From positions 806,001 to 870,000 of the forward strand of contig NZ_CP037423.1 of NCBI RefSeq assembly GCF_007754155.1: 64,000 nt of DNA, in the 5' to 3' direction. Under the pieces are notes generated by a model. The model was not told the DNA's origin and searched no databases. It worked only from the letters and a program-made list of their open reading frames with translations. The DNA is from Stieleria neptunia (lineage in GTDB: Bacteria; Planctomycetota; Planctomycetia; Pirellulales; Pirellulaceae). The translations under genes were made by a program, and so were the position numbers. Below, piece by piece: positions 1-64,000 of the stretch; the first letter of the stretch is position 1; every line of letters begins with the position of its first letter.

Positions 1-1
1 T

Positions 2-391
2 GTCCGACGCCGTCGAAAGGGGGCGGCGATGATCGAATTCGCGGTTTGCCTGCCCGTGTTTCTTCTGATCACGTTCGCCACGCTCGAAACGTGCCGGATG
101 ATCTATCTGCGTCAGTCGCTGAAATTGGCCGCGTACGAATGCGCACGGCTGGGGATCCTGCCCGAAATCACGCCGGCGTCGCTGCAAGACCAATGTGACG
201 TCATTCTGCTTGGACGCGGCATCGAAAACTACACGCTCTCTCACACGCCCAGCGACCTGTCGGCGCTCGAGTTCGGCAATCTTTTGGTCACCACGGTCGA
301 AGCCCCTGCGGCCGAAAACGCGTTGATGGGGTCATGGCTGTATGGCGGCCAAACGGTCTCGGAATCAGTCACCATCATGGCGGAGTACTAA
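2..391 (+). CDS. TadE-like pilus assembly protein (5' end outside window)
   Basis: The frame is open from the window edge. Before the first ATG (position 29) it reads an Arg/Lys-rich stretch and then GAAMIEFAV. That is the usual TadE/TadG start, a basic N-terminus followed by one hydrophobic helix (about FAVCLPVFLLITFATLE). The true start is therefore probably upstream of position 1, and residues numbered from ATG 29 are internal. TadE-family proteins are pseudopilin-like or minor pilus proteins of tight-adherence (Flp) systems, anchored in the inner membrane. The remainder (about 95 residues) is exported and has no other motif I recognise. The gene is 3 bp upstream of a vWA-containing TadG-like gene, which is followed by another TadE-like gene, so the three are probably one operon. 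Confidence 0.82.
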   Translation, partial: VRRRRKGAAMIEFAVCLPVFLLITFATLETCRMIYLRQSLKLAAYECARLGILPEITPASLQDQCDVILLGRGIENYTLSHTPSDLSALEFGNLLVTTVEAPAAENALMGSWLYGGQTVSESVTIMAEY

Positions 392-394
392 ACG

Positions 395-1495
395 ATGTTT
401 CGTTCAAGGCCATGTTTCATCGCGGGGCATTCCCGCGGCTGCCGGCGAGGGGCCACGATGGCGATGCTCGCGATTTTGATGCCCGTGATGATCGGCATCG
501 CGGCGTTTGCGATCAACGTCGTGTACATGGAAATGGCACGCACCGAATTGCAAATCTCGCTGGACGTTGCGGCACGAGCCGCGGGACGAACCTTGGCCGT
601 TACCGAGGATGAATCGCAAGCCAGCAATGCTGCGGAAAACATGCTGGCATTGAATCCCTATGCCAATCAGGTGCTCACGCCTGACGAAACCAACATCGAG
701 TTTGGTTTTACGACTCGGTATTCGGACCTCCATCGATACACCTTTTATCCGGGCTCCACACCCAACGCGGTGAAGGTCGAAGCCAACGGGACCAATCAGG
801 TCCCAATGCTGTTCCCATCAATGGGAGTCAATCTTCAATTCCGACCGATCCGAGCCGCGATCTGCACTCAGGTCAATTTAGACGTTGCGCTGGTCATCGA
901 CCGATCGACATCCATGGCGCGGGACGCTGATGAAGATCAAATCGTCGACGACTGGGAAAACGGCGACTCGGCTCCGGGAAGTTCGCGTTGGATCGATGCC
1001 GTCCATGCCGTCGACAAGTTCCTGCATGCGATGGAAGAATCGACCCACGATGAACGCATCGCGCTGACAACGTACGCGTCCACTCCGGCGACCGACGTCG
1101 AATTGACCGACGACTATGAGTCCATCGATGACGCGATGGATGATCATTCGGATTCTTTCGGCGGAGGCGGCAGCGCGATCGGCGATGGAATCATCGATGC
1201 AGTCGAAGCGTTGAACCACAGCTCTTACGCACGCCCTTGGGCGACCCGCGTTCTGATCGTGTTAAGCGACGGGACCCAAAACACGGGCGTCGATGCGGTC
1301 GAGGCTGCGGAACAGGCCGCGGCCGACAACGTCATGGTCTATGCCATCAGCTTCACGGATGATGCCGACCAAGCGATGATGCAAGACGTCGCCGCGGTCG
1401 CAGCGGGAAAGCATTATCATGCCGATGACCGTGAGCAATTGAAGCAGGTGTTCGAGGACATCGCCCACGGTTTCCCCACCTTGATCACGTTTTAG
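395..1495 (+). CDS. TadG-like protein with von Willebrand factor A domain
   Basis: 366 residues. The N-terminus (about 17-44) has the RRGATMAM…MIGIAAFAINVVY pattern of Tad-type pilus proteins, one membrane helix after basic residues. Residues about 160-355 form a vWA domain with a complete MIDAS: D169-R-S171-T-S173, a Thr in the TYAST segment near 226, and the SDG motif near 291-293. vWA domains with MIDAS bind a divalent metal and mediate protein contacts. TadG proteins are thought to anchor or assist Flp pili at the envelope. The gene starts 3 bp after the preceding TadE-like stop and ends 11 bp before the next TadE-like gene, so translation is probably coupled. Family identity is firm; a specific role is inferred. 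Confidence 0.83.
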   Translation: MFRSRPCFIAGHSRGCRRGATMAMLAILMPVMIGIAAFAINVVYMEMARTELQISLDVAARAAGRTLAVTEDESQASNAAENMLALNPYANQVLTPDETNIEFGFTTRYSDLHRYTFYPGSTPNAVKVEANGTNQVPMLFPSMGVNLQFRPIRAAICTQVNLDVALVIDRSTSMARDADEDQIVDDWENGDSAPGSSRWIDAVHAVDKFLHAMEESTHDERIALTTYASTPATDVELTDDYESIDDAMDDHSDSFGGGGSAIGDGIIDAVEALNHSSYARPWATRVLIVLSDGTQNTGVDAVEAAEQAAADNVMVYAISFTDDADQAMMQDVAAVAAGKHYHADDREQLKQVFEDIAHGFPTLITF

Positions 1496-1506
1496 GCTCG
1501 GAATCC

Positions 1507-1983
1507 ATGGTCAAGTCCACTCGCCGAAAACTGCGTCAACGACCACCGACCGGGGCCGCGTTGGTCGAAATGGCGATGGTGCTTCCGCTGATCATGCTGT
1601 TCTTCACCGCGATGCTCGAGATCGGCCGTGTGCTGATGCTCCAGCACACCGCCGACGCCGCCGCCTATGAAGCCGCCCGATCGGCGATCGTCCCCGGGGC
1701 AACCGCCGCCGACGCGGAGCAGGTCGCACAGCAACTGATCGACGCCGCCGGATTGACTCAGGCGGCAATCGAAGTCACTCCGGATACCATCACGGAGTTC
1801 ACGCCCCTGATCACGGTCAAGGTCGAAATCCCCGTCGGCGAAAACTCATGGATCACGCCGCAGCACGTGGTCGCTTTGACGGTCTCCAGCGAAGTCACGT
1901 TGATGTGCGAGCGATCGCCCGTCACACGTCTCGTCGCGGTGGATCAGCTGAACGCCAAGAAGCAGACGATGCAACACGATTAG
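1507..1983 (+). CDS. TadE-like pilus assembly protein
   Basis: 158 residues. A basic N-terminus is followed by TGAALVEMAMVLPLIML and a single hydrophobic helix (about 20-40). This is the TadE signature, in which the conserved Glu of the LVEMA motif sits at the start of the helix. The C-terminal part is exported and has no catalytic motif. It is the third gene of the pilus cluster (with 2-391 and 395-1495). The TAG stop codon (1981-1983) lies at the left boundary of a palindromic repeat (2023-2097 with its flank), because the sequence from TAG onward matches the flank of the second copy near 40.35 kb. The C-terminus may therefore have been set by insertion of that element. Confidence 0.8.
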   Translation: MVKSTRRKLRQRPPTGAALVEMAMVLPLIMLFFTAMLEIGRVLMLQHTADAAAYEAARSAIVPGATAADAEQVAQQLIDAAGLTQAAIEVTPDTITEFTPLITVKVEIPVGENSWITPQHVVALTVSSEVTLMCERSPVTRLVAVDQLNAKKQTMQHD

Positions 1984-2022
1984 TGCTGCGTTGCAACTCA
2001 ATCTTCGGGTGGTGCGTTGGAT

Positions 2023-2097
2023 CGGAAACGGGGTCAGGAACCAAAAATGCGAAGCACCCTTCGGCCATTGGGTTTTTGGTTCCTGACCCCCTTTCCG
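2023..2097. repeat. REP-like palindrome, family A, copy 1
   Basis: A 75-bp hairpin. The left arm GGGGTCAGGAACC (2030-2042) pairs with the right arm GGTTCCTGACCCC (2078-2090). The pairing continues into an A/T tract on the loop side and into CGGAAA/TTTCCG outside, with one mismatch (2029/2091). A second copy is at 40242-40319, inverted. Loops of the two copies are clearly related when one is reverse-complemented. It lies between the TadE gene and the esterase gene. REP-like palindromes of this kind are often moved by RAYT (Y1-type) transposases; none is encoded in this window. Confidence 0.85.
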
Positions 2098-2206
2098 TGG
2101 ACAATTTCAGTAAACTGCTCCGTCGTCGCTCCGTTAGCCCCAGCAATCTTCGGCTCAAACACCTGATCAAGGAGCGTCACCACCGCCCCTTGATGAAACA
2201 GACTCC

Positions 2207-3070
2207 ATGACGCATTCCTCTTCCGCGTGCCCGCTCCGCGCCGCGCTGTGCTTCCTCTCGCTGTGCTTTTTTACGCTCTGCTTCGGCACGACGGCTGTTT
2301 CTCAAGACCAGCCCGCCCGGCAAACGATCGACAAAACCGACGCGGACATCCTGTACCGCAGCGGTGAGAATCTGAGCGACTACATGCGTGAGCGGTGCCG
2401 GCTGGACGTCTACGTTCCCGAATCGAAAACGGGGTTCTCGACGGTCGTCTGGTTTCATGGCGGCGGATTGAAAGGCGGCAAGAAATCCGTGCCGAAGGAA
2501 CTCAAGGACCAGGGCATTGCCGTCGTCGCCGTCAACTATCGCCTGCACCCCAAGGTCACCGCGCCGGCCTACATCGAAGACGCCGCGGCGGCCGTCGCGT
2601 GGACCTTCCAGAACATCGAACGCTATGGCGGGTCCAGCGAAAAAATTTTCATCAGCGGACACTCCGCCGGCGGCTACCTGACCAGCATGCTCGGTCTGGA
2701 CAAACGCTGGTTGGCCGCGCACGACATCGACGCCGACGACATCGCCGGGCTGATCCCCTTTAGCGGTCACACCATCACCCACTTCACCGTCCGCGCCGAA
2801 CGAGGCGTCGGCGGCAAGCAACCGGTCGTCGACGACATGGCCCCGCTGTACCACGTCCGAGACGATTGCCCGCCGCTGCTGTTGATCACCGGAGACCGTG
2901 AACTGGAAATGCTCGGACGCTACGAAGAAAACGCCTACCTGTGGCGGATGATGCAAGTCGTCGGACACCCCGATACCGAACTCTATGAACTCGACGGCTA
3001 CGACCACGGCCAAATGGCCACCCCCGCCCACCCACTCCTGCTCCGCTTCATGAAGAAACACGGCATGTGA
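2207..3070 (+). CDS. Secreted alpha/beta hydrolase (esterase/lipase, BD-FAE-like)
   Basis: 287 residues. Residues about 1-32 are a hydrophobic signal peptide. The fold signatures are HGGG at 84-87 (oxyanion hole), GHSAGG with nucleophile Ser153, an acid candidate Asp230 in LLITGDRE, and His267 in GYDHGQM. This order and spacing match the carboxylesterase/BD-FAE (bacterial feruloyl esterase-like) group of alpha/beta hydrolases. Export fits a role in removing acyl groups from extracellular polysaccharides; the substrate is inferred and not proven. It stands alone: the pilus genes end 223 bp upstream and the next gene downstream is convergent. Length is normal for the family. Confidence 0.8.
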   Translation: MTHSSSACPLRAALCFLSLCFFTLCFGTTAVSQDQPARQTIDKTDADILYRSGENLSDYMRERCRLDVYVPESKTGFSTVVWFHGGGLKGGKKSVPKELKDQGIAVVAVNYRLHPKVTAPAYIEDAAAAVAWTFQNIERYGGSSEKIFISGHSAGGYLTSMLGLDKRWLAAHDIDADDIAGLIPFSGHTITHFTVRAERGVGGKQPVVDDMAPLYHVRDDCPPLLLITGDRELEMLGRYEENAYLWRMMQVVGHPDTELYELDGYDHGQMATPAHPLLLRFMKKHGM

Positions 3071-3105
3071 CTCCGGTCGGTAACCGAAAGGAAAAAGGAG
3101 GGGCA

Positions 3106-3143
3106 CCCACGGATGGCAAAGCGTACCCACGGATGTCATGGTG
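3106..3143. repeat. 38-bp inverted repeat, left copy (flanks GxxExxY gene)
   Basis: The sequence begins CCCACGGATGGCAAAGCG and contains two near-copies of CCCACGGATG. It matches the reverse complement of 3818-3855 at 36 of 38 positions. A degenerate third copy in the same orientation as this one lies at 4601-4638 (about 30 of 38). The two good copies bracket the GxxExxY gene. Confidence 0.85.
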
Positions 3144-3176
3144 ACCGACGAGAAAATAACGGTCACACCATCAACT

Positions 3177-3782
3177 CTACCGCCGTCTCATTCCGGTGAT
3201 TTCCGCGTGCGACTTCCCGAAGTTTGCTGCGATTCCCCATCGCAAACCAAAATGAATGAGTTTGCTGACCACCTCGGTTCCATAGCCCGTTTCGTGCTGA
3301 CGAAAAATTTCACGCAATACGTCTCGAACTGCCAATCCGATTTCACGAGATTTGCCATCGATTTGGCCGGACCAATAGCGCCAAGATTCAGTTAGCCTTG
3401 TCTGTTCAGGGTGACGCACCACGCGGTCGATGAAGACGCGATCAAGGCCCATATTGACCAGCAAACCGAGTGAGTCTCCGCGACATTTAAGATAGTCAAA
3501 CAGCTGAACAAACTCCGGCGCACCGAGTCGTCGTGGAACGGCTTTAAGCTCCAACGTGATGGACTGCCAGACGGAGAAGTCGGGAAAGAGTCGATGGGCT
3601 TCTTCGCCGAAAAGCATCAGCGGGTGCGGCTGCTTACTCACAAACGGGATTTCGTTTTGCCGAAAACACATGATCAGAGCTTTGTGATAATCTTCTTCGT
3701 CCCGTCCGACCCCGACATCATTTTGGACGTGGAACAAACAGCTTCTGATCGCATGTGAACGACTTTCGTAAATAATGCTCAT
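3177..3782 (-). CDS. GxxExxY family protein (PD-(D/E)XK nuclease-like)
   Basis: 201 residues from the ATG at 3782-3780; an upstream in-frame ATG would read through the right inverted repeat and is less likely. The family motif is G26-R-D-E29-E-D-Y32 (GxxExxY). It is followed by a PD-(D/E)XK-type core, F-P-D68-F and L-E78-L-K80, and by a conserved FVQLFDYL. Most family members are about 125-135 residues; this one carries roughly 70 extra C-terminal residues of unknown role. Function of the family is not established; nuclease-like activity is inferred from the motif. The gene opposes its neighbours and is closely bracketed by 38-bp inverted repeats, which suggests a small movable cassette. Confidence 0.75.
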   Translation of the reverse strand: MSIIYESRSHAIRSCLFHVQNDVGVGRDEEDYHKALIMCFRQNEIPFVSKQPHPLMLFGEEAHRLFPDFSVWQSITLELKAVPRRLGAPEFVQLFDYLKCRGDSLGLLVNMGLDRVFIDRVVRHPEQTRLTESWRYWSGQIDGKSREIGLAVRDVLREIFRQHETGYGTEVVSKLIHFGLRWGIAANFGKSHAEITGMRRR

Positions 3783-3817
3783 CCAGACCCCCGCTGCAGT
3801 CGATGCCGTTCCCCGCC

Positions 3818-3855
3818 CACTATGGCATCCGTGGGTACGCTTTGCCATCCGTGGG
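3818..3855. repeat. 38-bp inverted repeat, right copy (flanks GxxExxY gene)
   Basis: Reverse complement of 3106-3143 with two mismatches. It lies 35 bp upstream of the GxxExxY start codon, so it could also form part of that gene's promoter region, and 39 bp before the HD-hydrolase start on the other strand. Confidence 0.85.
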
Positions 3856-3894
3856 GGCCGTTTTTCCATCATCAAACACCGCTAGCAAATATCG

Positions 3895-4512
3895 TTGAAA
3901 CCACCACCAAACGACCTGATCCCGCGTGTCGAAACGATTGTCCGCCGGCGGATGACTGGTCAACAGGCCGGTCATGGTTTTGACCATGTCGGCCGCGTGC
4001 TGCGTTCGGCGCGAAAGATCCAGGCGGAAGTCGGCGGGGATCGGACGATTGTGGAACTTGCCGCGCTATTGCATGACGTCGGCGATGCGAAGTTCCATGA
4101 CGGGATCGAGATGAGCGCGGCGTTGACCCGTCAAATCCTCGGCGAGCTGGACGTCGACGAAGACACCGTCGATCATGTCGCACAAATCGTCGACAACATT
4201 TCCTTCCGCAAGGGCAGTGACGCCGAACCGCTGTCACTGGAGGGTCAGATCGTGCAAGACGCGGATCGTTTGGACGCGTTGGGCGCGATCGGAATCGTAC
4301 GGACGATTGAATACGGCGCGGTGTTCGGCCAGCCGTTTCACGTTTCGGGCAACAACGACGCGGCACAGAAGACCGGTCTGGGCCATTTCGACGAGAAATT
4401 GTTTCGACTGCACGCCCTGCTCAACACCGAACCGGCTCGCCGCATGGCACGGCAGCGAGAGGCGTTCATGAGAACCTTCGTCGATCAGTTTCTCGCGGAA
4501 TGGGAAGGGTGA
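3895..4512 (+). CDS. HD domain phosphohydrolase
   Basis: 205 residues from a TTG codon; an in-frame ATG at 3952 (residue 20) is the alternative start. HD-superfamily metal ligands are visible: H27 and H31 in HGFDHVGRV, the H60-D61 pair in LLHDVGD, and D122/D124 in QDADRLDALGAIG. This pattern and length match the YedJ/YpgQ-like group of HD hydrolases, small cytoplasmic enzymes acting on nucleotides or other phosphate esters. The substrate cannot be told from sequence. It is transcribed divergently from the GxxExxY gene with one of that gene's inverted repeats between them. No clear ribosome-binding site precedes the TTG. Confidence 0.78.
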   Translation: MKPPPNDLIPRVETIVRRRMTGQQAGHGFDHVGRVLRSARKIQAEVGGDRTIVELAALLHDVGDAKFHDGIEMSAALTRQILGELDVDEDTVDHVAQIVDNISFRKGSDAEPLSLEGQIVQDADRLDALGAIGIVRTIEYGAVFGQPFHVSGNNDAAQKTGLGHFDEKLFRLHALLNTEPARRMARQREAFMRTFVDQFLAEWEG

Positions 4513-4600
4513 ACGGAGGACGCTGCAGATCGGTTGCTTGGTCGTCCTGTCGCCCGCACCACTTCATTGCATCACAAGCGCGTTCGACGCCCCCCGATGC

Positions 4601-4640
4601 CCCACCGATGGCAGAGTGCCCCCGCGGATGTCATAGTATG
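4601..4640. repeat. Degenerate third copy of the GxxExxY-flanking repeat
   Basis: CCCACCGATGGCAGAGTG and onward aligns with 3106-3143 at about 30 of 38 bases. It lies just upstream of the class II aldolase gene and no GxxExxY gene accompanies it. The reading frame of the aldolase is open through it, but the encoded residues do not resemble the family, which supports the later start at 4708. Confidence 0.6.
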
Positions 4641-4707
4641 GGCTGCAAACCCCATTTCACCTCCGTGGTTTTGTTTTCGGCCGCGCATTCGACTGTCAAG
4701 GTTTTTT

Positions 4708-5997
4708 ATGACGACTTCGCGAAACGTGATTCACCCGCGTGACGAGATCATGCAGACGATGGATCGCATCTATCGGTACCGGATGACGACGACCTCCGGC
4801 GGCAACCTGTCGATCCGCGACGCGGCGGGCGACATTTGGATTTCACCGGCTCGCGTTGACAAGGGAAACTTGACGCGTCGAGACATCATCCGTGTGCGCA
4901 GCGATGGCAGCACCGACGGTCCGCATCCGCCGTCCTCGGAATTTCCCTTTCACAAGGCGATCTACGACGCGCGTCCGGACGTTCGATCGGTCGTTCATGC
5001 GCACCCGGTCGCCCTGGTGGCATTCAGCATCTGCCGCCAAACGCCCGACACGCGGTTGTTCCATCAAGCGCATTCGGTCTGTGGAAAACTCGGTTTTGCG
5101 CCGTACGCCTGTCCGGGCAGCAAGCAGTTGGGCGCGAACATCGCCGCGTCGTTCGCCGAGGGTGCCGACAGCGTCATCCTGGAGAACCACGGGGTCGTCG
5201 TCGCCGGTGAATCACTCTCCGACGCGTTCAAGCGATTCGAAGCGTTCGAGTTTGCCGGCAAGACGCTGATCAAGGCGTCGGCATTGGGCAAGGTCAAACT
5301 GTTGGACGATCAACGATTGGACCAGGCGGCCCGGCGGAGCGTCGACTTTGACAATCTTGACCCGCCGCCGGCCAGTGCAACCGAAACGGAATTGCGGCGG
5401 CAACTCTGTGACTTCGTTCGCCGCGGTTGTCGCCAACGGTTGTTGATCAGCACCGAGGGCAGTTTCTCGGCGCGGGTCGGCGACGACGCGTTCCTGATCA
5501 CGCCCACGCAACAGGATCGGGAATTGCTCGGCGTCGATGATTTTGTCTTGATCGACGGCGATCGCCGCGAAGCGGGGAAACTGGCCAGCCGCGCGGCCAA
5601 GGCACATCAAGCGATCTACCGCCGTCATCCCCACGTCAATGCGATCGTATTTGCACACCCCGTCAACGCGACGGCATTCAGTGTCACCGAGAGCGAGTTC
5701 GACGTCCGCACGATTCCGGAAAGCTACGTGTTCTTGCGAGACGTGCAACGTGTCCCCTACGGCGTCCAATTCGGCGACGGCGATCAGATCGCGGACTATG
5801 TCAACGAAAAAACGCCGGCAGCGATCCTGGAAAACGATGGCGTGATCGTCACCGGACGCAGTGTCCTGGACGCGTTTGATCGATTGGAAGTGCTCGAGTC
5901 CACCGCCGAAGCGGTGATCAACGCCCGATCGATCGGCAGCGTCCAAGCGATGTCCGACGACGTGATCGATGAACTGTGTCGCGAATTTGATCTGTGA
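4708..5997 (+). CDS. Tandem class II aldolase/adducin-domain protein
   Basis: 429 residues from ATG 4708. Two class II aldolase domains lie in tandem. Domain 1 (about 5-200) has the SGGNLSIR phosphate-binding loop, Glu78 in PSSEF, zinc ligands His97 and His99 in VVHAHP, and His161 in ENHGVVV. Domain 2 (about 225-425) keeps the layout ([27 protein letters not shown]) but Glu78 aligns with Ala, His97 with Phe315 and His161 with Asp377. Domain 2 has therefore lost most metal/catalytic residues and is probably a structural or regulatory pseudo-domain. The family includes fuculose/rhamnulose phosphate aldolases, ribulose-phosphate epimerases and decarboxylases. The substrate is unknown; a deoxysugar-phosphate is plausible given the sulfated-glycan genes elsewhere in the window. 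Confidence 0.8.
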
Positions 5998-6503
5998 CCG
6001 CAGGATCGGCCCCCTCTTTTTTCGCGTCGCCCTCGTCGCCACCCCTCTCCGTTGGCGGGATCTCCCCGGAACCGAATTGCCGAAGAAATCAACGGTCTTC
6101 TTAGCTGTCCACCACCCGGGGTGATCGAATTTAAAAATCTGCTTTTGGGGTGGCCAGGAACCCGCTGCGTCGCGTGATTTGCCTGGGAATCCCCCCGGAA
6201 CCGCCAGGATCGGTCCCAATCGGTTGTTTCGGCGGTCGAACGGGCATCAATCGTTCCCGATCCAGGCGTTGCATGCATTTGCGGGGAAGGGCAACGGAAG
6301 GAAATTCGTTCCTTCCTGCGGCTTGATCATGTAATAATGATCACACGCCCCATCCTCTTGTTTCTCAGTGTCACCCCGTCGCCGCGGGGACTCCCAGGCG
6401 GGACAGCCAGAACTGAAGAAAGCCGATCGCATGCGACTCCGATCGATTCCAGGGGATGCATCTTGCGCGTCTATTTCGTGGCAGAGTCGGCAGACCCAAT
6501 GTA
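5998..6503. other. Intergenic region upstream of prkA operon
   Basis: About 500 bp without a convincing gene. The main visible element is a 20-bp palindrome at 6324-6343. I see no clear promoter boxes, and a reading frame extending into the prkA gene from 6456 begins outside the conserved part of that protein. Confidence 0.5.
6324..6343. promoter_or_regulatory. 20-bp palindrome, possible operator upstream of prkA
   Basis: TGATCAT, six bases (GTAATA), ATGATCA: a perfect 7-bp inverted repeat in an AT-rich patch, 160 bp upstream of the prkA start. The form suits a dimeric regulator site or a promoter-associated hairpin. No binding protein can be named. Confidence 0.35.
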
Positions 6504-8450
6504 ATGACGAACAAGCCCAATTTATTGCAGCTTTATTCCGAGACATACGAACGCGAAAAACAAGTTCGTTACACGCTGAAGGAGTATCTGGAGGCGGCTC
6601 GCGATGATCCGTCGTTGTACAGCAGCGTCGCCGAGCGAATGGTTCAAGCGATCGGCCAACCCAAGCAGATCGATACGTCCAGCGATTCCCGTCTCGGGCG
6701 GATCTTCATGAACCGGACCATCAAGGTCTATCCCGCGTTTGACCAGTTCTATGGATTGGAGGAAACCATCGAACGTATCGTGGGTTATTTCCGTCACGCC
6801 GCTCAAGGTCTCGAGGAACGAAAACAGATTCTGTATCTGCTCGGCCCGGTCGGCGGCGGCAAGAGTTCTCTGTCGGACGCTCTGAAGCGTTTGATCCAAC
6901 GGCAACCGGTCTACGTGTTGTGCGCCGGCGATGAAATGAGTCCGATCTTCGAAAGCCCGCTGGGGCTGTTCGACCCCAACTCGATGGGCTTCTTACTGGA
7001 AGAGGAGTACGGCATCCCGCGTCGACGTCTGAGCGGTTACATGTCACCGTGGGCGGTCAAACGGTTGGACGAATTCGGGGGCGATATCTCCAAATTCTCC
7101 GTCGTCCGCGTGATGCCTTCGGAACAGCGACGATGCTGTGTGACCAAGACCGAACCGGGAGACGAAAACAACCAGGACATTTCGTCGTTGGTCGGCAAGG
7201 TCGACATCCGCAAGCTGGAACATTTTTCGCAGGACGATGCCGACGCCTACGCCTACACCGGTGGACTCAACCGCACGACCCAAGGTCTGCTCGAATTCGT
7301 CGAGATGTTCAAAGCACCACTCAAGATGCTGCACCCGCTGCTGACGGCCACCCAGGACGGCACCTATGTGGGCACCGAGAACGTCGGCGCGATGCCCTAT
7401 CAAGGCATCATCGTCGCCCACAGCAACGAATCGGAATGGGAATCGTTCAAATCCAATCGCAACAACGAAGCCTTTCTCGACCGCATCTGCGTGGTCAAAG
7501 TCCCCTACTGCCTGCGCGTCACCGAAGAACGAAAGATCTATGACAAGCTAATCCAAAGCTCCAAACTGGGCGAGGCACCGTGCGCGCCCGACACGCTGGA
7601 AATGATGGCGCGTTTCTCCGTCTTGACGCGTCTGAAGGAACACGAAAATTCCAACCTGTATTCCAAAATGCGGGTCTACGACGGCGAGTCGCTCAAAGAC
7701 ACCGACCCGAACGCCAAGACCGTCCAGGAATATCGCGACGCCGCCGGTGTGGCCGAAGGCATGGAAGGCGTGTCGACGCGGTTCGCCTACAAGATCCTTT
7801 CGGAAACCTACAACTTTGACACCGACGAGGTCGCCGCGGATCCCGTCCACCTGCTCTACGTGCTCGAAAAAGCAATCCTGCGCGAACAGTTGCCCGAAGA
7901 AACCGAGCAGCGTTACCTCGAGTTCGTCAAAGAAGACCTGGCGTCGCGATACGCCGAATTCATCGGCAACGAAATCCGCAAGGCCTACCTGGAATCCTAT
8001 CACAGCTACGGCCAAAACCTGTTCGATCGTTACATCGCCTACGCCGATGCCTGGATCGACGACCAGGATTACAAGGACCCCGATACCGGACAATTGATGG
8101 ACCGCGATGTCCTGGACGACGAACTGGAAAAGATCGAACACCCCGCCGGGATCGCCAACGCGAAGGACTTTCGTTACGAGATCGTCAAATTCGCGCTGCG
8201 TTCGCGTGCCAAACATGACGGCCGCAACCCGGAATGGACCTCCTATGAAAAAATTCGCGAAGTCATCGAAAAGCGAATGTTTTCACAAATCGAAGAACTG
8301 CTTCCCGTCATCAGCTTCGGCGCCAAAAAGGACAGCGAAGCCGAGCAAAAGCACAGCGAGTTCGTCGAGCGAATGACCCAACGTGGATACACACGGCGCC
8401 AGGTCCGTCGGCTGGTCGATTGGTACATGCGTGTCAGCAAGTCAGGATAG
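6504..8450 (+). CDS. prkA: PrkA family serine protein kinase (YeaG-like)
   Basis: 648 residues from ATG 6504, where the conserved N-terminus MTNKPNLLQLYSETYERE starts. The AAA+ domain (about 20-380) has Walker A G114-PVGGGKSS and the segment GLLEFVEMFKAP typical of PrkA. The C-terminal part matches the PrkA kinase domain. Length equals that of E. coli YeaG (about 640). PrkA/YeaG proteins are cytoplasmic Ser/Thr kinases with AAA+ fold that respond to nutrient and stationary-phase stress. Downstream come yeaH-like (13 bp gap) and spoVR-like genes, the common three-gene unit of this stress system. Identity is very secure; the direct target in this organism is not known. Confidence 0.95.
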   Translation: MTNKPNLLQLYSETYEREKQVRYTLKEYLEAARDDPSLYSSVAERMVQAIGQPKQIDTSSDSRLGRIFMNRTIKVYPAFDQFYGLEETIERIVGYFRHAAQGLEERKQILYLLGPVGGGKSSLSDALKRLIQRQPVYVLCAGDEMSPIFESPLGLFDPNSMGFLLEEEYGIPRRRLSGYMSPWAVKRLDEFGGDISKFSVVRVMPSEQRRCCVTKTEPGDENNQDISSLVGKVDIRKLEHFSQDDADAYAYTGGLNRTTQGLLEFVEMFKAPLKMLHPLLTATQDGTYVGTENVGAMPYQGIIVAHSNESEWESFKSNRNNEAFLDRICVVKVPYCLRVTEERKIYDKLIQSSKLGEAPCAPDTLEMMARFSVLTRLKEHENSNLYSKMRVYDGESLKDTDPNAKTVQEYRDAAGVAEGMEGVSTRFAYKILSETYNFDTDEVAADPVHLLYVLEKAILREQLPEETEQRYLEFVKEDLASRYAEFIGNEIRKAYLESYHSYGQNLFDRYIAYADAWIDDQDYKDPDTGQLMDRDVLDDELEKIEHPAGIANAKDFRYEIVKFALRSRAKHDGRNPEWTSYEKIREVIEKRMFSQIEELLPVISFGAKKDSEAEQKHSEFVERMTQRGYTRRQVRRLVDWYMRVSKSG

Positions 8451-8463
8451 GAACACGATCGCC

Positions 8464-9744
8464 ATGCAAGTGATTGATCGCCGGCAGAACCCGAAATCGA
8501 AGAGCCTTGGAAACCGGCAACGCTTTCTTCGTCGCATCAAGTCCCAGATTCGCAAGACGGTCAAGGATGCGATCGAAAACCGTAGCGTGACCGATCTCGA
8601 TAGCGGCGAAAAAGTGTCGGTCACCGCAAACGAAATCGGCGAGCCGACCTTCGGATTCGACGGCGCCCAGGGCAGTCGCAACTACGTCATCCCGGGGAAC
8701 CACAACTACCAACGGGGCGACCGGATTCGCAAACCCGGCGGCGGTTCGGGAAGCGGTTCCGGCGGAAGCCCCGACGGCGACGGCGAAGATGCATTCGTCT
8801 TCATGCTCAGCCGCGACGAATTTTTGAACCTGTTCTTCGAGGACCTCGAACTGCCCAATCTGGCCAAACGCAAGCTGAAATCCGTCGCCAGCGAAAAATG
8901 GAGCCGTGCCGGATACGCCAACGACGGCTCCCCACAGCGGCTGAACAAATACCAGACGATGCGCCGCAGCCTGGCGCGACGGATCGCACTCAAACGCCCC
9001 AGGCTTGACGAACTGAACCGGCTGGAAGCCGAATTGGAACAAGCCGAGGCGCGAGCCGACGCCGAAGAAGGTCACAACGAAGAAACCGAGCGGCTTGCCC
9101 GGCTGATCGAAGAAACCCGCGATCGGATGCGGGCGGTCCCGTTCTTGGACCCCGTCGACCTCCGCTACAACCGCTTCGAACAGACGCCCAAACCCGCCAC
9201 GCAAGCGGTCATGTTTTGCCTGATGGACGCCTCGGCGTCGATGACCGAATCACTCAAGGACCTCGCCAAGCGGTTTTTCATCCTGCTGCATCTGTTCTTG
9301 AATCGACACTACCGGTCGGTCGAGTTGGTCTTCATTCGACACACCTACACGGCGGCCGAAGTCGACGAAGAGACCTTTTTCCATGGCCGCGAAACGGGCG
9401 GAACCGTGGTCTCCTCGGCACTCGAAGAAATGCTGCGGATCATTCGAGAGCGCTACCCCGTCCAAGACTGGAACATCTACGCCGCACAGGCCTCCGACGG
9501 ACACAATTTCGATCACGACATGCCGCGTACGATCGCGTTGCTGCAGCGAGAGATTTTGGACCTCTGCCAGTACTACGCCTACATCGAGGTCGGTGAAGAA
9601 GAATCGTCGTACGTCAGTGCACTGTGGAGCGGTTATTCCCAGTTGGACGCGCACCCCCACTTCGCACGCGCCACCGTCTTGGATCCCACCGAGATCTACC
9701 GCGTGTTTCACAAACTGTTCGCCAGCAACCGACAGGCGTCTTGA
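8464..9744 (+). CDS. yeaH: YeaH/YhbH family protein (DUF444)
   Basis: 426 residues from ATG 8464, matching the family start MQVIDRRQNPKSKSLGNRQRF. Features of DUF444: a Gly/Ser-rich linker around residues 90-107, a charged helical stretch (ELNRLEAELEQAEARADAEE) and a C-terminal vWA-like part beginning VMFCLMDASASMTESLKDLA, where DASAS replaces the DxSxS metal site. The protein is cytoplasmic and is nearly always encoded next to prkA and spoVR. It is thought to act with the kinase in stress/stationary-phase adaptation, and its mechanism is unknown. It starts 13 bp after prkA and ends 6 bp before spoVR. Confidence 0.94.
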   Translation: MQVIDRRQNPKSKSLGNRQRFLRRIKSQIRKTVKDAIENRSVTDLDSGEKVSVTANEIGEPTFGFDGAQGSRNYVIPGNHNYQRGDRIRKPGGGSGSGSGGSPDGDGEDAFVFMLSRDEFLNLFFEDLELPNLAKRKLKSVASEKWSRAGYANDGSPQRLNKYQTMRRSLARRIALKRPRLDELNRLEAELEQAEARADAEEGHNEETERLARLIEETRDRMRAVPFLDPVDLRYNRFEQTPKPATQAVMFCLMDASASMTESLKDLAKRFFILLHLFLNRHYRSVELVFIRHTYTAAEVDEETFFHGRETGGTVVSSALEEMLRIIRERYPVQDWNIYAAQASDGHNFDHDMPRTIALLQREILDLCQYYAYIEVGEEESSYVSALWSGYSQLDAHPHFARATVLDPTEIYRVFHKLFASNRQAS

Positions 9745-9750
9745 GCGACC

Positions 9751-11283
9751 ATGGACAACCGGACGTTACTGTACGAAGGCTCGGAGTGGGATTTCAACCA
9801 CCTGCGACGGGTCCACGATGCGATCGAAGAAATCGCGATCGGCGAGATGGGCTTGGATGTCTATCGCAACCAGATCGAGGTGATCACCAGCGATCAGATG
9901 CTCGATGCCTACGCGTCGTTCGGCATGCCACTGATGTATTCTCATTGGTCGTTTGGCAAACGGTATTCCCGAGAAGCATTGCTGTATCGCAAGGGGGCGC
10001 AGTCATTGGCGTATGAATTGGTGATCAATTCAGACCCTTGCGTCGCCTACGTCATCGAAGAAAACAGCATGACGATGCAGACGCTCGTGATCGCCCACGC
10101 CTGCTTCGGACACAACCATTTTTTCAAGAACAACTATCTGTTCCGCCAATGGACCCATGCCGAACGTGTGCTCGATGATCTGGCCTATGCCAAACGATTC
10201 ATCGCCGAATGCGAAGAACGGTATGGAATGCAGGCCGTCGAACGAACACTCGATGCCGCCCACTCGCTGATGTCACAAGGCGTCAGTCGTTACGCCCCGC
10301 AACGCTCGGTTCGATCCAAGGATCTGGCCATCAAAGCCGAATCGCGAAGATCCCACGAGGAAGCGACCTACAACGATCTGTGGCGGACGCTTCCGAAAAC
10401 GAAGGAGAGTCCCGACAAAGACGACGACGTGGAACAGCAACTCGCCGCCGCGGCGCTGCGATTGCCCGAAGAAAACTTGCTCCGGTTTCTTTCGCTCCAC
10501 GCGCCCAAGTTGAAGGATTGGCAGCGCGAAGTGTTGGACATCGTGCGAAAGACGGCGCAGTACTTCTATCCCCAACAGCAGACGCAATTGATGAACGAAG
10601 GCTGTGCGACCTTTGTCCATTACCAACTCATGAATCGTTTGCACGAAACCGGCCAAGTCAATGACGCGGCGATGCTTGAGTTCCTGCACATGCACACCGC
10701 GGTCGTCACGCAACCCGATTTCGATGACCAACGATTCAAGGGCTTGAATCCTTATGCGTTGGGCTTTGCGATGATGAAAGACATCGAACGCATTTGCCAG
10801 ACCCCCGAACCGGAAGACGAGGAGTGGTTCCCCGAAATCGCCGGGCGGGGAGATTTTATGGGCGTTCTCCGCGACGCCTGGGCGGACTTCCGCGACGAAA
10901 GCTTTGTGCTGCAATTTCTCAGCCCGCATCTGATTCGAAAAATGCGTCTCTTCGCCGTGCGCGATGAGACCGACTCGCCACACCTGTCGGTCGAAGCGAT
11001 CCACGACGAATCGGGGTATCGTGAAATCCGACACCGTTTGGCCCAGCAATACGATCTCTCCAAACGCGATCCGGAGATCGAAGTGACCGAGGCGGACTTG
11101 AAGGGCAATCGACGTCTGGTGCTGACCCACCGCGTTCGCGACGGCAAAACCCTCAGTTCCAGCACCTGCAATCGAGTCCTGCGTCACGTCGCCAATTTAT
11201 GGGGCTATCGCGTGCGATTGATCGAGGTCGATGCCGATACCGGCACGACGCTCAACGATTACGACGCCGTCGCCCTGCCGTAG
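9751..11283 (+). CDS. spoVR: SpoVR family protein (YcgB-like)
   Basis: 510 residues, the usual family length. Recognisable segments: the N-terminal GEMGLDVYRNQIEVITSDQM, MPLMYSHWSFGKRY, a His-rich stretch HACFGHNHFFKNNYLF, and YRVRLIEVD near the C-terminus. SpoVR was named from Bacillus spore cortex formation, but it is widespread in non-sporulating bacteria, always linked with PrkA and YeaH. It is a soluble protein of unknown biochemistry. The conserved His/Glu residues suggest a metal site. Here it closes the prkA-yeaH-spoVR operon. After it comes a 340-bp repeat-rich gap. Confidence 0.95.
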   Translation: MDNRTLLYEGSEWDFNHLRRVHDAIEEIAIGEMGLDVYRNQIEVITSDQMLDAYASFGMPLMYSHWSFGKRYSREALLYRKGAQSLAYELVINSDPCVAYVIEENSMTMQTLVIAHACFGHNHFFKNNYLFRQWTHAERVLDDLAYAKRFIAECEERYGMQAVERTLDAAHSLMSQGVSRYAPQRSVRSKDLAIKAESRRSHEEATYNDLWRTLPKTKESPDKDDDVEQQLAAAALRLPEENLLRFLSLHAPKLKDWQREVLDIVRKTAQYFYPQQQTQLMNEGCATFVHYQLMNRLHETGQVNDAAMLEFLHMHTAVVTQPDFDDQRFKGLNPYALGFAMMKDIERICQTPEPEDEEWFPEIAGRGDFMGVLRDAWADFRDESFVLQFLSPHLIRKMRLFAVRDETDSPHLSVEAIHDESGYREIRHRLAQQYDLSKRDPEIEVTEADLKGNRRLVLTHRVRDGKTLSSSTCNRVLRHVANLWGYRVRLIEVDADTGTTLNDYDAVALP

Positions 11284-11622
11284 TCATCGTGTCGTTTTTT
11301 CGTTGTTGACGATAAAAGGGTTTCGTCAACGCTCCCCCTGGGCATCGATGTCAACACAACTGAAGTCACCCTCCTTAGAGAGAGTCGTGCAGTTTTAGAC
11401 TCACCCTCCCTGGCAGGGAGGGTCGAGCGCAGCGAGGGGAGGGTCGAGCGGTCGTGACGGAGTGATTTCGAGCCACAACAAACCCTCCCCGGCCGCTCGT
11501 ACCTCGCGTCCGACCCTCCCTAAAAGGGAGGGTGACTTCAAAAACCCCACGACCTCCGCAAAGAGGGTGAGAGAGGATTCCGGCCCGCATCTCATCGACG
11601 CATCATCGCCGCGCCGCATCGC
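11284..11622. other. Repeat-rich intergenic gap
   Basis: No gene seen. It contains a large inverted repeat of family D (11361-11540) and, before it, a segment around 11300-11330 related to the sequence at 55430-55475. Confidence 0.6.
11361..11540. repeat. Family D inverted repeat (CCCTCCCT/AGGGAGGG type)
   Basis: TGAAGTCACCCTC at 11361 pairs with GAGGGTGACTTCA ending at 11540. Inside, ACCCTCCCTGGCAGGGAGGG (from 11403) and a GTCGAGCGCAGCGAGGGG block pair loosely with the region 11481-11525. Shorter relatives lie at 53914-53977 and 55418-55500. The form resembles the intergenic palindromes common in Pirellulaceae genomes. It could act as a terminator for spoVR, but its size is larger than needed. 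Confidence 0.75.
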
Positions 11623-14600
11623 ATGCGATTTCGAGTAAATTGGTGCCGCAACCGATGCCCGCCAACTTTCTCACGCGAGTCCCCTCTCTTGAGCACCCTG
11701 TCGTCTCCCCCCGTCCCGGCCGGTTCCATCCTCGTTAGGTTCACGTGGGTTCTGTGCGCCGTTGTCTGCCTGTCGGGCGTCACGGGGGCGCAAGAGACAC
11801 TCGAAGCGGATTTGAAGCGGCGTGACGCGGATGAACTGGCGCGTCATGCCCACCTCTTTGGCGATTCCTCACGCGGGGCGATTCGGTTTTACCAAACCGG
11901 ATTGAGCTGCGTTCAGTGCCACGTGGCCGACGAAGGCGATAATCGTCTCGGTCCGGATCTTTCGCAAATGAACGATCGAGTCACGTATTCGCATGTGATC
12001 GAGTCGTTGCTGGATCCGTCCAAAGTCGTCCGGCCCGGTTTCCGCGCCGAGCGTCTGTTGCTCGATGACGGTCGCGTGCTCAGCGGGATGATCGCGGCGG
12101 AAACCGATGCGGCACTGACCGTCGTGGTCCCGGGCGAAGAAAAACCGCTGACGGTTTCTTTGGACAGCATCGAAGCGCGGGCCCCGTCGGGATCCATCAT
12201 GCCGAACGGGTTGATCAACCAGCTCGACGACGAAAACGATTTCTATGACCTGGTCTGCTACCTGGTGGAACTGGGACAAGCCGGCCCTGACCAGGCGGCG
12301 CGGATGAAACCCGATGCGTCACTGATCCAGCCGCCTCCGCTGCCGGACTATGAAAACGACCTGGATCACCGCGGCTTGATTGTCAGTTGGAATGAGAAAT
12401 CGTTTCAACGCGGGAAAGCGATCTATCAAGGACTGTGCATCAATTGTCATGGCACGCGAGAGCAAGCCGGTTCGCTTCCCAATGCCTTGCGTTTTGCCAC
12501 CGGGACCTTCAAAAGCGGCGGTGATCCGCTGACGATGTACAAGACCCTGACCCACGGCTACAAGATGATGTTGCCGCAACGTCAGCTGGTGCCGCGCGAA
12601 AAGTACGATGTGATTCACTACATCCGTGAAGCGTACTTAAAACCCTTTAACGCGTCGCAATACACCGAGGTCGACAAAGCGTATCTGGATTCGCTGCCCC
12701 CGGGCCGACTGCGTGGACCCGCGCCGGTCCGCCATCGACCGTGGAGCGAGATGGACTATGGACCTTTCCTGACGCGGACCTATGAGATCACGAGCGAGCA
12801 TTCCAAGCCGCGACCGGAAGTCACCAATGAAGACCGTGAGCGGGGGCAGCGAGAGAATCGTCCTGCCGAGAGAACGTGGCCGCCGGAGACCAATTTTGCC
12901 TACAAGGGCATCGCGATTCAGCTTGATCAACACGCAGGCGGTGTTGCGCAAGGCTCGCATTTCTTGGCCTTTGAACATGACACGATGCGGGTCGCCGGTG
13001 CCTGGCTGGGAACCGGATTCATCGATTGGCAAGGCATTCTGTTGGACGGAAAACATTGGCGATCACCACGGACGGTGGGCGAGTTGCATTTTCAGAATTT
13101 GCCGGGGCCTGGCTGGGCCGATCCGTTGACCGGTTCGCTGGAAGACACACGCCGGCGGGAACGCGATGGGCAAGCGTACGGTCCGTTTCCCAAGTCGTGG
13201 ATGGATTACAAGGGTTTGTACAAGCACGGCAATCGTGTCGTCCTGTCCTACATCGTCGGCGACGCGGCGGTGCTGGAGTCTCACCGGGTGACCGAAGAGC
13301 GGGGGCCTGGACCGTTCGATGTTCCCGTCACCTGGGTACGCGTCTTGAACATCGCCAAATCATCCCGAGACATGGCGATCCGCATCGCTCCCCAAGACAC
13401 CGTCGCCGTCGCCGTCCATGGTCCCAAGGCGTTGAAAACGGAAGACGTCGACGGGCTGACAATCCTAAAAATCCCCGCGGAAAGCACGCCGGTCGATCTC
13501 GAGTTGCACTTAGCCCATCGCGGAATGAAGCCGTTGTTCAAGTTTTCTGGCGAGCCGGAAGATTTGCGACCGCTGACCCGTGGTGGTCCACCCCAGTGGC
13601 CGCAGACGTTGACCACGGAGCCCAGGACCGGCGCGGACTCCGGGCCCTTCGCCGTCGACGAACTGACACGCCCGACGACCAATCCGTGGAAGAGCCGACT
13701 GCGGATGTCGGGACTCGATTTCTTTCCCGATGGCAATTCGATGGTCGCATGTTGTTGCGACGGTGACGTCTGGATCATCGACGGGATCGGCCAGCCCGGC
13801 GGATCGCTGCGGTGGCGGCGGATCGCATCCGGACTGTTCCATCCGCTGGGCATCAAAATCGTCGACGGCAGAATTTTTGTCGGCTGCCGCGATCAAATCG
13901 TTGTCCTGAATGATCTCAACGGCGACGGGGAAACCGATTTCTATGAATGTTTCAACCAGGACCATCAAGTCACCGAGCACTTTCATGAGTTTGCGATGGG
14001 ATTGCAAGCCGACGACGATGGCAACTTGTACTACGCCAAGAGCGCCCGGCACGCGCAAGACTCGCTGATCCCACAACACGGAACGCTGTTGAAAGTCAGC
14101 GCCGACGGGAACCAAACGACGATTCTGGCCAACGGGTTTCGGGCCGCCAACGGGGTCTGTCTCAACCCCGACGGATCGTTCTTTGTCACCGACCAAGAAG
14201 GCCACTGGACGCCGATGAACCGAATCAATCGTGTCACCGAAGGCGGTTTCTATGGCAACATGTACAGCTACGGCGCCCCCGATGACACCCGCGATGCGGC
14301 GATGCAGCAACCGCTCTGTTGGCCCAACAAACCCTTCGATCGCTCACCCTCGGAACTGCTGTGGGTCGACAGTCAGAAATGGGGTGAACTCGATGGACGA
14401 TTGTTGAGCCTGTCCTATGGCTACGGCAAAGTCTTCGTCGTGCCGCATGAACAGGTCGACGGTCAGTGGCAAGGCGGAATGTGTCGGTTGCCGCTGCCGG
14501 AATTTGAGACCGGCGTCATGCGCGGCCGCTTCCACAGCGACGGACACCTCTACGCCTGCGGCATGAGCGCGTGGGGCAGCAACCAAACGGCCAGCCCCGG

Positions 14601-14967
14601 CGGGTTGTACCGGATTCGGGCGACCGGTAAATCGATGCACCTGCCCGTCGAAATGCACGCCCACAAAAGCGGCCTCACGCTGAACTTTTCCGATCCCGTC
14701 GACAGGGTTGCCGCTGCGGATCCGTACAACTATCTCGTTGAAACATGGGACTTGCGGCGGACCGCCAACTACGGATCCGGCCGGTTCAACGAGCGAACGT
14801 TAGACGTCACCTCGGTCGATGTCAGCGACGACGGCAAGACGGTGCACTTGCAGATTCCCTCGATCGAGCCGACGTGGACGATTCAAATTGCGTACAAGCT
14901 GCGAGACGAATCGGGGCGATCGTTCGGACGGGTGATCCAAGGCACGATTCACACGCTGGCAGAATGA
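11623..14967 (+). CDS. Di-heme cytochrome c / DUF6797 / beta-propeller protein
   Basis: 1114 residues from ATG 11623; the hydrophobic signal segment (about 40-57) sits late, so a TTG at 11689 is an alternative start. Domains in order: PVC-type heme domain with CVQCH (96-100) and GPDL; cytochrome c domain with CINCH (272-276); a middle part about 375-660 that fits DUF6797; and a C-terminal sugar-dehydrogenase-like propeller (about 695-990) followed by an Ig-like end. Both CxxCH motifs bind heme covalently, so it is exported to an oxidising compartment. Such multi-domain proteins are typical of Planctomycetes and are presumed to oxidise sugars or alcohols. The substrate is unknown. It is a single gene, convergent with the lipoprotein gene downstream. 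Confidence 0.82.
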   Translation: MRFRVNWCRNRCPPTFSRESPLLSTLSSPPVPAGSILVRFTWVLCAVVCLSGVTGAQETLEADLKRRDADELARHAHLFGDSSRGAIRFYQTGLSCVQCHVADEGDNRLGPDLSQMNDRVTYSHVIESLLDPSKVVRPGFRAERLLLDDGRVLSGMIAAETDAALTVVVPGEEKPLTVSLDSIEARAPSGSIMPNGLINQLDDENDFYDLVCYLVELGQAGPDQAARMKPDASLIQPPPLPDYENDLDHRGLIVSWNEKSFQRGKAIYQGLCINCHGTREQAGSLPNALRFATGTFKSGGDPLTMYKTLTHGYKMMLPQRQLVPREKYDVIHYIREAYLKPFNASQYTEVDKAYLDSLPPGRLRGPAPVRHRPWSEMDYGPFLTRTYEITSEHSKPRPEVTNEDRERGQRENRPAERTWPPETNFAYKGIAIQLDQHAGGVAQGSHFLAFEHDTMRVAGAWLGTGFIDWQGILLDGKHWRSPRTVGELHFQNLPGPGWADPLTGSLEDTRRRERDGQAYGPFPKSWMDYKGLYKHGNRVVLSYIVGDAAVLESHRVTEERGPGPFDVPVTWVRVLNIAKSSRDMAIRIAPQDTVAVAVHGPKALKTEDVDGLTILKIPAESTPVDLELHLAHRGMKPLFKFSGEPEDLRPLTRGGPPQWPQTLTTEPRTGADSGPFAVDELTRPTTNPWKSRLRMSGLDFFPDGNSMVACCCDGDVWIIDGIGQPGGSLRWRRIASGLFHPLGIKIVDGRIFVGCRDQIVVLNDLNGDGETDFYECFNQDHQVTEHFHEFAMGLQADDDGNLYYAKSARHAQDSLIPQHGTLLKVSADGNQTTILANGFRAANGVCLNPDGSFFVTDQEGHWTPMNRINRVTEGGFYGNMYSYGAPDDTRDAAMQQPLCWPNKPFDRSPSELLWVDSQKWGELDGRLLSLSYGYGKVFVVPHEQVDGQWQGGMCRLPLPEFETGVMRGRFHSDGHLYACGMSAWGSNQTASPGGLYRIRATGKSMHLPVEMHAHKSGLTLNFSDPVDRVAAADPYNYLVETWDLRRTANYGSGRFNERTLDVTSVDVSDDGKTVHLQIPSIEPTWTIQIAYKLRDESGRSFGRVIQGTIHTLAE

Positions 14968-14984
14968 TGGGTTGGCTGGTCGTT

Positions 14985-15025
14985 CTTTTTCATCATTCTG
15001 CCCCGAATCATTCTGCCATCCATCG
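14985..15025. repeat. Short CAT-TCTGCC repeat in convergent gap
   Basis: TCATTCTGCC occurs twice (from about 14992 and 15008), in the tail-to-tail gap between the cytochrome gene and the lipoprotein gene. Similar units (CATTTTTCTGCC) form a longer array at 38684-38757. Confidence 0.4.
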
Positions 15026-15040
15026 GATCACCTTGCCGTC

Positions 15041-16351
15041 TTAGTCTGCCATCGCGACCCGCACGAGCTGTTCCTTGCGCCCGTCGCCCTCGCCGACGCC
15101 GACACGAAAGTAGAGTGAACCGTCGGCGATGGCCGGACTGGCGTAGCAATCGTCGCCGAGTCGATTCGTTGCGATCGGTTCGTACTTCTCACCCGATGCT
15201 TGGAACACGTAGCAGTTGCCCGACAGATCGGCGACGTAGACGTTCCCGTTGCACAGCACGGGCGAACTGCTGAAGTTGCCGCCCAAGCGTTTCTTCCAAC
15301 GGACCGTCCCGTCGTCGACCGACCAGCACCTCGCGATCCCGTCGTCGTCGACTGAAAAGAGATGCTGCGGGTCGGTGATCAGCGATGGCTCATAGACTCG
15401 CGTGCGGTCCGACCAGATCCGCTCGCCTTTGTCGGACAGGCAAACGGTTTCGTTGTCGGGGAATCCGCCGGAGGCAAAGATTCGATCCTGGGTCGTCACC
15501 ACGGTTCCGCAAGTCGCTTCGGCGATGCACTCGGTTTCCCACAACGTCTCGCCCGTTGCCGGATCATAGCTGGCCAATCGATTGCCGCCGCTGATCAGCA
15601 CCTGGTCCACGCCGCCGACGGTTGCGACGTGGGGACTGGAATAGGAACTTGCATTGCCGCGCTTTTTTCGCCAGGCGATCTCGCCGGTCTGCACGTCCAT
15701 GGCCACCAGATAGCCGCCACCAAAATTATCCGCCGCGACGATGACCAACGACTTGTACAGAACGGGCGACGGGGCGTAACCGAACTTCGATGCGAACGCC
15801 CCGATGTCTCGCTGCCAAACCTGATTGCCTTCCAGGTCCAAAGCCGTGACAAAGATCCGCTGGCGGTTCAGGTGCGCGGTCACCAACAGGTTGCCGTCGC
15901 TGGCAAGTGTCCCGTTGGCGTTGGTGGCTTTCTGGTGGACCTCTCCGCGGCCGGGAAACCCGCCCTTGTGGATCGTCGCTTGCCAGCGTTTGTCGCCGGT
16001 TTCGCGATCATAAGCGACCACGATCTGTTCCGATTGCGAGTCGATCGCCGAACCGACCACCACCAGGTCATCGATGACAATCGGACTGCTGTGACCGCGC
16101 CCCGGAACATCGACTTTCCAGGCCACGTTGGTCGTTTCGTCCCAAGTCGTCGGCAGTGGTTGGTCGTCGGCCACGCCATCCCCGCCGGGGCCACGCCACT
16201 GGTGCCATTGGCCGCCAAGGCTTGTCAGGTCGCGGTCGGTGATCACGACACCGCTTTCGCGAAGCGAAACTTCGTCCACCGCGGTCTGTTTCCGGCAGCC
16301 GACCAACGCGACCAGACAAAGGGCGAAGATTTTGAGAGGCGTAGGGTTCAT
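15041..16351 (-). CDS. PQQ-like beta-propeller lipoprotein
   Basis: 436 residues from the ATG at 16351-16349, where a lipoprotein signal peptide begins (MNPTPLKIFALCLVALVGC, lipobox LVGC, Cys19). The mature part consists of repeated propeller blades of the PQQ/outer-membrane-assembly-like type; typical elements are YDRETGDKRWQA, LDLEGNQVWQRD, MDVQTGEIAWRKK, YDPATGETLWETE and VDDGTVRWKKRLGG. Such blades end with a Trp-containing W-motif. Planctomycetes have many such proteins with no PQQ-binding evidence, so an enzymatic role is uncertain; a scaffold or binding role on the membrane surface is as likely. It is convergent with the cytochrome gene and divergent from the PEP-CTERM gene. Confidence 0.82.
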   Translation of the reverse strand: MNPTPLKIFALCLVALVGCRKQTAVDEVSLRESGVVITDRDLTSLGGQWHQWRGPGGDGVADDQPLPTTWDETTNVAWKVDVPGRGHSSPIVIDDLVVVGSAIDSQSEQIVVAYDRETGDKRWQATIHKGGFPGRGEVHQKATNANGTLASDGNLLVTAHLNRQRIFVTALDLEGNQVWQRDIGAFASKFGYAPSPVLYKSLVIVAADNFGGGYLVAMDVQTGEIAWRKKRGNASSYSSPHVATVGGVDQVLISGGNRLASYDPATGETLWETECIAEATCGTVVTTQDRIFASGGFPDNETVCLSDKGERIWSDRTRVYEPSLITDPQHLFSVDDDGIARCWSVDDGTVRWKKRLGGNFSSSPVLCNGNVYVADLSGNCYVFQASGEKYEPIATNRLGDDCYASPAIADGSLYFRVGVGEGDGRKEQLVRVAMAD

Positions 16352-16511
16352 GGCAATGCAATTGGGAAAGAGATGACGAGATTGTCGGTGCCGGGCAAGG
16401 GGCGTTGGGGTCAGGATACCGGTCCGTCGCAGGATGGACTCGATGCACCTCGGTGATCTGATTAGGCTATGGATTCTAACCGATGCCCGCTTCCCCGGAC
16501 CGTCCTCCCCG

Positions 16512-17354
16512 ATGAACGTTTTTCGAATCGCCCTGATACTGACGCTGCATGTGGCTTGGGGCGTGATCGCCCGTGCCGACGTGACGGATTTTGGCACCTG
16601 GTCGCTTGTGGAGGACCCCGCCCATCCCGCATTCAGCGCCACCGTCCACGGAGGCTCCGCCACGCTTTCGGCCGGAAACCTCGGGATTCCCGCCGGCACC
16701 GATATCGGATTTCAAAGTGTCAACGGATCGACGCCGCAAACGTCAACGGGCGGATTTTACTTCCGCCCGGACGCCGACTTTTCGCTGGCGATCGATTACG
16801 CCTGGACCTTCTCCAACAATCCATCGGGATCCCTGGGCCTGGGTTTCGGGATCGGTGAAGACGGCGACGGCATGAATGCGGCGGGCGTCGCGATGGGAAC
16901 CAACGACGGCGCGCCGTTCCTTTCGTTCGGCGGCGCGGCGCGGATCAACGACGTCGACCAAACCCCCGAGCCGCTCGGCGGAAGTCTGTTCCTGAACCCC
17001 TCCTCGTCATCGGGCACCCTGTTCGTCGCCTACGAGGCGTCCAGCGGCGACGTGGTCGTCGGAGCCGCGACAGCCCCCGACGCGGCCGCCCCGACCGTGT
17101 CCCATACCTACGCGGGGATCCAAAACCAGTGGTCCGGCGATGATTTGATGGCCAGTTTCTTCATCCGCAGCGACGCTCAGACGCCGCTGACCGCCTGGAG
17201 CGGTGGAAATGCGGATGCCGTGTTCAGCAACTTTCGCGTGCTGAACGGCAATCCGGTCGCGATCCCCGAACCGTCCACCGCCGTCGCGTCCCTGCTGCTG
17301 GTTCCGATGCTGATCGGCCGGCGGACTCGCACGGGCGTTGATCGTCGCCGGTAA
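16512..17354 (+). CDS. PEP-CTERM sorting domain protein
   Basis: 280 residues from ATG 16512; a longer frame from 16434 lacks signal-peptide character. It has an N-terminal signal peptide (about 1-22, ending in RADV), a central part of beta-rich lectin-like character, and a C-terminal PEP-CTERM tail: IPEPS, hydrophobic helix ASLLLVPMLI, then RRTRTG. PEP-CTERM tails are recognised by exosortase (not in this window), which sorts proteins to the envelope or exopolysaccharide matrix. The central region has no known catalytic motif; it might bind a ligand. It is divergent from the lipoprotein gene upstream. Confidence 0.78.
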   Translation: MNVFRIALILTLHVAWGVIARADVTDFGTWSLVEDPAHPAFSATVHGGSATLSAGNLGIPAGTDIGFQSVNGSTPQTSTGGFYFRPDADFSLAIDYAWTFSNNPSGSLGLGFGIGEDGDGMNAAGVAMGTNDGAPFLSFGGAARINDVDQTPEPLGGSLFLNPSSSSGTLFVAYEASSGDVVVGAATAPDAAAPTVSHTYAGIQNQWSGDDLMASFFIRSDAQTPLTAWSGGNADAVFSNFRVLNGNPVAIPEPSTAVASLLLVPMLIGRRTRTGVDRRR

Positions 17355-17378
17355 ACCAGTCGTCCCTGCTGTCCGGAA

Positions 17379-18014
17379 TCATCGCTCCGATTCCCCGTCG
17401 GTCGATTCCCCGTCCGTTGATTTCCCGTCCGTTGATTTCCCGTCCGTTGATTTCCCATCGGTCGATTCCCCGCCGGTCGATCCCACGAACGGATTGGAAT
17501 GCGCAACGTTTCGTCGACGATGTTCGGGGTGCTCTGTATTCTCGAACGTGAAGGAACGGCTGTCGGATGGATGACCGCTCAACGAACGCAACTCCTCCGC
17601 GACAGCGTCTGCGTCATAACCGAGCGACGAGAGTCCGAGCCAAAACACCAGCATGCAAAACGCAGTGGCAGCCAGGCAGATCGCGGAGTGGGAAAGGGTG
17701 ATGATCGCTGCGAAAAAGCGATCACAATGGGCCGCATTGGAAATCATCATCAGCACCACCACAAAGGAAGCCGGCGCGGCGAGAAAGACGAGCGGACCTA
17801 AAAATGCGTAGCTGACCAAAACGGTTGCGGCGACCGCGGCGATGATCTTCAACTTCACGCCGGCACAGCCCCAATAGGTCGGAATCTCTTCGCCAAAGTA
17901 GGCCATGCACAATTGCAGCGAAAACACCCAGCAGGCAAACACGGCGCAGAGGAACGCCAGTCCGGTCGCGATCAATAGCCAACCGGTCGTACCAATCTGA
18001 ATCGCATCCATCAT
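17379..18014 (-). CDS. Small membrane protein with (STDGK/E)n tail
   Basis: 211 residues. Four hydrophobic helices are visible: about 10-35 (WLLIATGLAFLCAVFACWVF), 55-75, 77-95 and 103-130. The C-terminus is soluble and ends with a tandem pentapeptide STDGK/STDGE (about 180-208) encoded by a 15-bp minisatellite (17389-17478). The repeat is hydrophilic and Asp/Lys/Glu-rich, so it is probably disordered. I recognise no family; the helix content recalls small integral membrane proteins of planctomycetes. It is divergent from the beta-helix gene, and the stop codon is just 25 bp from the stop of the convergent PEP-CTERM gene. Confidence 0.68.
   Translation of the reverse strand: MMDAIQIGTTGWLLIATGLAFLCAVFACWVFSLQLCMAYFGEEIPTYWGCAGVKLKIIAAVAATVLVSYAFLGPLVFLAAPASFVVVLMMISNAAHCDRFFAAIITLSHSAICLAATAFCMLVFWLGLSSLGYDADAVAEELRSLSGHPSDSRSFTFENTEHPEHRRRNVAHSNPFVGSTGGESTDGKSTDGKSTDGKSTDGESTDGESER
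17389..17478. repeat. 15-bp tandem repeat (minisatellite) within CDS
   Basis: Six 15-bp units of the form GATTTCCCGTCCGTT (variants GATTCCCCGTCGGTC and so on). Units at 17419-17433 and 17434-17448 are identical. Because 15 is divisible by 3, changes in unit number keep the reading frame. They encode the pentapeptide repeats of the gene on the minus strand. Confidence 0.9.
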
Positions 18015-18232
18015 TTGAGTTCCAATTTCTCAACGGGTTCGAGTCACTCGTGCGCCACGCGGCAACCGCTCAGGTTTACAATCGCCGTCGGTTCCCATGC
18101 CGCCCCTGCGGCGCAAAAAGATAGAACGGGATTGCCTGTCGCCCAAACGCTGCCCTGCCACGCTCTCCGCGTCGACGTTCGGGTTGCCAGGTCAACCTTC
18201 ATAATCGCCCCAAGTGTTCCCCGGATCCTTTG

Positions 18233-19600
18233 ATGCCCCCATCCAACACCCTATTCGGCTCGTTCATTCTGACCCTCACATTGGCTGGTTTTACGGCCCA
18301 TGCGGCGACCCCGGCAGGTCTGGTGGGCGATGGCATCGCCGATGACACCGCGGCGATCCAGGCCGCCGTGGATGCCAAAACCGGTTCGATCGAATTCGGG
18401 CGTGGGGTCTATCGACTCACCAAAACGATCACGGTTGACTTGGACCGCGTCGGCTGGACCAGCTTGTCGGGAGACGGCGTCGCACAATTTAAAATGGAAG
18501 CGGCCGGTCCCGCCTTTCGCTTCATCGGAACACACGGCGGAACGGCCAGTCCGCCGACGGTCAAACCGAACGTGTGGGATCGACAACGGACACCGATGGT
18601 CGACGGCATCGAAATCCTCGGTGGCCATCCAAACGCTTGTGGCATTGAAGCCGACGGCACCATGCAACTGACACTCACCCGCGTCGTCGTCCGCAAGGCC
18701 AAGCATGCCGTTCGCCTGACCGGACGCAACCGCAACGTCACGTTGTCCGAGTGCCACTTGTACGAAAACAGCGGAATCGGAGTCTTCCTGGATCGTCTGA
18801 ATTTGCACCAAATCAACATCGCCAACTGCCACATCAGCTACAACGCCGGCGGCGGAGTCGTTTCGACGGGAAGCGAGATCCGCAATTTGCAAATTGGAAC
18901 CTGTGACATCGAGGGCAACATGGGCGATGCGTCATCCCCGCCCACCGCCAATGTCCTGTTGGATTCCACCGACACCTCCGTCGGCGAAGTCGCGATCGTC
19001 GGTTGCACGATCCAACACACGCACGACGCCCCCGATTCGGCAAACATCCGCATCAACGGTTGGTCCAACGAGCGCCCCTTCACCGACGAACGCCGCACCG
19101 GAAACATCACCATCGCCGACAACGTGCTCTCGGATGTCCAGACGAATTTGGACATCACCGCTGTGCGAGGCATCACGATCAGCGGCAACACGATGTGGAA
19201 AGGCTACGCGGCAAACGTGATCGCAACGAATTGCCGACAGGTCGTCATGACCGGCAACGTGTACGATCGCAACCCACGCTATCACTACGGCGATGGGGCC
19301 AAGGCCAAGCTCGGCGTGATCCTGGAAGACTGCCAGGACGTTACCCTCAACGGCGAGCACTACGGCGGCGAAGTCCTCCAGCACCCCGCCGCACTGCAGC
19401 TGCGCCGCTGTGACGGAGTGAACGTCCAAGGTTGCAGCTTTGCTCGCCTCTCTCGCGCCGGAGTCCTCGTCGATGACGTCGCATTCGGTCAGATCGCGGG
19501 TTGTTTGTTCACCGGCATCACGGACCAGGCCGTCCAAGTCGAACACCAAGGGGCCAGCGACGTGGATGCCAAAACCAACCGCTTCCGCAGAGTTCCGTAG
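18233..19600 (+). CDS. Secreted right-handed beta-helix protein (pectate-lyase-3-like)
   Basis: 455 residues from ATG 18233. An N-terminal signal peptide (about 1-23, ending TAHA) is followed by DGIADDTAAIQAAVDAKTGS, the typical opening of the Pectate_lyase_3 / GDSL-rhamnogalacturonan group of parallel beta-helix proteins. Throughout there are beta-helix coils (TLSECHLYENSG, INIANCHISYNAGGGVV, and others) rich in Asn. Such proteins are polysaccharide lyases or hydrolases, or non-catalytic beta-helix binders. No catalytic triad can be defined from sequence alone. Upstream is a 220-bp divergent region shared with the small membrane protein gene. Confidence 0.75.
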   Translation: MPPSNTLFGSFILTLTLAGFTAHAATPAGLVGDGIADDTAAIQAAVDAKTGSIEFGRGVYRLTKTITVDLDRVGWTSLSGDGVAQFKMEAAGPAFRFIGTHGGTASPPTVKPNVWDRQRTPMVDGIEILGGHPNACGIEADGTMQLTLTRVVVRKAKHAVRLTGRNRNVTLSECHLYENSGIGVFLDRLNLHQINIANCHISYNAGGGVVSTGSEIRNLQIGTCDIEGNMGDASSPPTANVLLDSTDTSVGEVAIVGCTIQHTHDAPDSANIRINGWSNERPFTDERRTGNITIADNVLSDVQTNLDITAVRGITISGNTMWKGYAANVIATNCRQVVMTGNVYDRNPRYHYGDGAKAKLGVILEDCQDVTLNGEHYGGEVLQHPAALQLRRCDGVNVQGCSFARLSRAGVLVDDVAFGQIAGCLFTGITDQAVQVEHQGASDVDAKTNRFRRVP

Positions 19601-19615
19601 CGCACCGCGCATCCC

Positions 19616-19735
19616 CTCGTTCCCAGGCTCCGGGCTGGGAACGCAATGCGCCAAAGGCTCCGCCTTCCCGCCCGAGGTCCCGGGCGGAGCCTGGGCCGAA
19701 GCCCGTTACGAGGCGGAGCCCCGTAACGAGGGGGG
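19616..19735. repeat. Intergenic GTTCCCAGGCTC-type repeat region
   Basis: Contains nested short hairpins: CGTTCCCAG/CTGGGAACG (19618-19643) and CGTTACG/CGTAACG (19704-19728), in a GGCGGAGCC-rich setting. It is located just downstream of the beta-helix gene. This kind of sequence (…CGTTCCCAGGCTCCG…) is a common dispersed repeat in Pirellulaceae. Confidence 0.6.
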
Positions 19736-19802
19736 CCTGCAGTTTTTTAGTGGACCGGCGGTCGACTAAATCTATTTCGGTCGCTAGGATCGCAGCCGTA
19801 TT

Positions 19803-19820
19803 GGCGCGCGCGAGCGCGCC
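19803..19820. promoter_or_regulatory. GC-only hairpin in efflux operon leader
   Basis: GGCGCGC-GCGA-GCGCGCC is a perfect 7-bp stem with 4-base loop, about 27 bp before the adaptor start codon (GTG 19848). It might be an operator for the downstream TetR regulator, or a leader hairpin; sequence alone does not decide. Confidence 0.35.
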
Positions 19821-19847
19821 TCCGATCCACCCGCCTAAGAAACAAGC

Positions 19848-21602
19848 GTGTTCCAGGGGCCTGTCGTGACAAGCAATCCAAGCCGAGGCGTCCACCGTCG
19901 GGCCGGAGCGTTCGCGTTCCTGGTCGCCTGTTTCGCCGTGTCGATTTCCGGATGCGACGAACCGACGACCGAGCTTCGCGAAAAAGCTCCGTTGCCGGTG
20001 ACGGTGATGACGCTTTCCAAAACGGTCCCCCAATCCTCGTATTCGGCGTCCGGAAGCGTGAAATCGTGGAAAACCGAAGACCTGGGGTTCGAGGTGTCCG
20101 GACGGGTCGAGTGGGTGCTTGAGCCGGGGGAAGACATCGATGGGCGTCTGGTTGACCCCCAAGACAAAACCAAAGTCATCATGGAGGGCACGAAGCTGGC
20201 GCAAATCGAATCCGCCCGCTATGAAATCGCGCTGCAGTCCGCCGAGGCGGACTTGGAGGTCGCGATTCTGGGCAAAGAAGAGATCGAGATCCAGCTGAAT
20301 GAATCGCTGCCCGCCCAGATCGAGTCGGCGGAAGCGGATTTGGAGTTGGCGAAGGCGGAATACGAGCGCAACAAGAAATTGGAGAGCCGCAACGCGACGT
20401 CTCAAAGCGAGCTGGAACAGGCCAAAAACTTAGTCGCCACGCGATCGGCCACGCTGCTTTCGTTGTCGGCCAGCAAGAAACAAGCCCAGGCGCAGCTGAA
20501 GTCGGCCGACGCGCAAATCAAACGGGCCAGGCAGGCACTTCGTGACGCCCAGCGTGATCTGGACAACACCGTCTTGTACGGATCCTACCAGGGGCAAATC
20601 TCAAAGGTGTCGGTCGTCCCGGGCAGCGTGGTCTCGGCCGGGTCACCGGTGTTGACGTTGCAGATGACCAATCCGATCAAGGTCGAAGTCGAGTTATCGG
20701 CCAAGCAGTCTCGCAAAATGCGAACGCGTCGAAGCCTGCCGGCGTCGTTCGCCTTGCCGGACGGATCGACACGCCAGTCGACGGCCTTCGTTTACAACAT
20801 CGACCCGAGTGCCGACCCGACGACGCGAACGTTTACCATGACCCTGCTGATGCTGAACGAAAGGTTCGCGGACGAATTGGCCGGCACGATCGACAAGGAG
20901 AGCGTCGTGCGTTCGGAAGACCTCTGGCCGATCCGCTTGAACCAGATGATGGGGACCGACGAAGGGGTGATCCTGGTCGAAGAAAAATCGATCCGGAACG
21001 ACGAGGCGGGCAGCTACGTGTACTTGGTGACCAACGCCAAGCATGATGAGGTCCTGCCGCCGATTCTCAAGGTGCGGCGTCAGGGGATCGTCAAGAACGA
21101 CTTGCTGATTCCGTTCTTGGGCAACTGGTCCTTTCAATCGATCACCTTCGTCGATCCACAGGGGGACCCTGAAAGCGTCGACCCGGACGCTCTGTACGTC
21201 GGGTTGCTTGAAGACGGTCGACCGCTGGGACCGAACTGGGATGGAGAGTCGGTCGTGCTTGATGGCGGTTCGCAGTGGATGCTTCGCCCCGGCGACCTGG
21301 TCAACATCGACCTGTCCGAAGAAGGTTCGGAACTCGGGTTTCATGTCCCGGTCGAAGCGATTTTTAAAACGTCGGACACGTCATCGCTGTTTGTCGTCCG
21401 CAACGGACGCGTCGACGAGATTCCGGTCACCCTGGTCCCCGGTGACAATTTGGACGAAGGGTCGATGATGCAGGTGATGTCCCCCGAGTTGCGAGAAGGC
21501 ATGCAGGTGGTTCGCGACGGCGTGCATCTGCTGCGCTCCGGGCAAACGGTCAACGTCGTCGGCCCGTCCGGCCAAGCATCTGTTGCGACGGAGGTGAACT
21601 AG
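19848..21602 (+). CDS. HlyD-like membrane fusion protein of RND efflux
   Basis: 584 residues from GTG 19848; a second GTG at 19866 has a better AGGGG signal upstream. The N-terminus contains a lipobox-like ISGC (about residue 36), so it may be a lipoprotein. Parts: a beta-barrel and lipoyl-like region (SGSVKSWKTEDLGFEVSGRV), then a long alpha-hairpin coiled coil (about 120-245, from AQIESARYEIALQSAEADLE to RARQALRDAQRDLD), then the second lipoyl half. It links the inner-membrane pump to an outer-membrane channel. It is longer than the usual 370-400 residues because of an expanded C-terminal part. First gene of a three-gene operon with the RND pump (4-bp spacing) and TetR regulator. Confidence 0.85.
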   Translation: MFQGPVVTSNPSRGVHRRAGAFAFLVACFAVSISGCDEPTTELREKAPLPVTVMTLSKTVPQSSYSASGSVKSWKTEDLGFEVSGRVEWVLEPGEDIDGRLVDPQDKTKVIMEGTKLAQIESARYEIALQSAEADLEVAILGKEEIEIQLNESLPAQIESAEADLELAKAEYERNKKLESRNATSQSELEQAKNLVATRSATLLSLSASKKQAQAQLKSADAQIKRARQALRDAQRDLDNTVLYGSYQGQISKVSVVPGSVVSAGSPVLTLQMTNPIKVEVELSAKQSRKMRTRRSLPASFALPDGSTRQSTAFVYNIDPSADPTTRTFTMTLLMLNERFADELAGTIDKESVVRSEDLWPIRLNQMMGTDEGVILVEEKSIRNDEAGSYVYLVTNAKHDEVLPPILKVRRQGIVKNDLLIPFLGNWSFQSITFVDPQGDPESVDPDALYVGLLEDGRPLGPNWDGESVVLDGGSQWMLRPGDLVNIDLSEEGSELGFHVPVEAIFKTSDTSSLFVVRNGRVDEIPVTLVPGDNLDEGSMMQVMSPELREGMQVVRDGVHLLRSGQTVNVVGPSGQASVATEVN

Positions 21603-21605
21603 ACC

Positions 21606-24600
21606 ATGTCGGCTTCCTCGCCACCGTTGCCATCACTGTCACTCGCGTCGCTCGCGGTCAAGTATCGCCCGATCGTCCTTTCCCTGGTCCTGCTCGGCAT
21701 GGTGATGGGGGCTGCCACGTACATCACGATTCCACGCCGCGAAGACCCCGAGTTTACGATTCGCGTCTGTGTCGTGTCGACATCCTGGCCCGGCGCGCCG
21801 GCGGTCACGGTGGAAGAACTGGTTACCGACAAAATCGAACAAGAGCTGACCGGCATCGAGGAAGTCAAGCTGACGCGATCGACGACGGTGACGGGCCTGT
21901 CGACCATTTTCGTCGAACTGGAAGACAACATCGCACCGGAGAAGATCCAAAACGTGTGGGACAAGGTCCGCGCCCGCGTCGACTTGGTCCCGATGCCGTC
22001 TGCTGACGTGCGTCCGATCGTCAATGACGAATTCGGCGATACCGCCGTGCTCGTGTTGGCGGTTCACCAAACCCCTTCGGGCGGCCGCGAACTCATTCGC
22101 CCCCAAGATCGGTACTCGCCACGTGAACTCGAACGCTTCGCCGAAGACGTGCAGGATGCGTTGCGATTGGTGCCGGGTGTTGCCGAAGTCGAGATGTTTG
22201 GTGCACGAGAGGAAGCGATCTACATCGAGACGGAGATGGCGAATTGGGCACAAATCGAACTGACCACGGCCAGGCTTGAATCGTTGGCTCAGGAACGAAA
22301 CATCATCCAGGCCGGCGGCGAACTCGACACCCGAGCCGGTCACTACAGCGTCAATCCGGGCGGGGAGTTCAATGCGGTGGAGGAGATCACGCAAATCGCC
22401 AGCACCGTCCGCACCGACGACGGGGACAACAGCGTTCCCCTGACGGAGCTCGGGCTGACCATTGAGCGCGGGTACGAGGATCCGGCAAGTTATATCTGTC
22501 GCGTCGGCGATGCGTCGGGGGCCACCGAGGCGGTGATGTTGGGGATCACGATGAAATCCGGTGCGAACATCATCGACGTGTGCCGCGATTGCAAACAACG
22601 CATCAACGAATTGATCGTACGGGAACAGCGCTTGCCATCGGACGTGGCCGTGACCGCGGTTTCCGATCAATCGGAAAGCGTGACGAAAAAGATCCGGGAT
22701 GTGATCCTCAACGTGGTCGAAGCGGTGTTGATCGTGATCGCCATCGTCTACCTGGTGGTCGGCTTTCGAACCGCCTTTGTCATGGCCGCCAACATCCCGA
22801 TCGTCGTGATCATCTCCATCGGTTTGATCGCGGTCTTCGGCGTCCAACTGGAACAGATCTCGCTTGCCGCCTTGGTGATCTCGCTGGGATTGCTCGTGGA
22901 CAATGCCGTTCAGGTCTGTGACCAAGCCCGGACGAACCAGATCGCCGGCATGGCGCCGTTTCCCGCGGCCATCGACGGCGCCAATACACTGGCCATTCCG
23001 ATGCTGGTCGGCACCCTGACGACGATGGCGGCGTTCATCCCGATGCTGTTTTCACTCGAAGGCGGCGGCAAAGAATACATCTACAGCCTGCCCGTGACCG
23101 TCTCGACCACCCTGGCGCTCAGCTGGTTGCTGGCGATGACCTTTTGCGTGATCCTGGCCGGGGTGTTGATCCGCGCGCCCGAGGCGGATTACCCCGCATC
23201 ACCGGTCGTGTCGTGGTTTCGAAAACTGGCGGCATGGTCCCCCCGCTTGCGCCACCGCCACGCGGTTGAGTCGGCGCAACCACACGGTGAGACAAAACCA
23301 ACGGGCAATCACGCCTTCAACCTCTACACCCGCGTCGCCCGCTGGGCCGTCAACGCCAAATGGCTGACCGCCTTGGCCACTGCGGTGCTGGTCGTCGCGA
23401 TTTTGATGTTGCCGGTCAGTTCCGAGTTCTTTCCCGAAGCCGCCGGAACCCAGTTCGCGGTCAAAATCATCTTGCCGGAAACCGCGACGATCGACCATAC
23501 CGATGCGGCGGCTCGTCAAGTCGAATCGATCCTTCGAAAACTGAGCCGCGAAGGCGGCGCGGAATCTGACCGACTGAGAGCCTATCGGACGATGGTCGGT
23601 GGCGGAGGCTCGCGATGGCATCTGGGCTGGGATCCCGAACCCCAATCACGCTCGTTCGCCGAAATTCTGGTCCGCACCACCAGCGACTCGGTGACGAAAG
23701 CCTACGCCCAGCGTGTTCGCGACGTCGCCCAGCGCGGCGACGCATCACTGGGGATCGCCCCCATCGTTGGCGCCCGAGTTGTCCCCGTTCAATTGGCCCT
23801 GGGACCGCCGGCTGATCCGCTGGTCCTGCGGATCGCCGGAAACGGTTTTGCCGATCCCGCCATCCTCCGCAACACCGCCGATCGCCTCAAGCGACTCGTC
23901 GCCGAACAACCTGAAACCTGGGATGTGAATGATTCCTGGGGCATCGACGGGTACCAGATTCGGGTCAACGTCCACCAGGACCAAGCCGTGCTCGCCGGCG
24001 TCACGAATTCGCAGATCGCCAAAACCCTGACGTCCTATTATTCGGGACTGCGTTTGACCACGTTCCGCGAAGGCGACCATCAAGTCCCCGTTTACTTTCG
24101 TCTCCGCGCCAGTCAGCGCGAGTCAATCGCCGGACTTCAAGAGTCTTACGTCGAAGGAGATCGCGGCAAGGTCCCGCTGGCATCGATCGCAAGTTTGGAA
24201 CCCGCGTTCGAACTGGCAAGAATCGAGCGACGCAACATGAACCGCACGATCGAGGTCAGCTCCAGGATGGAGCCGGGGGTGACGGGTAACGACGTCGTTT
24301 CGCGTATTTTGAAGTCCGAGGAGCTGCGACGTCTTCGCGACAGTCTGCCGGTCGGCTACTCCATCGAGCCCGGCGGCGCCTATGAAGAAAGCGTCGAAGC
24401 GGGCGGGCAGATGATGATGTCCTTTGCGATCTCGTTTTTGCTGATCATCTTGTGCCTGATTTTCCAGTACAACGGCTGGTCGAAACCGTTGATCATTCTC
24501 TCCACGCTGCCGTTGGCGTTGGTGGGTGCCTGGCTGGGCTTGTTCCTGTCCGACAAATCATTGGGCTTCATGCCCCAATTGGGAATCCTGGCCCTGTTCG

Positions 24601-25007
24601 GAATCGTGCTCAACACGGCCATCATCTTCGTCGAATTCGCCGACATCTTGATCGCACAAAAGGCGACGGAGAAGCGGAACGCGGGCAGCGGGGATGGCCC
24701 CATCCAGGGTCTGAGCGTCGATGAGTTTCGCGGTTGTCTGATCGAAGCGGGCAAGCAACGCATCTTGCCGATCTTTCTCACCACGGCAACCACCGTCGGC
24801 GGCTTGATCCCCCTGGCCCTCAGCGGCGGTCCACTTTGGGAAGGCCTGGCGTGGTGCATGATCGTCGGCCTGCTGCTGACAACCCTCCTGACGCTCTTTG
24901 TGGTTCCCGCCTTCTATGCGATCCTGGTCGAAACATTCGGCGTCCGCCCGGTGGTGTTGGCAGAAGCCGCGACCGAGGATCCGCAGCCCACCCAGCGAGT
25001 CTTTTGA
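21606..25007 (+). CDS. RND efflux transporter permease
   Basis: 1133 residues, AcrB/MexF-like architecture: two repeats of six transmembrane helices with large periplasmic loops. Residues 1-50 hold the first helix after a basic loop; YITIPRREDPEF is typical of family members. TM4 carries GLLVDNAV, with Asp432 kept but the neighbouring Asp changed to Asn433. TM10 has LNTAIIFVEFA, where Asn1003 replaces the Lys of AcrB. Proton relay residues are thus altered in a coordinated way. The central region (about 525-580) carries a soluble linker between the two repeats. The pump exports a toxic compound or metabolite driven by protons; substrate unknown. Encoded 4 bp after the adaptor and 4 bp before the TetR gene. 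Confidence 0.88.
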   Translation: MSASSPPLPSLSLASLAVKYRPIVLSLVLLGMVMGAATYITIPRREDPEFTIRVCVVSTSWPGAPAVTVEELVTDKIEQELTGIEEVKLTRSTTVTGLSTIFVELEDNIAPEKIQNVWDKVRARVDLVPMPSADVRPIVNDEFGDTAVLVLAVHQTPSGGRELIRPQDRYSPRELERFAEDVQDALRLVPGVAEVEMFGAREEAIYIETEMANWAQIELTTARLESLAQERNIIQAGGELDTRAGHYSVNPGGEFNAVEEITQIASTVRTDDGDNSVPLTELGLTIERGYEDPASYICRVGDASGATEAVMLGITMKSGANIIDVCRDCKQRINELIVREQRLPSDVAVTAVSDQSESVTKKIRDVILNVVEAVLIVIAIVYLVVGFRTAFVMAANIPIVVIISIGLIAVFGVQLEQISLAALVISLGLLVDNAVQVCDQARTNQIAGMAPFPAAIDGANTLAIPMLVGTLTTMAAFIPMLFSLEGGGKEYIYSLPVTVSTTLALSWLLAMTFCVILAGVLIRAPEADYPASPVVSWFRKLAAWSPRLRHRHAVESAQPHGETKPTGNHAFNLYTRVARWAVNAKWLTALATAVLVVAILMLPVSSEFFPEAAGTQFAVKIILPETATIDHTDAAARQVESILRKLSREGGAESDRLRAYRTMVGGGGSRWHLGWDPEPQSRSFAEILVRTTSDSVTKAYAQRVRDVAQRGDASLGIAPIVGARVVPVQLALGPPADPLVLRIAGNGFADPAILRNTADRLKRLVAEQPETWDVNDSWGIDGYQIRVNVHQDQAVLAGVTNSQIAKTLTSYYSGLRLTTFREGDHQVPVYFRLRASQRESIAGLQESYVEGDRGKVPLASIASLEPAFELARIERRNMNRTIEVSSRMEPGVTGNDVVSRILKSEELRRLRDSLPVGYSIEPGGAYEESVEAGGQMMMSFAISFLLIILCLIFQYNGWSKPLIILSTLPLALVGAWLGLFLSDKSLGFMPQLGILALFGIVLNTAIIFVEFADILIAQKATEKRNAGSGDGPIQGLSVDEFRGCLIEAGKQRILPIFLTTATTVGGLIPLALSGGPLWEGLAWCMIVGLLLTTLLTLFVVPAFYAILVETFGVRPVVLAEAATEDPQPTQRVF

Positions 25008-25010
25008 ACC

Positions 25011-25649
25011 ATGAACTGGCAACGGGCCAGACGCCCCGAACAAAAAGCCGAACGGATCTCAACGATCCTCGATGCGGCAGCCGAACTGTTGGATGACAAC
25101 GAGTACGACACGATCTCGATGCGTGACGTGGCTAAACGTGCGGGGCTCGGAAAAGCCAGCTTGTATCACTACTTCAAAACCAAAGAAGAAGTCTTTCTTG
25201 CCTTGTATCGTGAAGAGCTTGAGCGCTGGCTGGAAACTGTGACGACGGGGCTGGGGCGACTGCGAAAACCGACCCCCACGCGAGTCGCCGAGATGCTCAC
25301 CTCGGCGCTGCAACGTCACCAGCGGTTCTGTCGCTTGATGGTCCTGTTCGCAGCCGTACTCGAACGAAACCTGTCGCAAGCCTTCCTGGTCGAATTCAAA
25401 CGCTCGCTCTTGGAACCGGCCGAAGCGTTCGCGGGCACGATCCAGTCGGTCACACCACACTTTTCCATCGAAGACGCCAAAGATTTTGCCTTTCAGCATC
25501 ACGCCTTGGTGGCCGGACTTTGGCCGATCGCCCATCCATCACCCCAAGTCGAGTCGGTCTTGCAGGCGCTCGAATTCCAAGGCTTCCGCACCGAGTTCGC
25601 GCCCCTGCTGACTCGGTCCTTCATCAACCTGCTCTCGCCGATCGATTGA
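25011..25649 (+). CDS. TetR/AcrR family transcriptional regulator
   Basis: 212 residues. Residues about 10-60 form the TetR helix-turn-helix DNA-binding domain: ILDAAAELLDDNEYDTISMRD, then VAKRAGLGKASLYHYFKTKEEV. The C-terminal ligand-binding and dimerisation domain is variable. Such regulators usually repress their own operon and are released by the transported compound. It is the last gene of the adaptor-pump-regulator operon, and starts 3 bp after the pump stop codon. Placement downstream rather than divergent means that autoregulation would act on the promoter 5.2 kb upstream. Confidence 0.88.
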   Translation: MNWQRARRPEQKAERISTILDAAAELLDDNEYDTISMRDVAKRAGLGKASLYHYFKTKEEVFLALYREELERWLETVTTGLGRLRKPTPTRVAEMLTSALQRHQRFCRLMVLFAAVLERNLSQAFLVEFKRSLLEPAEAFAGTIQSVTPHFSIEDAKDFAFQHHALVAGLWPIAHPSPQVESVLQALEFQGFRTEFAPLLTRSFINLLSPID

Positions 25650-25669
25650 CCCGATCGCCCCAATGGTTC

Positions 25670-25693
25670 GCGGCAGGGCGCGAGCCCTCCGGT
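25670..25693. repeat. Solo arm of repeat family F
   Basis: GCGGCAGGGCGCGAGCCCTC and onward matches the arm of the palindrome found in the TonB-receptor gene (57979-58002 and 58027-58050) and the intergenic copy near 33.5 kb. No second arm is visible close by. Confidence 0.7.
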
Positions 25694-25910
25694 CGTTCGT
25701 CCGTTATCCCAATCGCCACCCCCTGTGAGGTGGTTGGTGGCTCTCTGTATCGGGTGGATCACCAGCAAGTTCGCGTCGTGCCCGTTCTGTCCTGGATGAT
25801 TTTGCGCGCCATGGGGAGTCGTATCGGATAACCTAGGGATCCGCCGTCACGCCTTGCCGGCCCTCCTCAGCTCGTCTCTCTTCTCCCGCTCCGCTCATCG
25901 ATTCCCCTCC

Positions 25911-28900
25911 ATGATGCCCCTTCTGCACCAAGCCCGGGCGGCTCGAAATCGTCGCCGCAACGCTCGCACGATTCGACGTCAGCGCCTTTCATCGCAGATC
26001 GAGCAACTGGAACGGCGCGACCTGCTGGCCTTCGACATCGGTCTGTTCGCGGACATCAACCAACAAGGTGTTTCGGCCGCGATCGATCACTTGGTGGAGT
26101 TCAAAGGCGAGGTCTATTTCGTCGCTGATGACGGACGCAGCGGAAGCGAACTCTGGAAGAGTGACGGCACGATCGACGGCACCGGCCAGGTCGCCGATCT
26201 GTTGCCCGGCGTTGATGGCTCCCTGCCCGAAGACTTGACCGTGTTGGGGGCGGAACTGTTCTTCACGGCACTGGACGAACTCGGCGAAACAGACCTTTGG
26301 AAAACTGACGGCACGACCGCCGGGACCACCATGGTGTTCGATGCCGACGCCAACGGAGTCTACTACCTTCGCGACTTGACGGCCTCGGGCGGCAATCTGT
26401 TCTTCACCGCCTATCATTACGATTCGGGCTACGAACTATGGATCCACGACCAAGCCGTCGGCGGAACGATGCTGGTCAAAGACATCAATCCGGATCAAAC
26501 CATCATTGACCGCCCGAGAGAATTGACGGACGTCGACGGAACGCTGTTCTTCACCTCCTACGAAAACGGCTACTACAATCGCGAGTTGTGGATGAGCGAC
26601 GGAAGCGAGGCGGGGACCATGATGGTCAAGGACTTGGCGATCGACACGAGTGATCCATTGGATCCGGATCCCTCGATCAGTTCCTACCCGACCTACTTGA
26701 CCAATGTCGACGGCGTGCTGTTCTTCGTCGCGGAAGATCCGGTCGATGGCGTGGAACTGTTTCGCAGCGATGGTACCTCCGCAGGCACCCTGCAGGTTGC
26801 CGATCTCCATCCAAGCGGTTCATCGTACCCCGATGATCTAACGGCATTCGACGGCCACGTGTTTTTCTCCGCCGACGACGGGGTGACGGGGCGTCAATTG
26901 TTCAAGAGCCAGGTCGCGACGGGGACAACCACGATGGTCGCCAACACGGCCGGCGGCAGCAACGCCTCCAACCCGACGGATCTGGAAGTCGTCGGACAAG
27001 AACTGTTCTTTGCCGCCGAGGGAGTCGTGCCGGCGACGACCGTCAGCGCCGATGCTCCGACGCTGTTGACCGACAACTCGATCCTAAGTGGATCGGCCTG
27101 GGCGGGGATCGTGACCGGACTCACCACCGGACCGGATCGCGGCAACCTGGCCACCTTCGGGGGCAACGGTGTCTTCACCGCCAAGCCCCAGACCAGTACC
27201 AACGATGGTCCCGGCTGGGTTGTCAACGGTGCAAAAATCGGTGACGCCGGCGTCGGACTGGAAACACTCGCGCTGAATGATTTTTATCTCGCCGACATCG
27301 ATTCGGGTGACTTGGACAACGATTCCTGGGAATGGACGATCTCGGACGCCGCAGGTCTGACCAATCTCGCGTTTACCGGTTTTGCCTCGGGGAATCAATT
27401 CGATCAATCGCACGAAGGCCTGGTCTTTGAACTGTTCCTCAACCACTCGACCACCCGGACGTCGGTGCTGGAGTTGGCCGGCGACGAATTGGACAACTGG
27501 TTTGCCGGGCGATCGGCCAACAACATTGCCATCTCCCATCCGGGCGGCCCCACCGTCACGACGGCCACCCTGCGCATGACCATCGGACGCGACGGAGCCC
27601 CGGCGTTTGCCGACGGCGGATCCGAAGCGATTGTCGTCAATGCAACATTGACTGCCGACCTGTCGCCGGCGACGACGGCACGGTTACCGGTCGGCCGCGA
27701 ATTGCACAAGACCGATGGAACCACCGCCGGCACGGTCCTGATCGACGATTTCGTCACCGACGGCAGTGCCAACCCGAGTGAATTGACCGAGTCGGGAGGC
27801 TTGCTGTACTTTTCCGCCGATGAACCGGTGGGATCCGGTCGAGAGTTGTGGGTCAGCAATGGCACGCAAAGCGGAACGATGCGATTGATCGACTCGCAAC
27901 CGGGCAGCGACGAGTACGGGGCACCGTTGGATGGTGACCCGCAAAACCTCACCGACATCGGCGGAACCTTGTTCTTCACAACGATCGACGGGACGGTGGA
28001 CCGCGAGCTTTGGGCCAGCAATGGCACCGCCTTGACCACGCGCCCCATCGCCAACATCAATCCCGGCACGCAGTCGGCCGACGTCCAGCAATTCACGCCG
28101 GTCGGCGACCTGCTGTACTTCGTCGCCGATGATGGGATCAACGGCGAAGCGGTTTGGAGGGCTGACCCGACCAGCCAAACGGTCACCATGGTCGCCGACG
28201 TGACTGCTTCGTCCATCGACGCGGTTTCAGGGCTCGCCAAATTCGGCAGTGGTGTCGTGTTCTATAACTCGATCGCTGGCTCCGGCGGCGGGATGTATTA
28301 CCACGACGGTTCCCAAACCACTCAATTCATGGCCGGAACGCCCGTTGCCGTCAATTTGGACGGCACGATGTTCGTCGAAAATCCCGCCGACAACCGCGTT
28401 TACTTTGTCACCAATGATGCGGCCAGCGGCGAAGAACTCTGGAGCAGTGACGGGACCCTGGCGGGAACCGCGATCGTCCAGGATTTGAACAGCGGAAACA
28501 CCGGCAGCGAGCCGACCGAGCTGACGTCGTTCAAGGGACAGATCTACTTCGCTGCCGATGACGGCGTCGGCGGACGAGAACTGTTTTCGACAAGCGCCGG
28601 CGGAGGAATCCAACAGGTCCGAGACATCAATCCGGGCGCCATCGGGTCCGACCCGCAACAGTTGACGGTCAGCGGCGGCACGCTCTTCTTCGCCGCCGAC
28701 GACGGCACCAACGGGCGAGAGTTGCAGACATCCGGCGGGACCCTGTTGGACATCAATCCGAACGGATCGTCCAACCCCGCCGAACTCACCGACATCGGCG
28801 GTACCCTTTACTTCGCAGCGGACAACGGTGTCGATGGCACGGAACCCTTCCTCTCCAACGGTACCGTCGCCACGCAAATTGCCAACGTCGGTCCGCTCAG

Positions 28901-30398
28901 CAGCAGTTCCAACCCCGACGGATTCACGGCATCCGACGGGCGTGTCTACTTTGCCGCCGAACAATCCAACCGCGGCGCACTGCTGGAAATCTTTTCCGGA
29001 ATCAGCGGGACGCAGCTCGTCAATTTAACCGGTGCACCAAACTATCCCGATGCCCCCGACTCGATCGCGCTGCTCGACTCCTTCGAGATTCCGACCAATG
29101 TCGACAACAACTACGGGGCTCGTGTGCGGGCGTACTTGACCGTTCCCACGACAGGCGACTACACGTTTTGGATCGCCTCGGACGACCAAGGTTCCCTGCT
29201 GTTGAGCACGGATGACGATCCGGCCAACGCAGCTCAGATCGCTTCGGTCCCCGTCTGGACCAGCTCTCGGCAGTACGACAAATACCCCACCGACCAGCAG
29301 TCGGCGCCGATCCGCTTGGTCGCCGGACAGGTGTATTACATCGAAGCGTTGATGAAGGAAGGCTCCGGCGGCGACAACTTGTCGGTCGCCTGGTCCGGCC
29401 CCGGAATCCTGGGACCAACCGTGATCGGCGGACAGTATCTCACCCGCTTCGGCGTCGCACCCACCGACCTGGGGACCGGACGTGAATTGTGGAGCACCGA
29501 CGGGACGCCCGCCGGCACGGAATTGGTCGCCGACCTCCAACCGGGGCTGCCAAGCAGCAACCCCGAACCCAAAGGTTCGACGGGGTTGAGATTGTTGCTC
29601 AGCGTGACCGATGACGGATCGGTCGGACGTGAGCCCTACAGTAGCGGAGGCACGCCGGCAAACACGTCGTTGATCGAAGACTTGAACCGGGACCTGCGAT
29701 TCGGAAGCGATCCCGAAGGGTTCCATCCCTTTGGCGACGATTGGCTGTTCGTCGGCGATGACGGCCTGATCGGAAACGAACTGTATCGACTTGCCGCCGA
29801 CGCACCGGTCGCCCCCGACGTGGAAGTCGCAGCACCGCCGGGCGTTGATCCGCCGGTCGGCCGGCAACAGCGCTCGATGGTCGATTCGATCAGTTTGGTC
29901 TTCGACGAAGAAGTCCTTGTCGCTGAGACGGCGATCGAGTTGACGAACCGGGACACGAACACAAAAGTCACGTCGCTGATCGTGAACGCCACATTCCGAG
30001 ACGGCCGGACGATCGTGGAACTGACGTTCGGGCCCGGTCCATCGGTGGTCTCCCGTGATCCGTCCGGGACCACCGGGTTGCTCAATTCGCTGGCCGACGG
30101 GAACTATCAATTGACCGTGCCGGCGGACGCAATCCAATCGCTACAGACGGGATTGAGTTTGGACGGGGATTGGGTGCATGGTGAAAACGCAGCCGACCGA
30201 TTCTTTCGATTCTATGGTGACAGCGACGGCGACCGGGATGTCGACGGCCACGACTATGGACGCTTCGGGCTGACGTTCCTTCAATCGGCACCGGGCATCT
30301 ACAATCCAGATCTTGATTACGAAGGCGATGGAGACGTCGACGGTCAAGACTACGGCCGATTCGGTCTTCGTTTCATGCGTCGCCTCGACCATTCCTGA
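25911..30398 (+). CDS. Giant ELWxxDGT-repeat surface protein with PA14 and dockerin-like domains
   Basis: 1495 residues from ATG 25911 (a second ATG follows at once; a TTG at 25854 is unlikely). The N-terminus has a planctomycete-type LEPR-XLL-like motif (RLSSQIEQLERRDLLAF, about 25-41), also seen in the protease at 62457. The body consists of about 20 ELWxxDGT repeats (ELWKSDGTIDGTGQVADLLPG), which form a propeller-like structure. Two extra domains are inserted: residues about 372-589 (unknown, beta-rich) and about 1020-1184 (PA14-type, with YGARVRAYLTVPTTGDYTFWI). The C-terminus has two dockerin-like calcium motifs (DSDGDRDVDGHDYGRFG, DYEGDGDVDGQDYGRFG). It is probably exported; a role as carbohydrate-binding surface protein is inferred. 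It is convergent with the VOC gene. Confidence 0.78.
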   Translation: MMPLLHQARAARNRRRNARTIRRQRLSSQIEQLERRDLLAFDIGLFADINQQGVSAAIDHLVEFKGEVYFVADDGRSGSELWKSDGTIDGTGQVADLLPGVDGSLPEDLTVLGAELFFTALDELGETDLWKTDGTTAGTTMVFDADANGVYYLRDLTASGGNLFFTAYHYDSGYELWIHDQAVGGTMLVKDINPDQTIIDRPRELTDVDGTLFFTSYENGYYNRELWMSDGSEAGTMMVKDLAIDTSDPLDPDPSISSYPTYLTNVDGVLFFVAEDPVDGVELFRSDGTSAGTLQVADLHPSGSSYPDDLTAFDGHVFFSADDGVTGRQLFKSQVATGTTTMVANTAGGSNASNPTDLEVVGQELFFAAEGVVPATTVSADAPTLLTDNSILSGSAWAGIVTGLTTGPDRGNLATFGGNGVFTAKPQTSTNDGPGWVVNGAKIGDAGVGLETLALNDFYLADIDSGDLDNDSWEWTISDAAGLTNLAFTGFASGNQFDQSHEGLVFELFLNHSTTRTSVLELAGDELDNWFAGRSANNIAISHPGGPTVTTATLRMTIGRDGAPAFADGGSEAIVVNATLTADLSPATTARLPVGRELHKTDGTTAGTVLIDDFVTDGSANPSELTESGGLLYFSADEPVGSGRELWVSNGTQSGTMRLIDSQPGSDEYGAPLDGDPQNLTDIGGTLFFTTIDGTVDRELWASNGTALTTRPIANINPGTQSADVQQFTPVGDLLYFVADDGINGEAVWRADPTSQTVTMVADVTASSIDAVSGLAKFGSGVVFYNSIAGSGGGMYYHDGSQTTQFMAGTPVAVNLDGTMFVENPADNRVYFVTNDAASGEELWSSDGTLAGTAIVQDLNSGNTGSEPTELTSFKGQIYFAADDGVGGRELFSTSAGGGIQQVRDINPGAIGSDPQQLTVSGGTLFFAADDGTNGRELQTSGGTLLDINPNGSSNPAELTDIGGTLYFAADNGVDGTEPFLSNGTVATQIANVGPLSSSSNPDGFTASDGRVYFAAEQSNRGALLEIFSGISGTQLVNLTGAPNYPDAPDSIALLDSFEIPTNVDNNYGARVRAYLTVPTTGDYTFWIASDDQGSLLLSTDDDPANAAQIASVPVWTSSRQYDKYPTDQQSAPIRLVAGQVYYIEALMKEGSGGDNLSVAWSGPGILGPTVIGGQYLTRFGVAPTDLGTGRELWSTDGTPAGTELVADLQPGLPSSNPEPKGSTGLRLLLSVTDDGSVGREPYSSGGTPANTSLIEDLNRDLRFGSDPEGFHPFGDDWLFVGDDGLIGNELYRLAADAPVAPDVEVAAPPGVDPPVGRQQRSMVDSISLVFDEEVLVAETAIELTNRDTNTKVTSLIVNATFRDGRTIVELTFGPGPSVVSRDPSGTTGLLNSLADGNYQLTVPADAIQSLQTGLSLDGDWVHGENAADRFFRFYGDSDGDRDVDGHDYGRFGLTFLQSAPGIYNPDLDYEGDGDVDGQDYGRFGLRFMRRLDHS

Positions 30399-30418
30399 CT
30401 GCTGCCGCGTCCCGACAT

Positions 30419-30763
30419 TCACACCTGCCAGAGTCCGTGTTGAATGCCACCCTGAAAGAAAATGGCGCACTTCCCGTGACCGGGCAACTCCATCGGCGCA
30501 AGCGCGACCTGGCCCCCGGCCGCCTCGGCAGATGTCACCGCGGCATCAATGTCGTCGACCAGCACGTAAGGTCGGACGATGGGCGACTCGGATTCGTGCA
30601 TCGGAGCCCGCACGCCGATCTTTCCCCCGCCCGCTAGCGTGGCCGTGCGTGCATTGCCAAGCGCCGGATCGCCCGTGCCGAACGTCACGCCATGGAGTTC
30701 GGAAAGCGTTGCGCACACGATGTCGACGTCCGGCGTCACGAACTCTAGATAGTGGACTTGCAT
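30419..30763 (-). CDS. VOC superfamily protein (glyoxalase/bleomycin-resistance fold)
   Basis: 114 residues. One VOC domain: MQVHYLEFVTPDV at the N-terminus, then a central VLVDDIDAAVTSAEAAGGQ, and GKCAIFFQGGIQHGLWQV at the end. The family binds a metal by four His/Glu/Gln residues spread over two betaalphabetabetabeta modules; this one has a His near the start (4) and others at the end. The reaction cannot be assigned. It is read opposite to the ELWxxDGT gene and the two stop codons are 20 bp apart. A divergent gap (~200 bp) separates it from the next gene. Confidence 0.75.
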   Translation of the reverse strand: MQVHYLEFVTPDVDIVCATLSELHGVTFGTGDPALGNARTATLAGGGKIGVRAPMHESESPIVRPYVLVDDIDAAVTSAEAAGGQVALAPMELPGHGKCAIFFQGGIQHGLWQV

Positions 30764-30961
30764 TGTTTTTCTCGCTCAACTGAAATGGGTTTAAAAATGT
30801 AGAGAGAACCACCTGCCTCGGCGTCAGCAGCGTAGACGGCCTGCGGGAGACCGAATTCAGTGTAGATTGCACGGGCAACCCGAATCGATCGGTTGCACGT
30901 CGGGCGCAAGTTTACAACAGCCCGTCGCCACCGCTTCGTTCAGGATCGCAACGAGAACAGC

Positions 30962-31549
30962 ATGAAGGATTCCGCAACGAACGCGCCGGCGGACGTTCAT
31001 CGATTCTACAACGAGCTGCCGAACCGTTTCGTGGCTTGGGCCGCAGTCTGCTCGATCGGGCTGTTCGGTTTGATGCTGCTCTCAGCCGGCCTGCACCGCG
31101 GGTTGCGCAACGGACTCGCCGGGCTACCAGCCGATGAAACGTTGCTGATCATTATGGGCGTCGTCATTTCGTCCGGGGCCGGATTGTTGGTCCGGCATCT
31201 GGCCACCGCCCGTGTCACGTTGACGCCGACGCATCTGGTGGTCAGCCGCTGGGTCGGGTCGCGCCGTTTTGCCCTGAATGAAATCACGGGATTGGCGCGG
31301 TATCGCAAGACGGTCAAAACCAAATCGCGTCTGGGACCTGCAAAGCCTACCGCCGGCTGGTCCACGTTCACGGTTGAGGTGCTGATCCTCAGGCTACCGA
31401 ATCGATGCACGGCCCAATTCACGCTTCCCGAGTTTTGCGGCAACGTCGAGCTGCTGGAACTGCTGCAAAACCGCACGGGACTCAATTTGAACGAGTTTGG
31501 CGATGAAGCAGCAAAGGCCAAGGCATGGCGGAACGGCATCGGCGGTTGA
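30962..31549 (+). CDS. Membrane protein with PH-like domain (uncharacterised)
   Basis: 195 residues from ATG 30962. Two hydrophobic helices: FVAWAAVCSIGLFGLMLLSAG (about 22-42) and LLIIMGVVISSGAGLLVRHL (about 62-82). The rest (VTLTPTHLVVSRWVGSRRFALNEITGLARYRK) resembles bacterial PH-like domains (bPH), common in small integral membrane proteins. No catalytic residue is visible. The stop is 7 bp from the stop of the convergent sulfatase gene. Role unknown. Confidence 0.6.
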   Translation: MKDSATNAPADVHRFYNELPNRFVAWAAVCSIGLFGLMLLSAGLHRGLRNGLAGLPADETLLIIMGVVISSGAGLLVRHLATARVTLTPTHLVVSRWVGSRRFALNEITGLARYRKTVKTKSRLGPAKPTAGWSTFTVEVLILRLPNRCTAQFTLPEFCGNVELLELLQNRTGLNLNEFGDEAAKAKAWRNGIGG

Positions 31550-31556
31550 GCCCGCG

Positions 31557-33146
31557 TCAACGCGAGGCTTTCTCGCGATACTGCGGCGGTGCGTAGGCTT
31601 CGTAACTCGGGGCGTCGTACTGGGAACGCAGTTGGTCGTAGGTTTCGTGAAGCTGCTTGCGGACTTCGGCGTAGTTCTGATCGGAGTAAACGTTCCGCAT
31701 CTCGGTGGGGTCGTTGACCAAATCGAACAGCTGCCACTCATCGGTCCACGGCAGGTAAAACAATTTGTGCGTGTGCGTTCGAACGCCGAAGTGTTGCGGG
31801 ACGGCGTGTTCGCCGAGTTCGTAATACGCGTAATAGACCGAATCGCGAATCTGTTGATCGCTGTCCTTGAGCACCGGCATGATCGACGTCCCTTGAACTT
31901 CGTCGGGAGTGTCCATGCCGGCCATGTCCAGGAACGTGGGGGCGTAATCGATGTTTTGAATCAGTGCCGTCGGCTTGGCGCCCGGCTGGACCACGCCGGG
32001 CCAGCGGATCACAAACGGCATTGTGAACGATTCTTCGAACATCCATCGTTTGTCGAACCAGCCATGTTCGCCGAGATAAAACCCCTGGTCGGACGAATAG
32101 ATCACGACGGTGTTGTCGGCCAACTGGTGATTGTCCAGGTAGTCTAGCAGTCGGCCCACGCTCTCGTCGACTGCCTTGACCGTTTCCAGATAGTTCTGCA
32201 TGTAGCGTTGGTACTTCCAACGCACCAGTGCTTGATGATCGATCGTTCCGGCTTTGTAGTCGTCGATAAAGGCTTTGTTTTTTGGTGCGAAGTGGGCGTC
32301 CCATGTGGCCTTTTGCGACTCCGTCATGCGGTTGTATTCCGGGGTGCCGTACGACCGGAACTCCGGCAAGGTGACGCCCTGCATTTCTTCTTTGCGCAGC
32401 TTCAAATCATAGGCCCAGGTCATGTGCCGATCGATTTCCATTTCATTCTTGGGCAACGTTCGGCTGCGCGTGGCATAGTCGTCGAACAAGTTGCTCGGCT
32501 CGGGAATGGTGACCCCGTCCAGCGTGCCGAGGTGGCGCAGGGCGGGGGCAAACGTTCGGTGCGGTGCCTTGTGCTGGCACATCAGGAAGAACGGTTTGTC
32601 GGCATCGCGGCGGTCGAGCCACTGGATCGCTTTGTCGGTCGTGATGTCGGTGGCGTATCCGTCAAACCGTTTCTGTTTGCCGTCCATCGAGATGAAAACC
32701 GGATTGTAATAGCTGCCTTGCCCGGGCAAGATGTCCCAGTAGTCAAAGGCGACGGGGTCGGTTTTCAAGTGCCACTTCCCGATCACCGCGGTCTGGTAAC
32801 CACCGCCGTGCAAGGACTTGGCGACGGTCCATTGAGACTGGTCGAACCCCGCGCCGGTGTTGCGCAAGAAACCATTCTTGTGGCTGTGTTTGCCGGACAG
32901 GATGCAAGCGCGTGACGGGCCACAGATGGAATTGGCGCAAAAGGAATTGCGAAACAGGGCGCCTTCGTTGGCGATGCGATCGATATTGGGCGTCGGCGCG
33001 ACCTCCGCCAGCCGACCGCCGTAAGCCGAGATCGCGTTCAACGCATGGTCGTCGGAAAAGATGAACAAGATGTTCGGGCGATCGGCGGCCAGGGCGGGAG
33101 CGAGGGTTGCCAGGGTCAGGATTGCCAGGGAAAGGATTCGTCTCAT
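31557..33146 (-). CDS. Secreted sulfatase (Cys-type, family S1)
   Basis: 529 residues from ATG 33146-33144, starting with a signal peptide (MRRILSLAILTLATLAPALA). The metal-binding start is RPNILFIFSDDHALNA (D32-D33). The formylglycine motif is C75-G-P-S-R79-A, converted from Cys by a formylglycine-generating enzyme. HWKLKTDPVAFDYW-type and YSSDQGFYLGEHGWFDKR elements later are shared with sulfatases acting on N-acetylglucosamine-6-sulfate or similar glycans. It is periplasmic or outside the cell. It is one of four sulfatases in the window. A long repeat-rich gap separates it from RecQ. Confidence 0.9.
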   Translation of the reverse strand: MRRILSLAILTLATLAPALAADRPNILFIFSDDHALNAISAYGGRLAEVAPTPNIDRIANEGALFRNSFCANSICGPSRACILSGKHSHKNGFLRNTGAGFDQSQWTVAKSLHGGGYQTAVIGKWHLKTDPVAFDYWDILPGQGSYYNPVFISMDGKQKRFDGYATDITTDKAIQWLDRRDADKPFFLMCQHKAPHRTFAPALRHLGTLDGVTIPEPSNLFDDYATRSRTLPKNEMEIDRHMTWAYDLKLRKEEMQGVTLPEFRSYGTPEYNRMTESQKATWDAHFAPKNKAFIDDYKAGTIDHQALVRWKYQRYMQNYLETVKAVDESVGRLLDYLDNHQLADNTVVIYSSDQGFYLGEHGWFDKRWMFEESFTMPFVIRWPGVVQPGAKPTALIQNIDYAPTFLDMAGMDTPDEVQGTSIMPVLKDSDQQIRDSVYYAYYELGEHAVPQHFGVRTHTHKLFYLPWTDEWQLFDLVNDPTEMRNVYSDQNYAEVRKQLHETYDQLRSQYDAPSYEAYAPPQYREKASR

Positions 33147-33419
33147 GAAACAGCGTTCTTGTCGTCGGGGGTGTCGGGGTGGCGTGAACGGATGGGAAGG
33201 CGAACCACCAACGGGCATCGCATCGATTGGTCCATTTTTCGCTGCAACCAGTCTAACAACCGGCAAGCGATCGCGGACGCAGCTCCGCCGTTTGGAGATG
33301 GACGGCACGCAAAACGGACACAATCCTGACACGAACGAAGCGCAAGGGAGTGGATTGTCCACTTTTAGCGGAAGGGCGCGAGCGGGCTGTCGATTGAGTC
33401 GGAATCTGCTGATTCAATG

Positions 33420-33486
33420 GTGAGCCGCTGGCCGTCAGGCCTCGGGCAGCGCCGCAGTGCCCGGCCGCTGACGCGTCGCGGCTCAC
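33420..33486. repeat. Imperfect palindrome between sulfatase and recQ
   Basis: GTGAGCCGCTGGCCGTCAGG at the left end is the imperfect complement of the right end CCGCTGACGCGTCGCGGCTC. The centre is GGGCAGCGCCGCAGTGCCC. It appears to interrupt the arms of a family F copy: GCGGGCTGTCG before it pairs with CGACAGCCCGC after it. Confidence 0.7.
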
Positions 33487-33499
33487 AAAAACGACAGCC

Positions 33500-33658
33500 C
33501 GCGAGCCGTCCGGTCGCGTTTCAAAAACACCGTGAAAGACCGGAGGGCTCGCGCCCTGCCGCTAACAATCGACACCCCGCTTGACGTCAAATTAGATGGC
33601 ATGGGGCTGCGCCCTGCCGCTAAAACCTCATCAAACACAAGAAACCGATGCTTCACGC
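33500..33658. repeat. Intergenic copy of palindromic repeat family F
   Basis: Contains an inverted pair (CGCGAGCCGTCCGGTC at 33500-33515 and GACCGGAGGGCTCGCG at 33538-33553), then a second arm at 33605-33658 (GCGCCCTGCCGCTAAAACCT, then CATCAAACACAAG and TGCTTCAC). The second arm matches 58035-58084 inside the TonB receptor gene over about 50 bp. On the minus strand both copies keep an open frame encoding VKHxFxxVFDEVLAAGR. Confidence 0.8.
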
Positions 33659-33854
33659 CGACCCGTTGGTGCCGCGAGCGGGCAACGATGTTGCGAAGGG
33701 CCGCTATTTTCCGATCCATCGGCCCACCTTTTTTGATCTTTCTTTGCCTGGTAACGTTGCGTCGGTCGGCGGCCGAACCAAACTCGTCCGCATCCTCTCA
33801 GCCAAGCGGTGGCTGAAGCGATCACCCATGCATTGAACAAGGAAAAGATGAAGA

Positions 33855-33953
33855 ATGGACGCTGATAAAATCGATGGAATTGCCCGTGCAGTTGTGATTT
33901 CCGGGATCGGATTGGTCGCCTTGGTGCTCGCCGCCCAAAAGTTTCTGTTTTAA
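33855..33953 (+). CDS. Possible 32-residue single-helix membrane peptide
   Basis: ATG 33855 opens a 32-codon frame (MDADKIDGIARAVVISGIGL, then hydrophobic residues, ending AAQKFLF). It has one strongly hydrophobic helix and a purine-rich stretch (GGAAAAGATGAAGA) just before the start. Its end overlaps the last bases of recQ on the opposite strand. There is no known family; a short hydrophobic frame in an 800-bp gap may be chance, and I give it low confidence. Confidence 0.3.
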   Translation: MDADKIDGIARAVVISGIGLVALVLAAQKFLF

Positions 33954-35905
33954 AGCTCTGGCGAGATCCGTTCGACCTGACGAAGCACATCGGCGAAGGG
34001 GATTTGTTCACAGACCCCAAAACTGGCGTGCCGGGACAGCCGCGACCGGATCATCTGCGGTGACGACAGTCCGCACAAAAAGCGTGCCCGTTGACGCGCG
34101 GTCGCAAAATGATCGGGATACTGCCGACAAACCTCGGCCAGCGCGGTTCGCACGCCGTCACCGATCTCGCGATGGGTGATCGCGGGAATCGTGTGGGGAC
34201 CTTCGCCAAGGCAATGACTGCAGGCACCACACGCTGCGTCCATCGTCTCGCCAAAATGTTCGGCCAACAATCGCGATTGGCAACTCGCTGCGCTGGCGAT
34301 TGCGAACACGTCTTCCAGCCTGGACACCTCCGACTGCTCACGACCGACCACTTTTTCGAAATACTGGTCGGCAATGACCTTGGGGTGCTCCAGCCGCCGT
34401 TTCCAACGGTAACCGTGAACCAGATCGCTGACGTTGACTTCGATCCAGTTTTGCGCCGCCATGAAGTCGATGGCTTTGACGATCCGTTGTCGATCTTGAC
34501 CGAGCGCCTTGGCTGCGGTGACGGTATTGAGTGAAAACCACTTCCGCGCCTTGGTCAATTGTCCCAGCAATCCGGCCAGAAACTCTCGCCGTTCGCCGTC
34601 AAAGTTGTTCAAGATCGCGCGCGAGGTCACCAAGGGATGAATCTTGTACGAATCGTAGCGCGGCGACGTCGCTTGCAAGTAGCCGTCCAGTTCCAAGTAC
34701 GTCAGCAACGTGCGAACGACAAGGATTCGGATATCGGTTTCGAACGACAGCTTGTAATGGGAGATAAAGAATTCGTCGGGTTGGCCGTGGCAAAAATCGA
34801 TCATCCGTCCCACGCTGTGACGGCTGGGCGTGTCGCCATAGGTGAAATTCTCTAACACCACACGATCTTCGGGCAGCAACAACAGTTCGCAAATCGACCG
34901 CTCGCCGTCACGTCCGGCGCGTCCGATCTCTTGTGCGTAGGCCTCCAGTGATTTGGGCGGATTGTAGTGATAGACGTAGCGGATATTTGCTTTGTCGATC
35001 CCCATCCCAAAGGCGATCGTCGCGACGATGATGCCGTCGCCGGATGCCAAAAAATCTTGTTGGATCGTCGCCCGCGTCTCGGCGTCCATCCCGGCGTGGT
35101 ACGCGGTCGCAGGGATGCCATCGTCGCTGAGTTGCTCGGCGATCGTTTCGGCCGTTTTTTGTTTCGAGACATAGACCAACGTGGCCCCACGTGGTCGCGA
35201 CTCAATCCGCTGGCGGAGTGTTTCGTAGTGATCCGCCGCGGTGACAACGGTGCTTTTTAAATGCAAATTGGAGCGATGAAACGGGGTGCGGATCGCATCG
35301 TCGCGTTCAATGGCAAAGGCCTTGCGAATGTCCTCCAGCACCGCGGGCGTCGCCGTGGCGGTCAGCGCCAGGATACGATCGGCGTTGAGCGTGCCGGCCA
35401 ACTCGGCCAGTTTCAAATAATCCGGGCGAAAATTGTGTCCCCATTGACTGATGCAGTGCGCTTCGTCGATCGCAAACAGCGAGACATCCAAGGATCCGAC
35501 CGAGGCGAGAAATCGTTCGTTGAAAAATCGCTCCGGGGCGACGTACAGCAGGCGAATCGAACCGTCGCGGATTCCCCGCATCGCGTCGCGAAACTCTTGC
35601 TCTGTCAAGGAACTGTCCAGTCGAGCGGCGCGGATCCCACGTGCGGCCAAGGCGTCACACTGGTCCTTCATCAACGCGATCAGCGGCGAAACGACGACCG
35701 TCGTTCCGCTCAACATCTGGCTGGGCAATTGGTAACACAGACTCTTGCCGCCGCCGGTCGGAAACACCGCCGCGACATTCTTTCCGGCCAACAGACGCTC
35801 GATCACCGCCGCCTGCCCGCTGCGAAACTCGTCCAGCCCGAACCGGTCGCGCAGAATCTGACGTGCTTCCCGGGCCAACTCCGTTTCAGCCAATGTCATG
35901 GTCAT
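33950..35905 (-). CDS. recQ: RecQ family ATP-dependent DNA helicase
   Basis: About 651 residues (start ATG at 35905-35903; the next in-frame ATG is 35899). The helicase core has Walker A AVFPTGGGKSLCYQLP, DEAH motif FAIDEAHCISQWGHNFR, and later motifs ALTATATPAVLEDI and VATIAFGMGIDKANIRYVYH, with QEIGRAGRDG. The C-terminal zinc-binding part keeps four Cys: C…CGACSHC. An HRDC domain is not obvious, so the C-terminus differs from E. coli RecQ. It unwinds DNA 3' to 5' in repair and recombination. The start faces the divergent sulfatase gene, with only about 80 bp between. Confidence 0.9.
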   Translation of the reverse strand: MTMTLAETELAREARQILRDRFGLDEFRSGQAAVIERLLAGKNVAAVFPTGGGKSLCYQLPSQMLSGTTVVVSPLIALMKDQCDALAARGIRAARLDSSLTEQEFRDAMRGIRDGSIRLLYVAPERFFNERFLASVGSLDVSLFAIDEAHCISQWGHNFRPDYLKLAELAGTLNADRILALTATATPAVLEDIRKAFAIERDDAIRTPFHRSNLHLKSTVVTAADHYETLRQRIESRPRGATLVYVSKQKTAETIAEQLSDDGIPATAYHAGMDAETRATIQQDFLASGDGIIVATIAFGMGIDKANIRYVYHYNPPKSLEAYAQEIGRAGRDGERSICELLLLPEDRVVLENFTYGDTPSRHSVGRMIDFCHGQPDEFFISHYKLSFETDIRILVVRTLLTYLELDGYLQATSPRYDSYKIHPLVTSRAILNNFDGERREFLAGLLGQLTKARKWFSLNTVTAAKALGQDRQRIVKAIDFMAAQNWIEVNVSDLVHGYRWKRRLEHPKVIADQYFEKVVGREQSEVSRLEDVFAIASAASCQSRLLAEHFGETMDAACGACSHCLGEGPHTIPAITHREIGDGVRTALAEVCRQYPDHFATARQRARFLCGLSSPQMIRSRLSRHASFGVCEQIPFADVLRQVERISPEL

Positions 35906-35983
35906 TCCTTGTATACTGTGGCTACGGCTCAATCATCAACGCAGCATGCTTCCCACCCGATGCTAAGGTTTACCAACACCGCC

Positions 35984-37495
35984 ATGAAATCAATCCCGCT
36001 ACGTTCATTTTTCTGCTCACTGGCCGTGATCGTGCTGGCGTGTGGCTGGCTCGTCGAGGCGTCAGCCCAGCAGACGTCAGCCCAGCAGACGCCGCCCAAC
36101 GTCGTGATCATTTTCATCGACGACATGGGCTATGCGGACATCGGCCCGTTCGGTGACACGGGCTATCCGACGCCGAATCTGGACCGCATGGCAGCCGAAG
36201 GTCGCAAGTTCACCGATTTCTGCGTCTCGTCCGCCGTCTGCAGCGCCTCACGCTCGGCCTTGATGACGGGGTGCTACCACAAACGTATCGGCATTTCCGG
36301 CGCACTGGGGCCAAAGTCAAACATCGGGCTGAACTTCAACGAGACGACGATTGCGGAAGTGTGCCGCAGCAAGGGGTATCGCACGGCGATTTACGGCAAA
36401 TGGCATCTCGGACACCACCCCAAGTTCCTGCCCACCAACCACGGCTTCGACGAGTATTACGGGATTCCGTACAGCAATGACATGTGGCCGCTGCATCCGG
36501 CCACCGTCGCCAAGCGCCGCATCAATCCCAACGCGCCGAGTAATTGGGCCGAATTGCCGATGATCAAGGACACGAAAGTTGTCATCGACAGTATCCGACC
36601 GGAAGACCAACAGCAGATGACGAAGCAGTTCACCGAGCGGGCCGTCGAGTTCATCCGACGCGATTCCGATAAACCGTTTTTCCTCTACCTGCCACACCCG
36701 ATGGTGCATGTCCCGTTGTTCGTCTCCGACGCGTTTCGCGGCAAGAGCGGACACGGTTTGTTCGGTGACGTGGTCATGGAAGTGGATTGGTCGGTCGGTC
36801 AAATCTTGGACGCGATCGAAGACATCGGCGTCCAACGCAACACCCTGGTCGTGTTCACCAGCGACAACGGACCCTGGCTTTCGTATGGGACGCATGCCGG
36901 GAAAGCGACGCCGCTGCGCGAGGGCAAGGGCACGATGTTTGAAGGCGGCTATCGCGAGCCGACGTTGATGTGGTGGAAAGGAAAGATCCCGGCGGGAACC
37001 ACTTGCGATACCTTTGCCAGCACCATCGATTTGTTGCCCACGATCGCCGCACTGGCCGATGCCGAATTGCCCGACCACAAGATCGACGGCCACGACATCC
37101 GCCCCTTGATGTTCGGCCACAGCGATGCCAAGACGCCCCACGATTCGTTCGCATGTTTTTACAAAGGCGAATTGGAAGCGGTGCGGAATGAACGCTTCAA
37201 GTTGGTGTTTCCACACAAGTACCGCACACTCAACGGACACCCCGGTGGCACAGGCGGATTGCCGATCGCGTACCAGAACCAAATGGCCGAGCGGGCGTTG
37301 TACGATTTGGACAACGACATCGCTGAAACGACCGATGTCTCGGCCGAGTTCCCCGACGTCGTCGCCGAACTGGAAGCCGCAGCGGCCAGCTATCGCAACG
37401 AGATGGGGGACAAGTTGACGAAAACCAAGGGAACCGAAATCCGGCCGGCCGGGCGAATGGAACCGGGCGACGAAACGTTGCCGCTGGTTTGGTAA
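35984..37495 (+). CDS. Secreted sulfatase (Cys-type, family S1)
   Basis: 503 residues from ATG 35984 (an in-frame ATG at 35960 is also possible). Signal peptide about 1-29 (MKSIPLRSFFCSLAVIVLAC…EASAQQ). Metal-binding segment NVVIIFIDDMGYADIG and formylglycine motif C86-S-A-S-R90-SALMTG, later KWHLGH and SDNGPW. Its FFLYLPHPMVHVPLFVSDAFRGKSG region is like arylsulfatase A/N-acetylgalactosamine-6-sulfatase types. It is exported and acts on sulfated glycans or esters. Only one base separates its stop from the start of the Asp-box propeller gene, so the two are co-transcribed. Confidence 0.92.
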   Translation: MKSIPLRSFFCSLAVIVLACGWLVEASAQQTSAQQTPPNVVIIFIDDMGYADIGPFGDTGYPTPNLDRMAAEGRKFTDFCVSSAVCSASRSALMTGCYHKRIGISGALGPKSNIGLNFNETTIAEVCRSKGYRTAIYGKWHLGHHPKFLPTNHGFDEYYGIPYSNDMWPLHPATVAKRRINPNAPSNWAELPMIKDTKVVIDSIRPEDQQQMTKQFTERAVEFIRRDSDKPFFLYLPHPMVHVPLFVSDAFRGKSGHGLFGDVVMEVDWSVGQILDAIEDIGVQRNTLVVFTSDNGPWLSYGTHAGKATPLREGKGTMFEGGYREPTLMWWKGKIPAGTTCDTFASTIDLLPTIAALADAELPDHKIDGHDIRPLMFGHSDAKTPHDSFACFYKGELEAVRNERFKLVFPHKYRTLNGHPGGTGGLPIAYQNQMAERALYDLDNDIAETTDVSAEFPDVVAELEAAAASYRNEMGDKLTKTKGTEIRPAGRMEPGDETLPLVW

Positions 37496-37496
37496 C

Positions 37497-38639
37497 ATGC
37501 TGGACCATCGACTTCAATCCAAACTCGTCGATCTCTGCCACCTGTTGATCGACCAACGTCGCGCCAGGGTCATCGTTCCGCCTTATGATGCGAGTTCGGG
37601 CTTCTGGTTCGGCGGCGGAAACATGGCGGTCGGACCCCAGGGCGATCTTTATTTGGTCGGCCGCTACCGCAATCACGGCGATTCAAGAACCGGGTTGGCT
37701 GCGGGCAGTCGCGGGCTGGAATTGGCGATCTTTCGATCGCGCGATCAAGGCCGATCATTTGAAAAAGTCGTGGGGATGGGCAAGCAAGAACTGTCTCCCG
37801 GCGAGACACCGGTGCTGTCGATCGAAGGCAGTGCGATCCGCTTTAGCCCAAACTCGGTCGAACTGTATGTTTCAACCGAAAAAGACCGAGTCGGTTATCC
37901 ACCAGAGTTTCAACGGTTTCTGAAACCCGGCACCGGGGTGTGGTCGATCGATCGAATCGATGCCGACTCGGTTGAGGGCCTGAAAGACGCGGCGATCGTT
38001 CCGTGGCTGGTGTCGAAGGAACCGGAGACGATTCACGTCAAAGACCCGTTTCTGTATGAGACACCTACCGGCCCGTTGCTGCTGTTTTGCTCGCACCCCT
38101 TCAATTGGAGCTGTTCCAACACGGGATTCGTGCCGGCAGACGCCGCCGTCCCGCGGGACGATTCTGTCTCGTCTGAAACCTCCGGCGCCTCGACGCGCTG
38201 CGAATCGGCAACCTTCGACTTTTTTCCTCGCGGCAATGTCTGGGACGTCGCCATGACTCGCGGCACGGCGGTCATCGACGTGCCTGCACTCGGTGCGTTT
38301 CTCGGGCAGAACGTGCAATTGATGTTCTATGACGGCGGTGAATGCGTGCGCGATCACACGCAACACGCCGAATCGGTTGCCCGCCCCCGCGGCCATTCGT
38401 GCGAGGAACTCGGCGGTGCCGCTGTGTTCCTCGACCGACGTTGGCAACAACCGCAACGACTGTCTCGGTACGAGCCCTTGTTTGTCAGCCCGTTCGGTAC
38501 GGGGTGCAGTCGCTATGTGGACGTCTTGGATCGCCCCGAGGGGATGTACGCCACCTGGCAGCAATCACAACCCGACGGTTCACAGCCGCTTGTGTTGCAC
38601 TTCGTCCCCCGCAGCGAAATCGAGTCCGTGCTGGCATAG
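37497..38639 (+). CDS. Asp-box beta-propeller protein, sialidase-superfamily-like (uncharacterised)
   Basis: 380 residues, starting one base after the sulfatase stop. There is no clear signal peptide. One Asp box is visible (SRDQGRSF, about 81-88), as in sialidases and related six-bladed propellers. Others are degenerate. The N-terminal GFWFGGGNMAVGPQGDLYLVGRYR-type opening occurs in planctomycete proteins next to sulfatases. I cannot identify catalytic Arg residues, so it may be a glycoside hydrolase-like or a binding protein. Its direct coupling to the sulfatase is the strongest hint of function: it probably acts on the same substrate. Confidence 0.6.
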   Translation: MLDHRLQSKLVDLCHLLIDQRRARVIVPPYDASSGFWFGGGNMAVGPQGDLYLVGRYRNHGDSRTGLAAGSRGLELAIFRSRDQGRSFEKVVGMGKQELSPGETPVLSIEGSAIRFSPNSVELYVSTEKDRVGYPPEFQRFLKPGTGVWSIDRIDADSVEGLKDAAIVPWLVSKEPETIHVKDPFLYETPTGPLLLFCSHPFNWSCSNTGFVPADAAVPRDDSVSSETSGASTRCESATFDFFPRGNVWDVAMTRGTAVIDVPALGAFLGQNVQLMFYDGGECVRDHTQHAESVARPRGHSCEELGGAAVFLDRRWQQPQRLSRYEPLFVSPFGTGCSRYVDVLDRPEGMYATWQQSQPDGSQPLVLHFVPRSEIESVLA

Positions 38640-38683
38640 TTTTCTATATCAGCCCACCTTGCGACCGTCGGGTTGTAATGCCC

Positions 38684-38757
38684 ATCATTCCGCCCTCCCA
38701 TTGTTTTGCCCCCATCGTTTTGCCTTCCCATTTTTCTGCCCCACATTTTTCTGCCAC
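38684..38757. repeat. Degenerate tandem repeats of CCCAT-TTTTCTGCC type
   Basis: About five imperfect units of 14-16 bp (CCCATCATTCCGCC, CCCATTGTTTTGCC, CATCGTTTTGCC, CCCATTTTTCTGCC, ACATTTTTCTGCC), just after the propeller gene. Related units occur at 14985-15025. The array is in the 260-bp gap upstream of the RdgC-like gene. Confidence 0.6.
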
Positions 38758-38900
38758 TTCGCCCCCCATCCCGTCTGAAACTGGTCAAACCTTGCCGATC
38801 GTGACGATTGGCTTCAACGAGACAAATTCCTGACGGGCATCCGTCGATAAATCCACGACGCTTCCATCCGCTCGCCCTCTCAACAGTCACGGGATCGTCC

Positions 38901-40073
38901 ATGCCATTCCTTCGCGGTAGCCTCGCGTTTCAAAGATTCAGTGTCACCGGTTTCGAAGCGGAACGCTTCGGCGACGAGCACATCGAGATCCTCTCCAAGC
39001 ACGCTGCCGGCAAGTTTCAAACCGCCTCGGAGGAAAACGTCTCGGTCGGTTTTTTGGGTGGCGAACACTTGTTCGACCAGGATTTTGATCACAGCAAAAA
39101 TCTGATCAACGAAGCCATTCACTTCTCCGCCCGATTTGACACCAACCAAATCCCGTCTGCCTACCGAGCCGCTTGGCTGCAAATGGAATTGGCCGGAATC
39201 GCCAAGGACAGCGAGACGGGCGTGGTCACCAAAGCCCAACGCAAAGAGGCCAAGGAGGCGGTGGAACAACGCTGTGAAACTGAAGCGGCGACCGGCAAGT
39301 ATCGCAAAATGCAATCCTTTCCGATGCTTTGGGATTACGCCAACGAGCTGCTGTACTTCGGAGGCTCGGTGGGCACGGCCGGCCGACATTGTCTGGATTT
39401 GGTCGAGCGAGCCTTCGGTGTGGAACTCCGGCACTGGAGCGCGGGATCGTTGGCCGAACAATGGGGGATCGACAACGAATTGTACGGCGAAGTTGATGAT
39501 CTGCAGCCGGTGAGTTTCGTTAGCGGCCAAACCATGGGCAGCCACAAATGGTCCAACGAGCATTCACAGTCACCCGATTTCCTGGGCAATGAGTTCTTGA
39601 TGTGGCTTTGGTGGACACTGGAAAATCAAACCGACACGCTCACGCTGGCCGACGATTCCAAAGTCACCGTGATGCTGGCCAAGACGCTCAGCCTGGAATG
39701 CCCGCTGGGCGAATCAGGCAAGGAGAGCATCTCGGCGGAGAGCCCGGTCAAGCTGCCCGAAGCGATGCAGGCGATCCGCAGCGGCAAATTGCCCCGCAAA
39801 GCCGGCATGACGATTGTCCGCGACGATCGCCAGTTCGACCTGACGCTGCAAGCAGAATCGTTCGGGATCAGCGGCGCGAAAATCCATCTGGAAGACGATG
39901 AAGAGTTCGACGACGATGACCGCATCGATGCGATCCGTCAATTGAGCGAAACGATGGACTTGATGTTCGAAACGTTCCTGGGACGCCGTACCGGTAAGGA
40001 CTGGAAAAAAGACCTCAAGGCGATCTCCGGCTGGTTGGGTGAACCGAAACAGAACCAGCGAAAGGCGGCGTGA
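38901..40073 (+). CDS. RdgC-like recombination-associated protein
   Basis: 390 residues from ATG 38901 (MPFLRGSLAFQRFSVTGF). The residues before this ATG look non-coding. The N-terminal part, central acidic helix region and the segment GNEFLMWLWWTLE are reminiscent of RdgC-like nucleoid/recombination proteins, which bind DNA as ring dimers and inhibit RecA. The overall similarity is distant, length is higher than E. coli RdgC (303) and the C-terminus is acidic (HLEDDEEFDDDD). I consider RdgC-type the best match but not certain. It stands alone, convergent with phzF across a repeat-filled 400-bp gap. Confidence 0.5.
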   Translation: MPFLRGSLAFQRFSVTGFEAERFGDEHIEILSKHAAGKFQTASEENVSVGFLGGEHLFDQDFDHSKNLINEAIHFSARFDTNQIPSAYRAAWLQMELAGIAKDSETGVVTKAQRKEAKEAVEQRCETEAATGKYRKMQSFPMLWDYANELLYFGGSVGTAGRHCLDLVERAFGVELRHWSAGSLAEQWGIDNELYGEVDDLQPVSFVSGQTMGSHKWSNEHSQSPDFLGNEFLMWLWWTLENQTDTLTLADDSKVTVMLAKTLSLECPLGESGKESISAESPVKLPEAMQAIRSGKLPRKAGMTIVRDDRQFDLTLQAESFGISGAKIHLEDDEEFDDDDRIDAIRQLSETMDLMFETFLGRRTGKDWKKDLKAISGWLGEPKQNQRKAA

Positions 40074-40092
40074 TCCGACTTCGAAAGACCAA

Positions 40093-40147
40093 GTGGGGTA
40101 AGCTTCCAGCTTGCGTTGCCGGAATCGTAAACGGGAAGCTTACGCCA
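40093..40147. repeat. Repeat family C (GTAAGCTTCCAGCTTGC type), copy 1
   Basis: GTGGGGTAAGCTTCCAGCTT (40093) and CGGGAAGCTTACGCCAC (40132-40147) form an imperfect inverted repeat. Relatives at 55542-55564, 61875-61897 and 61968-61990. Confidence 0.75.
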
Positions 40148-40197
40148 CACTTTAAAACTGCCATCTATTTTCCCGAGGGTCCGGTCGCGTCAGCGAG

Positions 40198-40353
40198 CTA
40201 GTGCTTTGTCAGCTTTCAATTTTCGAGCCTGCGTTTGTCGAGCGGAAAAGGGGTCAGGTACCAAAAACCAAATGGCCCGCAGGGTGTTTCGCATTTTTGG
40301 TACCTGACCCCTTTTCCGCGGTACCCTATGAATAAAAGTTGACGAAGCACTAG
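40198..40353. repeat. REP-like palindrome family A, copy 2, with outer inverted repeat
   Basis: Outer arms CTAGTGCTTTGTCAGCTTT (40198-40216) and AAAGTTGACGAAGCACTAG (40335-40353) match at 17 of 19. Inside, 40242-40319 is a hairpin: GCGGAAAAGGGGTCAGGTAC pairs with GTACCTGACCCCTTTTCCGC. The hairpin is inverted relative to copy 1 (2023-2097). The base that differs in the stem (A in copy 1, T in copy 2) is matched by a change in the other arm. Whole unit about 156 bp, MITE-like. Confidence 0.85.
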
Positions 40354-40474
40354 GGTTGTGCGAAACCCGTACAGCCGCTCCAACAAATGGTCGCCTCGAT
40401 GGAAACGTTTATTCAGGAAAACCAACTCTTTGTCGGCATGGCGATTGGGACTGAGAGCGTTTAAAGGACCGTGA

Positions 40475-41314
40475 TCAGCGATGATCATCCGAGGCATCGA
40501 TCAAGAACCTCGCTTCCATCATCGTCACCGCTTGCCCCGACAACTGCACCCGGTCACCGATGACTTGGGTGTGCACCAGACCACCACGCCGTGAAGCCTG
40601 GTATCCGGTCAGCGATGAGCGGCCGAGACGCTGAGACCAATACGGCGCCAAGCAACAATGGGCCGACCCCGTCACCGGGTCTTCGTTGATCCCGAACCGT
40701 GGCGCAAAGAAGCGGGACACGAAGTCGACGCCTGCCGTGGACGATGCGGCCGTGATGATGACGCCGCGGGTTTCAATCTTTGCGAGTCTGCCGAAATCCG
40801 GGCACACGCTGCGCAGCGTCTGCTCGGATTCGACGACGGCGAACACGTCTTCGTTGGATTTCGCGACGTGATTGACGGCAACCCCCAACGCGTCCTGAAG
40901 ATCGGCAATCGTCGCCGGATCAACCGCGCCGGACGGTGGCGTGACCGGGAAATCCATCGTGATCGACGGCCCCTCGCACTGGCAACTCAGACAGCCACTT
41001 CGCGTTTGAAACAGAATCGGTCGCGAAGGATCCACACGCTTCTGTTCGATCAACGTGTGCGCCGCTCCGAGCGTCGCGTGGCCACATAAATCCACCTCGA
41101 CCGCCGGCGTGAACCAGCGCAAGTGGAACTTATTGGGCCGGCCGGTGGGGACAACAAACGCCGTTTCGGATAGATTCATTTCTACCGCGACCTGCTGCAT
41201 CCACTCCGAATCGCGGGGGGATTCCAGCAAACAGATTGCCGCGGGGTTTCCGGAAAATGGACGCGTGGCAAAGGCGTCGACTTGCCAAATCGGAACGCCA
41301 TCATTGGGGGGCAT
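40475..41314 (-). CDS. PhzF family isomerase
   Basis: 279 residues. The PhzF fold has two similar halves. Motifs: PIWQVDAFATRPFSGNPAA at the N-terminus, MNLSETAFV with the catalytic Glu50, LRWFTPAVEVDLCGHATLGAAH, and near the C-terminus FFAPRFGINEDPVTGSAHCCLAPYW with RRGG. PhzF-family proteins are isomerases (PhzF itself acts in phenazine synthesis) but most members have unknown substrates. No phenazine genes are nearby. The protein is cytoplasmic and the gene is convergent with the RdgC-like gene and divergent from the hydrolase. Confidence 0.88.
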   Translation of the reverse strand: MPPNDGVPIWQVDAFATRPFSGNPAAICLLESPRDSEWMQQVAVEMNLSETAFVVPTGRPNKFHLRWFTPAVEVDLCGHATLGAAHTLIEQKRVDPSRPILFQTRSGCLSCQCEGPSITMDFPVTPPSGAVDPATIADLQDALGVAVNHVAKSNEDVFAVVESEQTLRSVCPDFGRLAKIETRGVIITAASSTAGVDFVSRFFAPRFGINEDPVTGSAHCCLAPYWSQRLGRSSLTGYQASRRGGLVHTQVIGDRVQLSGQAVTMMEARFLIDASDDHR

Positions 41315-41549
41315 CAGCAGATCGGTCCCATCGTGAAGAAAGAAAGGTCAGCAAATCTCGACCGCCGTTGTTGAAAATCATCGGATTCGTGTGCCAAGCT
41401 GACGGACTCGGGATCGAATGACGAAAATCTGCTACCAGTGAATCGTACTTCGATCGACATAGATTGAGGCGTTGTGTGCCGTGTAGGTGATCAAGATTCT
41501 CGGTGCCAAAACGTAGTTTGATTGATTTTTTACCAAGGGGATCAGAGCA

Positions 41550-42563
41550 ATGCCACTCGTCCAGACGCAGCATTCGATCGGGCCGCAGTCGCGGCGTGTC
41601 ATCGCAGCCCACCTGATCATGACCGGGCTGCTGTCGTGTTTGGTGATCCCGTCGGGCCTGATGGCGCAGTCGCCTTCGCTCATCAAGCCGATTGATTTTG
41701 AACCGCGTGATCCGAAACGAGACCGCGAGGTGCCCGTGCGCGTCTATTTGCCAGCCGGCGCGACGGCCCGGCCGGTCGTCTTGTTCTCTCACGGGCTGGG
41801 CGGTTCTCGTGAAGGCAACCCGTACCTGGGGCAGCATTGGGCGGGCGCGGGGTTCGTCGCGGTGTTCATCCAGCACGCCGGCAGTGACCGTGACGTGATG
41901 AAAAACGTTCCGCTCCGCGAGCGGTTCAATGCACTCAAAAACGCGGCCAGTTACAAAAGTGCGCGCGACCGACTGGAGGACGTGTCCTTCGTGATCGATC
42001 AACTGGAACAATGGAATCAACGCGACGACCACCCGCTGTTCGGCAAGCTTGACCTGGAACACATCGGCATGAGCGGCCATAGCTTCGGTGCGGTCACCAC
42101 GCTCGGCGTTGCCGGCCAACAGTCCTTTTTCGGACGGAGAATCGAAGAACCACGCATCGATGCGTTTTTGGCGATGAGCCCCCAGCCGGGTAAGGGCCCG
42201 CCGCCGGAAAAAGCGTTCGCCCCGCTGAAACGTCCCCTGCTGTGCATGACGGGAACCCAAGACGACAGCCCGATCGACCCCACGTTCACGCCGGAGTCAC
42301 GTCAGCTGGTTTACAAGGCCTTGCCCGAGGGGGACAAGTACCATCTGGTCTTCCAAGACGGGAACCATTACACGTTCTCCGATGCCCGCGGCCTGCGTCG
42401 TCGCGATCGCAATCCGAAACATCACCCAGCGATTCAAAAGATCAGTGTCAAGTTTTGGCAGGCTTATCTGTTGGACGACGCAGATGCCAAAGGCTGGCTT
42501 CAATCCGACGCCGCCCATACCGACGGCACGCTCGACCCGCCAGATGTGTGGCAATGGAAGTAG
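41550..42563 (+). CDS. Exported alpha/beta hydrolase (dienelactone/PAF-acetylhydrolase-like)
   Basis: 337 residues from ATG 41550, preceded by an AAGGGG ribosome-binding signal nine bases upstream. There is a signal-like hydrophobic N-terminus (about 17-40, …SCLVIPSGLMAQ). Motifs: FSHGLGGS (oxyanion region, about 79-86), nucleophile Ser178 in MSGHSFGAVTTLG, acid candidate in MTGTQDDSPID (about 250-258) and His in DGNHYTF (about 282). This is the order of the dienelactone hydrolase / platelet-activating-factor acetylhydrolase-like group. Substrate unknown; an ester in the periplasm is likely. Followed by a 60-bp hairpin and a convergent SRPBCC gene. Confidence 0.8.
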   Translation: MPLVQTQHSIGPQSRRVIAAHLIMTGLLSCLVIPSGLMAQSPSLIKPIDFEPRDPKRDREVPVRVYLPAGATARPVVLFSHGLGGSREGNPYLGQHWAGAGFVAVFIQHAGSDRDVMKNVPLRERFNALKNAASYKSARDRLEDVSFVIDQLEQWNQRDDHPLFGKLDLEHIGMSGHSFGAVTTLGVAGQQSFFGRRIEEPRIDAFLAMSPQPGKGPPPEKAFAPLKRPLLCMTGTQDDSPIDPTFTPESRQLVYKALPEGDKYHLVFQDGNHYTFSDARGLRRRDRNPKHHPAIQKISVKFWQAYLLDDADAKGWLQSDAAHTDGTLDPPDVWQWK

Positions 42564-42580
42564 GCAACGAGCGGAAAAGG

Positions 42581-42640
42581 AGTGGGAGAGGCTTCCAGGC
42601 TCGTCGCTGCCGAAATGACCGGCTGGAAGCCTATCCCACT
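42581..42640. terminator. 60-bp hairpin, family B copy 1 (possible bidirectional terminator)
   Basis: AGTGGGAGAGGCTTCCAGGC pairs with GGCTGGAAGCCTATCCCACT (18 of 20). It starts 18 bp after the hydrolase stop and sits in the tail-to-tail gap with the SRPBCC gene. No U-tract follows, so terminator function is inferred from position only. Confidence 0.6.
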
Positions 42641-42655
42641 GACGTTAGCTCCACG

Positions 42656-43087
42656 CTACGCGGCGGTAAAGTGGTCTCGCAACGCTTCCAGTAAGGCCGC
42701 ATAGATGGGGTTGCAAAAATCCGCGACCAATTGTGGATCGTCCGCCGTGTACTCGGACATCCATTGGGCAAACGTGGTGTTGTCGGACGTCACGGGCAAC
42801 AATTGAATTTGACCGAGGTAGTTGGAGACCGACGACTGCGACACCGGCTCGGGCCCGTCGTCGATCGAATACTGCATGCTGTAGTTGGCGTCATCCAAGT
42901 CCAACAGCGTTTCTTCGAAAGCGCCGTTGAGCACCCGTTTGGCTCCCACGCAATCACCCGGCAGGCCGCCGACCGCTTTCACGCTGGTAATAAACGGACG
43001 CCCCCAGTCCAAACGGTGGAAATTGCGGATCTCGTTCCAAACGTCATCGATCGCCGCGGGAACGATCACCGAATTGTAGCAGGACAT
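42656..43087 (-). CDS. SRPBCC family protein
   Basis: 143 residues from ATG 43087-43085 (MSCYNSVIVPAAIDDVWNEI). SRPBCC (START/Bet v1-like) pocket fold: the N-terminal strand plus helix (DDVWNEIRNFHRLDWGRPFITSV) and a C-terminal long helix (VADFCNPIYAALLEALRDHF) fit the family, which binds small hydrophobic ligands. The polyketide cyclase/dehydrase-like group is the nearest. No catalytic residue assigned. The gene is convergent with the hydrolase and divergent from the Gfo/Idh operon. Confidence 0.8.
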   Translation of the reverse strand: MSCYNSVIVPAAIDDVWNEIRNFHRLDWGRPFITSVKAVGGLPGDCVGAKRVLNGAFEETLLDLDDANYSMQYSIDDGPEPVSQSSVSNYLGQIQLLPVTSDNTTFAQWMSEYTADDPQLVADFCNPIYAALLEALRDHFTAA

Positions 43088-43211
43088 CGTTGATCCCAAT
43101 TTGATAATGTGTTGCGTGTGTTCGCGACGCGAACGCCAACTCAATCATATAGAATGCGGGGCGTCTGATGTGCCCCGCTGTGAATGAACTTGGCGAACCA
43201 CAAGATTTCAA

Positions 43212-44522
43212 ATGCAATCCCTGACACGTCGCAAACTGATCGTACGTGGATCCGCCGTCGGTTTATCCGCACTGTCTTACGCCAATGTCGCGCGAGCCGC
43301 GTCGGACAGGGGCCTACCCCGAATCGGGTTCATTGGATGTGGCGGCCGTTCGAAAAGTTTGTTGCAAGGCTTTTCCGGTGAGGCCACGGTGACATGGGCT
43401 TGCGACCCCGATCAGCAGCATGCCGCAGCCTTCCAGAAGTTGTCCGGTGCGAAACACGTCACCGATGACTTGCGACGGATTCTGGACGATCGATCCGTTG
43501 ATGCGGTGGTGGTCGCCACCCCAGATCACTGGCACGCCCCGGCTTCGATCATGGCTTGCGACGCGGGAAAACACGTCTACGTCGAAAAACCTTGCAGCCA
43601 CAACTTCCGCGAAGGCCAGTTGCTGGTCCGAGCGGCACGGCGTAACAACGTGGTCGTTCAGCACGGAACACAAAGCCGCACCCATCCGTTGGTGGTCCGT
43701 GCGATCAACATGCTTCGAGACGGAGTGATCGGCGACGTGCTGGTTGGCAAGGCCTGGAACATCCAACGACGACGAAACATCGGACATGCCAAACCCTCCG
43801 CACCGCCGAGCCATGTCGACTACGACACCTGGGTCGGCCCCGCGGAATTCCTGCCGTTTCAATCCAATCGATTCCATTACGACTGGCACTGGTGGCACAA
43901 CTTCGGAACCGGCGACATCGGTAACGATGGGACGCACGAACTCGACATCGCACGATGGGGCTTGGGAGTCGAAGGGTTGCCGAGAAAGGCATCAGCGATC
44001 GGCGGCAAGTTCTACTTCGACGACGATCAACAATTCCCCGATACCGCGACCTGTGTGTTCCAGTGGCCGGGCGATAGAAAGCCGCAGTCCAACAAGCAAC
44101 TGATCTTCGAAATGCGGATCTGGTCCAAGAACATGCCGCACAACTGCGACACGGGGATCGAGTTCTATGGAACCAAGGGAATGTTGTTTGTCAGCAAACG
44201 CGGAAAGTTGGCCGTCTGGGATGATTCCAACCAACCGATCGCGATCCCAGCATCAACAGGCAGTTCGACACTACCGAAGAATCATCAAGCCGATTTCCTG
44301 CAGGCCTTCACCGAGAACCGACGGCCTGCAGCCGAAATCGAAATCGGTCACGATTCTTGCAGTTTGGTCCACTTAGCCAACATCAGCGTCACGGTCGGAC
44401 GATCCTTAAGCATCGACCCCGAAACGCAAACGATCCACGGTGACCTCGAGGCCAATGCGATGCTTGGACGCAAGTATCGGGCGGGAGGTCATTGGTCCGT
44501 CCCTCCCGGAAAAGACCTATGA
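43212..44522 (+). CDS. Gfo/Idh/MocA family oxidoreductase (Tat-exported)
   Basis: 436 residues. Tat-type signal MQSLTRRKLIVRGSAVGLSA with the RR pair, then a Rossmann NAD(P)-binding domain starting IGFIGCGGRSKSLL, the EKPCSHNFREG motif of the family (about 123-133), and a C-terminal beta-sheet domain with WHWWHNFGTGDIGNDGTHELDIARWG. This Tat-exported subfamily is typical of planctomycetes and similar to glycosyl-hydrolase-like GH109-type enzymes. It oxidises or rearranges sugars. Its last four bases ATGA overlap the start of the PmoA-like gene. Part of a three-gene coupled operon with the PmoA-like protein and a sulfatase. Confidence 0.9.
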   Translation: MQSLTRRKLIVRGSAVGLSALSYANVARAASDRGLPRIGFIGCGGRSKSLLQGFSGEATVTWACDPDQQHAAAFQKLSGAKHVTDDLRRILDDRSVDAVVVATPDHWHAPASIMACDAGKHVYVEKPCSHNFREGQLLVRAARRNNVVVQHGTQSRTHPLVVRAINMLRDGVIGDVLVGKAWNIQRRRNIGHAKPSAPPSHVDYDTWVGPAEFLPFQSNRFHYDWHWWHNFGTGDIGNDGTHELDIARWGLGVEGLPRKASAIGGKFYFDDDQQFPDTATCVFQWPGDRKPQSNKQLIFEMRIWSKNMPHNCDTGIEFYGTKGMLFVSKRGKLAVWDDSNQPIAIPASTGSSTLPKNHQADFLQAFTENRRPAAEIEIGHDSCSLVHLANISVTVGRSLSIDPETQTIHGDLEANAMLGRKYRAGGHWSVPPGKDL

Positions 44523-45445
44523 ATCCACGTATCAAGTTGACGATCGCAGCATGGCTTTGCTTCTCTGCAGCAGTCGAGGCACAGCGACCCGAGCTGACGT
44601 TCCGAGAGGGCGACGGCCGCGTCGTCATCGAAGTGAACGGCGAAGCGATCGCACATTATGTCTATCGCGATGATGCCATCCCGCGTCCGTACTTTGCCCA
44701 CGTCAAAACGCCCGGTGGAATTCAGGTCACGCGGCATCATCCGCCCCAATCCGGCGATCGCAGCGACCACGCCACCATGCACCCGGGGATCTGGTTGGCC
44801 TTCGGCGATCTCGGCGGCGAGGACTTTTGGCGCAACAAGGCGTCGGTCCGACACGTGGACTTCCTTCAAGAACCCGCGTCCGAACGCAACATGGGTTCGT
44901 TCATCGAGAAGAAACAATACACCGGTTCCGACGGCAGAATCGTCTGCGACGAAGAATTCCGGTTCGCCGTACTCGCCAAACCCGAGGCCATCTTATTTGT
45001 TGTGGAATCCATTTTCAGTGGCACCCAGCCGTTCTCGTTTGGCGATCAAGAAGAAATGGGTCTGGGGGTTCGCGTGGCAACGCCGGTCACTGAAGTCGCA
45101 GGCGGCAACCTGACAGATGCCGAAGGCCGTGCCGGTGCAAAAACCATTTGGGGCAACGCCGCGGCCTGGTGTGATTACAGTGGTGTCATTGATGGCCAGC
45201 GTGTGGGGGTCACGGTCATGAGTCACCCGACGAACTTTCGCGAAACCTGGTGGCACGCCCGCGATTATGGATTGATCACCGCCAATCCCTTCGGCCGTGC
45301 GGCGATGAAACAAGGTGCGGCCAGCCGGATTGTGGTTCAGCCCGGCGAAACGTTTCGGCTGCGGTTCGCCGTGTACGTCCACTCCGGCGCGGAGGACGAT
45401 GCGATTGCCAAGGCTTATGGTGACTACGCTAAACTGGGACAATGA
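44519..45445 (+). CDS. PmoA-like (DUF6807) exported protein
   Basis: 308 residues from ATG 44519, overlapping the previous stop by ATGA. A signal peptide (MNPRIKLTIAAWLCFSAAVEA) starts the protein. Conserved segments: YRDDAIPRPYFAHVKTPGG, VTRHHPPQSGDRSDHATMHP and GIWLAFGDLGGEDFWRNKA. These are typical of the PmoA/DUF6807 group, common in planctomycetes next to Gfo/Idh oxidoreductases. Despite the name no methane-oxidation role is likely. A sugar-related exported role is inferred from neighbours. It ends with ATGA overlap with the sulfatase start. Confidence 0.85.
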   Translation: MNPRIKLTIAAWLCFSAAVEAQRPELTFREGDGRVVIEVNGEAIAHYVYRDDAIPRPYFAHVKTPGGIQVTRHHPPQSGDRSDHATMHPGIWLAFGDLGGEDFWRNKASVRHVDFLQEPASERNMGSFIEKKQYTGSDGRIVCDEEFRFAVLAKPEAILFVVESIFSGTQPFSFGDQEEMGLGVRVATPVTEVAGGNLTDAEGRAGAKTIWGNAAAWCDYSGVIDGQRVGVTVMSHPTNFRETWWHARDYGLITANPFGRAAMKQGAASRIVVQPGETFRLRFAVYVHSGAEDDAIAKAYGDYAKLGQ

Positions 45446-46770
45446 TCACAATGAAACACGTGCTCGCGTCCGTCTTCGCCGTGGTGCTGCTCGCACCGTT
45501 GATGTTGCCCTCCAGCGTCTGGGCATCGAAGCCAAACATTCTATTGATCATGGCCGATGACGTCGGCTGCGATGCGATCGGTTGTTATGGCGGCCAAAGT
45601 CATCCGACTCCGCACATCGACGCGCTCGCCCAAGGCGGCATGAAATTCAATCATGCCTACTCGATGCCGGTCTGCCACCCCTCGCGGGTTTGCCTGATGA
45701 CCGGACGCTACCCGTTTCGCTTCGGAGCCGAAGGGATGAAGTGGGGCGATTTCCCCGACGCCGCCGAGGGGATCTCGATCGGTGACCGCATGAAACAGGC
45801 CGGCTACGCAACCGCCGTCGCCGGCAAGTGGCAGCTGTGCATGATGAAAAATGATCTCCAACACCCGCGACGGGTCGGTTTCGATTCTTGGTGTCTGTTC
45901 GGTTGGCACGAAGGCGGTCGCTACAACGATCCGTTGATCTATACAAACGGCCAACTCCGCGATGACACACGCGGCAAATATGGCCCGGATCTGTATGTCG
46001 AATTTCTCATCGACTTCATGCGTCAGAGCCGACAGGATGGCAAGCCGTTTTTTGCGTATTACCCGATGGCGTTGTGCCACGATGTCACCGACGATTTAAA
46101 GGGCCGGCAGGTCGCCTACTACAAAGACGGTCGCTGGATGACGTACGCGGAAATGATCGCGTCGATGGACGACATGGTCGGGCGTTTGGTCGCGGCGCTG
46201 GAACAAATGGAACTTCGCGAAGAAACGTTGATCCTGTTTACCACCGACAACGGAACTCCTGCGGCGAGCTATCTGTCGGTCGGCGCCGATGGCAAAATGG
46301 CTCGTCCCAAAGTGTTTTCGATCCGAAACGGCGAGGTGGTTCCCGGCGGCAAGGGAAAACACGACGACACGGGAACACGGGTTCCGTTGATCGCCAATTG
46401 GCCCGGCCGGATCGACGCCGGCACCCAGGCCGACCAGATGGTCGATTTGACCGATTACCTGCCCACGGTCGCCGAAATTGCGGGCTTGGGCGATGAAGAT
46501 GTCTTTCGCGACGGAATCAGCTTCGCGCCACTGCTGTTCGGTGACACAAGGAAACGCCAGCGAGACTGGATCTACAGTGAGCACCGCGGGAAACGATCGA
46601 TTCGCTCGCCGCAGTTCCGACTCTACGACGACGGACGTTTCTTCGATCTGGTCACGGACCCCCAAGAACAACAAGCACTTGCGATCGACGAACTGCCCGA
46701 CGAAGCCAAACAAGAACACGCCCGATTGCAGCGTCGATTGAACGAACTGAAAACACGGGCTGCCCGCTAG
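45442..46770 (+). CDS. Secreted sulfatase (Cys-type, family S1)
   Basis: 442 residues from ATG 45442, overlapping the previous stop by ATGA; ATG 45451 would also give the signal peptide. Signal about 4-29 (MKHVLASVFAVVLLAPLMLP). Metal-binding motif NILLIMADDVGCDAIGCYGG and formylglycine motif C78-H-P-S-R82-VCLMTGRYP. A later segment reads LILFTTDNGTPAA. Its short length suits the compact sulfatase group, acting on small sulfate esters or sugar sulfates. Direct coupling to a Gfo/Idh oxidoreductase and a PmoA-like protein is notable: a sulfated sugar is likely desulfated and then oxidised. Confidence 0.92.
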   Translation: MITMKHVLASVFAVVLLAPLMLPSSVWASKPNILLIMADDVGCDAIGCYGGQSHPTPHIDALAQGGMKFNHAYSMPVCHPSRVCLMTGRYPFRFGAEGMKWGDFPDAAEGISIGDRMKQAGYATAVAGKWQLCMMKNDLQHPRRVGFDSWCLFGWHEGGRYNDPLIYTNGQLRDDTRGKYGPDLYVEFLIDFMRQSRQDGKPFFAYYPMALCHDVTDDLKGRQVAYYKDGRWMTYAEMIASMDDMVGRLVAALEQMELREETLILFTTDNGTPAASYLSVGADGKMARPKVFSIRNGEVVPGGKGKHDDTGTRVPLIANWPGRIDAGTQADQMVDLTDYLPTVAEIAGLGDEDVFRDGISFAPLLFGDTRKRQRDWIYSEHRGKRSIRSPQFRLYDDGRFFDLVTDPQEQQALAIDELPDEAKQEHARLQRRLNELKTRAAR

Positions 46771-46853
46771 GCTTCTCAAATCTGAAATCTTCGACCTTAG
46801 ATCCTGAGCCCGTCCCCACGCTCGTGCCTCCCCCCCCTCCCTGCCAACCCGCC

Positions 46854-49379
46854 ATGCAACCTCCACGCTCGCGCCGCTCCATCCCTTGTGTCTTCGCGTT
46901 CCTCTGGCTCTCCGCCGCGCTTGCCACCGCTGCCGAAATCCGCGTCATTTATCCCGAGTTGGAACCGGACATCGATGGCAAAGAAGTCGACTGGATCTAT
47001 GGCGATTATCTGATGAAAAACGATCAGATCTCGGTCACGATCGCCGCCCCGATCGCGACGCGGGATGCCAATTTGACCATTCGCGGGATCGGCGCTTCGA
47101 TTCTCGATCTGACCTTGAACGATCCCTCCAACGACCAACTGAGTGCCTTCATTCCCACGGCAGGCCGGTATCAATTCCATGACCCGAGCCAAGTGCAAAC
47201 CGGTCGCGAGGGCGACGCGGTGTTCTGGCAGTGCCGTTCGTCCAAATCGCTCGCCGGTGATGGAACCACCGCGACCGTGCGGTATCGCTTGATGGACGGG
47301 AACGCGTTCGTCGAGACCACGGTTTGGATCGAGGGTGATGCCGCGGAAGCGGTCAAAGCGTATGACGGCGTCCGCGCCGATCGCACCTTTACACAGGAAC
47401 AATCCGGCAGCGTCGCGTATTGCACCGATTCATTTTTTCGGCAAACGATCGGATTCAAAAGCCCCAGGGGCACCGAACCGCCGCGTTGGAAAAACGGTCG
47501 GCCCGCGGAGCTGCATTACAGCGACCAGCACGTGCAGCGCGACGACGGGGTGACGACCTGGACGGTCTTGCTGTATCCGGCGACCAGCCCGATCGACTTG
47601 CTGGCCGTCGCGGAAGGGTCGCATCGCTCGCCGGCAATGCACACCTTTGAGGTGCCGTTAGAGATCCCCGGTGGCGATCACCAAGCCGCCGTCAGGCGTG
47701 CCAAAATCTCGCTGCGATCAAAGACGGATTCTGAGGGCAAAGTATCTCCACCCTTTACGCTACAAACCGATGACCAGGGAATCGCCCACGCCAGGTTGGT
47801 TCCCGGTGAGTACCTCGTCGGATACACGGCGATCGGAAACGCGCCTTTCATACTGGTCGTCAAATCGAGTGACCAACCCCAAACGATTCGGCTGGGAACA
47901 TCCTCACCGAGCGGATTCACTGCAACCGTGACCGACGGCGATGGAAATCCGATCCCGGCCAAAGCGACGATCTACGCGGAAAACGGAGGCCACCCGGACT
48001 TCGGACCGGACAGTACCCGGACCTTTGTCAAGAATTGCGTGTATGCCGTGCATGGCCAAATGCATTGCCCGCTCGATCCTGGCAACTACGAAATCCATTT
48101 CAGCCGCGGACCGGAATATGACCGCGTCATCAAGCAGGTCCAGGTCGTCGAAGAAAAGATCACCGAGATTTCCATCCAGCTCGACCGTGTGGTCGATACC
48201 CGCGGTTGGGTCAGTACGGAGCTGCACAGCCACAGCAGCCCATCGGGCGACAACACGTCCGACCAGTACGGACGCGTCGAAAACCTGCTCTGCGAACACC
48301 TGGAATTCGCCCCCTGCACCGAACACAATCGCATCAGCAGCTACACGCCGCATCTGAAGCAAATGCAGCGTTCGCGCCTGATGGCGACGTGCACGGGAAT
48401 GGAATTGACCGGCAATCCGTTGCCCGCGAACCATCAAAATTCGTTCCCGCTGCACCACCATCCACACACTCAAAACGGAGGCGGTCCGCGGGTCGACCCG
48501 AACCCGGTCGTCCAGATCGAACGGCTGGCGATGTGGGACGGTGGTTCGGACAAACTGGTCCAGATGAACCATCCCAATTTGCACCAAATCTATGGTGACT
48601 TAGACGTCGACGGAACGCCCGACAAGGGATTCCGGGGGATGCTCAAGTGGATGGATGTCATCGAAGTCCATCCGCTGGAAACGATTTTTCAAGACGTTGC
48701 CAGCAAACCGCCGAACGTCCGGGAGATGCGAATCCCGCTGTTCCAATGGATGCAACTGCTCAACCAAGGCTACCGCATTCCGGGTGTCGTCAACACCGAC
48801 GCGCACTACAACCACCATGGCAGCGGCTGGCTGAGAAATTGGTTCGCCAGCAGCACTGATGATCCGGCGGAGATTTCCACCGACGAAATGATTCGTCAAG
48901 CCGAAGCGGGGCACATCGTCATGTCGACCGGCCCGTTCCTGTCGGTCGTCGGCACGTCAAGTTCCAGCGAGACGCTGGCGATTCCCGGCGACGACCTCTC
49001 GGCCAGCGACGGTCGGGTGACCGTCCGGGTGAGTGTCCAATGCCCGAACTGGTTGGACGTCAATCGCGTTGCCATTTTCATCAATGGACGCCGCAGTGAG
49101 GAACACGACTACACGCGCAAGAATTCTCCCGAGTTGTTCGCGGATTCCGACAGCGTTGCCAAATTCGATTCGACGATCACCGTCCAACTGGATGCAGACG
49201 CACACCTGATCGTGGCAACGATCGGCGAAGGCATGACGATGGAAAAGGTCATGGGTGAGCAATACGGCAAGCGCCCGCCGATCGCCGTCAGCAACCCGAT
49301 CTTCGTCGACGTCGACGGAAACGGGTTCCAGCCAAACGGCGACGAACTCGGTTTGCCGCTGCCGAAGTCACCGCAGTAA
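46854..49379 (+). CDS. CehA/McbA-type PHP metallohydrolase (exported)
   Basis: 841 residues from ATG 46854, with a signal peptide (MQPPRSRRSIPCVFAFLWLS…ATAAE). The N-terminal half is a beta-rich region. At about 452-465 begins a PHP-type domain: STELHSHSSPSGDN gives two His ligands, CTEHN (about 488) and VNTDAHYNHHG (about 648) further metal ligands. The pattern matches CehA/McbA-like metallohydrolases (the carbaryl hydrolase family), which cleave phosphoesters or other esters with a metal centre. A C-terminal beta-domain follows (about 700-841). It sits downstream of the sulfatase, about 85 bp away, and may be its functional partner. It is convergent with the membrane protein. Confidence 0.8.
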   Translation: MQPPRSRRSIPCVFAFLWLSAALATAAEIRVIYPELEPDIDGKEVDWIYGDYLMKNDQISVTIAAPIATRDANLTIRGIGASILDLTLNDPSNDQLSAFIPTAGRYQFHDPSQVQTGREGDAVFWQCRSSKSLAGDGTTATVRYRLMDGNAFVETTVWIEGDAAEAVKAYDGVRADRTFTQEQSGSVAYCTDSFFRQTIGFKSPRGTEPPRWKNGRPAELHYSDQHVQRDDGVTTWTVLLYPATSPIDLLAVAEGSHRSPAMHTFEVPLEIPGGDHQAAVRRAKISLRSKTDSEGKVSPPFTLQTDDQGIAHARLVPGEYLVGYTAIGNAPFILVVKSSDQPQTIRLGTSSPSGFTATVTDGDGNPIPAKATIYAENGGHPDFGPDSTRTFVKNCVYAVHGQMHCPLDPGNYEIHFSRGPEYDRVIKQVQVVEEKITEISIQLDRVVDTRGWVSTELHSHSSPSGDNTSDQYGRVENLLCEHLEFAPCTEHNRISSYTPHLKQMQRSRLMATCTGMELTGNPLPANHQNSFPLHHHPHTQNGGGPRVDPNPVVQIERLAMWDGGSDKLVQMNHPNLHQIYGDLDVDGTPDKGFRGMLKWMDVIEVHPLETIFQDVASKPPNVREMRIPLFQWMQLLNQGYRIPGVVNTDAHYNHHGSGWLRNWFASSTDDPAEISTDEMIRQAEAGHIVMSTGPFLSVVGTSSSSETLAIPGDDLSASDGRVTVRVSVQCPNWLDVNRVAIFINGRRSEEHDYTRKNSPELFADSDSVAKFDSTITVQLDADAHLIVATIGEGMTMEKVMGEQYGKRPPIAVSNPIFVDVDGNGFQPNGDELGLPLPKSPQ

Positions 49380-49413
49380 GCATCAAGCGGAAAATAACCG
49401 TCGGATCTTTTGA

Positions 49414-49473
49414 AGTGGGATAGGCTTCCAGGCTCGTCATTTCAGCATCGACAGGCTGGAAGCCTATCCCACT
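49414..49473. terminator. 60-bp hairpin, family B copy 2 (possible bidirectional terminator)
   Basis: AGTGGGATAGGCTTCCAGGC pairs with its near-complement ending CTATCCCACT (19 of 21 pairs). It has the same size as the copy at 42581-42640 and again lies in a tail-to-tail gap, 34 bp after the CehA-like stop and 17 bp before the membrane protein stop. Confidence 0.6.
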
Positions 49474-49489
49474 CATCTGCCGATCGTCG

Positions 49490-51508
49490 CTAATTCATGC
49501 CGCCGAAGCCGCCACTCCCGATCGGCTTCGTCGCTCGGATCAGGGTGTCGAGATCAAAGTCATAGTCGTCTTGATGAAGTGTGGTGATGTCGCCAAACGC
49601 GCCACCGTCGTCGATTTGGTTGGTGCCGGTGCTGTAGACGACAAAGCCGGTTTCGGTCGGCCGATCGATCAGGGGGGTGTCGCTGAACGGATCGATCGGA
49701 ACAGACGGCAAAAATTCTGGCACAAGTTCATCGATGCCGGTGGGCAACCGTTGGTGTTTTGCGTCAAACAATCGGGCGGCAAATTCCACCATCAGCATTC
49801 GCAGCGTCGCATCGCGTCGGTGGATCGCATCCTCGGTCGCGTCAATCGACGGCGATACCAAAGTCGTCGTCTCGGACGGACTTTGCCCAGACAAGTGAGC
49901 CGGCGCGTACATCGCCAATCGGTATTGCCAATTCATTTCGCGGTCCATCACCAAATCGCTTCGTCGTTTGATCGATTCGAGTGACTCCCGCTCGCCATCG
50001 ATCGCAATCAAGACGGGCAACAATTCCGCGAGCTTTTCGACACTCAGATCGTTGCGGATCCGCACCAAGCCTTCCTGGCCGATGCCTTCGGTCGCGATGC
50101 CGGTCAACGCGTAGGAAACATCGCTTCCGCGCCCGAGTCCATGTCCGACAGAGATGCAATCGAGCCACGAGTCGCTGGCGTCAGAAAATTGCCCTGCCTT
50201 GACCTTTGCCCTGGCTTCTTTATCCATGCAGCGTGCCCAGGACCGAAAAACATTCAGCTTCTGTCCGAGACCCGTGAAATCGGCATCGACGGCAAATGGA
50301 TCGGGCGCACGAAATGTCTGACGAGCCGTCCGCCGAATCGATGCGTACGCCTCGGCAATCTTGTTCGCACGTTCTGTCCGACCGTCGTTGGCAAATTCTT
50401 GCAGCGTCTGTTCCTTCGGATTCAGCATCGCCAACTCAGCCATCTTCGTCTCCAGCCGTTCATAGACTGTTACGTCACCGGCGATCGGATCGGGCTGAGC
50501 CAGTGGCCGGGCCATTTGAACGGCGATCGGAAACAGACAAACGGCATACAACGTCAACAAAGTCCATGATGCGATGGTCGCCAACCGCCGTGTCGAACAC
50601 TCCGTCGGCGAGTCAAGCTGTCGATACCGCAACCAGCCGGCCGTCGCGACGCACAACGTCGTCATCAGAAGTGCGGCCGCGTAAGTCCAGATCATGACGT
50701 GATAGGGCGACCCCGGCAGAAAACTCAGGGCACTGGCTTGCATCAACCACTTTCCGCCGACCGCCCCGAACTGGAACGCGAGCCCCAGGACGATCGAAAA
50801 GACAACCATCGCGACAAATCGCCAGCGTAAGCGAACGGCCGTAAACAGGGCTGCGATCGAGACGGTGGCCAAGGTCATCATGCCGGCGGCAGAAAGCATT
50901 GATGACCATTGTGAAACGGGATCGCGTTGCTGAGCCAACATGTTGATCAGGAACAAAATCGCGAGCAACACGATCGCCGACATCGCGTCAGAAAGGCGAT
51001 ACGATTGACCGACCGAATCGCACCGGGTCACGACGATGGGTCCCAGCCGGAACGAATCGCCAAACAACATCGCTACAATTTGAATCGTGAAATAGACCGG
51101 CAAAAAGACCAGCAACGTCTCCAGAGAGCCCATGTTCCAATAGACGCGGACCGCCCATCCGACAACGGCCGCAGCCACGACCAAACCGGCCAACGCCCCG
51201 GACCAAAATGTCAGCCGTCGCCAGATCGGAGGTGCGGTGCGTGAATGACGTCGACCCACTTGATCGCGCCGGCCAAGGAAACGTAGCAGACCGAGCAACA
51301 CAACCGAGCTGCATCCGGCCAAGCTAAAGAACACGATCGGCTGGTAGGCATGCAGCGGCAGCAGCAGCCCCAGCGCGGCGACGCCGATGGCCGACCGAAT
51401 CAACCAGCGGCCCCGTCCCAACGCCACCCACATCGAGAGCAGACTGAACAGGATTCCGGCCAGCCCCATCGCCTCAGCGGAACATCGGAAATCGGGAAAC
51501 GTGTGCAT
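49490..51508 (-). CDS. Multi-pass membrane protein with soluble C-terminal domain (uncharacterised)
   Basis: 672 residues. About nine hydrophobic helices lie in the first 340 residues (for example MGLAGILFSLLSMWVALG, AIVLLAILFLINML). The C-terminal part (about 350-672) is soluble, helical and includes QTLQEFANDGRTERANKIAE and DELVPEFLPSVPIDPFSDTP. The latter resembles a PxDPFxxxPL motif seen in planctomycete secretion-like or DUF-type proteins. No family I can name. The last gene of a convergent pair with the CehA-like gene and divergent from the DUF1080-sulfatase. Confidence 0.65.
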   Translation of the reverse strand: MHTFPDFRCSAEAMGLAGILFSLLSMWVALGRGRWLIRSAIGVAALGLLLPLHAYQPIVFFSLAGCSSVVLLGLLRFLGRRDQVGRRHSRTAPPIWRRLTFWSGALAGLVVAAAVVGWAVRVYWNMGSLETLLVFLPVYFTIQIVAMLFGDSFRLGPIVVTRCDSVGQSYRLSDAMSAIVLLAILFLINMLAQQRDPVSQWSSMLSAAGMMTLATVSIAALFTAVRLRWRFVAMVVFSIVLGLAFQFGAVGGKWLMQASALSFLPGSPYHVMIWTYAAALLMTTLCVATAGWLRYRQLDSPTECSTRRLATIASWTLLTLYAVCLFPIAVQMARPLAQPDPIAGDVTVYERLETKMAELAMLNPKEQTLQEFANDGRTERANKIAEAYASIRRTARQTFRAPDPFAVDADFTGLGQKLNVFRSWARCMDKEARAKVKAGQFSDASDSWLDCISVGHGLGRGSDVSYALTGIATEGIGQEGLVRIRNDLSVEKLAELLPVLIAIDGERESLESIKRRSDLVMDREMNWQYRLAMYAPAHLSGQSPSETTTLVSPSIDATEDAIHRRDATLRMLMVEFAARLFDAKHQRLPTGIDELVPEFLPSVPIDPFSDTPLIDRPTETGFVVYSTGTNQIDDGGAFGDITTLHQDDYDFDLDTLIRATKPIGSGGFGGMN

Positions 51509-51653
51509 GGAATGGCGGCGCGGTGGTGGGAGTCACCCTACCAGGATAACAAATCCTGGATTTCACGGACCAAGCACACTCCCTCCACTCGAAACGATTA
51601 GAATCTTACCTCCCCCATGTCCCCACCGTGCCCGCCTTATGGGAGCATTCGCC

Positions 51654-53870
51654 ATGACGCGACATCTCGCAATCTTTATTTCTCTCGTTCTCTTGCCATT
51701 GCTGGGCGGAATCGCACCCGCGGTGGCTCAGGACAAAACGTTTCAAACGCTTTTCGACGGCAGCAGCCTGGACGGCTGGAAACACAGCGGGAACTGGGTC
51801 ATCGAAGACGGGGTGATCACGCGAACCGGCAAGGGCGGATCGCTGGTCTACAACGCCGCCAAAGTCCCCGACGATTTCGAACTGCGCTTTGAATGGAAGG
51901 TCGCCGCGGGCAGCAACAGCGGCGTCTACTATCGTCCCGGCCAATACGAATACCAGATTCTGGATAATTCGAAACATAGGGATGGCAAGAACCCGCGCAC
52001 CAGCGCCGCCTCGTTGTACTTCTGCATGCAACCGTCGGCCGACAAAACACGTCCGGTGGGCCAGTGGAACGAAGCCCGCGTTGTCTGCAAGGGTTCCGTC
52101 ATCCAACATTGGCTTAACGGCACAAAGGTCATCGACTTTGATTACAACGATCCCAAATGGGCCTTCAACGTCGACATGCTGAAACAGCGCGGCGGTGACG
52201 TGGCCAGCCGTGGCGGACAACTGAGTCTGCAAGATCACGGTGATCCGGTCTGGTACCGCAACATCCGCATCCGCAGCATCCCCGCGGGTGAAGACATCGG
52301 ACACAGCGAAGTCACGCCCGAAACAATTGCCCCGGACGTCCTCAAAGCCGAAGCCGAGAAACTGGCCGGCATCGTCGCGCGGCGAACTGCCGCTCAAAAG
52401 AAAGCGGCAGCGAACAAAGCGGCTCAATCAAAGACCAAGAATCGCCCCAACATTTTGTTCATCTTGGCCGACGATCAATCGCCCTTTGATTTGCAGATCT
52501 ACAACAAGCGATCCAAACTGGAAACACCCCACTTGGATCGATTGGCCGCCGACGGCATCGTCTTGGATAACGCCCACCACATGGGGTCCTGGTCCGGTGC
52601 GGTGTGCACGCCGTCGCGTCACATGATCATGAGCGGTCGCAGTGTCTGGCACCTGCCCAATCGTGGACGGAACAAACAAAACCCCAACGCCGACAACGCG
52701 GCACTGGTGCCGCCCGATCTGCCCAATCACACGATGGCTGCCGTATTTAATCGCGCGGGCTACGACACGATGCGAACATGCAAACGAGGCAACAGCTACG
52801 ACGCGGCCAACCAGCTGTTTACGATCGTTCACGAAGCGACCAAACGCGGCGGAACGCATGAAACCGGCAGCGCCTGGCACGCCGATCGCGTCCTGGATTA
52901 CCTCGGCCAGCGTGAAGCGTCAAACGACACCGATCCGTTCTTGATCTACTTCGGTTTTTCGCATCCCCACGACACGCGTGACGGAACATCAGAACTGAAC
53001 GCGAAATATGGCGCCGTCAATCACAAAGACAAAGATTCGCTGCCGCCGGCCAACCCCAAACAACCCCAACTGCCGGTCAACTACTTGCCCGAACACCCGT
53101 TTCATCACGGTCATCCGGGCTTACGCGACGAAGAAAAAGTCAGCGGAGTCTGGACGCGGCGCGACGAACGAACGATTCGAAACGAGCTGGGACGCGAATT
53201 CGCTTGCGGTGAAAATATCGATGACCAGATCGGTCGCGTGCTCGACAAACTCGAAAAGCTCGGCGAACTCGACAACACCTACATCTTCTACACCGCCGAC
53301 CACGGCATGGCGATCGGTCGCCACGGTTTGCAAGGAAAACAAAACCTTTACGAACACACCTGGCGTGTTCCGTTCATCGCAAGCGGGCCCGGGATTCCGC
53401 AGGGGATTCGGGCGCCCGGAAACATCTACTTGATGGATGTCCTGGCAACGATCTGCGACTTGACCGGCATCGATGCCCCCGAAACGAACGAAGGGATCAG
53501 TTTTGCCCCCGTCTTGTTCGGCAAGCAGCAAGTCGTCCGCGACACATTGTTCGGCGTCTATTGTGGCGGTACCAAGCCGGGCATGCGATGCGTCAAACAG
53601 GGCGATTGGAAGCTGATCAAGTACGATGTCTTGGACGGCAAGGTCCGCGAGACACAGCTGTTCAATCTGGCCGATAATCCGCACGAGTTTCTGGGACAAC
53701 ATCACGACGCATCGCTCAATGCCCTGGTCGGCACGACGCCCACGCCCGGCCAGGTCAACTTGGCCGACGACCCGAAGTACAAGGGTCAACGGATCAAGAT
53801 GGAAAAACTGTTGCTCGATGAGATGCGTCGCCTGGACGACCCCTACCGTCTCTGGGATCAGCCGCAATAG
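51654..53870 (+). CDS. DUF1080 (3-keto-disaccharide hydrolase)-sulfatase fusion
   Basis: 738 residues from ATG 51654, preceded by a GGGAG signal eight bases upstream; an ATG at 51639 would add five residues. Signal peptide about 1-26 (MTRHLAIFISLVLLPLLGGI). Residues about 28-230 are a DUF1080 / 3-keto-disaccharide hydrolase domain (TLFDGSSLDGWKHSGNWVIE, then NSGVYYRPG, YEYQILDNSKH). A Lys/Ala-rich linker (about 235-262) joins it to a family S1 sulfatase (RPNILFILADDQSPFDLQIY, formylglycine motif C318-T-P-S-R322, later YTADHGMAIGRHG). Both are enzymes commonly encoded near each other in planctomycetes. Fusion in one chain implies consecutive action on one glycan. Confidence 0.9.
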   Translation: MTRHLAIFISLVLLPLLGGIAPAVAQDKTFQTLFDGSSLDGWKHSGNWVIEDGVITRTGKGGSLVYNAAKVPDDFELRFEWKVAAGSNSGVYYRPGQYEYQILDNSKHRDGKNPRTSAASLYFCMQPSADKTRPVGQWNEARVVCKGSVIQHWLNGTKVIDFDYNDPKWAFNVDMLKQRGGDVASRGGQLSLQDHGDPVWYRNIRIRSIPAGEDIGHSEVTPETIAPDVLKAEAEKLAGIVARRTAAQKKAAANKAAQSKTKNRPNILFILADDQSPFDLQIYNKRSKLETPHLDRLAADGIVLDNAHHMGSWSGAVCTPSRHMIMSGRSVWHLPNRGRNKQNPNADNAALVPPDLPNHTMAAVFNRAGYDTMRTCKRGNSYDAANQLFTIVHEATKRGGTHETGSAWHADRVLDYLGQREASNDTDPFLIYFGFSHPHDTRDGTSELNAKYGAVNHKDKDSLPPANPKQPQLPVNYLPEHPFHHGHPGLRDEEKVSGVWTRRDERTIRNELGREFACGENIDDQIGRVLDKLEKLGELDNTYIFYTADHGMAIGRHGLQGKQNLYEHTWRVPFIASGPGIPQGIRAPGNIYLMDVLATICDLTGIDAPETNEGISFAPVLFGKQQVVRDTLFGVYCGGTKPGMRCVKQGDWKLIKYDVLDGKVRETQLFNLADNPHEFLGQHHDASLNALVGTTPTPGQVNLADDPKYKGQRIKMEKLLLDEMRRLDDPYRLWDQPQ

Positions 53871-53913
53871 GTTGCCCGGCCGCATGCTCCAGACCTCACC
53901 CTGCCGCGATGGA

Positions 53914-53977
53914 GGTCGTGCAATTCAAGTCACCCTCCTGGCAGGAGGGTCGACCGCAGCGAGGGGAGGTCGAGCGG
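53914..53977. repeat. Family D repeat, short copy
   Basis: GTCGTGCAATTCAAGTCACC and then a CCTGGCAGG block and GTCGACCGCAGCGAGGGG; matches 11385-11451 with small gaps. It lies in the gap between the DUF1080-sulfatase and the sialidase. Confidence 0.75.
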
Positions 53978-54115
53978 TGAATCTTGGATCGACCGGTAGG
54001 GCATGCTGTGCATGCCTTTGAGCCTGTGTATGCCCACGAGTGCCCTAACCAGGAAGAAACGACATCAATTTCCCAAACACCAACACGCCCGAACGAACGA
54101 ATTCAACCATCCAAC

Positions 54116-55348
54116 ATGAACAACCACATCGATTCAAAACCCTACTTGATCCCTCTGCTGTTGATCGCGGGCAGTTTCCTTGCGAAACCCGCGGTCGCCG
54201 AGCAGCCCGCGTTGACCGACACCGGTTTTCCGGTCGCCAGTGTGTTTGTCGGCGGCCAAGACGGTTACAAAATCTATCGCATCCCGGCGGTCATTCGTGC
54301 GGCCAACGATGACCTGCTGGCGTTTTGCGAAGCACGCCAGGGCGGCGATGCCAGCGAGATCGATCTGGTGATGAAACGTTCCGCCGACGGCGGTAAGACG
54401 TGGAGCCCGCTGCAGGTCGTCCAAAAGAACAGTGACTTTCGCGATCTGGTCGCCGAGGACGTGAATGAAATCACGATCGGCAATCCCGCCCCCGTCGTCG
54501 ACCTGCTTGACCCGGACCATCCGGGACGCATTTGGATGCCGTTTACGCTCGAGAACGATCGCGTGTTCGTGATTTCCAGCGATGACCACGGCGCAAGTTG
54601 GTCCCCGCGGCGGGAGATCACCCAGGACGTCAAGAAAGAAGCTTGGGGCTGGTACGCGACCGGCCCGGTGCATTCGATTCAAATCCGGCGCGGCCCCCAT
54701 CGCGGACGATTGGTCATCCCGACGGACCATCGGCTCGGGGAAGACGGTCGGGACGGCGGCGATTTGGGGGCTCACGTGGTGATCAGCGACGATCACGGGC
54801 AGACGTGGCGACTGGGCGCGGTCGACGAAACCTACAAAGACGGGATCGGCGCGAACGAAACCACCGTGGTCGAACTTGCCGACGGGACACTCTACTTCAA
54901 CACCCGCAACCAACTCGGCGGAAAACCGGGCACACGAGCCGAAGCATGGAGCCGCGACGGCGGTGATACCTTTGACTCGCGCGATCCACAGTGGAAAGCC
55001 TTTCGCCCATCGCCCGCGGTACTCGATCCGCCCGTCGTGCAATGTTCCCTGCTTGCAGCCTCCGACAACCTGATCGTGTTCTCAGGCCCCGACCAAAACG
55101 GCCCCAGCGGCCCGGGACGCAGCGACTTGCGTCTTCGCTATTCGACCGACCAAGCCCGATCGTGGCAGGACGGACCACTGATTCACACCGGCCCCGCCGC
55201 CTACAGCGACCTGGTGTTGATCAACGACGACGCGGTCGGCGTCTTGTTCGAAAACGGTGATGCGTCAGGAAAAAGTGCCTACCAACGCATCAGCTTCGCC
55301 CGGGTCAGCATGACAAAGATTCGAGCTGCCAGTGGAAACGGGCGGTAG
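54116..55348 (+). CDS. Exo-alpha-sialidase (GH33-like)
   Basis: 410 residues from ATG 54116. Signal peptide about 1-28 (MNNHIDSKPYLIPLLLIAGS…VAEQ). The sialidase hallmark YRIP (54-57, Arg55) and EAR (72-74) are present. Asp boxes: SADGGKTW (89-96), SSDDHGASW, SDDHGQTW and STDQARSW. This is the six-bladed propeller of the GH33 / BNR family. GH33 enzymes cut terminal sialic acid from glycans. The gene follows the DUF1080-sulfatase by about 245 bp in the same direction and is convergent with the TonB receptor, whose likely role is oligosaccharide uptake. Substrate specificity is inferred. Confidence 0.85.
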   Translation: MNNHIDSKPYLIPLLLIAGSFLAKPAVAEQPALTDTGFPVASVFVGGQDGYKIYRIPAVIRAANDDLLAFCEARQGGDASEIDLVMKRSADGGKTWSPLQVVQKNSDFRDLVAEDVNEITIGNPAPVVDLLDPDHPGRIWMPFTLENDRVFVISSDDHGASWSPRREITQDVKKEAWGWYATGPVHSIQIRRGPHRGRLVIPTDHRLGEDGRDGGDLGAHVVISDDHGQTWRLGAVDETYKDGIGANETTVVELADGTLYFNTRNQLGGKPGTRAEAWSRDGGDTFDSRDPQWKAFRPSPAVLDPPVVQCSLLAASDNLIVFSGPDQNGPSGPGRSDLRLRYSTDQARSWQDGPLIHTGPAAYSDLVLINDDAVGVLFENGDASGKSAYQRISFARVSMTKIRAASGNGR

Positions 55349-55417
55349 CCTCGCTGGACAGCGCCATATTGAAATGAAATTGGCGTATTTTGTGCTGTCA
55401 CCTCTCCCTCGGCGATG

Positions 55418-55500
55418 TCGTGCAGTTTTCAAGTCGTTGACAACAAAGGGTTTTTATCACTCTCCCCCTGGGGGAGTCGAGCGTCAGCGAGGAGAGGGTT
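55418..55500. repeat. Family D-related repeat in sialidase/TonB gap
   Basis: GTCGTGCAGTTTTCAAGTCG, GTTGACAACAAAGGGTTTTT and CTCCCCCTGGGGGAG; related to 11300-11451. It is followed directly by family C at 55542-55564. Confidence 0.7.
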
Positions 55501-55541
55501 TTCCTTGGGGCTCGGGCCTTGCCCATCAAGGTTGTCGTCAT

Positions 55542-55564
55542 CGCAAGCTGGAAGCTTACGCCAC
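55542..55564. repeat. Repeat family C, copy 2
   Basis: CGCAAGCTGGAAGCTTACGC and CAC. It touches the stop codon of the TonB receptor gene (TAA on the minus strand at 55567-55565). Confidence 0.75.
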
Positions 55565-58267
55565 TTAGTAGGTCAGGTCGGCACCGACGTAGAAGTTGAT
55601 TCCGGGTTGGTACACCGACACACCCGTCAGCGAGCGAAAATCGAGATGCTCGCGGAAGGTCTTGTCGGTGAAGTTTTCGATGCCGAACGCGAGCAACAGG
55701 TTATCATTGAAACGGGGACGGTACGTTCCACGAACATCGTAAACGGTGAAGCCGGGCGTTGCGTTTTCGAGCAAGCTTGTCGCGACGCGATCCTGGTCAT
55801 CAACAATCCGAGCCGCCAGTTCGACGTTCCAGTTCGGATCGGCTGTCGCATCCCGCAACCGAAAGCCGATGCGAGTTTCCAAGGGCGAAATGCCCGGCAA
55901 CGGTTCGGAATCTCCTCCCGTGATGCCACTGAAAAAACCGCGTGCTAAACCGGGGACCTTGGTCGACGCGGAGCCCTGTGCGCCGTTGGTCGTTGCAAAG
56001 TCGCCGTTTCGTGTGCGATCCCGTCCGTCGACATATCGCATCGTCACAAACGGGCTCAAGCGTTCTTGGGGAAGCAATTCCAGGAACGACTCGAAACCAG
56101 CCAACGTCGCAAGGCTCGTATTGACGTATCGCAAGCTGACCTGCTGGACGTCGCCGCTAGGCGGGCCGGCCGTGACTTGCGTGTTTTCAAAGGTGATGTA
56201 ATCGAATGCCCAGCCATAGAACCCGCGCGTTCCGCAGCGCAGGTAGTCGCCATCGAAGTCAAGGCTCAAATCTGCCTGCAGCATTTTCTCTTGCTTCAGG
56301 GTCGGATCCCCCGTGACATTGTTCAGGCCGTTCTGCAACAGCAACAGAAAGGGCTGGGCGGCATAGAGTTCTGTCAACGTCGGCGCACGTTGTCCGAATC
56401 CCAGCGAGGCAGACGTCGTCAAGGCTTCATTGTGTTCTCGCGTCAACGAGCCATACAGGCTCCACATCACCCGATCCGTCTGCGAAATCGACGTTCCTAC
56501 GATTTCTTCGTAGGAAGCGGGGAACGCGTCGAGCCCGACTTCGCGAAGTCCAGCGGGATCGGCCGTGATATCGGTCTGGACGTAGTCGACACGGGCACCG
56601 GCCTTGAACGTGTAGCAATCCAGTAGCCGCTCGTTGTACTCGGCAAACAGACCCGGGTTGGCGGCGAACGACTTGGGGATCGGCGAGTTGCGATCCGTCA
56701 CGGGGAACGGAAATCCGAGGGTGACCGCATCCGAAATCTCATTCAGTTCTTGTTTCACGAAACGAAGGTCGTGACCCACCGTCCAACTGACGTCGTCGCC
56801 TGCTTCGCCCCAAGTCCGACCGCGTCGATAACCGGTGGACATCGAATCCACATCCGTGAAACCGATGTATCGAATTCGATTGAGAAAGGGGAATTGCGGA
56901 CGTTTGGCGATGTTCTGTGCGTTGCCTTCGAAACGCGTGCGGTTGTACCAGACTTCGGTCTCAACCCGATCACCGATCTCAGGATTCGCATCGATGTAGG
57001 CGACCTCGTATCCATCGGTCACCAGGTAATCGATGTCGAACACATAGCCTGGAAATTCGACATCCGTCTGGTCCAGACGCAGCAACGAGAACTCGATGGA
57101 TCGGTCGTCACCTAAATCGCGTCCCAGCGCGACGGTAAACTCCCGCGATTCATAGCTCGACGGAACACTGCTTCCGTCGCCGTCTTCGTAATCGCTGCCG
57201 TAACGATGCGAATAATTGCCGCGCATTCCCCAATCTTCACCGCCGGCCCACAGGCTTTGCTGGGCGAGCCACTGATTGCCGTTGCTTTGGTGATCAAAAC
57301 TCGTCTGTCCGTGGAGTTCATTCCCGCCGGCAAAACGAGGCGATTGAAGCAATTCGAAATCAACGAAATGAAACCCGGGACCGTACACGCTGCTGTATGG
57401 CCCGGGGATGATGATCACGTCGTTGACCAGCCGTGAATCGATCTTGCTGAGCGCCGTGTCCAGATCTTCTCGCGCCGGCACCCAGTGTGATCCCGATGCC
57501 GCCAGTGCCCCGACGCGAGAGCTGCGCACACGGGTATCGTTCACAATCGGTGTCCGCCGCTGAGTCTTCACGCTCAGCCCGCCAGGCGATTTCCGCAGCA
57601 GACTGCCGAGATCCGTTGAAACCACCGACGATGCTTCCCGACCACGCACGATATCTGTACTGAAACTCGCGACACCCAGACGCGCTTGTCGCAAGACGCT
57701 GCGATCCAGGCTGGAACGACCAAAAAGTTGAGTCGTCAGGCTGGTCGCCGGATCGGTCTGCGCCACAGGTTCCTGAACCGAGACAACAGGTGTTCCGAAC
57801 GGCGTCGGCTGCAACATCGTCGTCTGGCGAAGTGGAGACGTTTCACGGCGAAACCGATCCGCTTCCCGATCCAGATCATCGTTCGGAATGGCGAAACGAA
57901 TCGCGTCAGCCGACGGAGCTTCGCCCACGTTGTCTGGCCCGAGCTCTCGGCCGGAAAGGAAACGCTGTGAAGCATTTTTTAGCGGTAGGGCGCGAGCCCT
58001 CCGGTGTTTTGGTAACGATGGTGAACCGGAGGGCTTGCGCCCTGCCGCTAAAACCTCGTCAAACACAGGGGAAAAATGCTTCACAGTGTTGTCGGAAAGG
58101 GTCGCCGACACCCCCGGATTCTCATCCGGATCCGACGCCACACGCGACGGGAGTTCGGTGACTTCTAAGAATTCTTGGGCGCAGACCGCATGCCCCGACG
58201 CAAACAAACCGATCCAAGTTGACGCGAGGATGCCCGTGCATAGGATTCGGCGGCAAGAAATCGACAC
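55565..58267 (-). CDS. TonB-dependent outer-membrane receptor with repeat-derived insertion
   Basis: 900 residues. Signal peptide about 1-30. Residues about 60-103 are encoded by the palindromic repeat (57961-58090) and are probably not part of the ancestral protein. The plug domain lies at about 215-320 (SSVVSTDLGSLLRKSPGGLS and VNDVIIIPGPYSSVYGPGF), followed by a large beta-barrel. The barrel's end (IRNFTDKTFREHLDFRSLTG-type with FYVGADLTY) has the final aromatic residue typical of outer-membrane proteins. The receptor brings a ligand (metal complex or oligosaccharide) through the outer membrane using TonB energy. It is convergent with the sialidase. Confidence 0.86.
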   Translation of the reverse strand: MSISCRRILCTGILASTWIGLFASGHAVCAQEFLEVTELPSRVASDPDENPGVSATLSDNTVKHFSPVFDEVLAAGRKPSGSPSLPKHRRARALPLKNASQRFLSGRELGPDNVGEAPSADAIRFAIPNDDLDREADRFRRETSPLRQTTMLQPTPFGTPVVSVQEPVAQTDPATSLTTQLFGRSSLDRSVLRQARLGVASFSTDIVRGREASSVVSTDLGSLLRKSPGGLSVKTQRRTPIVNDTRVRSSRVGALAASGSHWVPAREDLDTALSKIDSRLVNDVIIIPGPYSSVYGPGFHFVDFELLQSPRFAGGNELHGQTSFDHQSNGNQWLAQQSLWAGGEDWGMRGNYSHRYGSDYEDGDGSSVPSSYESREFTVALGRDLGDDRSIEFSLLRLDQTDVEFPGYVFDIDYLVTDGYEVAYIDANPEIGDRVETEVWYNRTRFEGNAQNIAKRPQFPFLNRIRYIGFTDVDSMSTGYRRGRTWGEAGDDVSWTVGHDLRFVKQELNEISDAVTLGFPFPVTDRNSPIPKSFAANPGLFAEYNERLLDCYTFKAGARVDYVQTDITADPAGLREVGLDAFPASYEEIVGTSISQTDRVMWSLYGSLTREHNEALTTSASLGFGQRAPTLTELYAAQPFLLLLQNGLNNVTGDPTLKQEKMLQADLSLDFDGDYLRCGTRGFYGWAFDYITFENTQVTAGPPSGDVQQVSLRYVNTSLATLAGFESFLELLPQERLSPFVTMRYVDGRDRTRNGDFATTNGAQGSASTKVPGLARGFFSGITGGDSEPLPGISPLETRIGFRLRDATADPNWNVELAARIVDDQDRVATSLLENATPGFTVYDVRGTYRPRFNDNLLLAFGIENFTDKTFREHLDFRSLTGVSVYQPGINFYVGADLTY
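57961..58090. repeat. In-frame copy of palindromic repeat family F inside TonB receptor gene
   Basis: Ends AACGCTGTGAAGCATTTTT and AAAAATGCTTCACAGTGTT pair at 18 of 19. Inside, AGCGGTAGGGCGCGAGCCCT pairs with AGGGCTTGCGCCCTGCCGCT; the right arm has about 18 unpaired extra bases (58053-58071). The 50 bases at 58035-58084 match intergenic DNA at 33608-33657. Confidence 0.85.
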
Positions 58268-58382
58268 GGTATCTTCTCAAAGGGCACAGCGGGATTGCCT
58301 GCACTCACAGGCCAGCACTGTCCCTTAATCGGCCATCTTCGCCCCCCCGGCAAAATCAATGCGACCGATCGTCAAAGTCCGC

Positions 58383-61300
58383 CTAGTCTTCCATCCCCGC
58401 ACGTACGATCTGCCGCAGTCGAAGGATCTCTGGTTCAAACGGTTGATGTTCCATTCGCCACGTCTCTGCATCGTCGAAAGCTTGCTTCGCTTTGTCCGTG
58501 TTGCCGGCCAGTTGTTCAGCCATCGCGAGCACGTAAAGATCTCGATCCACCCAGTGTCCGCGGAGCGTCTTGCATCTCTGCAGCGATTTGATCGCTGCAT
58601 CGGCTTCTCCCTCAAGCGCGGCCGCCAAGGCAAGCGTCGTGAGATACCGCGGGTTTTCCGGAGCGAGTTTCACGGCCTGTTTGGCATAGCGGCGCGCCTC
58701 AGCAGGATCAGTGATGGAATCCGTGGGGCATGTCGCCAGCAACCACGCCAGACTGTCGGCATCGCTCGCAGTCCCTTCACCATCGATGCCGATCCAAAGG
58801 TCTCGGGCGATTCCGAACTGTGACTCGGCGTCGAGATCATTTTGATCGGCGAGCATCAAACCGGCACGATAATGTGTATGGGCAAGTGCATTGACGAGCC
58901 TGGGAACCTCGCCTTGAATCCCGATCAGCGACTCCAGCCTCTTGATCGCTTCGTCGAACTTTTGCCTCGAAAGCTCCGTTTGATCCAGCCGCTGATAGGC
59001 TTGAGCCAAATGGCTTTGAGCGATCGCCAGTTGTTCGAACAAGCGTATCACTTCGTCGTCGGATGTCGCCGACTGGCTGAGTAGCAACAGGATATCTTGC
59101 GCAGTTCTCAACGCGTCGCCGGGATCTTCGTGCAAGTCCAAAAAGACCTGGCCCCGAGCGTCCTGGCAACTGGCCAACGCCTCGAGGATTCGCGACGACT
59201 GGCCGTAGGTGGTGACCAACTCGTCAAGCAACGTGAACGCTTCGGTCAACGTCAATTCGGCTTCCCGATTGCTCGCAGCTTCATGCTGGGCCAGTCCCAG
59301 GGCGGTCTGTGCGATGGCCAGGTTCAGAGCGTAACGGGGTAGATCGGGAAGCGAATTTCGCAGCGCCCGATAGAAGTCGATCGCCTGTGACAACGATTCA
59401 AACATGGCCGCGTCCAGGCCGCGGGTGCGAAAACTTGCGGCTTTGGAAACGTAGACCGACGCGAGCGCATTGAGATAATTGGGATGATCGGGTTGGGCGT
59501 CGACAAGTTGCTGCAATGCGTCCGCGCTTTGGTCAAAGAAAACCATCGCCTGATCGTGATCGCCCGCATCGCGATAGACCTGACCGAGCAGATCCCGTGC
59601 CGTGGCCCGACCGAGCTGGGTCGTTTCATCGGCTGCATCGCCAAGAAGGTCGTATTGGTCCAATCCATCGGTGAGGTACTCGATGGCACGCTCCGAATCC
59701 AGGCCAACGAACAACTTCCCGGCATTCACATACGCCGTCGCCAACAATCGTCTCGGCAATCGGTTTGACAACGGATCTTGGTTGGGATCGATGAGCCCGA
59801 CCAGTTGCTCGATCGCCGCCTGAAACTGTTGCTCGGCTTCGGGTATTTTCTTTTGCTCGGCATAAGCGTTGCCGATTCGGATTCGCACGTTGGCGTGTTC
59901 CGATTGAAATGGCACGGAGAGATTGTCGTCGTCTGGGGCGTCGCGGAAAATCTGCATCGCGGCGGCGTAGTGCTTTTCCGCCGCTTGGAAATCTTGCTGC
60001 ATCAGCGTCAGATCGCCAACCCTGACGATCGCCCGCCCGCGTTCGAGCGTCAGTTGGGGGTCGCGGCTTTCGCGTTGTGCCAGACGCTCGTAGTCTTCAA
60101 CGGCGCGCTCGAGCAATCGCTTCCGCACCGCACTTGTCCCGGGAAAAAATTCTAGCGCATCGGTACTTTGCACCAGCCACGTATCGATCGCATTTCTCGA
60201 TTCGCGGTAACGTTCAACCGCATCCTGTTTGAACTCGACGGCGTCGACCTTGGCCAAGCGTTCTTGTTCCTTGGCAAGCTGTTCTTGTTTGCGGGCTTGA
60301 TTCACCAGCAGCCCCGCGACGACGGAGATGGCGGTGATCATCAGCAACGCCATGGCCCCCGAGATCGTCCAGCTACGGTAACGGCGAATCAGTCGACCAG
60401 CGCGGTCAAGTACGTTTTCGTGGGGCACGTGGGCCAACACGGCTTCATCGTTCAGCCAACGATCAATGTCATCGGCCAACGCAATCGCCGTCGTGTAACG
60501 TTGTGACGGATCCATCGCCATCGACTTGTGACAGATCGATGCGAGCGCAGCGGGTGCCGACTTCGTCACATCACGCACGGATCGCGTCTTTCCCTGGCGA
60601 ACGTTGACGATGATGTCGACCGACGTCCTGCCGTCGATCGGATTTTCCCCCGTGACCAAATGGAACAACACGGCGCCCAAGCTGTAGATATCCGTCCGGC
60701 CGTCCAAATGATCGATTTTCCCGTAGGCTTGTTCGGGGCTCATGTACATCGGCGTCCCGACGACGGTGCCGTGGACCGTTTTCGACGATCCACTCCCTTG
60801 CACGTCGATTTTTGTCGGCTGGTCGTACTCCTCAACGGACGCGTGCTGGGGATCAAACAACTTGGCCAATCCCCAGTCGACGACCAGGGTTTCACCGTAG
60901 TCACCCAGCATGACATTGGCGGGCTTGATGTCGCGGTGGATCACGCCGTGTTCGTGCGCGAAATGAATCGCGTTGCAGGTTTCGATCAGTCGCCTCAACA
61001 GGGACCGAAACTCACGGGAAAAGAAGCTCGCGCTCGTCGGCGGTTGGTGGCGCTTGTGAAACTCACGAATCAGTTCGCGAAACGAACGGCCGTGAATGAA
61101 CCGCATCGCATAATACGGTTGTTCGTCGCTGTACCGACCGAGGCCGTAAACCGGAACGATCCCGGGATGCTCGAGCGCCCCCGTCACCTCCGCTTCGAAG
61201 ATGAATTTCTCCTGATAGCGGAGTTTATCGGAGTGTTCGGGAAGGATTTCTTTGAGGGCAACGACGCGGTTGAGTTCTTGGTCGCGGGCACGGAACACCG

Positions 61301-61868
61301 CGCCTAAGCCGCCGCGCGCGTGCATTTCAGTCGGACGGTACCGCGTGTTGGGATCATTGGCGTGTTTCGGGGCGGCTTTCCCGGTCCCACCATTTCCGGA
61401 GCGAATCGTGGAGGATCCGCGCTGACCACCTGTCCCCGCGACGGCCTTTGTCGGCCCCTCGCCTTCCGTCGGAGTGTTCGCCCCGAGAGGGTCGGTGGTC
61501 AATTCGGGATCAAACGTCTCCAGCGGGTCCACGGTCAAGAGCGGGTCAGCCGGCGGATGCTGAACATCGATTTCCGCGACGCCGTCGATCGTTGCCTCGG
61601 ACTTGGAATGGAAGGCACGAAACCCTGCGTCGACCGCATCGACCAAATCGGGGAACCGGTTTTTGTAGTGGTCCTGATCGGGTCCAGAGGATTCTTGATG
61701 CCGCCGCCAGAGTTCGACCTGCAACAATTCCGTCAGCAGTTCGGCACGCAGAGCGGCTGGCACTCGATCAAGAAATTCCTCCAGCTGTGGTCGTCGATCA
61801 GATGCCCAGTGGGATTCGAATTCATCGCAGATGGAATCGATCGAATATTGCTTCGAAGAATCTGTCAT
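58383..61868 (-). CDS. Serine/threonine protein kinase with TPR tail
   Basis: 1161 residues from ATG 61868-61866. Residues 1-80 hold a short acidic helix region (IDSICDEFESHW, with a helical follow-on), and about 80-170 a low-complexity segment. Kinase domain at about 173-470: Gly-loop ARGGLGAVF, VALKE with the ATP-site Lys, HRDIKPANVMLGD (about 311) and DWGLAKLF, where DWG stands for the usual DFG. A single transmembrane helix follows (about 500-525, WTISGAMALLMITAISVVAG). The outer part (about 530-1160) consists of TPR-like helical repeats. The kinase is thus cytoplasmic, with the TPR sensor on the other side. Such kinases are abundant in planctomycetes; the partner is unknown. Confidence 0.88.
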   Translation of the reverse strand: MTDSSKQYSIDSICDEFESHWASDRRPQLEEFLDRVPAALRAELLTELLQVELWRRHQESSGPDQDHYKNRFPDLVDAVDAGFRAFHSKSEATIDGVAEIDVQHPPADPLLTVDPLETFDPELTTDPLGANTPTEGEGPTKAVAGTGGQRGSSTIRSGNGGTGKAAPKHANDPNTRYRPTEMHARGGLGAVFRARDQELNRVVALKEILPEHSDKLRYQEKFIFEAEVTGALEHPGIVPVYGLGRYSDEQPYYAMRFIHGRSFRELIREFHKRHQPPTSASFFSREFRSLLRRLIETCNAIHFAHEHGVIHRDIKPANVMLGDYGETLVVDWGLAKLFDPQHASVEEYDQPTKIDVQGSGSSKTVHGTVVGTPMYMSPEQAYGKIDHLDGRTDIYSLGAVLFHLVTGENPIDGRTSVDIIVNVRQGKTRSVRDVTKSAPAALASICHKSMAMDPSQRYTTAIALADDIDRWLNDEAVLAHVPHENVLDRAGRLIRRYRSWTISGAMALLMITAISVVAGLLVNQARKQEQLAKEQERLAKVDAVEFKQDAVERYRESRNAIDTWLVQSTDALEFFPGTSAVRKRLLERAVEDYERLAQRESRDPQLTLERGRAIVRVGDLTLMQQDFQAAEKHYAAAMQIFRDAPDDDNLSVPFQSEHANVRIRIGNAYAEQKKIPEAEQQFQAAIEQLVGLIDPNQDPLSNRLPRRLLATAYVNAGKLFVGLDSERAIEYLTDGLDQYDLLGDAADETTQLGRATARDLLGQVYRDAGDHDQAMVFFDQSADALQQLVDAQPDHPNYLNALASVYVSKAASFRTRGLDAAMFESLSQAIDFYRALRNSLPDLPRYALNLAIAQTALGLAQHEAASNREAELTLTEAFTLLDELVTTYGQSSRILEALASCQDARGQVFLDLHEDPGDALRTAQDILLLLSQSATSDDEVIRLFEQLAIAQSHLAQAYQRLDQTELSRQKFDEAIKRLESLIGIQGEVPRLVNALAHTHYRAGLMLADQNDLDAESQFGIARDLWIGIDGEGTASDADSLAWLLATCPTDSITDPAEARRYAKQAVKLAPENPRYLTTLALAAALEGEADAAIKSLQRCKTLRGHWVDRDLYVLAMAEQLAGNTDKAKQAFDDAETWRMEHQPFEPEILRLRQIVRAGMED

Positions 61869-61874
61869 GTCAAA

Positions 61875-61897
61875 AGTGGAGTAAGCTTCCAGCTTGC
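61875..61897. repeat. Repeat family C, copy 3
   Basis: AGTGGAGTAAGCTTCCAGCT and TGC, only six bases upstream of the kinase start codon on the minus strand, so it would be part of that gene's leader. Confidence 0.7.
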
Positions 61898-61967
61898 TAG
61901 GAGGATCCCATTTGTACCGCCCGCGTTGGCGATTATACGCGGCGATGTGATTGGGAGTAATCAAGAT

Positions 61968-61990
61968 GTGGCGTAAGCTTCCAGCTTGCG
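61968..61990. repeat. Repeat family C, copy 4
   Basis: GTGGCGTAAGCTTCCAGCTT and GCG, same orientation as 61875-61897. It is followed directly by a family E unit. Confidence 0.75.
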
Positions 61991-61998
61991 ATCCTCCA

Positions 61999-62024
61999 GT
62001 ACGATGGCCCTTCCGGGCCGTCGT
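61999..62024. repeat. Repeat family E (GGCCCTTCCGGGCC), copy 1
   Basis: GTACGATGGCCCTTCCGGGC and CGTCGT. The inner GGCCC-TTCC-GGGCC is a small perfect hairpin. Confidence 0.75.
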
Positions 62025-62146
62025 CTGCACGTCTCTCCACGACGACCTAGAAAGGACGTCGTACAATGATTCGCCAACCACATCTCACTCGAACGGCGAG
62101 ATCGTCTGTAATTGTCGCGTTCCGCGTCTTTTCTAAGCTGCTCCGA

Positions 62147-62173
62147 GTACGACGGCCCTTCCGGGCCGTCGGT
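62147..62173. repeat. Repeat family E, copy 2
   Basis: GTACGACGGCCCTTCCGGGC and CGTCGGT, matching 61999-62024 but for the ATGG to ACGG change and the 3' end. Direct repeat, 148 bp apart. Confidence 0.75.
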
Positions 62174-62456
62174 CTTAGCTGGACGGTCCCTCAAGGCCAG
62201 GCACCAACGCATGCCACCAAACCAGTCGCGTCCCCGGCGCCGAATCGTGGTTCACCAAATCTTCGCACCGACGCGGCGAATCCCACAAAATACTGAAAAA
62301 TAGTCCACCCCTTACTACACCGAAACTTGGTTTCTTCTATGATCTGCAGAGCCGCAGGTTCCTAGGGGGAGCGACTGGCCACCCGGCCGGAGTCGTTGGT
62401 TACTGTGCGCGAGTCGCCACAACCAACCATCACTTGACCGGGAAAGCAAACTGGCC

Positions 62457-64000
62457 ATGGGAATCTCGTACCCCAAATCCAATTCAAACGAGAAACGTTG
62501 TCGATCCTTACGATCAACGTCCAAACTGGCAAGCGGAAAACGGCACCGGCTGAGACTGCAGCTAGAGCAACTCGAATCACGCCACTTGCTCGCCGGCGAC
62601 ATCGACCTCGCACCAGATCTGTCGCCGCAGTCAGCCGTGCCCCCGGCGCCGATCAGCTGGTTCGAATCCTTTGACGATGTTTCGCGAATCGAGTTCGAGT
62701 CGCTGGCCGAAGTCGATCCGATGTACCCCGACGGATTCCAAGGTCCACGCGAACTCGCCGCCGGTGAATGGATCGTCCAATTGACAGAGTCAGCCGCGAG
62801 AAAGATACGTGTGCTGCAATCGGCCGACGAGATCTTGGACGATGCCACAAACGACTTCACCATCATCGCCGGGCTCGGCTCCGAAGGCCTGATCCTGGTC
62901 CGTGGCGAAGGCGTCTCCGCGGCCGACATTGAATTGAATTTGGGACGCAACGGTTCGGTGCAATCATTCGGCCTGAACTCGCTCATCACGGGGCAAGCGA
63001 CCGCGCCGAACGAATCGGATTTTGCTGCCGGTTTGCTCGGCGGGTTGACCACAATTGGTGCGGAGGCCGCCTGGGACGAATCGATCGGGGACATGCAAAC
63101 GGTCATCGGCGTGGTCGATTCGGGGATCGATCTGGATCATCCCGATCTGTATCTGAACATCTGGTTGAACCAGGGCGAAATCCCGGCGAGCTTTAGGGAC
63201 GATCTAGTCGATGTTGATGGTGACGGATTGATCACGTTTTATGATCTGAACAATTTGCAGGTGATCGATGGAACGATCTATGTCGCGTCCACCGTTGTAC
63301 TCGACGGTGGCGGCAATCTCGTCTCGGGAGATTTGGCGACGGCCGCAGAGTTGACTTCCGCGACACCCTATGCCATCGGAGCCAACGCAGCCTATGTTCG
63401 TGACTTGGCCGGGGACCGGAGCGATGTGAATGGCCGGATCGATGCGTTGGATTTGCTCGCGGATCGAAAATGGTCGGACGGTCGCGATACAGATCTGAAT
63501 GGCTTCTTCGACGATTTCTTTGGCGTCAATTTCCGCAGCGGCGGAGGCGACCCCTTTGCCGCCAACCAGCCCGACGACCAGCTTAGTCACGGCACACACG
63601 TCGCAGGAACCATCGGCGCGGTCGGTAATAACGCGATCGGTGTGGTGGGGGTCAACTGGCAGACGTCAATGATGTCGCTGCGAATTCTTGACAACAACAA
63701 TCGCAGCGACGCGGGAGCGGGTTTGCGCGCGGTCAACTATGCCCGGATGATGCGCCAGCGACATTCCGTCGACGACGACAACCGCACCGTCCAAGGCGCC
63801 GACGTCCGCGTGCTCAACAACAGCTGGGGGCAACCGGGCGGCTACGAACCGGCGTTTGAAACAGCGATCAATCAGCTTGGTGACGAAGGCATCCTGTTTG
63901 TCGCCGCGGCAGGCAACGGTGACATCTTCGGCAACGGAATTAACAACGACCAGACGCCGTTTTTTCCGGCCAGCTATGATTCTGACAACGTGATCGCAGT
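62457..64000 (+). CDS. Subtilisin-like serine protease (S8), 3' end outside window
   Basis: 514 codons are visible from ATG 62457, and no stop occurs before the window end. The N-terminus has no classical signal but a planctomycete-type motif HRLRLQLEQLESRHLLAGDI (about 32-51) like that of the ELWxxDGT protein. The peptidase S8 core starts at about 195: catalytic Asp in VIGVVDSGIDLDHPDL (about 223) and catalytic His in LSHGTHVAGTIGA (about 380). VLNNSWG is the oxyanion-type region. The catalytic Ser is beyond the window. A FFGVNFRSGGGDPF stretch lies in an extended loop between Asp and His. The protein is probably a large secreted surface protease of planctomycetes. Confidence 0.88.
   Translation, partial: MGISYPKSNSNEKRCRSLRSTSKLASGKRHRLRLQLEQLESRHLLAGDIDLAPDLSPQSAVPPAPISWFESFDDVSRIEFESLAEVDPMYPDGFQGPRELAAGEWIVQLTESAARKIRVLQSADEILDDATNDFTIIAGLGSEGLILVRGEGVSAADIELNLGRNGSVQSFGLNSLITGQATAPNESDFAAGLLGGLTTIGAEAAWDESIGDMQTVIGVVDSGIDLDHPDLYLNIWLNQGEIPASFRDDLVDVDGDGLITFYDLNNLQVIDGTIYVASTVVLDGGGNLVSGDLATAAELTSATPYAIGANAAYVRDLAGDRSDVNGRIDALDLLADRKWSDGRDTDLNGFFDDFFGVNFRSGGGDPFAANQPDDQLSHGTHVAGTIGAVGNNAIGVVGVNWQTSMMSLRILDNNNRSDAGAGLRAVNYARMMRQRHSVDDDNRTVQGADVRVLNNSWGQPGGYEPAFETAINQLGDEGILFVAAAGNGDIFGNGINNDQTPFFPASYDSDNVIA

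Follow-up and report, generated by a model that had tools for sequence, protein, structure and literature searches.

A palindromic repeat carried in frame by Stieleria proteins, probably a non-autonomous MITE with IS4-like ends

Rickettsia palindromic elements (RPEs) are palindromic repeats of ∼150 bp that occur outside genes but also within unrelated proteins, where they are read in frame (PMC10969869). Three other described systems come close to the locus reported here: bacterial MITEs such as ERIC, Nezha and C. burnetii QMITE1 (PMC3733652 and PMC10969869), the GTAG-type REPs and REPINs (PMC3733652), and the IS4 family of insertion sequences (ISs). REPs have been reported from Planctomycetes, and the same paper describes REPs inside genes (PMC3733652). 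Broad literature queries gave no element of the present kind for planctomycetes among the matches listed, of which PMC3733652 alone proved relevant.

The locus is a palindrome within a TonB-dependent receptor gene of Stieleria neptunia. It resembles RPEs, as described in PMC10969869, in being found outside genes and in frame in unrelated proteins, namely the receptor, a TPR-like secreted protein, a PSCyt1/2 protein, a FAD oxidoreductase and an O-antigen ligase. It differs from them in its clear terminal repeats, its 9-bp target duplication and its candidate parent transposase, and also in using more than one frame, with no constrained peptide seen. Like bacterial MITEs it is short and non-coding, has terminal inverted repeats, duplicates its target and shares its ends with a full IS. 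Unlike them, it has a REP-like inverted pair as its interior, the element and its duplication add up to a multiple of three, and its parent was found only outside the host genus. Compared with GTAG REPs and REPINs, the core AGCGG(T/C)AGGGCGCGAGCCCTCCGGT is likewise present in inverted pairs, also without the ends. However, the core is here embedded in a MITE that has ends of its own, the tag reads GTAG or GCAG, and no RAYT link was found in 30 of 90 PF01797 loci.

A preliminary description of this DNA held that the palindrome behaves as RPEs do. This holds insofar as several unrelated proteins carry it in frame. The view of it as a single-frame peptide-adding device is not supported: its ends are of IS4 type, its target is duplicated over 9 bp, hosts read it in differing frames, and the one shared insertion shows pN close to pS. 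The element works like an RPE; in its anatomy it is an IS4-type MITE with a REP-pair core. Judging from sequence comparison, we consider it very probably a non-autonomous MITE with 20-bp IS4-like ends, which an IS4-type transposase would move in trans and whose frame-neutral copies are tolerated in proteins.

The element and its copies in the host genome

Coordinates given without a genome are positions in the window, the whole 64,000-nt stretch analysed, which belongs to the 10.98-Mb genome of S. neptunia (G000). The palindrome in the receptor gene was originally placed at 57961–58090 (130 bp). Its inverted repeats are real, but the unit is 132 bp long, at 57960–58091, and lies on the minus strand, that of the receptor frame, read in the stop-free element frame “-1”. 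It is flanked by two copies of a 9-bp target-site duplication, CCGGAAAGG on the left (57951–57959) and TCGGAAAGG on the right (58092–58100), which match at 8 of 9 positions. The left terminal inverted repeat occupies 57960–57979 (plus strand) and the right one 58072–58091 (minus strand); the family consensus is CAACGCTGTGAAGCATTTTT, and an IS4-like IS has the same ends. As detected, the outer inverted-repeat arms are 57961–57979 and 58072–58090 (19 nt, 95%), and the inner arms 57977–58005 and 58025–58053 (29 nt, 93%).

The centre of the element consists of two REP-like palindromes. One REP-like arm, TTTTAGCGGTAGGGCGCGAGCCCTCCGGT, is at 57977–58005 (plus strand), and the second, inverted, at 58025–58053 (minus strand); many genomes of the family have matches to the core. 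This inner pair accounts for the strong RNA folding of the element strand read in the receptor (-73.2 kcal/mol, z -10.3). A scan of the element against Rfam returned only hairpin-like microRNA models far under their gathering scores, the highest reaching 35.7 bits (E 3.4e-5) where the threshold is 97, and a distant-mode search of a plasmid collection gave no match.

The core arm has four matches at ≤3 mismatches in the window, against 0 expected from shuffles; two of them are the element's own arms. Solo REP-like arms are present at 33539–33563 (minus strand, exact) and at 25669–25693 (plus strand, one mismatch), the latter already noted at 25670–25693. The intergenic match of ∼50 bp to the right arm, earlier given as 33608–33657, is the truncated right end of another copy at 33608–33656 (minus strand), whose terminal repeat has lost its outer end. 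As had been claimed, it can be read on the same strand and frame, giving VKHRFLVFDEVLAAGR from a GTG at 33656–33654 (by hand). At 33360–33563 the window also contains a longer palindrome whose interior differs (GGGCTGTCGATTGAGTCGG...); by eye it is like the interior of a 302-bp element at G000:4174932–4175233 (L153) that has these ends too.

When the host genome was searched with a 127-bp probe, all 40 candidates scored, out of 487 at first look, were near-full-length copies; the candidates include core-only repeats, and 487 is thus not a total of whole elements. The end motif AACGCTGTGAAGCAT occurs 183 times in the whole genome at ≤1 mismatch, and the reversed-pattern control 0 times. We sampled 90 loci, the 30 best probe matches and 60 from the end-motif and other matches listed. 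Chosen in this way, the sample favours copies that have good ends and resemble the one in the window. It contained 72 two-ended copies, 44 of them 132 bp long, nine 133, six 131 and two 130 bp, with the other 11 between 111 and 323 bp.

The 9-bp flanks match at seven or more positions in 55 of the 72 copies (mean 7.17), compared with means of 1.9–3.7 when the flanks were slid by 1–4 bases as a control; the duplication is poor (≤6 matches) in 17. Divergence from the consensus has a median of 9 bases among the 44 copies of 132 bp, and is 12 in the receptor copy, so the family does not appear to be young. The foot of the stem reads GTAG or GCAG, with T in that column in 64% of these 44 copies. 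The repeat has features typical of MITEs: it is short, multi-copy, with a mode of 132 bp, too short for a transposase, and bearing terminal inverted repeats and a target duplication of constant length.

At L132 (G008:C359), L157 (G000:1675000–1678500) and L150 (G004:2446500–2450000), two unrelated ISs lie inside the REP-like core of repeats. From its ends, we take one of the two to be IS1380-like. The palindrome seems to serve as a landing site for other ISs.

The receptor insertion and copies in other genes

The receptor frame (55565–58267, minus strand, GTG start, 900 aa) is open through the element, which agrees with the earlier claim of an unbroken reading frame. It carries PF00593 at residues 351–865. 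The element falls at residues ∼59–103 and encodes NTVKHFSPVFDEVLAAGRKPSGSPSLPKHRRARALPLKNASQR from residue 60; HFSPVFDEVLAAGR is a peptide within this insert. The ∼43 extra residues had been placed between signal peptide and plug. They do lie past the signal-peptide region, but Pfam found no plug domain in the receptor, and the plug is placed by eye.

Receptor orthologues from G010 and G008 pass directly from the signal peptide to the conserved part. The insert peptide was found in none of the 119 other relatives compared (P0004–P0122, the best of 445, some of them fragments), so the orthologue alignment proposed in the preliminary description shows relatives without the inserted residues. No clean DNA empty site was found at the receptor itself, where the nearest orthologue has 71–75% DNA identity on the two sides; for the copies in two other genes, sister species show a clean empty site. 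The segment could instead be ancestral in the receptor family and have been lost from its other members. We found nothing in favour of shared ancestry of this kind, and against it stand the absence from those 119 relatives and the presence of the element in unrelated genes and outside genes. Confinement to such receptor genes, which had been named as telling against a mobile element, is thus not what is seen, and the chance of shared ancestry is negligible. The earlier reading as a mobile element is borne out.

Whether the receptor insert is translated is a separate matter. The public receptor model has 787 aa and starts at residue 114, past the insert, and by codon usage the insert looks non-coding, with the residues just before and after it near zero. 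Both points would fit an insertion into a 5′ leader, with the start downstream and the insert untranslated. However, the longer frame is favoured by the 787-aa form, which begins MGEAPSADAIRF.. and in which no signal peptide is recognisable by eye. The residues before the insert correspond to the orthologue P0004/L038 in its signal peptide region (AQEFL.VTELPS), and the public model of the O-antigen ligase (P0243) includes its own insert. We therefore regard the leader reading as unlikely, while leaving it some weight, and infer that the receptor insert is translated.

Comparison with relatives demonstrates the insertion in the receptor and in four other proteins; for two of these four, the DNA of relatives shows a clean empty site. 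All five orthologue-backed copies are in signal peptides or poorly conserved linkers. In the TPR-like secreted protein, named by eye as no Pfam family was found in it, G000, G008 and G009 have the same insertion, whereas G004, G005, G006 and G003 are without it; the orthologues L353, L355 and L356 were left out of this comparison. At the DNA level G004 has a single CCGCTCGGG, and the three carriers have the 9-mer on both sides, with one change in the right copy of G008. In the PSCyt1/2 protein of G000 the insert lies inside the signal peptide (MNRRFATLL[..]LLAWLCCCGMSVAQ). The site is empty in the DNA of G004, G008 and G009, and the proteins of G006, G005 and G003 have no insert.

In the FAD oxidoreductase of G000 the insert separates the signal peptide from the domain, and PDV is present on both sides of it (..ESPDV[44 aa]PDVVVYG.. 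compared with ..SPDVVVYG.. at the protein level). In the O-antigen ligase of G004 the insert is 639 codons into the open stretch, at residues 585–628 of P0243, and is missing from P0244–P0246. The host's own O-antigen ligase, P0247, has an in-frame REP-like fragment, LAAGREPSGR, at residues 644–655, in the linker where the G004 orthologue has a whole MITE. This linker seems to accept repeats more than once. A sulfatase of G000 appears to gain a tail of ∼43 residues directly past its F5/8-type domain. At L286 (G000:7483450–7483581), a long frame that by eye is diacylglycerol-kinase-like ends in a copy and takes its stop from it (ATL*), since one phase of the terminal repeat contains a stop codon.

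It had been asked whether other insertions keep the frame used in the receptor. In-frame hosts exist, but the element frame is -1 in the receptor, TPR-like and PSCyt1/2 proteins, +0 in the FAD oxidoreductase and O-antigen ligase (these five orthologue-backed), and +1 in the sulfatase.

Orthologue-backed copies inside genes make up 4 of the 72 copies in G000. A composition-based gene finder called coding sequence on both sides of 6 of the 72, in frame at two and in differing frames at four; it is too weak for this use, having missed all four orthologue-backed cases. Viewed by eye, the four copies with differing frames may include real gene breaks, and many copies sit just upstream of a likely start. 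Twenty copies of G004, G008 and G009 were also viewed, but they were picked by long open frames or high scores and are uninformative on frequency.

A candidate parent and the distribution of the ends

The ends of the MITE are shared with an IS of autonomous type outside the host genus. This IS (L229), in G182 of another genus of the same family, is 1600 bp long and has flanks ccggcttcg / ccgccttcg and one long transposase frame of 517 codons from stop to stop; one of its ends departs from the 20-bp consensus at a single position, the other at none. The transposase matches PF01609 (DDE_Tnp_1) at 5.7e-15 (56.1 bits, cut-off 23). Its best NCBIfam model is NF033592 (IS4), and the DDE transposase and 9-bp duplication are likewise shared with the IS4 family; however, the score of 87.6 bits is under the cut-off of 115, so the parent belongs to a divergent IS4 subgroup. 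Homologues of this transposase lie between related ends in G187 (51%), G094 (33%) and G005 (29%). Checked by hand, the 9-bp duplication is 9/9 in G094 and 8/9 in G005; the G187 site is cut by a contig end. A further homologue in G063 (35% identical) has no such ends in its locus within 6 mismatches. Since the MITE and a 1600-bp IS4-like IS have their 20-bp ends in common, an IS4-type DDE transposase is probably the mover, acting in trans.

Close homologues of the parent transposase were not found in the four Stieleria carriers: the best hit in G000 (E 6e-4) is a different IS, G004 gave E 1e-3, and G008 and G009 had none at E ≤1e-3. The MITE therefore looks orphaned in Stieleria, and a missed parent and a lost parent would fit equally well. 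Several other candidates were rejected as parents: other PF01609 ISs of G000, G004, G008 and G009, for those of the listed copies whose loci were fetched; ISAs1-type ISs of G004, which have ends CACGACGATCGCACC and ∼10-bp duplications; and the ISs at L132, L157 and L150, which merely sit inside copies of the repeat.

The element might alternatively be a REP or REPIN moved by a RAYT tyrosine transposase, with the outer repeats only part of it. Its core, an inverted pair, is like that of GTAG-type REPs, REPs are reported from Planctomycetes (PMC3733652), and G000 has 8 PF01797 matches. The 9-bp target duplications and IS4-type ends speak against a RAYT, as do elements with the same ends and quite different interiors. 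Moreover, nine genomes gave 90 PF01797 matches, and in the 30 whose loci were retrieved, 3 of the 8 of G000 among them, the core (≤3 mismatches) did not occur. We judge movement by a RAYT improbable, and the IS4-type MITE remains our preferred reading.

Among the 14 genomes of Stieleria, the element occurs in numbers in G000, G004, G008 and G009. Weak core matches, one or two per genome, were seen in G001, G002 and G012, and none in seven genomes; in G013 there are six exact ends but no element. Some match was found in 39 of 149 Pirellulaceae genomes (at most five candidates scored in each), mostly the inner REP-like pair, and a 132-bp copy is present outside the genus in G117. In G095, the REP-like pair forms regular rows with ∼100-bp spacing (C1:1085887–1086777 and 1090545–1091129).

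The ends alone, as exact YAACGCTGTGAAGCA, occur in 40 of 241 genomes of the family and 14 of 68 genera; some of these 40 genomes have single sites, possibly by chance, and the reversed end, as a control, appeared once each in at least three genomes (G006, G108 and G178) among the matches listed. Examples of ends around different interiors are 168, 165, 177, 329 and 142 bp long, and 302 bp in the host genome.

Reading frames, selection and significance

The length of the element and that of its target duplication are both multiples of three (132+9=141 bp, or 47 codons), so a 132-bp insertion leaves the downstream frame intact. Stop-free phases are common as well: 109 of 264 (44 copies in six phases each, 41%), and three of six in the consensus. 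The frame of the shared TPR-like copy is stop-free in 38 of the 44 copies of 132 bp; an open frame is thus no sign of selection. In that shared insert, pN/pS per species pair were 0.057/0.055, 0.121/0.147 and 0.117/0.105, from small numbers of changes (8, 18 and 16). By comparison, the mature TPR-like protein has pN of 0.009–0.022 and pS of 0.20–0.29. The neighbouring signal peptide is also relaxed (pN 0.15–0.18).

These values bear on the idea that the element is a domesticated protein module whose peptide is retained as useful. The in-frame insertion is indeed intact in G000, G008 and G009, with no stop or indel. However, pN is close to pS in the shared copy while the mature protein is strongly constrained, hosts use different frames, and 38 of 44 copies are stop-free regardless. 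With pN near pS and several frames in the hosts, a conserved encoded peptide was not found, and we hold domestication to be very improbable. The added peptide is without shown function.

The element instead looks like a tolerated passenger. An IS4-type DDE transposase would mobilise the MITE in trans, and a 132-bp copy would insert, duplicate 9 bp of target and add 47 codons. Copies landing in expendable parts of genes, such as signal peptides, linkers and C-termini, would be tolerated as ∼47 added residues, and damaging copies would be lost. The receptor copy, between signal peptide and plug, would be one such survivor. Special targeting seems unneeded; tolerated sites and loss of the rest would suffice.

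A stronger proposal is that the size was shaped to be compatible with genes. Length plus 9-bp duplication would have been selected as a multiple of three with stop-free phases, the element would spread through coding sequence, and the basic stretch RRARALPLKNASQR would serve as n-region of an interrupted signal peptide. We consider this unlikely. Counted by hand among the matches listed, 11 of 22 paired exact-end elements had lengths that are multiples of three, against 7.3 expected. This excess does not convince, and the copies of any one genome cannot be treated as independent.

To our knowledge, it has so far not been explained how the palindromes inserted in Rickettsia proteins move, or why they are frequently in frame. 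With defined ends, a 9-bp duplication, empty sites, a candidate transposase and some carriers in culture, both questions become testable here. The arithmetic is simple: where element and duplication together make whole codons, a transposon can extend a protein, and an annotated start further downstream can conceal the extension. In several unrelated genes of a few planctomycetes, frame-neutral insertion, usually of exactly 47 codons, can thus lengthen the protein and not break it.
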